A DNA stretch of 23,376 bases, taken from the IMG/VR virus record IMGVR_UViG_3300034198_012880, positions 1 to 23,376 of that record; one strand, given 5' to 3'. Each line of letters opens with the position of its first letter. Position 1 is the stretch's first letter. Positions 1 to 23,376 of the stretch are shown here, in pieces. The notes below the pieces were generated by a model. That model saw only the letters and a program-made list of their open reading frames with translations, ran no database searches and was not told the DNA's origin. This DNA comes from a virus. A program made the translations under genes and the position numbers.

Positions 1-542
1 ATAGAGGCATTTGGAAACGCTGCACGAAGTGACACCAAAAAGGCTTTGGTTGCATCAAATTCCTGCTTGACTGACCTTTTGCGCGGATCACTCTCAAATC
101 GGCTCACCTGGTGATTGTCTATGAGATCTCCATTGATAAAAATAGTATTAACATTATTTTCAATGCCGTAATCAAGAGCCAAAGTAATGGCTTCAATGTT
201 ATGATAAGGGATGTGTAAATCGGATATCAAAAGTATATTATCGCATCCTTTCGGTAGTATGAATGGCTCTCTTTTCTCTTCATACGATTCAGGCAGATTG
301 TATGGATTTTTTGGTCTATCCTCAATGCGTCTCAAATCATCATGTACTACATATCTATTACTGCTACTTTTATTTTTGCCTTCTATAGATCTGAGTGTTG
401 TGCGTATTGTTTCAACCTGAGGCCATAGGAGTGGATTCTCTTTGTATATCACTCTCGCTAATTTGAGTGATGGCATATCAGGATATTTCCTTCGGTATTC
501 TCTGCAGATGTCAGCCTTGCTCAATTTTTCCGATTTGGCCAT
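1..542 (-). CDS. Calcineurin-like metallophosphoesterase, C-terminus off window
   Basis: The reading frame opens at an ATG at 540-542 and stays open to the window edge, giving 180 residues with the C-terminal part missing. Residues about 1-55 are basic and helical and could bind DNA. Residues 103-143 carry the first half of a calcineurin-like phosphoesterase: the DLH motif (Asp108, His110) after a hydrophobic strand, then GDLID (138-142), which supply metal ligands in this family. The GNHE-type second half would lie beyond base 1. Such enzymes hydrolyse phosphomonoesters or phosphodiesters with two metal ions; the substrate of phage versions is usually unknown. The start lies within the end of the upstream membrane-protein gene (32-base overlap), suggesting coupled translation. 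The family call is firm; the role in the phage, perhaps DNA processing, is inference. Confidence 0.85.
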   Translation of the reverse strand, partial: MAKSEKLSKADICREYRRKYPDMPSLKLARVIYKENPLLWPQVETIRTTLRSIEGKNKSSSNRYVVHDDLRRIEDRPKNPYNLPESYEEKREPFILPKGCDNILLISDLHIPYHNIEAITLALDYGIENNVNTIFINGDLIDNHQVSRFESDPRKRSVKQEFDATKAFLVSLRAAFPNAS

Positions 543-741
543 TAGAGTTAGTTATGAGATTTTTGAGTATGTATCCAACTGATGAGCATAATGCAGTGAC
601 ACCAACTTGCTTCCAAACTATGTCCACAGTACCGCTGTCTAAAGTCTGATAGATGACCTGCAGTGATGATGTCGACGCTGCAACTATCATCCCCTTTACA
701 AAATCATATTGATTAAGTGTCATAAATTTACTTAGCTTCAT
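511..741 (-). CDS. Small membrane protein, candidate holin
   Basis: This 76-residue protein has two moderately hydrophobic segments (about residues 14-32 and 44-62) separated by a short polar stretch containing Asp and Trp-Lys, and a polar C-terminal tail. Size, topology and position after the tail fibre gene match holins, which open the inner membrane at lysis. The segment reading VGYILKNLITNSNGQ resembles small holin-like proteins I associate with Bacteroidota phages. It begins 4 bases inside the preceding gene (ATGA junction) and overlaps the phosphoesterase start. No endolysin is visible nearby, so the lysis role rests on topology and position only. It could instead be a virion-associated or other small inner-membrane protein. 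Confidence 0.55.
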   Translation of the reverse strand: MKLSKFMTLNQYDFVKGMIVAASTSSLQVIYQTLDSGTVDIVWKQVGVTALCSSVGYILKNLITNSNGQIGKIEQG

Positions 742-980
742 AATGGTCTCTTTTGTTCTAATTTTACTAATCTAATCTCATGGTCCTGTAGTATTGGATG
801 GACCTCATTGACCTCTGACCTCAGCTGATTGATATCATTTTTCAGTACCGCATCATCAACGAGTATCTCCTGCGTTTTTTTTTCAATGGAGTCGACTTTA
901 TCGAATAGTCTTTTGCCAAAATAGGAAATGACTCCAATAAGTAAGAAAATTAGTAAATTGGTTAATTCAGCCGATGTCAT
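738..980 (-). CDS. Membrane-anchored coiled-coil protein, possible holin partner
   Basis: An 80-residue protein. Residues about 7-22 form one strongly hydrophobic segment (LLIFLLIGVISYF); the rest is charged with heptad-like spacing of Val, Ile and Leu, predicting a coiled coil from about 28 to 76. One N-terminal membrane anchor plus a coiled coil is seen in phage lysis-cassette proteins (holin accessory proteins, spanin-like proteins). Its start lies just after the fibre gene stop, and it overlaps the next holin-like gene by 4 bases, so the two are probably made together. I see no lipobox and no cleavable signal. Function is inferred from architecture and place only. Confidence 0.5.
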   Translation of the reverse strand: MTSAELTNLLIFLLIGVISYFGKRLFDKVDSIEKKTQEILVDDAVLKNDINQLRSEVNEVHPILQDHEIRLVKLEQKRPL

Positions 981-982
981 TT

Positions 983-2902
983 TTATAGTCCTTTAGATTT
1001 TATCAATTGCATAACCGTTCCAGCATATATGGTCGCTGTGTTACTTGTAACAGTTGCAAATTGCAGCGTTATGCTTCCAGCATTGGCTCCATTGGTGATG
1101 ACACCCTCTAATCTAAATGGCACCTCCACACCTGCTCCCGTTGCAAATACATTCGTGCAAAGAGTATTTACTGATGAATATAATTGCCCCTGTGGAGCTG
1201 TCACCATTAATGCCTGGCCGCCTTGTATGACTGACTTTATACTGCATCCAGTAGGCGCAGCTATGGCAATCTTCATACCTGTTGTGGTTGAAGCTTTTGA
1301 ACAAGTTCCTGCAATCATTATTCTATAAGTTTCATTTGCAGCTATTGGAAATGTCAAATTGGTATTCGTTGCAGTAGTGTTGGATGTGCTGACATCTGAA
1401 GTAAGATGAAAACAAGAAGTATCTTTTCTTGAATATTTTGAAAGCATACTTGCAGTATCACTAATATTTAACTTTAGATTTATTCTGCTTGATAAACTTG
1501 TTGTATCAGATGGCTTGATATAATTGCTGCCTATTGCATTCGTAACGCTTACAGAATGCCAAAGTGAATCGACTCTACTAAATTGTAATAGTGTAGAATC
1601 ATTTGGAACTAAAGGTATTTGGACATCTGATAGCTCATCGAGCTGCCATCCATTCTCAATTTTTAGCTCTATTGTGCCAAATGTAGGATGCGCTCTCGTA
1701 ATTGTTCCAATTTTTACAATATGGTATGGTGCCAATGGCTTTGTAGTTGTGATGCCTCCGGCAGTTGTTGGACTTAAAAATACCACTTGCCCATCGGTGT
1801 ATGATGATGTAGGTAAATTTAGGTTGCCAATGTTTCCAGCTTGTATCACTATGCCACTTGATCCATTAGTAATGTCACTTTCAACCAATGCGAATGTAGC
1901 ATATGAATTGGCCTCAGTATTTGCCTGGGCCAATGCTATGGTTGGCAAATTTGATGAATGCCTACCATTGATATAAACAACGCTGCCCTTAGTGATTGTG
2001 CTGCCCGAATTATTATAAACTGTTGTAACCAATCTTGTTGCTGATGTCACTGTCGCTGATGGTGTTAGTGTGATATCAGTTGTAGTTGATCCCTTTATGA
2101 CTCTAATTGTGCTATCATTTAATTTTGTAACTGAATTTACCCATTTGTTTGTTGTATCAATTTTTCTCAAATAAGTTAATAGCATAGATGCAGTATCACT
2201 GATATTTACTTTCAGATTGATACGATTGCTTAGTGATGATGTATCTATTTTTCTCAGATATTTTGATAACATGGATGCAGTATCACTGATATTTACTTTC
2301 AGATTGATACGATTGCTTAGTGATGTAGTGTCTATTGCGCTGCCCGATGCCCTCACATTTGCCAATGTTGCTAATGTATCGGTTGTTAATGTTGATGTAT
2401 TAGAATTGTATAAATAGAAATTATGTTGACCATTTAATATAGGAGCTAAGCTTGTAGAATTAAAAGAGTATGTCCATGAATTAACTAAAGCAGAAATAAC
2501 TGATCCATATCCGCCAAATGTGCCACTAAATAATGTTATAGCATCTTTAGCAAGTATCAATGAATCAGTGCCATCACCAATAATCATTTGGTTATTTGTT
2601 GTATTGCCTTCATCAGTTACCGACTGCAAATCTTGGCTGCCACCACCACCGCTCACCTCACTCCATCCGGCTGATCTGGTGTATTTATATAACTTATTGT
2701 TGCAGGTATCCATCGCTAATGCGCCATTTTTGACCGTTGAATTGCGTAGCGTAGGTACACCGCAAAATGATGGGATTTGTAGCGTAGAATCGACCACAAT
2801 GCGCTTAAAGCCATATTGGAAAGCTGTCATTGGTGTCAATTGCCCAAATGATGACAAAAAGCTGAATAATGCAATAAATAAAGATAATTTATATTTCGCC
2901 AT
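983..2902 (-). CDS. Tail fibre / receptor-binding protein with signal-peptide-like N-terminus
   Basis: A 639-residue protein rich in Ser, Thr, Asn and Gly, placed at the end of the tail module where host-recognition fibres are encoded. Residues 1-21 look like a Sec signal peptide: basic start, hydrophobic core, and FGQ at 19-21, the usual Bacteroidota cleavage context. A GGGG hinge (85-88) follows, then the motif QDLQSVTDEGN that I associate with Bacteroidota phage and prophage fibre proteins. Two near-identical 29-residue repeats containing SDTASML lie at about 190-248, and a diverged copy near residues 470-490. The C-terminal 110 residues look like a beta-sandwich receptor-binding head ending in AGTVMQLIK. 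It starts 14 bases inside the preceding tail-tube-like gene. Fibre identity is likely; the receptor is unknown. Whether the leader is cleaved in a virion protein is unclear. Confidence 0.7.
   Translation of the reverse strand: MAKYKLSLFIALFSFLSSFGQLTPMTAFQYGFKRIVVDSTLQIPSFCGVPTLRNSTVKNGALAMDTCNNKLYKYTRSAGWSEVSGGGGSQDLQSVTDEGNTTNNQMIIGDGTDSLILAKDAITLFSGTFGGYGSVISALVNSWTYSFNSTSLAPILNGQHNFYLYNSNTSTLTTDTLATLANVRASGSAIDTTSLSNRINLKVNISDTASMLSKYLRKIDTSSLSNRINLKVNISDTASMLLTYLRKIDTTNKWVNSVTKLNDSTIRVIKGSTTTDITLTPSATVTSATRLVTTVYNNSGSTITKGSVVYINGRHSSNLPTIALAQANTEANSYATFALVESDITNGSSGIVIQAGNIGNLNLPTSSYTDGQVVFLSPTTAGGITTTKPLAPYHIVKIGTITRAHPTFGTIELKIENGWQLDELSDVQIPLVPNDSTLLQFSRVDSLWHSVSVTNAIGSNYIKPSDTTSLSSRINLKLNISDTASMLSKYSRKDTSCFHLTSDVSTSNTTATNTNLTFPIAANETYRIMIAGTCSKASTTTGMKIAIAAPTGCSIKSVIQGGQALMVTAPQGQLYSSVNTLCTNVFATGAGVEVPFRLEGVITNGANAGSITLQFATVTSNTATIYAGTVMQLIKSKGL
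2161..2334 (-). repeat. Two tandem 87-bp repeats within the fibre gene
   Basis: Two units (2161-2247 and 2248-2334) are offset by exactly 87 bases, or 29 codons. The most conserved part is an exact 52-base match (2187-2238 against 2274-2325). A third, diverged copy lies at about 1452-1499. Each unit encodes a 29-residue block with SLSNRINLKVNISDTASML. Because the unit is a whole number of codons, gain or loss of copies would keep the frame and change fibre length. Confidence 0.85.
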
Positions 2903-3332
2903 AACTTATATTAGGTGATGATGTGCCTTTGAATGATAATGAAAATGTATTAATATTATCGAAAGAGGCTGTCTCATTGATGGAGGTAATATATCCGAGC
3001 AAATCCTTTTGTAGATAATAATTGCCCGACTGATCAGTCTCATAGTATGTGATTGATATCCGAGTACCGTCATAAATCAAATCATATAACCGCCCCATGT
3101 CAAGCTTGTCGGTGATTGTATCCTGCAAAAAGACGAATCCCTCAATTGTTCCACTTACCTCCGCCGCACCTGGTACCCATGTCTTGAAAGTGCCTCCACT
3201 TGTTATGGATGTCTCAACCATTTCACGGCTAATCTCAAAAGTCACAGATCTGCCACATCCAACAACGACATAATCCGACACCGTCGCATCATAAAATTTA
3301 ATTAATACATCTTTGCCGCTTACTAATGACAT
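2889..3332 (-). CDS. Tail-tube-like protein (TP901-1 major tail protein type), third copy of the fold
   Basis: A 147-residue protein whose opening (SGKDVLIKFYD), central ETSITSGG segment and alternating beta strands resemble the TP901-1-type major tail protein family, which forms stacked hexameric rings around the DNA channel. It does not sit with the two main tail proteins at 8538-9439 but between the tail hub gene and the fibre gene. That position suggests a tail-tip ring, a hub-to-fibre adaptor or a tube-initiating ring rather than the bulk tube. Only 3 bases separate it from the hub gene stop, and the fibre gene starts inside its end. The fold call rests on motif resemblance; the specific role is inference. 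Confidence 0.6.
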   Translation of the reverse strand: MSLVSGKDVLIKFYDATVSDYVVVGCGRSVTFEISREMVETSITSGGTFKTWVPGAAEVSGTIEGFVFLQDTITDKLDMGRLYDLIYDGTRISITYYETDQSGNYYLQKDLLGYITSINETASFDNINTFSLSFKGTSSPNISYGEI

Positions 3333-3335
3333 TAT

Positions 3336-5594
3336 TTAGTTTGTATTGTAAATATACTCAAAATTGTAGATACTTTGACCCAAAAATTGATCGATTGTGA
3401 AGTCCTCATAAGCTGCATCATATAGGGTGATGTCAGCCGTCCCCGCCTTATAGTCAATTGACACAGACCCGGTAATAAATCTATTACCTAAATAAACACC
3501 ACTAATCAAATATTTAAAGCATGACAAAGGACTCATAATGTTCTGACTATCTATGCCTTTTATATTTAAAATGGTGCCGTTGAATTTAGTGATTGGGTTG
3601 GCATTTTGGTAAATATTCTCAAATGTTGTCCAAAATCCCAAAGGATGGTCATAAGTGCTACCAAAAGTGCCATAATTCCACACCGTTGTCCTATCTCTTA
3701 TGATGCCTGTTGATGTGTCCAAAAATAAACAGCCTGATTTTGTGTACAGTGGTCCATCATCAAAAGATATTTCCTTGTCACTTATATTTTTAGTTGTGAT
3801 ATTTTGCGATGTTGTGTGAGTGTGTCCGGTTATCTTTTTACTTCCGTTGACTGTTGATGTGATTTCTAGTGATATATTTTGATAATTCATTGGTGATGGC
3901 GTAATATTCCAAGCAACTAAAAATATATTCAATTTGCCATCAATCGGCGTATTATTTGTGACGATATTTACTGAATGCCATTGATTCATGTTGTCACCTG
4001 CTGGAATATTAATTGTAATGCCCCAAGGTGTTGGAGGTATGACCCATTGCCCGCTAGAATTTAGATAATATGTTGTGGTGCCATCAGTAAGCCTCACACC
4101 AAATGTAATATTTGCAGATCCTGGGATTGAGTTCTCACTCTTAAAATCTAACGTATAATTTAGATAATCTCCAAGGTTCAAATAAATATCATTTGATTGA
4201 ATGGATAAAGTATCATTATAAGATGAACCATCGACAACAATAATCCTTTCAAGTTCTTTATTATTCGTATCATATGTCACCCTGACAAATTTATCCGGGT
4301 ATGGTCCGGGACTTAGGTCATAATCATACCAACCTGGCAAATCATACTCAAAAACACTATTACCACCTGCGGCATATGATTGCCTAAATCCGCCTAAATC
4401 ATTGGCATTAGCATTCCATAATAAGTTAGGCAATTGATTATAGTCAAATTTCTCTTTTGTGTATTTATACGGTCTTATAATCGCTTTAAGCCATCCCGAT
4501 TGAATGTCATTGCCATTGCCAATTTGAAAATTGTCATTGGATGCAATTGTACCAATGTAATTCATCTCATAAGAATAAGAAAAGCCGGGGAAGTCCATAC
4601 CATCAGAATCAATGTACTGGAACAGCTCACCCCATCTCACAATGTTCCACCTACCCCGAGCTTGAAATAAAGTTGCATTGAATCGACTCATTAGTAATTG
4701 CAATACATCATAACAGGATAGGTAAGCATCACCACTTTTTAATGATCTGCCATCTATAAAAGTATCATCAAGCCATCTGCCTGTAGTTCCACCGACTGGA
4801 TACAATGCCGTGAATACTTTTGTTATTAATGCGATATTTGTTGATTGGAGGCAAAGTCTGATGACCTCTTTTAATGATATAAAATCATTTAAGTCTATTG
4901 GTGTGCGATAGCTAAATGTCGTTGAATATGATGTTGCTGTTGGCAATATCTCCAACACTGTGATGATATTGCCATACAATAAATCAGTAAATATGCCCGT
5001 AAAAGTATAGGTCCCGGCTAAATCACCGCTATTAATTGTAAACTGTTGACCACTAACAAAATTCACCGTATCAGAGCCTATGGATATACCTGTTACTCCA
5101 CCTGTTGTAGTAACATGAAAAACTGTGATTGAACCGGTTGTCGTTATCGTTCCCCAATTTTGTGATGCCTCGAAAATACTCACATCTTTAAGCAATCCCA
5201 AGTTATCAGTAAATGATAAGTTAATCTCATGTGCTGAGTCTATCTGAACCTCTGAGCAATCATCCTGCACTAAGTATCCGGTGAATAATATTTCATCAGT
5301 TTCTTTTCTTATTAATTCAATGCCAAAGGTATCATCCTCATTGCTAAAAAAGTCACTTAGATGAACATTAGTAAATCCTGCAGCGTTGTGATCAGCAATA
5401 ATACTGACTTTCAATGATGCGCCTTTTATTGGAGCTTTCGGGTCATCTTCCTGCCATTCCTGGACTGCCGGTGACCCATTAAGTAATATTGTAAACTCGT
5501 CACCTGTATAATTTTTTTTATAGATATTAATGCGAAAAGTTAGCAATGAATCAAAGCTATCAAAATCACTTTTGTATATTAATCCGTAACTCAT
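3336..5594 (-). CDS. Tail hub / distal tail protein with inserted beta-sandwich
   Basis: A 752-residue protein encoded directly after the tape measure gene, the standard place for the distal-tail or hub protein that closes the tail tip and carries fibres. Residues 1-130 (INIYKKNYTG..., EWQEDDPKAPIKG, ILFTGYLVQDD) match the N-terminal domain I know from Bacteroidota phage hub proteins, where they form a beta-rich ring like the gp27/Dit hub. Residues about 385-560 look like an inserted jelly-roll or carbohydrate-binding-like domain, rich in aromatic residues, Asn and Thr. The C-terminal part (about 600-752) resembles the second hub half. It begins at the A of the tape measure stop (TAATG, 1-base overlap). 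The insert may bind cell-surface glycans; that is inference. No lysozyme or peptidase motif is seen. Confidence 0.7.
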   Translation of the reverse strand: MSYGLIYKSDFDSFDSLLTFRINIYKKNYTGDEFTILLNGSPAVQEWQEDDPKAPIKGASLKVSIIADHNAAGFTNVHLSDFFSNEDDTFGIELIRKETDEILFTGYLVQDDCSEVQIDSAHEINLSFTDNLGLLKDVSIFEASQNWGTITTTGSITVFHVTTTGGVTGISIGSDTVNFVSGQQFTINSGDLAGTYTFTGIFTDLLYGNIITVLEILPTATSYSTTFSYRTPIDLNDFISLKEVIRLCLQSTNIALITKVFTALYPVGGTTGRWLDDTFIDGRSLKSGDAYLSCYDVLQLLMSRFNATLFQARGRWNIVRWGELFQYIDSDGMDFPGFSYSYEMNYIGTIASNDNFQIGNGNDIQSGWLKAIIRPYKYTKEKFDYNQLPNLLWNANANDLGGFRQSYAAGGNSVFEYDLPGWYDYDLSPGPYPDKFVRVTYDTNNKELERIIVVDGSSYNDTLSIQSNDIYLNLGDYLNYTLDFKSENSIPGSANITFGVRLTDGTTTYYLNSSGQWVIPPTPWGITINIPAGDNMNQWHSVNIVTNNTPIDGKLNIFLVAWNITPSPMNYQNISLEITSTVNGSKKITGHTHTTSQNITTKNISDKEISFDDGPLYTKSGCLFLDTSTGIIRDRTTVWNYGTFGSTYDHPLGFWTTFENIYQNANPITKFNGTILNIKGIDSQNIMSPLSCFKYLISGVYLGNRFITGSVSIDYKAGTADITLYDAAYEDFTIDQFLGQSIYNFEYIYNTN

Positions 5595-7390
5595 TAGGCT
5601 TGTCTGTTATAAGTTTGACCGTATTTTTTATTAGAGAAATAAATGTCCTGACCTCTTAACACTCCAAACACCTCAACGCTATTTCGACCTCCTATCATTG
5701 ATGCTGTCTGAGCTGCAGGAATAACCTGTGAGCCTCTAGGTATGTTGACAAGCTCAGGACCACGCTCACCGACCAACGCCATGCCTCCAGGTGCAAATGT
5801 TGTACCTGTGGCAAAGGCTCTTTTTTTGGTCATTAATGACTTTAAAATAGTACCAGCAATTACCAACCCAACACCTGCAGCTAAAGCGGCGGATGGATTA
5901 GTAAAAAGTGTTTTTTGTGCAATTTGAGTAAGAATAGCAATTTTAATCAATTGCTGTCCTAATTGCTTGATATTATCTCCTAAGCTAGCAAAAACAGCTT
6001 TAAAAGCATCACCAAATGTTAGCTCCCCTGTAATGACTTGTCCAATTGACTCAGCAAAAGTATTAATAGCATCGACAATGGCTGTTGTTTTAAATTCTGC
6101 AAAAGCCTTATTAAAATCATCTTTAGTACGATTGAACCAACTATCAGGCAATTTCAAAGGAGGTATTTTTTGACCTATTTTATTAATATCTAATTTAAAT
6201 AATCCACTTATGTCTATTGGTTTTACTGAGGCAATTTTTTTCTCAACAATTGACGGATACTTTGAAATTATCTCTTGGATCTGTAATTGATTTAATTCAC
6301 TTTTTAATTTTACTACTAAATCAGATTTAGGACTTTGATTGAATTTACTTATTACGCCCTCAATAACACCAAAAAATAATCGGATACGCTCTGTTAGTCT
6401 AGTATCATCGAAGGCAATACCAATATTAACCTGGTCTTTTAATGATTCTCTGAATTTTGCCAAATATTCATCTAATGTCTCTACTTTTTTCTTTTCTTTT
6501 TGTGTTGATCTTTGGCTTTCTACATTTGCTAAAGTTTGCTCCTTTCTAGCTAATTTTAATAATTCAGGATATTTCTCAAGGTCTGCAGTTGTTTTTTTCT
6601 GTTCATCCTTTAAATTTTTCCATTTATCAACTAATGCTTTCGCATCTTCAGTCAATCCGGATGTGGCTTTTGATGCAGCAATAATAGAATAAGGTAAATC
6701 TTCATTGTTTATCCTTAAATTATCATATTCTTTTTCAAGCTCGCTGGTTAATTTTATTAATTCAATAGAATGATCAGCCGTTGCCCTCATTTTTTCATCC
6801 AATGTCTGTACATTGTTTGAAGCATCAAATAAGGATTGAGCGCCTTTGTCAGCATTGTTTATTTTAAAATCTATGGCTCTTATCTTTGATGCTGTATCCA
6901 AAGACATCAATAAAGAATCCAAATTCGTTTTTGCTGAATCTAAATTAAATATAAAATCCTGTGTGCTTTGTGATACTTCATCGATATTTTTTGAAGTAGA
7001 TGACATGCTGCCACTAAATACAACTAATAACGAAGTAACAGCAGAGACAGCCAACCCAAGACCACCAGCTCCAAGCAATCCACCTGCCAATGATTTTAAT
7101 GCCCCACCTGTTGAACCTGTTTCCTGTTTCAATCTGCCAAAGCTCTCAACTAGTGGGTTGATGTTGTTAGCGATACCCATAAATCCAAAAGGAGCATCCT
7201 GCACTATTCGGCTTAAATTAGTTAAAGATTGATTAGCTTGATTAGCCCCTGGCTTTAATTGATTATTTAAAGCATCACCAGCCTTTTTACTTTCCTTAGC
7301 CGTCTGATCTAAAGCCTTATTCGTGTTATCCAAGGCTTTGTTAACCTGGTCAAAACCAACCGCCGACGCTACTATCTCTATATCTGCCAT
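5594..7390 (-). CDS. Tape measure protein
   Basis: A 598-residue protein that sets tail length and is thought to enter the host envelope at DNA injection. Residues 14-30 contain a short internal repeat (NKALDNT / NKALDQT). The segment NLSRIVQDAPFGFMGIANNI (58-77) is one I recognise in Bacteroidota tape measures. A glycine-rich hydrophobic segment spans about 103-126, a long charged coiled-coil region about 150-340, a second hydrophobic segment about 502-520, and the C-terminus has the tape-measure signature GERGPELVNIPRG starting at 547. At roughly 0.15 nm per residue the predicted tail is short, around 90 nm or less. It lies immediately downstream of the frameshifted chaperone pair, as in lambda and many other siphophages. 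No lytic transglycosylase or peptidase domain is evident. Confidence 0.88.
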   Translation of the reverse strand: MADIEIVASAVGFDQVNKALDNTNKALDQTAKESKKAGDALNNQLKPGANQANQSLTNLSRIVQDAPFGFMGIANNINPLVESFGRLKQETGSTGGALKSLAGGLLGAGGLGLAVSAVTSLLVVFSGSMSSTSKNIDEVSQSTQDFIFNLDSAKTNLDSLLMSLDTASKIRAIDFKINNADKGAQSLFDASNNVQTLDEKMRATADHSIELIKLTSELEKEYDNLRINNEDLPYSIIAASKATSGLTEDAKALVDKWKNLKDEQKKTTADLEKYPELLKLARKEQTLANVESQRSTQKEKKKVETLDEYLAKFRESLKDQVNIGIAFDDTRLTERIRLFFGVIEGVISKFNQSPKSDLVVKLKSELNQLQIQEIISKYPSIVEKKIASVKPIDISGLFKLDINKIGQKIPPLKLPDSWFNRTKDDFNKAFAEFKTTAIVDAINTFAESIGQVITGELTFGDAFKAVFASLGDNIKQLGQQLIKIAILTQIAQKTLFTNPSAALAAGVGLVIAGTILKSLMTKKRAFATGTTFAPGGMALVGERGPELVNIPRGSQVIPAAQTASMIGGRNSVEVFGVLRGQDIYFSNKKYGQTYNRQA

Positions 7391-8031
7391 CTATTTTATT
7401 TTTACGTTGTGCCTTTTTAATATTGCCTCATATCTTTCCTTAGTCATTGGAGGCAGTTTCTCAGCCTGTTTATCCTTTGGCAATGGCCAAAAGCTTTCCA
7501 TTGTTCCCACCGCTTTTGTCCCAGCCATCGCCTCAGCAATCCTGTAAGTGCTGAAACGCAACAACCTCGCCGACTCAAGTTTCATTTCTTCATAGCCTTC
7601 GCAGGCCGCATAAAACTCAATCGGCAAGGCCGTATAATATTGATAAGCCGACCAACCAAGCCGACTGAGTGCATACTTTAAGTTATCGAAGCACTGCTCT
7701 CTGATACTTTTTTTTTCTCCTCCTCATTTATCTCATCGCCTTTCTTTACTAAGGTTTTCCAAACCTCAGTCTCAGTCAGAACAGCGCTAACATCATTAAT
7801 CACCTTCTCTTTATTTTCCAACACATCAACCCAATCACACACATTCTCAAATGTGTAGTCAGGCTCCTCTCTCTTCACATAGCTATTTCCTCTCAATCCT
7901 GCATAAAACAAAGCATATACAAAGCCTGTTGTGGTGTTTGAGTCATTATATTGACTCATCAACTCAATAGCTAGCTGATTAAATTTGATGCCTCGCTCTT
8001 TGCCTCCGATTGTGATTTGAATGTAACTCAT
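7391..8031 (-). CDS. Tail assembly chaperone, long form made by -1 frameshift (lambda gpGT analogue)
   Basis: Reading from 8031 in the first frame and slipping back one base on nine A residues (7708-7716) gives a 213-residue fusion: 108 residues shared with the short chaperone, then 105 residues in the -1 frame to the stop at 7391. The -1 frame is open from the slip site and runs through LGWSAYQYYTALPIEFYAA. A separate 78-residue gene starting at a TTG (7625-7627) would cut that conserved-looking region in half and has no good start signal, so the fusion is preferred. In lambda and most siphophages, short and long chaperones bind the tape measure and recruit tail-tube subunits in a fixed ratio; the position just upstream of the tape measure fits. 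The frameshift is predicted from sequence, not shown. Confidence 0.75.
7678..8031 (-). CDS. Tail assembly chaperone, short form (lambda gpG analogue)
   Basis: This 117-residue soluble protein is the unshifted product. Its N-terminus (QITIGGKERGIKFNQLAIEL) and a helical middle resemble phage tail-assembly chaperones, small proteins absent from the mature virion. It ends in an acidic and lysine-rich tail (EEEKKK) encoded over the slippery A run, then ten more residues before the stop at 7678-7680. It starts at an ATG at 8029-8031, 21 bases after the preceding structural gene. In the usual arrangement this short form is made in large excess over the fusion. Family assignment comes from position, size and the frameshift architecture more than from strong sequence motifs. 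Confidence 0.75.
   Translation of the reverse strand: MSYIQITIGGKERGIKFNQLAIELMSQYNDSNTTTGFVYALFYAGLRGNSYVKREEPDYTFENVCDWVDVLENKEKVINDVSAVLTETEVWKTLVKKGDEINEEEKKKVSESSASIT
7708..7716 (-). promoter_or_regulatory. Predicted -1 ribosomal frameshift slippery site
   Basis: Nine consecutive A residues on the coding strand fill three in-frame AAA codons, so the P- and A-site tRNAs-Lys can re-pair perfectly after a -1 slip; the hexamer resembles the A-AAA-AAG site of E. coli dnaX. The next bases (7706-7684) can fold into an imperfect hairpin closed by TATC/GATA with a stem of about eight pairs and two bulges, unusually close to the slip site. The first -1-frame codon is AGT at 7706-7708. Confidence 0.75.
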
Positions 8032-8052
8032 TTGGTTTGATTTGTTTGTTAA

Positions 8053-8532
8053 TTATGGATAAACTCTTATTTCAATTGGGTAGTTAGTAAAATTTGGAGT
8101 ACCAGTTATTGTGCCATCATGATAAAAAAATCTATACTCTACATTAGTTGTAGGTAATCCATTCATACGTTGTGATGCAACAATATATGGAGATGTCCCA
8201 GCTGTAGAAAATGCACCACTAGACAACCATGTTTTATTATTTGTAAATGGTGTACCGGATGATGCTGTACCTCTAAAAGTACCTTCAGTTAATGAGGGTC
8301 TTGCCCATGTTAAAGCAACACCAAGAGTATTTTTTAACTCTATGACTGAAACTGTTGAACCATCATAACTTAATAATGCAGTATAAACCAAATACTCATC
8401 ATTATTTTTTTTGCTGTCAATCAAATCAATTAACATATCGCCGACTCTGATTGCTGTATTTGCCAATGGAGTGGTCTCATTCCTGATTACCTGGGCTTCA
8501 GTTGTTAATTCAGAATTCGTTTTCTGTGCCAT
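8053..8532 (-). CDS. Small tail-region structural protein, beta-rich C-terminus
   Basis: A 159-residue protein between the tail-tube genes and the chaperone. Residues 1-43 (KTNSELTTEAQVIRNET, then NTAIRVGDMLIDLIDSKKN) are a short helical module I recognise at the start of other Bacteroidota phage and prophage structural proteins, perhaps an attachment or trimerisation domain. The rest is Ser/Thr/Asn/Gly-rich with beta character and a motif of Thr and Pro residues near the end, like a small fibre or decoration domain. Its position suggests a protein that decorates or caps the tail tube. It lies 5 bases after the second tail protein gene. No enzyme motif is visible, and its exact role is not known to me. 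Confidence 0.55.
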   Translation of the reverse strand: MAQKTNSELTTEAQVIRNETTPLANTAIRVGDMLIDLIDSKKNNDEYLVYTALLSYDGSTVSVIELKNTLGVALTWARPSLTEGTFRGTASSGTPFTNNKTWLSSGAFSTAGTSPYIVASQRMNGLPTTNVEYRFFYHDGTITGTPNFTNYPIEIRVYP

Positions 8533-8537
8533 TATTT

Positions 8538-9008
8538 TTAATTAAATGAATTATCAAAACTGTTGTCAAATATCCTATTTGCCTGCACCGTTATCACTGG
8601 CTCATTATAAGGCTGTAAAACGCCTGTAAATGTGCCTATGGAATCATAAGAGTATGTTGATGATAACTCACTAAGCCATCCAGTGCCAGTATGTATCTCA
8701 TCACCTGCCTCAGGCATAGCCGGAGATAATTTCCATCCGATTGTTGTCTCTGACCTGAGTAATATTCTCAAATTTGTACCACTTATCGAGCCAGTTGATG
8801 GGTCCTGCAAATGCTGACCCTCAAATGAATAGCTTATCTCCAAAGCACCTGGACTTTTATCGGGACCGCATAAGGATGAAGCATCAATGACGTTCACACT
8901 ATCACTAATGCCAACAGAGGTAAGGCATACAATTGTATTGTAGTCCGTTCCACCGGCTGGATCAATAAATAGCAGCATATCGCCGCCCTGTACCTTATGC
9001 TCTGACAT
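8538..9008 (-). CDS. Major tail protein, second tandem paralogue
   Basis: A 156-residue protein about three quarters identical, by eye, to the product of the gene just upstream (9008-9439). Both share GGTDY, VCLTSVG, CGPDKSPG, SYSFEGQHLQDP and SELSSTYSYDSIGTFTG, and both look like tail-tube subunits that stack as hexameric rings. This copy differs mainly in surface-like positions and in a C-terminal extension of about 14 residues containing a duplicated FDNS. The start codon overlaps the upstream stop by one base (TAATG), so the two are translationally coupled. Possible roles: a second tube component, a tube decorated through its tail, or a specialised ring at one end. Tail-tube family assignment is from position, size and beta-rich sequence. 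Confidence 0.7.
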   Translation of the reverse strand: MSEHKVQGGDMLLFIDPAGGTDYNTIVCLTSVGISDSVNVIDASSLCGPDKSPGALEISYSFEGQHLQDPSTGSISGTNLRILLRSETTIGWKLSPAMPEAGDEIHTGTGWLSELSSTYSYDSIGTFTGVLQPYNEPVITVQANRIFDNSFDNSFN

Positions 9009-9439
9009 TAATCGTAAATTGTGATTGATGGGGTATTGTATGGCATCAGCGATCCGGTAAATGTACCAATAGAATCGTATGAGTAAGTTGAACTCAATTC
9101 ACTGATAAAGCCTGTACCTTCTTCAATCTCATCTCCAATAGCTGGAGATTCTGGAGCAATTTTCCATCCTATAGTTGTTTTATCACGCAACAATTGTCGC
9201 AGTGATGTACCACTGATTTTGCCACTCACAGGATCTTGCAAATGCTGACCCTCAAATGAATAGCTTATCTCTAATGTACCAGGGCTTTTGTCAGGTCCGC
9301 AAGCTGATGACGCATCAACTACGTTAACTGAATCAGATTTACCAACACTTGTCAAACAAACAACCGTGTCATAATCTGTACCACCATTGGGGTCAATGAA
9401 TAATAACATCGTACCACCTGCAACTTTATGCTCTGCCAT
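9008..9439 (-). CDS. Major tail protein, first tandem paralogue
   Basis: A 143-residue beta-rich protein, the first of two adjacent paralogues. It opens with EHKVAGGTMLLFIDPNGG and has the central block CGPDKSPGTLEISYSF and the strand pair STYSYDSIGTFTG. Size and place between the tail-terminator-like gene and the chaperone/tape-measure genes fit the major tail (tube) protein of a siphovirus. The ATG at 9437-9439 lies 18 bases after the preceding gene in an A/T-rich leader. As the copy without the C-terminal extension, it is the better candidate for the bulk tube subunit, though nothing in the sequence proves which copy dominates. Confidence 0.75.
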   Translation of the reverse strand: MAEHKVAGGTMLLFIDPNGGTDYDTVVCLTSVGKSDSVNVVDASSACGPDKSPGTLEISYSFEGQHLQDPVSGKISGTSLRQLLRDKTTIGWKIAPESPAIGDEIEEGTGFISELSSTYSYDSIGTFTGSLMPYNTPSITIYD

Positions 9440-9457
9440 TTTTTACTTTTTTTTATA

Positions 9458-9883
9458 TTATGAAATTACGAAAATATTTGACTTAAAAATCAATACCCTT
9501 GAAATATAGTTTTTGCCTCCCATCTCGCCATATCTCTCAATCCTGTCCTGTTGTATGCTAAGGTTCATCATCTGCAAATCAAATGCCGATAAATCCAGCA
9601 CCGATGTGCTAGTTGGTAAAATAGATTGTAAAAACTGCCCAACATAACCATTTAAGCTATATGATGAATTATATTTGTATTCCCATGAGTGAAAAGTCAC
9701 CTGTATTGTTGTCTGGGTGTCTGAGCTGTTATCTGTGGAGGCGTCCTGACTTATTGGGTCACTGATAACACAATACAGCTGATGTTTGACGTCATCAGGC
9801 TCCTCACCCTCAAAGCAAGGTATATCCAATGCGGTGACAGCATCAAAAAAAGCCTTGAATAGTGCGTTATTTATATCTTTCAT
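9458..9883 (-). CDS. Tail terminator / tail completion-like protein
   Basis: A 141-residue protein in the standard slot between the HK97 gp10-like gene and the tail-tube gene, where siphophages encode the terminator ring that ends tail growth and docks the tail to the head. The predicted order (N-terminal helix over residues 4-18, then CFEGEEPDD, strands with TTIQVTFHSWEYK around 79-91, a helix, and final strands) fits the DUF3168/gpU-like fold. Its start overlaps the end of the upstream gene by 4 bases (ATGA). Recognition is mainly by position and secondary-structure pattern, with few signature residues. Confidence 0.6.
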   Translation of the reverse strand: MKDINNALFKAFFDAVTALDIPCFEGEEPDDVKHQLYCVISDPISQDASTDNSSDTQTTIQVTFHSWEYKYNSSYSLNGYVGQFLQSILPTSTSVLDLSAFDLQMMNLSIQQDRIERYGEMGGKNYISRVLIFKSNIFVIS

Positions 9884-10413
9884 TTTAAATCCTTAAATAA
9901 ATTATTCAGATTCTTTATAAGTTCAGGGTTATTTTTATTTACTGCAGGATATAGAAAAGGCTGAGGCCTTATACCATTTCTGAGTATTTTTAACGCCACT
10001 GGATATGCCAGCTTTTCATCGAGTCCCCTATCTTTTAGCCATTGCCTGATTGATACAACCATTTCAATAAATGTCCCTCCGGTTCCTAACTTACTCATCT
10101 CAGCAATTTGTTTCCATTCCTTAGGCAATCCACCGACATAATTTGCGGCGAATTTACGCGTCCCAAATTCGATGTAAGATGCATAAAAAGCCGATGCCTT
10201 TACGCCTGCCTTCATGTTCAAATATTCAGGTGTGACGCTATTTTGGAGTCGTCCTGTGTTTGAGGCGCCTCTGCTTAATTGCATTTTTGCATCAGTCGCC
10301 ACATCATCAGCCCAAGCATTCAACTCACTTTGTACATCTTTTAATAATGAGTCACTCACGTTCTGATACTTTTTTATCAGCGCATCTAACCCTTTGACCT
10401 CAAGTTTTATCAT
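9880..10413 (-). CDS. HK97 gp10-like head-tail joining protein
   Basis: A 177-residue protein with the features of the HK97 gp10 family: an N-terminal GLDALIKKYQN segment, a helix carrying DVATDAKMQLSRG, the GRLQNSV motif at about 73-79, and ASFYASYIEFGT-type residues (here KASAFYASYIEFGTRKF, from about 92). Members act at the head-tail junction or in tail completion of siphophages. The C-terminal half carries an extra helical segment before the usual RPQPFLYPAVNK ending. It starts one base inside the head-closure gene stop (TAATG-like junction) and overlaps the terminator-like gene by 4 bases. Family call is strong; exact virion location is not resolved by sequence. Confidence 0.8.
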   Translation of the reverse strand: MIKLEVKGLDALIKKYQNVSDSLLKDVQSELNAWADDVATDAKMQLSRGASNTGRLQNSVTPEYLNMKAGVKASAFYASYIEFGTRKFAANYVGGLPKEWKQIAEMSKLGTGGTFIEMVVSIRQWLKDRGLDEKLAYPVALKILRNGIRPQPFLYPAVNKNNPELIKNLNNLFKDLK

Positions 10414-10994
10414 TAGAAGTATAAAATAGTCATGACTTCATCCATCTCAAAAGGAATGCCCCATAATAAGCTACCACCTGCACTGTCAAAATACACTTGC
10501 TTACCAGTCGCAGTATTTGTATCAATCACCACATATTGCACGCCATCTTTAAATGCACCAAATACCGTCTGCCCTATCAATTGCTCGAATTCAAAATATT
10601 GTATCGTCTCAGTGGCTGTATAATTAAGCACCTTTATTGTATCTGTATCCATTGGAGCGTCGCTGTTTATGTTTTCATCGATGCGGGTAACCTTCACCAG
10701 TTCCCAACTCTTCGCACCTTCATTTTTTATTGATATGCTGTTTATCCTATGCGGGATGTTATCATAATAAATCACATCGTTTGACCTGGTCGGTCTTTCT
10801 TTCTCATAACGCATGACGATAGTATAATCATATGACCATTGGTCCTGATTATAATCTCGATTGATATTCCCGCTTCGTTCCTGCACCTCAGCCCATTTAT
10901 TCCAGGCTCCTGTCTGCACAGCTACAATACCGCCAATCGTATTTTGTGATGTGGTATATCTTTTTAATTGTACTCTTCGATTGAGTTTATACAC
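10413..10994 (-). CDS. Head closure protein with extra C-terminal beta domain
   Basis: A 193-residue protein. Residues 1 to about 100 (LNRRVQLKRY, then GAWNKWAEVQERSG, and IPHRINSISI) fit the SPP1 gp16 / phage head-tail joining family, a ring that closes the connector. Residues about 112-193 form an added domain (EFEQLIGQTVFGAFKDG, GKQVYFDSAGGSL) that the basic family lacks and that I associate with Bacteroidota phage structural proteins. The start is a GTG at 10992-10994, inside the end of the upstream gene (8-base overlap); no in-frame ATG gives a complete N-terminus. The second domain may strengthen the neck or carry neck decorations; that is inference. Confidence 0.72.
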   Translation of the reverse strand: MYKLNRRVQLKRYTTSQNTIGGIVAVQTGAWNKWAEVQERSGNINRDYNQDQWSYDYTIVMRYEKERPTRSNDVIYYDNIPHRINSISIKNEGAKSWELVKVTRIDENINSDAPMDTDTIKVLNYTATETIQYFEFEQLIGQTVFGAFKDGVQYVVIDTNTATGKQVYFDSAGGSLLWGIPFEMDEVMTILYF

Positions 10995-11505
10995 GTCTGA
11001 ATGGTTTTAGTATCATCTTAGCAATTGGTCCCACATCCTCAACACCCTCAGATCTGTTGTCATACAGATAATAAATCGCATTTAATAACCCTGTCTTTAA
11101 TATCTCAGGTAACTCCACATAACCCCCGGAATATTCAGCCGTCAAATTATCCCAACAAGGATATTCAAGCCTCATAAACTCATTGCCCCTGAGTGTGTAA
11201 TCAGTATCAACAGTCAAAATATTACCCTCATCATCAGTAATCTGATATATCTCATTTATTGGACCATAAGGCAAAAACATATTGCCATTGACATTATTTA
11301 TCACCGCCGTCACATCCTTCTGCACAAAAGCTACTCCGGTGTAAGCTTCACACATCTGCCTCGCCGCCGTTATCAATGCAATGATTAGATTGTCATCATT
11401 GCTAATGTCAATCTTACAAAAATCCTTTGCCTCAGTTAATGTCACAGGCTCAGTGATACCGCTTTCATCAAACTGGACATCATATACACAATTATAATCG
11501 AGCAT
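10987..11505 (-). CDS. Head-tail adaptor, gp6/gp15-like
   Basis: A 172-residue mostly helical protein. The segment VTLTEAKDFCKIDISNDDNL (21-40) followed by LITAARQMCEAYTG is the signature of the phage gp6-like connector family, which binds below the portal as a ring of twelve. A central beta insertion (about 62-118) and a final helix pair (LKTGLLNAIYYLYDNR) complete the family pattern. The start codon lies only 11 bases after a strong intrinsic terminator, which leaves no space for its own promoter, so its expression must depend on readthrough or on RNA processing. It is the first gene of the connector/tail series. Confidence 0.8.
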   Translation of the reverse strand: MLDYNCVYDVQFDESGITEPVTLTEAKDFCKIDISNDDNLIIALITAARQMCEAYTGVAFVQKDVTAVINNVNGNMFLPYGPINEIYQITDDEGNILTVDTDYTLRGNEFMRLEYPCWDNLTAEYSGGYVELPEILKTGLLNAIYYLYDNRSEGVEDVGPIAKMILKPFRRV

Positions 11506-11516
11506 ATTATTATTTT

Positions 11517-11546
11517 AAAAAGCCCCACCCTAAAGGGCAGGGCCTT
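11517..11546 (-). terminator. Intrinsic terminator after the major capsid gene
   Basis: Read on the minus strand, a 12-pair stem (with three G-U pairs) closes a TTTA loop at 11531-11534 and runs into TTTTT at 11521-11517. The G-U pairs become A-C mismatches on the plus strand, so the hairpin is clearly stronger in the direction of gene transcription. It lies 31 bases after the capsid stop and 11 bases before the next start. Confidence 0.85.
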
Positions 11547-11577
11547 ATTTATCAACTAACAAACCAAACCCGCACTA

Positions 11578-12774
11578 TTATGCAACGTTTCCAAGATCTG
11601 TGTAGATTGCAGATGCTGGCAACATCAGGTTGATTTCTTCCTGACACTCGATACGAGCAGTGATAAGGTTTCTTTGGAAATTGTCGCTATCTTCCATAGA
11701 GAACTCAACAGTCAAAGCTTCAGTCTCAACTCTCTCCAGGTAATCAGCATCGATGATCAAAATCTTGTCATCAGTAGCCCAAGTAGCAGAGATGATCGGT
11801 GTACCGCCGATGGTGATTCCACCATTAGGAGCAGACACAACACCACCACTTCCTTGATAGTATCCATTAGTGTACAACAGCTTATTCAAACGAGCCAACT
11901 GTGAAGGGTGAACGATAGCGTAAGATGCGTTAAAGTTAGCAGCCTGAGTGTTGGCAATTAAGTCAATGATAGCCTTAATGTCATCAGTCTCGGAGGTCGT
12001 TGTAGTACCAGTTGCTGCACCTGTAACGGTAGTGTAAAAAAGACCATTCTCTTTTTTGTAGAAATCTCTCATCAACAAACGTGGGAGAGTTGTCTGCATG
12101 TAAGGTAATTGCTTAGCCATTTGCTTAGAGAAACGAGCAAACCCAGCGATGTAGTTCTCAACAACTTTCACCTCAGTGAAATCATAGTCAACCTGACCCT
12201 TCACTGCACCTTCAGTCTGCTGAGCCAATGCACCTTCACCACCAGTCTCACGATACTGTACATAAAGTCCAGTTGGAGATACTGCAGTTGGGATAAGGTC
12301 ACGGAAATTGATTTTCTGAGCTGGCAGGATAGCCTGAGTAGCGCTGTATGATGCAGTACCGTCACCAGTCAAGTTAGCACTCAAAAGCATGTTTCCAACA
12401 GCTTTCATTTCCATTCTGAAAGGCTTACCTTTCTTTACATTTTGGATGGCGTCAAAATTAGCCTCCAAACCTTCAGCGAACAATTGTCCGAATGATTTTT
12501 TCTCCACTTTACTTTCTTTTTGATTTTTTACACGAACCTGCAGAGCATCAAATCCTTTTAAGATTTCAGCTTGCTCGTTCTTAATTTTGTTTACTTCTGT
12601 CTCCATTGCCTTTGCGTCCATGTTAGATGCGGCAAACTCAGCAATCTTTGCGTCAACAGTCTCAATCACTGATTTCAATTGATCAGCAATCTCAGTCTTA
12701 GCTTTCTCGCTGATGGAAACTTCAAGGGCTGATTTTAACCCTTCCAGTTCTGCGATTAATTCTTTTTTTTCCAC
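11578..12774 (-). CDS. Major capsid protein, HK97 fold, with N-terminal scaffold domain
   Basis: A 398-residue protein. Residues 1 to about 115 are charged, helical and lysine/glutamate-rich, typical of the delta (scaffold) domain that the prohead protease removes. The mature part begins around residues 120-135 and has the HK97-type order: an N-arm, E-loop region (QYRETGGEGALAQQTEG, about 173-189), a spine helix, FARFSKQM, and P-domain/A-domain strands with AIVHPSQLARL and ITIGGTPI. The start is a GTG (12772-12774), two bases after the protease stop; an in-frame stop lies just upstream and the next Met is at residue 52, so GTG is the best choice. The protein forms the icosahedral shell. A strong terminator follows, suggesting that capsid mRNA is favoured over downstream mRNA. 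Confidence 0.92.
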   Translation of the reverse strand: MEKKELIAELEGLKSALEVSISEKAKTEIADQLKSVIETVDAKIAEFAASNMDAKAMETEVNKIKNEQAEILKGFDALQVRVKNQKESKVEKKSFGQLFAEGLEANFDAIQNVKKGKPFRMEMKAVGNMLLSANLTGDGTASYSATQAILPAQKINFRDLIPTAVSPTGLYVQYRETGGEGALAQQTEGAVKGQVDYDFTEVKVVENYIAGFARFSKQMAKQLPYMQTTLPRLLMRDFYKKENGLFYTTVTGAATGTTTTSETDDIKAIIDLIANTQAANFNASYAIVHPSQLARLNKLLYTNGYYQGSGGVVSAPNGGITIGGTPIISATWATDDKILIIDADYLERVETEALTVEFSMEDSDNFQRNLITARIECQEEINLMLPASAIYTDLGNVA

Positions 12775-12776
12775 GA

Positions 12777-13526
12777 TTAGTTATTTTTTAGATTATTATT
12801 AAACTCACGCAATGCCTCAATCAATCCGTCATTTTTCGGCTCTGTGGATTGCTCCGGCAGAGTGTTTTTGGAATCGATTATAAACTGCGCTAATTGTTTA
12901 CTATGTAATAGCAACATTTGAATGGTGTCATCCGTTGCCGTTGTATTTCTGCAGAATTTCTCAATGGCATTGATGCGAGCTGAAAACAAATCGACATCAA
13001 AGCCACTTTTTAGCGATGTGATAGGTGTCATAGGATTAGCACCCCAAGCCGTCAATGATGAGCCTTCATAAAGCTTCATCTCAGTAATCTCAAACTGACC
13101 ACCCGCCGGATTAGCTAGATAATCCTCATAAGATTGAATCCTGTTTCTCTTCACTATTTGAAAGCCGATGGAATGCTCGGTAATCAGACCGCTTTCAATC
13201 ATCTTAATAAAATCCTCACCCAAATCATGACTACCTATCTGACTTTCATAAGCCAAGCCATAGTCATCCTCAACCAATGACTTAATCACACCTAATGGCT
13301 GTGATGGGTCATGATTAAGTAAATGCTTGATACGTGGCAATTTTGATTGTGGTCCTTGTTCCTGGATAGACTTAGCAAATGCACCGCGACGGATGATATC
13401 ACCGTCTGCATCCACATTGTTAAACTTGCTGAAATATCCAGTGACAATGCCTTGCTTGGCGTCTGTGTCCATTATCTCAGCTAACAGCAATTCATCTTTA
13501 TATTGATATACATTCTTCACGCTCAT
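12777..13526 (-). CDS. Prohead maturation protease, HK97 (S78) family
   Basis: A 249-residue protein. VTGYFSKFNNVDADGDIIRR (28-47), the LLNHDPSQPLG block with catalytic His72, and EHSIGF with Ser119 are hallmarks of HK97-type prohead proteases, serine enzymes packaged in the prohead that trim the scaffold domain of the capsid protein and themselves. The last 70 residues are helical and probably form the part that is self-cleaved or that tethers the enzyme inside the prohead. The ATG is at 13524-13526, 28 bases after the MuF-like gene, and the capsid gene starts 2 bases after its stop. Assignment is firm. Confidence 0.92.
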   Translation of the reverse strand: MSVKNVYQYKDELLLAEIMDTDAKQGIVTGYFSKFNNVDADGDIIRRGAFAKSIQEQGPQSKLPRIKHLLNHDPSQPLGVIKSLVEDDYGLAYESQIGSHDLGEDFIKMIESGLITEHSIGFQIVKRNRIQSYEDYLANPAGGQFEITEMKLYEGSSLTAWGANPMTPITSLKSGFDVDLFSARINAIEKFCRNTTATDDTIQMLLLHSKQLAQFIIDSKNTLPEQSTEPKNDGLIEALREFNNNLKNN

Positions 13527-13554
13527 AAAGTTAATAAATTTATTTATACAAAAA

Positions 13555-14340
13555 TCATGCTCTTATAATTCTGCCGTTCTGATCTCTCATAGCTTTAAAC
13601 GCCACCGTACAACGACAATTGACCACCTCACCGGCAGGCACCGGCTCCCCGCTTGAATCTGCGCCCTGCTTTCTTACACCTGGCTGCATCATTAGGATGT
13701 TGCCATACTTTGGTGATATCAACGTAAATGGTACCTCAATCGGTTGGCGTTTGCCGTCAGCCAACCGATGATCATGACGCGTCCGGTTGTCCTTTACCGC
13801 TATCCATATCTTTTCCATCTTATTGCCAGATGTCATCGCATAGATCATTGCTGCACCATTTGCACTGGTCACCGTTTCAGTCCTAGCAATCCTGCGCGCT
13901 CTCATAGATGACAGCTCGCTATTAGTCCTTAACTCAGCAACTATTTGCTCAAAACTCCACCCTAACTGCGCCGCCTGTGATAACACTTTTCTTATCACCT
14001 CCTTTGTGTATTCCGTAATCCCTGCAGCATCATTCAATAAATCAACGCCGTAATATTGACGCATCAACTCAATAATCCTTTCATTGAAGCCCAATTGCCC
14101 ATCAGCCTTCACAGACTCAGTCCTGGTCACTCTTGCCCATTGCGGACCAACAGTCTTGTAAAGATTGACCAAAGTATCGTAAATGGGGAACATCGGCACC
14201 AGGTTGATGTCTTGATATTTTATGAATGCATCGACTTGCGTCTGCAATGCCTTGACAAACTTTTTCTCATAGATTCGCTCATACTTTTGCTGGAATCTGT
14301 TCCACTTTCTCCAATATGCTGATTGCTCCGCTTTTGTCAT
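13555..14340 (-). CDS. Minor head protein, phage Mu gpF-like (MuF)
   Basis: A 261-residue protein taken from the ATG at 14338-14340, which overlaps the upstream stop by one base; a TTG three codons further upstream is a weaker choice. The MuF domain occupies about residues 120-250: RARRIARTETVTSANGAA (147-164), KIWIAVKDNRTRHDHRLADG (177-196) and the Cys motif NCRC (241-244). MuF-like proteins are minor capsid components, often a few copies near the portal, and take part in head assembly or are injected with DNA. Normally the gene follows the portal gene directly; here three small genes separate them. No toxin domain is fused to it, unlike some MuF proteins. Confidence 0.88.
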   Translation of the reverse strand: MTKAEQSAYWRKWNRFQQKYERIYEKKFVKALQTQVDAFIKYQDINLVPMFPIYDTLVNLYKTVGPQWARVTRTESVKADGQLGFNERIIELMRQYYGVDLLNDAAGITEYTKEVIRKVLSQAAQLGWSFEQIVAELRTNSELSSMRARRIARTETVTSANGAAMIYAMTSGNKMEKIWIAVKDNRTRHDHRLADGKRQPIEVPFTLISPKYGNILMMQPGVRKQGADSSGEPVPAGEVVNCRCTVAFKAMRDQNGRIIRA

Positions 14341-14639
14341 TATCCGCAAAGATTTGCAAATGTTAAGTTAGCAATTAAGCTAATAAAAAAGACCGCCCAT
14401 GTCTGATTAATATGTGGCATTGTAGATTCTCCAATATTACCAATCCATTTTGGCTTATCCTTGAATGACTCAACGCCAAATATCAATGCCACGCCAATAA
14501 ATGCACTTACGAAGCAAATTGGTGCGAACCATACAGCATGCTGCATGTCTAACAACTCAGCCGAGATGATAGGACATGGCGCGCCAATAATCAGCAACAT
14601 CGCCAAAAATATTTTAGGCACTTTTATTATTTTACTCAT
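14340..14639 (-). CDS. Small multi-pass membrane protein in the head module
   Basis: A 99-residue protein with hydrophobic segments at about residues 10-26 (FLAMLLIIGAPCPIISA), 35-55 and 80-96. The first could be a signal anchor. The polar loop 56-78 contains KPKWIGNIGEST. I do not recognise a family. Its start lies 4 bases inside the 79-residue membrane protein gene (ATGA junction) and its stop is shared with the MuF-like start, so it is translated with both. Number and nature of membrane segments suggest a holin-like or other inner-membrane protein, perhaps part of a lysis cassette moved into the head genes; this is inference. Confidence 0.55.
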   Translation of the reverse strand: MSKIIKVPKIFLAMLLIIGAPCPIISAELLDMQHAVWFAPICFVSAFIGVALIFGVESFKDKPKWIGNIGESTMPHINQTWAVFFISLIANLTFANLCG

Positions 14640-14875
14640 AATATATCTTTTAAGAATATCGGCAATGCACCGACAATCGTCGCAATAAAGTCATGAAGGT
14701 CAAATATCATCCGGTGCCTGTATACATCCCAAAGCTCTTTTGCTAATGAGAATAATATCACCACTAGTAAAGCCAGGATAGGATGCATAAAATAACCAAA
14801 TAGGCAATAAATAAGCCCGCCCACAATAAGATGATTGGCTTTATCAATTTGTTTTATTAGTATTATACTTTTCAT
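14636..14875 (-). CDS. Small membrane protein, VanZ-like/lysis-type motif
   Basis: A 79-residue protein with three hydrophobic segments (about 15-30, 33-46, 60-75). The pattern DKANHL...G, FSLAKELWD (41-49), and DLHDFIATIVG (59-69) resembles a family of small phage and bacterial membrane proteins with the order K-x-x-H, A-K-E-x-x-D and D-x-x-D-x-x-A-T-x-x-G, some placed near phage lysis genes. Its function is not established to my knowledge. It overlaps the 62-residue gene upstream by 32 bases and the 99-residue membrane gene downstream by 4 bases. Together these form a compact membrane-protein block between portal and MuF-like genes. Confidence 0.6.
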   Translation of the reverse strand: MKSIILIKQIDKANHLIVGGLIYCLFGYFMHPILALLVVILFSLAKELWDVYRHRMIFDLHDFIATIVGALPIFLKDIL

Positions 14876-15032
14876 CTAATTTCTTTTTCACATCTTCAAT
14901 CACCTGACTCCTTCGCCATTCGTTCTGTTGCCTCCTCAATGGACATGATGGATTCGGCATCAACTCAAGCATCATCATGCTCACCTTTGCCACAACTCGC
15001 CGGCTAATCTCATCAATTGTTTTATTATCCAT
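14844..15032 (-). CDS. Small basic helical protein of unknown function
   Basis: A 62-residue protein predicted to be mainly helical, with a Met-rich hydrophobic stretch (VAKVSMMMLELM, about 14-25), a Pro-Cys turn, and a basic Arg/Lys-rich second half (RRQQNEWRRSQ). It starts 8 bases inside the portal stop and ends inside the next membrane-protein gene, so it sits in the same tightly overlapping operon. I do not recognise a family. Overlap on both sides and conserved operon style favour a real gene over chance, but it is short. Confidence 0.45.
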   Translation of the reverse strand: MDNKTIDEISRRVVAKVSMMMLELMPNPSCPLRRQQNEWRRSQVIEDVKKKLDEKYNTNKTN

Positions 15033-16368
15033 TGGGTAAAGTTACGTCCGGGACACTGATTGACATATCACTCAAAAACTGCTTGCCGCTATCCACTATT
15101 ATTTCATTCATCGCAGGATCATCCATCATCTCGAAATGCTGGATGGCTCTTTTTTCGTTTGGTGTTATCCACCACATAGCTGACAACGCATCAGCCTGAG
15201 CCTTCATGTCATCCTGCAATGCAGGTACATCACTCAAATCAATCTCAATGGTCCGTTTGATGCCATCTTTCGCATAGTGCGGAATCACACCATTGATTAA
15301 TGCATCTCTGAATAAATGTATGTTTGGCAATATGCTGTTAGTATAAAGCATTTTCATTGCCGTATTCATATTGTCATATGTTGAGGCCTGTTGATTGTTT
15401 AATAGCACCTCAGGAAATTTATACGCATTGCAAAGCTTTGTGAAATCTATTTTTTGCAGCTCAGCCACATCCAAATCCGCAAGGCTTAATCCTAACTCAA
15501 TGTATCCCATCTCACCAGCCGCAAAGTATGGCGCACCCTTGTTGGAGGAATTTCTCAAATAAGATGCAAAATCAGTTTTACGCTGTCCCAATGATTCAAT
15601 GGTAAAATCAGCCTTTTCATACACTATCCCGGGGACGCCACCGTTTTGCATCTGAGCCACGCTCGCATCCATCCCGGCATTGAGTCTTGTCAATCTCTTA
15701 CTCAACACCTGCAACGGACTAAGCCCACGCCATTGTTGACCATTGGTAACCGTCGGATTATAATACTTAACATGTATGATATCCTCAACTGGAATAGTAC
15801 CGCTGAATCCTTGGTCTAAGTATTGATATCCCAATACACGTTGAGGAAATGTATCAGAGATGACAACAGTAACATTTTGATTATTAAGTGTGTGCAGTAT
15901 CACTTTGCCTGCATTGGGTCCTAGCTCCAAAATCTCTTTATACAAAAACAATTCCCCTGTAATATAAAGGATTGAATAATATTTCACTCTATCCTCATAG
16001 CTCATCGACTCAATGAACATGTCAAACTTATCAGTCTCAGGCAAATCTACCAGCGCCTTTGTCTGAAAGTATCTGCCCTGTATAGTTTGCTGACCATGTC
16101 GCCTAAATGATTTCATCATATTATCATCGACAATCTGATAGCCATACATTGGAATCCTTGCCGCCGTATCTGCCAGGTATGAGATAACAGAGTAAACATC
16201 ATCCACCGATGTGTACGCATCAATGCTCTCAAGAATCTGCCAGTTGGGAAATATACTCGTTGATGCGTTTATCAGCACCTGTGATGATCTCTGTTGCAAT
16301 TGCTTCACCTGTCCCTCCAACGCTCTCATCTTTTTGCTGTTCGCGAACAGCCTATCAATTAGTCCCAT
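15025..16368 (-). CDS. Portal protein, HK97/SPP1 type
   Basis: A 447-residue protein, a normal length for HK97-type portals. The ATG at 16366-16368 gives MGLIDRLFANSKK, like many HK97 portals; an upstream TTG at 16372-16374 is rejected. Landmarks: VYSVISYLADTAARIPMYGY (60s-80s region), GELFLYKE, the VEDIIHVKYYNP block near the middle, GLSPLQVLSKRLTRLNAG (about 225-242) and the NNQQASTYDNMNTAMKMLY segment (about 325-343). A dodecamer forms the DNA channel at one capsid vertex and binds the terminase and the gp6-like adaptor. It begins 14 bases inside the terminase large subunit gene. Assignment is firm. Confidence 0.9.
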   Translation of the reverse strand: MGLIDRLFANSKKMRALEGQVKQLQQRSSQVLINASTSIFPNWQILESIDAYTSVDDVYSVISYLADTAARIPMYGYQIVDDNMMKSFRRHGQQTIQGRYFQTKALVDLPETDKFDMFIESMSYEDRVKYYSILYITGELFLYKEILELGPNAGKVILHTLNNQNVTVVISDTFPQRVLGYQYLDQGFSGTIPVEDIIHVKYYNPTVTNGQQWRGLSPLQVLSKRLTRLNAGMDASVAQMQNGGVPGIVYEKADFTIESLGQRKTDFASYLRNSSNKGAPYFAAGEMGYIELGLSLADLDVAELQKIDFTKLCNAYKFPEVLLNNQQASTYDNMNTAMKMLYTNSILPNIHLFRDALINGVIPHYAKDGIKRTIEIDLSDVPALQDDMKAQADALSAMWWITPNEKRAIQHFEMMDDPAMNEIIVDSGKQFLSDMSISVPDVTLPNG

Positions 16369-17854
16369 ATGCAAATACCATTTTTGGTTTTAGTTCGAAT
16401 ATCTCCCGCATCATGAACATATCCATTAGATCCGGTGAGTCTCCATTCAATTTTGATTTCATCTCATCCTTGCTCACTATCCTCAGCTTCCCGTCATGGT
16501 CAGCCTTATCCCTCTTAATCGCCTTACGCTCAAATAAAAATCTTTGTCTGATGGTCATCTGATTATCATACATCTTATTCGCCACTTTGTCACTTATTTT
16601 CATCTGCCCCCTCATCACCCTATCACCAGTGCGATAGAAACATTGTGTCTTGAGATTGAAATAGTTTTCCTTTATCAACCTGCCACTTGCTTCGTCTTTC
16701 ACTGGCATTGGCGCACTGCCACCATTGAATGGAACAGCGCCACGAATGAATCCGTCAATGTAGCTACCCACACCATCAGAGTCATAACAAATATAACGAT
16801 TTTCAACCGAATATCTTCGAGCCATCCTCGCAATCAAATCAATAACTTCCTTACCGTCTGACTTATCCATAATCTCAATATCCATCAGCTCCATCCCTTC
16901 CCAATATCCAACTACAAGCTTATTGCTCCCCTTCATCGCAATATCTGCCGTTATATATCGTCCTGTATTATCAACGCCTTTGATATTCTCAAACAGCCCT
17001 AAAAATGGCTCATGCTCATAGATGTCCATCGGACTATTGCTCACTTTCCATCTGCCCTCCAATAGTTGCCGCCTTGTATCCTCATCCTGACTCAACAAAT
17101 TACCCGGATAAGATGGGTCATTCTTTAATCCCTCTTTGTTGTCATAGATGGACCCGGATACAAAAGTGATTGACTTTATGAAGTCCTCCGCCCTCAATCC
17201 TGATGCCTTGATCATTGGCTCGATGATGTGTCCGGCTTTGTTACGTACTTCATCATAATTGTCACCCCATATGTAACCCTCACCGTATTTTATAAAGTAT
17301 CTTAGCTTGCCTCTACGCTCTAATATTGGGAATCCAGTGTCTGTATCTATCCACCACGAAATCAATTTAAACACCCATGATTCAGGGTCAGGGTTGCAGG
17401 TTGCCCTAACATATGGCTTTACGCCGCAATCAGATCTATTCCTGGATAGCAAATAAAAGAACATCGACTCACTGAAATGCGTCAACTCATCAAATCCTAA
17501 GAATGGAATTTGAGACCCTTGCCAGTCATATTTATTTTTCTCATGCTCCAAATGTCTAAATGATAATTTGGCACCCGACTTGAATCTCCAGTCCAATGTA
17601 GACTCCCTTGGCTCAGCACCTACTAATGTGTAAAGCTTCATCGATGTATCCCAAAGTCCGCCCTCGTTTCTAATCTGCACCGATGTGCGTCTAAATATCA
17701 CACCGCCAAAGTTTGGGATGGATACATGTCGCAATGGATCAAGCAGGAGCGCAAATGTCTTGCCAACAAATGCAGCCGCACCACCGATGACAATATCTGC
17801 CTTGCTCGATAGTGCGATATCCTGATAGCCTGGTTGTGGTTTAATTATCTGCAT
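16355..17854 (-). CDS. terL: Terminase large subunit
   Basis: A 499-residue packaging motor and nuclease, started at the ATG 17852-17854 rather than the adjoining TTG. The ATPase domain has an unusual P-loop, GGAAAFVGKT (24-33), the FRRT adenine-side motif (54-57), Walker B with FLGFDELTHF (about 118-127), and the coupling segment VRATCNPD (149-156). The RNase H-like nuclease domain shows Asp304 in ITADIA, Asp358/Asp360 in YDSDGVG and Asp475/Asp478 in PDLMDMF, fitting the metal-binding acidic triad. It joins the portal to pump DNA into the prohead and cuts it at the end. It overlaps terS by 14 bases and the portal gene by 14 bases. The P-loop is one residue longer than the GGAAGGGKS form usual in relatives. 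Confidence 0.93.
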   Translation of the reverse strand: MQIIKPQPGYQDIALSSKADIVIGGAAAFVGKTFALLLDPLRHVSIPNFGGVIFRRTSVQIRNEGGLWDTSMKLYTLVGAEPRESTLDWRFKSGAKLSFRHLEHEKNKYDWQGSQIPFLGFDELTHFSESMFFYLLSRNRSDCGVKPYVRATCNPDPESWVFKLISWWIDTDTGFPILERRGKLRYFIKYGEGYIWGDNYDEVRNKAGHIIEPMIKASGLRAEDFIKSITFVSGSIYDNKEGLKNDPSYPGNLLSQDEDTRRQLLEGRWKVSNSPMDIYEHEPFLGLFENIKGVDNTGRYITADIAMKGSNKLVVGYWEGMELMDIEIMDKSDGKEVIDLIARMARRYSVENRYICYDSDGVGSYIDGFIRGAVPFNGGSAPMPVKDEASGRLIKENYFNLKTQCFYRTGDRVMRGQMKISDKVANKMYDNQMTIRQRFLFERKAIKRDKADHDGKLRIVSKDEMKSKLNGDSPDLMDMFMMREIFELKPKMVFAYGTN

Positions 17855-18152
17855 CAATAATCTCGGTAGTTATTGCCGGAATATCCCTGCCATTGTCCGG
17901 AATCTGTATGACCTGGATCTGTTCAATAGATTGAATGGCGTCTATGTTTATATTTTCTTTCGGCTTGCCGATGGCATGCTCATAAACAAACTTTATCAAA
18001 GTTGGCTCACCTGATTGCAGCAATGATACAAGACCATCCTGAAGTGTGCCATGTATTTGCTCGATGGCTGCAATACAAAGATTGCGAACCCTCAATTCCT
18101 CATGTAATGGTTTGCGTCCAGCCCCTGGCCTTGCGCCTCCTAGTCCTGCCAT
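17841..18152 (-). CDS. terS: Terminase small subunit
   Basis: A 103-residue protein whose N-terminus, GGARPGAGRKP (5-15), is the Gly/Arg-rich start seen in many phage terminase small subunits and related HTH proteins. Residues about 18-68 are helical with AAIEQIHGTLQDGLVSLL and FVYEHAIGKPKE, typical of the DNA-recognition and oligomerisation helices; the tail is acidic and likely flexible, contacting TerL. It recognises the packaging site on concatemeric DNA. It is the first gene of the late region, 34 bases after the T tract of an intrinsic terminator, with the leader TAAAATTC just before the ATG. Its promoter must overlap or precede the terminator; I could not fix it by eye. Confidence 0.85.
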   Translation of the reverse strand: MAGLGGARPGAGRKPLHEELRVRNLCIAAIEQIHGTLQDGLVSLLQSGEPTLIKFVYEHAIGKPKENINIDAIQSIEQIQVIQIPDNGRDIPAITTEIIDADN

Positions 18153-18187
18153 TGAATTTTACATATTTATTCATCCACAATTTACAA

Positions 18188-18214
18188 ATAAAAAGCCAGT
18201 GTAGAAACACCGGC
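18188..18214 (-). terminator. Intrinsic terminator between early and late genes
   Basis: On the minus strand an 8-bp stem (GCCGGTGT with ACACTGGC, one G-U pair, arms 18207-18214 and 18195-18202) closes a four-base loop and is followed by TTTTTATTT (18194-18186 region). It lies 17 bases after the 48-residue gene and before terS, marking the end of the replication-side operon. Confidence 0.8.
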
Positions 18215-18230
18215 CGACTTTAAACCCCTA

Positions 18231-18377
18231 CTACCTTCGATTGTAAGTAATAAACAAAATTAATGCAAACACCAACACCACCCAAATAGAACCAAATAAA
18301 ATTGGATAAAAATTCATCAGGATGGTTGATGCCAATATCAACGATAAAAATATTATGAAAGTAATTATTCTACCCAT
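18231..18377 (-). CDS. 48-residue membrane protein
   Basis: A short frame from the ATG at 18375-18377 to a TAG at 18231-18233 encodes 48 residues. It is almost wholly hydrophobic: ITFIIFLSLILASTILMNF (5-23) and SIWVVLVFALILFITY (30-45), with a basic end (NRR). The start overlaps the stop region of the 125-residue gene by 13 bases, and an intrinsic terminator follows 17 bases after its stop, so it looks like the last gene of the early operon. I do not know its function. Small double-pass phage proteins are often lysis timing, superinfection-exclusion or host membrane-modifying factors, but nothing specific supports one choice. Confidence 0.6.
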   Translation of the reverse strand: MGRIITFIIFLSLILASTILMNFYPILFGSIWVVLVFALILFITYNRR

Positions 18378-18742
18378 TTATAGTTTGCTTTGCGTTTGAC
18401 CATATTTTCAGCCTCTTTAATTGATATATCAAACTGATACGCTAAATCATTCAATGATTCAAAAATAATGCCCGTATCAGCCTCCAAAATGCGTTTAAAC
18501 TGCTTCAATGCTTTTTTAACCTTAGGACGGTAAAAAGAATATATTTTCTCACCATTCAAAAATAAATCTAATCTCCGACCAGTTGCATTAAAATTGAGCC
18601 GGCAGTTTTCAATCACTTCCTCATCACATCTCCTCATCAAAACTATACGGTTGACAATGTTTGTCTTTTTCTCAATAAGGTCATAAACGTACTTTATCTT
18701 ACCCTGAAACTTTGGAAAAGTCTGTTTTGTATTTTCAATCAT
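18365..18742 (-). CDS. Unknown protein with HTH-like C-terminus
   Basis: A 125-residue basic protein. Residues 40-85 have strand-like segments (ENCRLNFNATGRRLDLFLNG) followed by a lysine-rich helix (KVKKALKQFKRIL). Residues about 96-116 (SLNDLAYQFDISIKEAENMV) have the spacing of a helix-turn-helix: a helix with Leu-Ala, a turn at Asp-Ile-Ser, and a second helix. I do not recognise the family. Its ATG lies 23 bases from the nearest repeat of the 9-bp cluster at 18765-18782, so its own leader carries these sites; it could bind them as a regulator or replication factor. That link is inference from position and the HTH-like pattern. Confidence 0.6.
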   Translation of the reverse strand: MIENTKQTFPKFQGKIKYVYDLIEKKTNIVNRIVLMRRCDEEVIENCRLNFNATGRRLDLFLNGEKIYSFYRPKVKKALKQFKRILEADTGIIFESLNDLAYQFDISIKEAENMVKRKANYKWVE

Positions 18743-18764
18743 TTACGTATTGTATTTTTTTATT

Positions 18765-18858
18765 GTAATCAATGTAACCGATTTTTTCGTCTATATATAA
18801 TATATTAATTTATTTACTATAGAGAAAAAAATATCTAAAAATCGATTACATCGGTTAC
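18765..18858. repeat. Inverted pairs of 9-bp repeats flanking an AT-rich segment: candidate replication origin or operator
   Basis: Unit GTAACCGAT occurs as tandem pairs: 18765-18773 (GTAATCAAT) with 18774-18782 (exact) on the plus strand, and 18841-18849 (ATCGATTAC) with 18850-18858 (ATCGGTTAC) inverted. Between the pairs, 18783-18840 is 88% A+T (7 G/C in 58). Further units lie at 18907-18915 (exact), 18946-18954 (exact, inverted, in the primase end), 19033-19050 (two tandem GTAATCGAT) and 19063-19071 (GGAACCGAT). Iterons beside an AT-rich melting region next to the primase-helicase gene fit a phage origin; operator sites for the downstream gene are the main alternative. Confidence 0.65.
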
Positions 18859-18906
18859 ATTTAACAAAAGTGAAATTTAATTCAATGAGTTTCAATTAGT
18901 TGCGAT

Positions 18907-19071
18907 GTAACCGATTTTTTCACATTAGAAGTATTTTTCATCAATATCGGTTACATTTGGCCATATTTTCACTGACTCATCAAGATTTTTATTAATTCGA
19001 AACATCTTTTGGTTACCGTTTTGCCTGTTTTTGTAATCGATGTAATCGATTTCTAAAGTCTTGGAACCGAT
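18907..19071. repeat. Outlying copies of the 9-bp repeat, into the primase gene
   Basis: These are the further copies of the unit at 18765-18858: 18907-18915 exact on the plus strand and followed, like the copy at 18774, by a run of T; 18946-18954 exact and inverted; 19033-19041 and 19042-19050 in tandem with one change each; 19063-19071 with one change. The last four lie inside the primase-helicase coding sequence, where the codons for DYIDY are used to hold the tandem pair. Confidence 0.6.
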
Positions 19072-21294
19072 TTCTAATGCTTTTTTAAACCTCTTCAATG
19101 AGTAATCTTTTTTATCTAATTCGTACCTGGTTAGGTAGTTTTTCCACTCATCAGACATGCTCATCTCTACCCCTATTTTTGTCTCAATAAGGTCATCAAA
19201 GTAGTCCAAAAAGTCCTCACCAAATTGCAATTTTATTTGTTTTCTTTTCAGCTTTTCAGAATTATCGACCGCTAAAATGCCATCATTCATATAACGATGC
19301 ACACAATAAAACATAAAATTGTAGAACTTTAGCCACTCATCATGATCCCAACCATCAAAAAACTGCACCCCAAAATAGTCCATTGGTGTCTTTGTTGAGC
19401 TAAAAAATGAGGCAAATTCAAGCACTCTTTGCCGTCTTTTAGCATGCTCAGCATTATTAGCTATGCTATAATTAGTTGTAAATGCTATTTTTGGTGACTC
19501 ATCATACTTCAAAAAAAGCTCATCTTTATTCTTTTTTTCGATGGTCATACCTTCGGTTATGGTTGGATAGTAACGCTCAAAATCCACGTTTTTTGGGCAA
19601 TCCTCAATCACTACTACCTTGGTACCAAGCCCGACCCTTTGAAATGCAAAGGTCTTGTCTGGTCTGAAATTCTTACCGTCTATTCTTACAACTGGTATCA
19701 ATTTAGATATTGCCTGAAAGAAAATGCCTTTTCCGGTTCCGCCACCTTTTGACTCATCATCCGTCTCCTCAGCCAGGATGGGTGCATAAGGCTTTGTTGG
19801 GTCTTTATAGCTATGCAAAATATATCCTATGAGTGTGATGGCATAATCAATGCGCGCCTGATCATCACCACTGATGCAGCGGATAAACTGATAATACATT
19901 GAATATTCCGGCTCAAAGTCATTGATAATTTTAATGTCAAAATCATTGATTTGATTGGACCATATGTACCCATCAATATCCTCATATTTAATGGCTTTGA
20001 TGCCATCTTTTGTTATTGTGATTATTTCATTGCGAAATGGGAAAAAGCACCTTTGCTTTTCATCTTTGAGTATTTGCACTTCACGCTCGTTGATAAACTC
20101 AAAAAATGCATCTGAAAAAATGCTGTTACTATTTTTTATTATAGCCTCAAGCACATCATAATTTTTAGACTCTTCCAACTCTTTTTTGATAATCTTTTTT
20201 ATTGACTCAGGGTAAATCTCAGATATCTGTTTATTTTCTGACATAACGAGACGATAAATGCCTGTTTTCTTATCATGGAAATAGAGATGGATGTTGTGAT
20301 TTTTGAATAGATGATCCTGCAGTTTATATCTGCTTATGACCACCTGCCCGCTTTTGGTATAGTCCCAGTATAACATGTCATCCTGTTCCTCTCCATATTC
20401 TGCAGATAATTGGTCAGCAGCTTTGCGCCAATTGTCACCGCATTCGAGATGAGAGTAAACAGCAAATGGATTGTATCCCTTATTCTTAAATGATGTTGAT
20501 GTTGTGTGCGGATAAAATATGCGTGTAGCCTTAAAAAATACCGCTGATGTGGCTGATGTGGTCTGACCAGGTCTGAGAAAATATATCTTATCAGCATCCT
20601 CACGAACAATGGACCAGCCGTGTCTTAATAATAGTGCCATTACATCACCGCGTTTATTATAGTCATCAAATACGCTCCCGGCTTTGCTAGATTTTGGCTT
20701 TTCGCTTATGCTTATCGGCTCAATAATCTGATTAAACTCACGGGCGATGGATAGCAACATATCACGCTCGTCAATAGTGATGACAGGGATGGGATTAGAG
20801 TCTAATGGCTGATAGCCATCTGATGGAGGCGCGACGACATATCCTGCTTCACCACGTGTCTCAATGAGTACAAATTGCTTTGCGTTTGGATTAGCATATT
20901 TCTCATCCTGTGTCGCTGGCCGCTCTGCCAGCTTTTGGTTGCCTTCAATCATTTCACAACGGTAGTATATATGATAACCATTTGACCGTGTCTTGATGAT
21001 GTGAAGCTTGGCAAATAGTTGGGGTGAGTAATCTAAAAGCTTAGCCATGTAATGATTAAAGTCAATCCCATATTTGCAGTCAATGTCAATGACTTCGAGA
21101 TTGCCGGATATGGCACCACAGATCACGGCGATGCCCTGCGCCTTTGGGTTGCTGAACATCTGTCGGATGGTCTCCTCGGCTGCTATTTGTGATTGATATT
21201 TTTTCCAAGGGTAGATGGATGTCTTGGAGGCATCAGTTGGAATGACTGATAGTCCATTGGTCGCGTAGTTGATCGCGCAGTGTAATAAGCTCAT
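18925..21294 (-). CDS. Primase-polymerase fused to SF3 helicase, replication protein
   Basis: A 789-residue replication protein. Residues 1-165 form a Prim-Pol domain: GLSVIP (14-19), the metal-binding pair Asp70/Asp72 in VIDID, SNGYHIYY with His108, and the RGEAGYVVAPPS block (147-158). Residues 200-300 include YNPFAVYSHLECG, a linker region familiar from Bacteroidota phage primases. Residues about 465-640 form a superfamily 3 helicase: P-loop GGGTGKG (517-523), Walker B VVVIED (560-565), motif C FTTN (605-608) and basic RRQR (620-623) as likely arginine finger. It would prime and unwind at the origin as a hexamer. Its ATG lies 62 bases inside the VRR-NUC gene; Prim-Pol homology begins within about ten residues, so the early start is needed. 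Origin-like repeats overlap its 3' end. Confidence 0.9.
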   Translation of the reverse strand: MSLLHCAINYATNGLSVIPTDASKTSIYPWKKYQSQIAAEETIRQMFSNPKAQGIAVICGAISGNLEVIDIDCKYGIDFNHYMAKLLDYSPQLFAKLHIIKTRSNGYHIYYRCEMIEGNQKLAERPATQDEKYANPNAKQFVLIETRGEAGYVVAPPSDGYQPLDSNPIPVITIDERDMLLSIAREFNQIIEPISISEKPKSSKAGSVFDDYNKRGDVMALLLRHGWSIVREDADKIYFLRPGQTTSATSAVFFKATRIFYPHTTSTSFKNKGYNPFAVYSHLECGDNWRKAADQLSAEYGEEQDDMLYWDYTKSGQVVISRYKLQDHLFKNHNIHLYFHDKKTGIYRLVMSENKQISEIYPESIKKIIKKELEESKNYDVLEAIIKNSNSIFSDAFFEFINEREVQILKDEKQRCFFPFRNEIITITKDGIKAIKYEDIDGYIWSNQINDFDIKIINDFEPEYSMYYQFIRCISGDDQARIDYAITLIGYILHSYKDPTKPYAPILAEETDDESKGGGTGKGIFFQAISKLIPVVRIDGKNFRPDKTFAFQRVGLGTKVVVIEDCPKNVDFERYYPTITEGMTIEKKNKDELFLKYDESPKIAFTTNYSIANNAEHAKRRQRVLEFASFFSSTKTPMDYFGVQFFDGWDHDEWLKFYNFMFYCVHRYMNDGILAVDNSEKLKRKQIKLQFGEDFLDYFDDLIETKIGVEMSMSDEWKNYLTRYELDKKDYSLKRFKKALEIGSKTLEIDYIDYKNRQNGNQKMFRINKNLDESVKIWPNVTDIDEKYF

Positions 21295-21544
21295 GTGTAA
21301 GTTGGTTGATAGATGATATTACTAAAACGATAAAACCTAGGTTGCGTAATTGCTTATGGCGATAAGCCTGCAGTTCAGAGACAATGCCTTTCTCAGATTT
21401 GACCTCTATAAATATGGTCACGCCTGATTTATGGGCTTGAAGGTCAGGCCATCCGTTCTTGTTGGACTGGATGATTTTTACTGTGTACCATCCGTATTTT
21501 TCAAAGAATTGAATGACCTGATGTTGGATGTCTGACTCTTTCAT
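21233..21544 (-). CDS. VRR-NUC family nuclease
   Basis: A 103-residue single-domain protein with the VRR-NUC (PD-(D/E)xK) core: N-terminal helix ESDIQHQVIQFFEKYG, SNKNGWPDLQAH with Asp34, then strand IFIEVKSEKG with Glu47/Lys49, and Gln59 in ELQAYRHKQL, followed by strand GFIVLVIS. Stand-alone versions are common in phage replication regions and are thought to process DNA branches or junctions. It starts 4 bases inside the preceding gene (ATGA) and its 3' end overlaps the primase start by 62 bases. Family call is firm; the natural substrate is unknown. Confidence 0.9.
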   Translation of the reverse strand: MKESDIQHQVIQFFEKYGWYTVKIIQSNKNGWPDLQAHKSGVTIFIEVKSEKGIVSELQAYRHKQLRNLGFIVLVISSINQLTHELITLRDQLRDQWTISHSN

Positions 21545-21762
21545 TTTTTATTCTCAATCATTGGCGATTGAGGTATAAAGTTAGTCCCATTTCCGCCAAC
21601 TTTATTAAGGAAGTCAATTTCTACCTTTGCCGAGTTGATAATCACCTGGGCGACATCAGCTATGGCTTTAGCCTTGTCAATCTCAATTGGGTTGTCCTGA
21701 TCCAACAATCCTTCGATGGTTGCAAATAAATGGTTGCGAAGGTCGTCAATTTTGTTTCTCAT
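21541..21762 (-). CDS. Small conserved phage protein of unknown function
   Basis: A 73-residue protein with two predicted helices (DDLRNHLFATIEGLLDQ, then KAKAIADVAQVIINSAKVEIDFL, about 28-51) and a disordered C-terminus. The second helix resembles a small protein I have seen in replication regions of phages from several phyla, for which no function is established as far as I know. It overlaps the HNH gene upstream by 17 bases and the VRR-NUC gene downstream by 4 bases. A helper or DNA-bound role is possible but unsupported by motifs. Confidence 0.65.
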   Translation of the reverse strand: MRNKIDDLRNHLFATIEGLLDQDNPIEIDKAKAIADVAQVIINSAKVEIDFLNKVGGNGTNFIPQSPMIENKK

Positions 21763-22357
21763 TGATTTTCTTTTTAAGTGTGTTTTTTAATTTTATTAAT
21801 TGTTGCAGTTCTGCCGGGTATTTGTGGAGCTGATTTCTTTTTACATTCTCAGCCCTGGTAATCAGCTCAAGGTTGTCAATGTCGCAATTTAAAGGGTTTT
21901 TATCTTTAAATGTGATACAATGCTGTGGAGGGACGGGACCGTATTTATCTGTCCATACTTTACGATGCAATAAGACAAAATTACCTTCAGATAATCTGAT
22001 CATTTTGTAACCATCGGCATTGATCACAATATAACCGTCATATTTTGTATTATGTGGCTTATGGCCTTTTTTAAAGAATCCTGCCTTTACCTTCTCATAT
22101 ACTTTTGTGGGCATTTTTTGTCCTGTGTTGTGTGGCTTGTGTCCTTTATTATATCTATGCTTTTTGCCATTCTTTGCCAGCTTTTTTCTTTCCTCAATCA
22201 TGAAAGCTTCAGACTTTCTGATGTTCAGACTAAAAGCTTTTTGCTGGATGCATGCAACTTTTCTTTTTAATATTTTAGATAGGTCGCAAGTGTTCATATC
22301 CGGGTATTTTTCCCATAATATTTCAACCTCTTTTTTTGTCCATCTTTTAAATTTCAT
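21746..22357 (-). CDS. HNH endonuclease with N-terminal HTH
   Basis: A 203-residue protein. Residues 4-48 (RWTKKEVEILWEKYP, then CDLSKILKRK) look like a Myb/SANT-type or sigma-like HTH for DNA binding. Two copies of a KGHKPHNT motif (71-78 and 97-104) resemble NUMOD3 repeats of homing endonucleases. The HNH_3 domain spans about 108-178: YIVINADGYKMI, LLHRKVW with His131, HCITFKDKNPLNCDIDNLEL (Asn163) and the tail TRAENVKRN. It may be a free-standing homing-type nuclease or a phage nuclease used in replication or packaging. No intron or intein boundary is seen around it. It starts 11 bases inside the membrane-protein gene upstream. Confidence 0.87.
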   Translation of the reverse strand: MKFKRWTKKEVEILWEKYPDMNTCDLSKILKRKVACIQQKAFSLNIRKSEAFMIEERKKLAKNGKKHRYNKGHKPHNTGQKMPTKVYEKVKAGFFKKGHKPHNTKYDGYIVINADGYKMIRLSEGNFVLLHRKVWTDKYGPVPPQHCITFKDKNPLNCDIDNLELITRAENVKRNQLHKYPAELQQLIKLKNTLKKKINEKQN

Positions 22358-22700
22358 AAAGTGTAATAGATAATAATATTAATGATAAATTATAATTGTC
22401 ATAGCCAAGCAAGTAAATCACTGGACGGCTTATTTTATCAATGTATGACTGTGGGTCTTTTGGGATGTAATTATATGGCAAACCCCTAAAAATATTAAGC
22501 ATTGTGTTAAAAATAGGGATTCTGATGATTAACAGCGCAAAAAATGTCATAATTGATAAGTCAAAGATTGTGGTAATTATACAAATTAAGGTATATAATA
22601 TTGCGTTAAGCTTATGATTGATTGGTTGATTTTCGCTAATCAATAGGCTGTCATGATAAGCAAGTATAATATTTATAATGATGAAAATGATTAGAATCAT
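22347..22700 (-). CDS. Multi-pass membrane protein of the early region
   Basis: A 117-residue protein with hydrophobic segments at about residues 2-15 (LIIFIIINIILAY), 33-49, 51-66 and 105-116, separated by short polar loops containing NIFRGLPYNYIPKD. The arrangement predicts three or four membrane passes. I do not recognise a function; membrane proteins with an RG-L-x-Y segment like this occur in replication-side operons of Bacteroidota phages. It overlaps its neighbours by 4 bases upstream (ATGA) and 11 bases downstream. Roles such as anchoring replication or altering host physiology are speculation. Confidence 0.6.
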   Translation of the reverse strand: MILIIFIIINIILAYHDSLLISENQPINHKLNAILYTLICIITTIFDLSIMTFFALLIIRIPIFNTMLNIFRGLPYNYIPKDPQSYIDKISRPVIYLLGYDNYNLSLILLSITLYEI

Positions 22701-22921
22701 TGCTCAGTTATTTGAGAGTAGTAATCCTCACCGGATGTGGCGACATACTGAAAATTTGCGTAATCTTTATGCCCTGTTTCATAGGCATTTATGATTTGTT
22801 TGCGTTCATCCTCTTTTTTATTGCGGATGAAATTTTTTAGCAGGACAAATTTAGCCTGCCAGGAGATGTCATTGCTTTCGATTTTGTCAATGATGGATTC
22901 AAGCTGTTGGAGTGTTGTCAT
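22697..22921 (-). CDS. Small acidic helical protein, unknown function
   Basis: A 74-residue protein: an N-terminal helix (TLQQLESIIDKIES), a second charged helix (KKEDERKQIINAYETGH, about 35-51), and a C-terminal SGEDYYSQ motif. Proteins with a helix ending in AY-x-x-G and a late YY motif are frequent in Bacteroidota phage early operons, with no known function. It overlaps the helicase gene stop by 4 bases (ATGA) and the membrane protein gene by 4 bases, so it belongs to the same operon. Confidence 0.6.
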   Translation of the reverse strand: MTTLQQLESIIDKIESNDISWQAKFVLLKNFIRNKKEDERKQIINAYETGHKDYANFQYVATSGEDYYSQITEQ

Positions 22922-23376
22922 TTTGTGTGTTGTTTAAAGTATGAAAGTGTGTAATTTTTCTTATTGCTGACCTGCTGATATATGTCATGCTCGATGCCTC
23001 CATTCATGAACAACCAGTGTACTTTTGCAGGATCTGTCCTGTCCTTTGTCTGCAGCCTTGCTCTTACTTGAAAATATGTGACGGCAGAAAAGTCAATGTT
23101 ATAACATATTAGCATATCTGCCGCCGATAAGTTAACGCCTTCACGACCTGATACAAATTGCGAGACAAATATCACTGATGCATCGGTAGAGTTAAATTCC
23201 TCCGGCTTGTCTGTGATCCTGCATCCGTTCAGTTGCGCTGTGATTTGTATTTGTATGCGCTCGGCTCTGAATTTGTGAAAAATAGCCATCTTTTTGCCTT
23301 TGAATTTGTCAAAGATATAATTTGCCTTTGTCTCATCCAGTAGGGCGCCGTCGGTATCGTCGGGTGAGTTATCATA
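22918..23376 (-). CDS. Superfamily 2 helicase, C-terminal part only
   Basis: The frame is open from the right window edge to the stop at 22918 (152 residues visible). The ATG at 23289 is internal, since 29 open codons precede it (ETKANYIFDKFKGKK region). Visible helicase C motifs: a motif V-like block FVSGREGVNLSAADMLICYN (at about 77-96 of the visible part) and a motif VI-like QVRARLQTKDR shortly after, the arginines that contact ATP. The form resembles SNF2/DEAD-type phage helicases, which help replication, recombination or repair. The N-terminal RecA lobe with Walker motifs lies outside the window. It is the first visible gene of the early operon. Confidence 0.85.
   Translation of the reverse strand, partial: YDNSPDDTDGALLDETKANYIFDKFKGKKMAIFHKFRAERIQIQITAQLNGCRITDKPEEFNSTDASVIFVSQFVSGREGVNLSAADMLICYNIDFSAVTYFQVRARLQTKDRTDPAKVHWLFMNGGIEHDIYQQVSNKKNYTLSYFKQHTK

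Follow-up and report, generated by a model that had tools for sequence, protein, structure and literature searches.

The stretch of DNA analysed here, which we call the window, is an IMG/VR virus record of 23,376 bases that probably represents a fragment, and its source is an uncultured Bacteroidota phage. Its annotated genes lie on the minus strand and encode terminase, portal, capsid-like and tail-like proteins, which is not the gene content of a phage-inducible satellite. A gene for a 789-aa primase-helicase is followed by a gene for a 125-aa protein and then by small terminase-like, large terminase and portal genes. Around the end of the primase gene lies a compact array of 9-bp units, the iterons, whose components are as follows.

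18925..21294, minus strand: Prim-Pol plus SF3/D5-type helicase, 789 aa, proposed replication initiator (Pfam, PHROG, Foldseek)
18970..19182, minus strand: codons for about residues 705-775, the C-terminal winged-helix domain (AlphaFold2 model)
19063..19071, plus strand: degenerate unit GGAACCGAT, not conserved by relatives
19033..19050, plus strand: iteron pair A (GTAATCGAT GTAATCGAT), lying within the I749-Y754 codons, which encode the first wing strand
19024..19026, minus strand: codon of Arg757 at the wing tip, which covaries with iteron base 1 (alignment and model)
18946..18954, minus strand: iteron B (GTAACCGAT), in the final primase codons; mostly paired in relatives
18907..18915, plus strand: iteron C (GTAACCGAT), an inverted single unit directly past the primase stop
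18878..18902, no strand: position of an IHF/HU-like site, degenerate here, with one 1-mismatch match at 18890-18902
18841..18858, minus strand: iteron pair D (GTAACCGAT GTAATCGAT), which continues into a T tract
18783..18840, no strand: AT-rich segment, the proposed unwinding element; relatives have an AT-rich block at the equivalent place
18765..18782, plus strand: iteron pair E (GTAATCAAT GTAACCGAT), inverted, adjoining the start codon of the 125-aa gene
18365..18742, minus strand: 125-aa protein with a predicted C-terminal HTH; a neighbour, not the specificity partner

A preliminary description of this DNA had counted at least eight units close to GTAAYCGAT. The exact motif occurs seven times in the window, every copy within 18774-19050 and none elsewhere, and two further units carry one mismatch (18765-18773, GTAATCAAT; 19063-19071, GGAACCGAT). 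Markov-1 resampling of the 307-base region gave a mean of 0.013 exact copies and a maximum of 2 in 20,000. The description holds; the unit at 18765 departs from the stated consensus by one base, yet its form is common in relatives (GTAAYCRAT). The layout was likewise as described: three tandem 9-bp pairs in both orientations (18765/18774 and 19033/19042 on the plus strand, 18841/18850 on the minus strand), inverted pairs at 18765-18782 and 18841-18858 flanking a 58-nt segment that is 87.9% AT against 61.4% for the window, four units inside the primase coding sequence at the 3' end of the gene (18946, 19033, 19042 and 19063) and a neighbouring reading frame that starts at 18742. Several short direct repeats beside a putative initiator gene, next to a region with the AT content of an unwinding element, are what iteron origins present. 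An Rfam search of 17500-20500 gave no match, a search for DnaA boxes returned a single loose match and a search for intrinsic terminators found none.

The primase matches Prim-Pol (2.9e-16) and DUF5906 (1.1e-4) in Pfam and DNA polymerase/primase in PHROG (8e-55). A sequence search of the PDB with a helicase/winged-helix profile found nothing useful, but a fold search succeeded: with residues 395-789, the best Foldseek match is the SaPI5 primase-helicase (7ola, 3e-9), followed by African swine fever virus PrimPol, mpox E5 and NrS-1. The AlphaFold2 model of these residues (pLDDT 83.6 overall) contains a C-terminal winged helix, with helices at 319-329 and 339-352 and strands at 355-362 and 368-375 in fragment numbering, and the wing tip of the predicted structure corresponds to residues 757-761 of the protein. 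The match to 7ola and the modelled winged helix together point to an SF3/D5-type helicase with a C-terminal DNA-binding domain of the PICI/SaPI kind. The model of the 125-aa protein (pLDDT 86.4) has a C-terminal HTH that weakly resembles the I-TevI DNA-binding domain (E 0.17). Used as a search query this protein found no relatives, and its alignment varied too much to serve as a query; the Pfam matches of the downstream small proteins were all below the curated cut-offs.

Primase searches yielded four and then 80 viral loci, together with 15 bacterial loci that include Niabella and Chitinophaga. A motif search in related phages, suggested in the preliminary description, revealed that the array layout is conserved at the same locus and that the sequence of the unit switches by lineage. 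In related viral contigs with a primase at least 56% identical, the architecture of 9-bp tandem units at fixed positions, an IHF-like site and an AT-rich block is kept. The 3' end of the primase gene carries a 9-bp tandem in 27 of 51 non-redundant relatives compared with 3.4% of 1287 control windows, and tandems with periods of 6-8, 10 and 12-18 are found there in at most three of the 51. The offsets of the units from the primase stop are nearly constant (A about -114/-105, B -28/-19, C +22, D +67/+76 and E +153/+162), with the AT-rich block of relatives between D and E. Between C and D, the IHF-like site WATCAANNNNTTR is exact in 10 of 26 close relatives versus 0.4% of control stretches, and allowing up to one mismatch raises these figures to 23 of 26 and 8.3%; the window, whose own copy is degenerate, is not among these 23 in the slot tested. 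Seven records match the tandem GTAA-type pattern, all at the place of the array only; single exact units are also present elsewhere in some genomes.

Units fall by lineage into GTAA-, AGTA-, CTAA-, ATRA-, ATAC-, GTAC- and CGAA-types, with sequences that include GTAAYCGAT, AGTATCGAT, CTAACCTAT, ATRACCGAT, ATACTCGAT, GTACTCGAT, CGAAGGGAT and GTAAGGGAT. Within one genome the units change in concert and their positions stay nearly fixed. A unit that differs between lineages but is common to a genome is what one would expect if the units were binding sites tracking a changing protein. Exact copies of GTACTCGAT or GTACTYGAT were absent from two genomes of the GTAC-unit clade, because the units there are more degenerate. 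This clade also has a 60-codon ORF overlapping the primase gene at its end (L050:6865-7047, similarly in L052, L055 and L073); the first codons of the ORF lie at atgagtttaaaatc. Two records, G004 (L092/L093) and G017 (L104/L105), each have an exact 123-base terminal direct repeat and may therefore be complete.

Related arrangements extend beyond these phages. Niabella chromosomal relatives, whose primase is 41% identical, have GTAAC-type units together with the Arg, and on the Niabella aurantiaca chromosome (L108:6182-6342) the same kind of module, with helicase, VRR-NUC and primase, carries an array of GTAACCGAT in what is possibly a prophage. In two circular Salinibacter plasmids a helicase that is 31% identical over residues 380-765 is followed by inverted repeat sets of its own, and the N-terminal part of one of these helicases has weak DnaG/Toprim matches. 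These Salinibacter ruber plasmids, pSR14 and pSR31 (L123:4671-5020 and L124:2398-2738), have the primase-helicase upstream of a terminase family gene and, directly after it, repeat sets of the GGTGGTCCAGGG and GTGTCACAGGGG types, oriented both ways; they are possibly phage-plasmids. Downstream of the stop of distant Bacteroidota primase-helicases (L118, L119, L121 and L122), other repeats, AGGGCAAAA, TATCTACAC, GCTGCCCTT and ACGGGCAGT, are strongly enriched.

Which protein do the units follow? Of the primase columns that vary in close relatives, 570 in number, R757 shows the strongest association with unit type, Y754 the second strongest and N761 the fourth. Since Y754 is encoded inside pair A it is confounded, whereas R757 is not. 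In 45 non-redundant primases, with unit types and registers assigned by one of us from the alignment, Arg757 is present if and only if base 1 of the unit is G; it is the sole fully concordant column, and the concordance spans 12 parsimony switches. A mechanical rule based on the T tract agrees at most loci, shifts the frame by 1-2 nt in some and finds no unit in a few; these shifts led us to keep the registers from the alignment and to count a reduced set as well, in which dropping five loci of less certain register leaves 40 taxa and seven switches. In traits simulated on the tree, 500 each with 7 and 12 switches, the concordance of the best column reached at most 0.956 and 0.881, respectively, and was never full. 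L008 and L009 are 90.7% identical over residues 1-690 but 66% identical in the winged helix, and have GTAA and CTAA units, respectively; L008 is nested among CTAA-type relatives, yet has GTAA units and the Arg. For the GTAC clade, whose detected units are downstream of the primase gene, an overlap of units and codons cannot create the Arg757 link.

At pair A, the Tyr codons of the wing strand are TAC in 38 of 38 cases in GTAA-type relatives, against a background of 453 of 1021 (44%), although the 38 codons are not independent events as the sequences are related; with other unit types the same codons are TAT in six of six. As far as codon usage can tell, this bias indicates selection on the DNA itself, at synonymous sites. 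We consider it reasonably likely that a rule of one residue and one base operates: Arg757 would read the G at position 1 of the iteron, changes in the wing would have repeatedly retargeted the whole origin in evolution and, in GTAA lineages, the DNA encoding the wing would itself belong to the origin. With the wing codons lying within the origin in these lineages, the recogniser and the recognised sequence would partly be the same nucleotides.

The GC skew bears on the function of the array. The minimum of the detrended cumulative skew lies at most 1.3 kb from it in seven close relatives, including one with a terminal repeat of 123 bases. In these relatives and in the window, with genes counted on one strand, third-codon skew flips sign at the array and second-codon skew barely changes across it. 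As the array is also the border between replication and structural genes, transcription could contribute to the skew. Three genomes of the GTAC-unit clade have their minimum about 2-4 kb from the array. The skew check proposed earlier places a switch at the array in close relatives. The preliminary description had also held that relatives with the primase but no repeats, or a skew switch elsewhere, would refute an origin. The array is indeed not at this place in primase relatives L037, L040-L044, L074 and L079, nor in the distant phage records L086 and L087, and the skew of the GTAC clade is off; its inference of a replication origin is otherwise supported by the conserved architecture in relatives, the covariation with the predicted wing and the skew switch in close relatives.

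The preliminary description had named as its alternative an operator for the HTH-like gene. On this reading the 125-aa protein would bind the repeats and regulate its own gene, and perhaps the primase operon as well. Pair E adjoins the start codon of this gene, the protein has a predicted HTH and a weak promoter-like match (18778-18749, minus strand) overlaps the pair, although such matches are no commoner than in shuffled sequences. However, the 125-aa protein does not track unit type: it is 65% identical between L005 (ATAC) and L009 (CTAA) and 51% between L008 (GTAA) and L009. Moreover, its C-terminal HTH part is absent in L005, L008 and L009, which keep their arrays, several relatives have a different gene after the array and several units lie within the primase gene. 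We therefore reject regulation by the 125-aa protein as the main role, a reading with little chance of being correct; pair E, beside the start codon of its gene, may possibly still serve as an operator in a secondary role.

Two other functions deserve consideration. Pac sites are often near terS, and the small and large terminase genes (17841-18152 and 16355-17857) lie within about 1 kb of the array, which might then be a pac or cos site for the small terminase. Such a site would hardly account for unit types that covary with the primase wing, for an origin-like layout with units around an AT-rich block and one unit family per genome, or for arrays that still come after the primase gene when other genes lie in between, and we regard it as extremely improbable. 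The units could instead be single-stranded template sites for the Prim-Pol domain, since preferred start sequences are reported for other primases; SCCmec CCPol-MP prefers an iteron sequence for priming (PMC7581432). The top covarying residues are, however, in the C-terminal wing, outside Prim-Pol, and repeat sets also follow the relative whose N-terminal part weakly matches DnaG/Toprim. We give this reading very little credence as the principal explanation, although the units possibly have a double role and act as template sites as well. On balance, the array is very probably the replication origin of the phage, bound by the C-terminal end of the phage's own primase-helicase, its very probable initiator.

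We propose the following model for initiation at this origin, in which we infer the steps of binding, melting, loading, bidirectionality and priming. Several copies of the Prim-Pol/SF3 helicase would bind the 9-bp iterons through the C-terminal winged helix, the wing tip, Arg757 and its neighbours, reading the start of the unit, the part that varies. With units bound on either side of the AT-rich block, the AT-rich DNA would then melt, assisted in most relatives by an IHF/HU-type bend. The helicase may load itself bidirectionally, and the fused Prim-Pol domain would synthesise primers.

How does this arrangement compare with known systems? PICI/SaPI origins have, immediately 3' of the (pri-)rep gene, an AT-rich region with iteron sets on its flanks (PMC6092414), and in SaPI-type Rep the C-terminal domain of a self-loading helicase recognises iterons directly downstream of its own gene (PMC7581432). 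The phage array likewise places its AT-rich region between two sets of iterons immediately 3' of the rep gene, and the SaPI5 primase-helicase is the top fold match. In contrast, PICIs and SaPIs are satellites, whereas the contigs studied here are those of phages with terminase, portal and head genes; here 9-bp tandem units reach into the initiator gene, and their sequence is unlike any found. P4 alpha combines primase, helicase and a winged-helix origin-binding domain in one protein that acts on iterons, and the parts of the P4 origin (ori/crr) are separated. The winged-helix domain of P4 alpha is cited in PMC10516667, and the P4 primase is of the TOPRIM type (PMC4234260). The present protein differs in having Prim-Pol in place of TOPRIM, and its array is single and compact at the gene end. 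ORF904 of pRN1 shares the domain set of Prim-Pol, helicase and C-terminal winged helix, and a region directly downstream of its gene is essential (PMC4234260), but the pRN1 origin is a stem-loop without iterons. In Vibrio PLE the DNA-binding domain of RepA covaries with the origin, as here, and swapped origins need the cognate RepA (PMC8263062); the PLE initiator is unrelated, its iterons are about 30 bp and the covariation is described at the level of the domain rather than the residue.

Phage genes set the locus apart from PICIs and Prim-Pol sets it apart from the P4 type, and as the best explanation we propose an origin for a self-loading helicase, similar to those of PICI/SaPI and P4, in tailed phages. 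The preliminary description knew of no described iteron set of this sequence. For the sequence this stands: a nucleotide search of phage records gave no match, and a literature search, of incomplete coverage, found no paper on an iteron/primase origin in Bacteroidetes phages. For the layout there is precedent in PICI/SaPI (PMC6092414, PMC7581432). The new parts are the rule linking a wing residue to a base and the fact that iterons overlap codons of the wing.

What would such an origin mean for these phages? A Bacteroidota phage group, known here only from metagenomic and a few genome contigs, would gain a defined origin and initiator, and the origin layout of PICIs, described in 2018 as theirs alone, would now extend to tailed phages. 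The lineages would also provide a natural series in which the specificity of an SF3 initiator helicase switched several times independently and for which one key residue is predicted, which makes the joint change of initiator and origin testable by point mutants.
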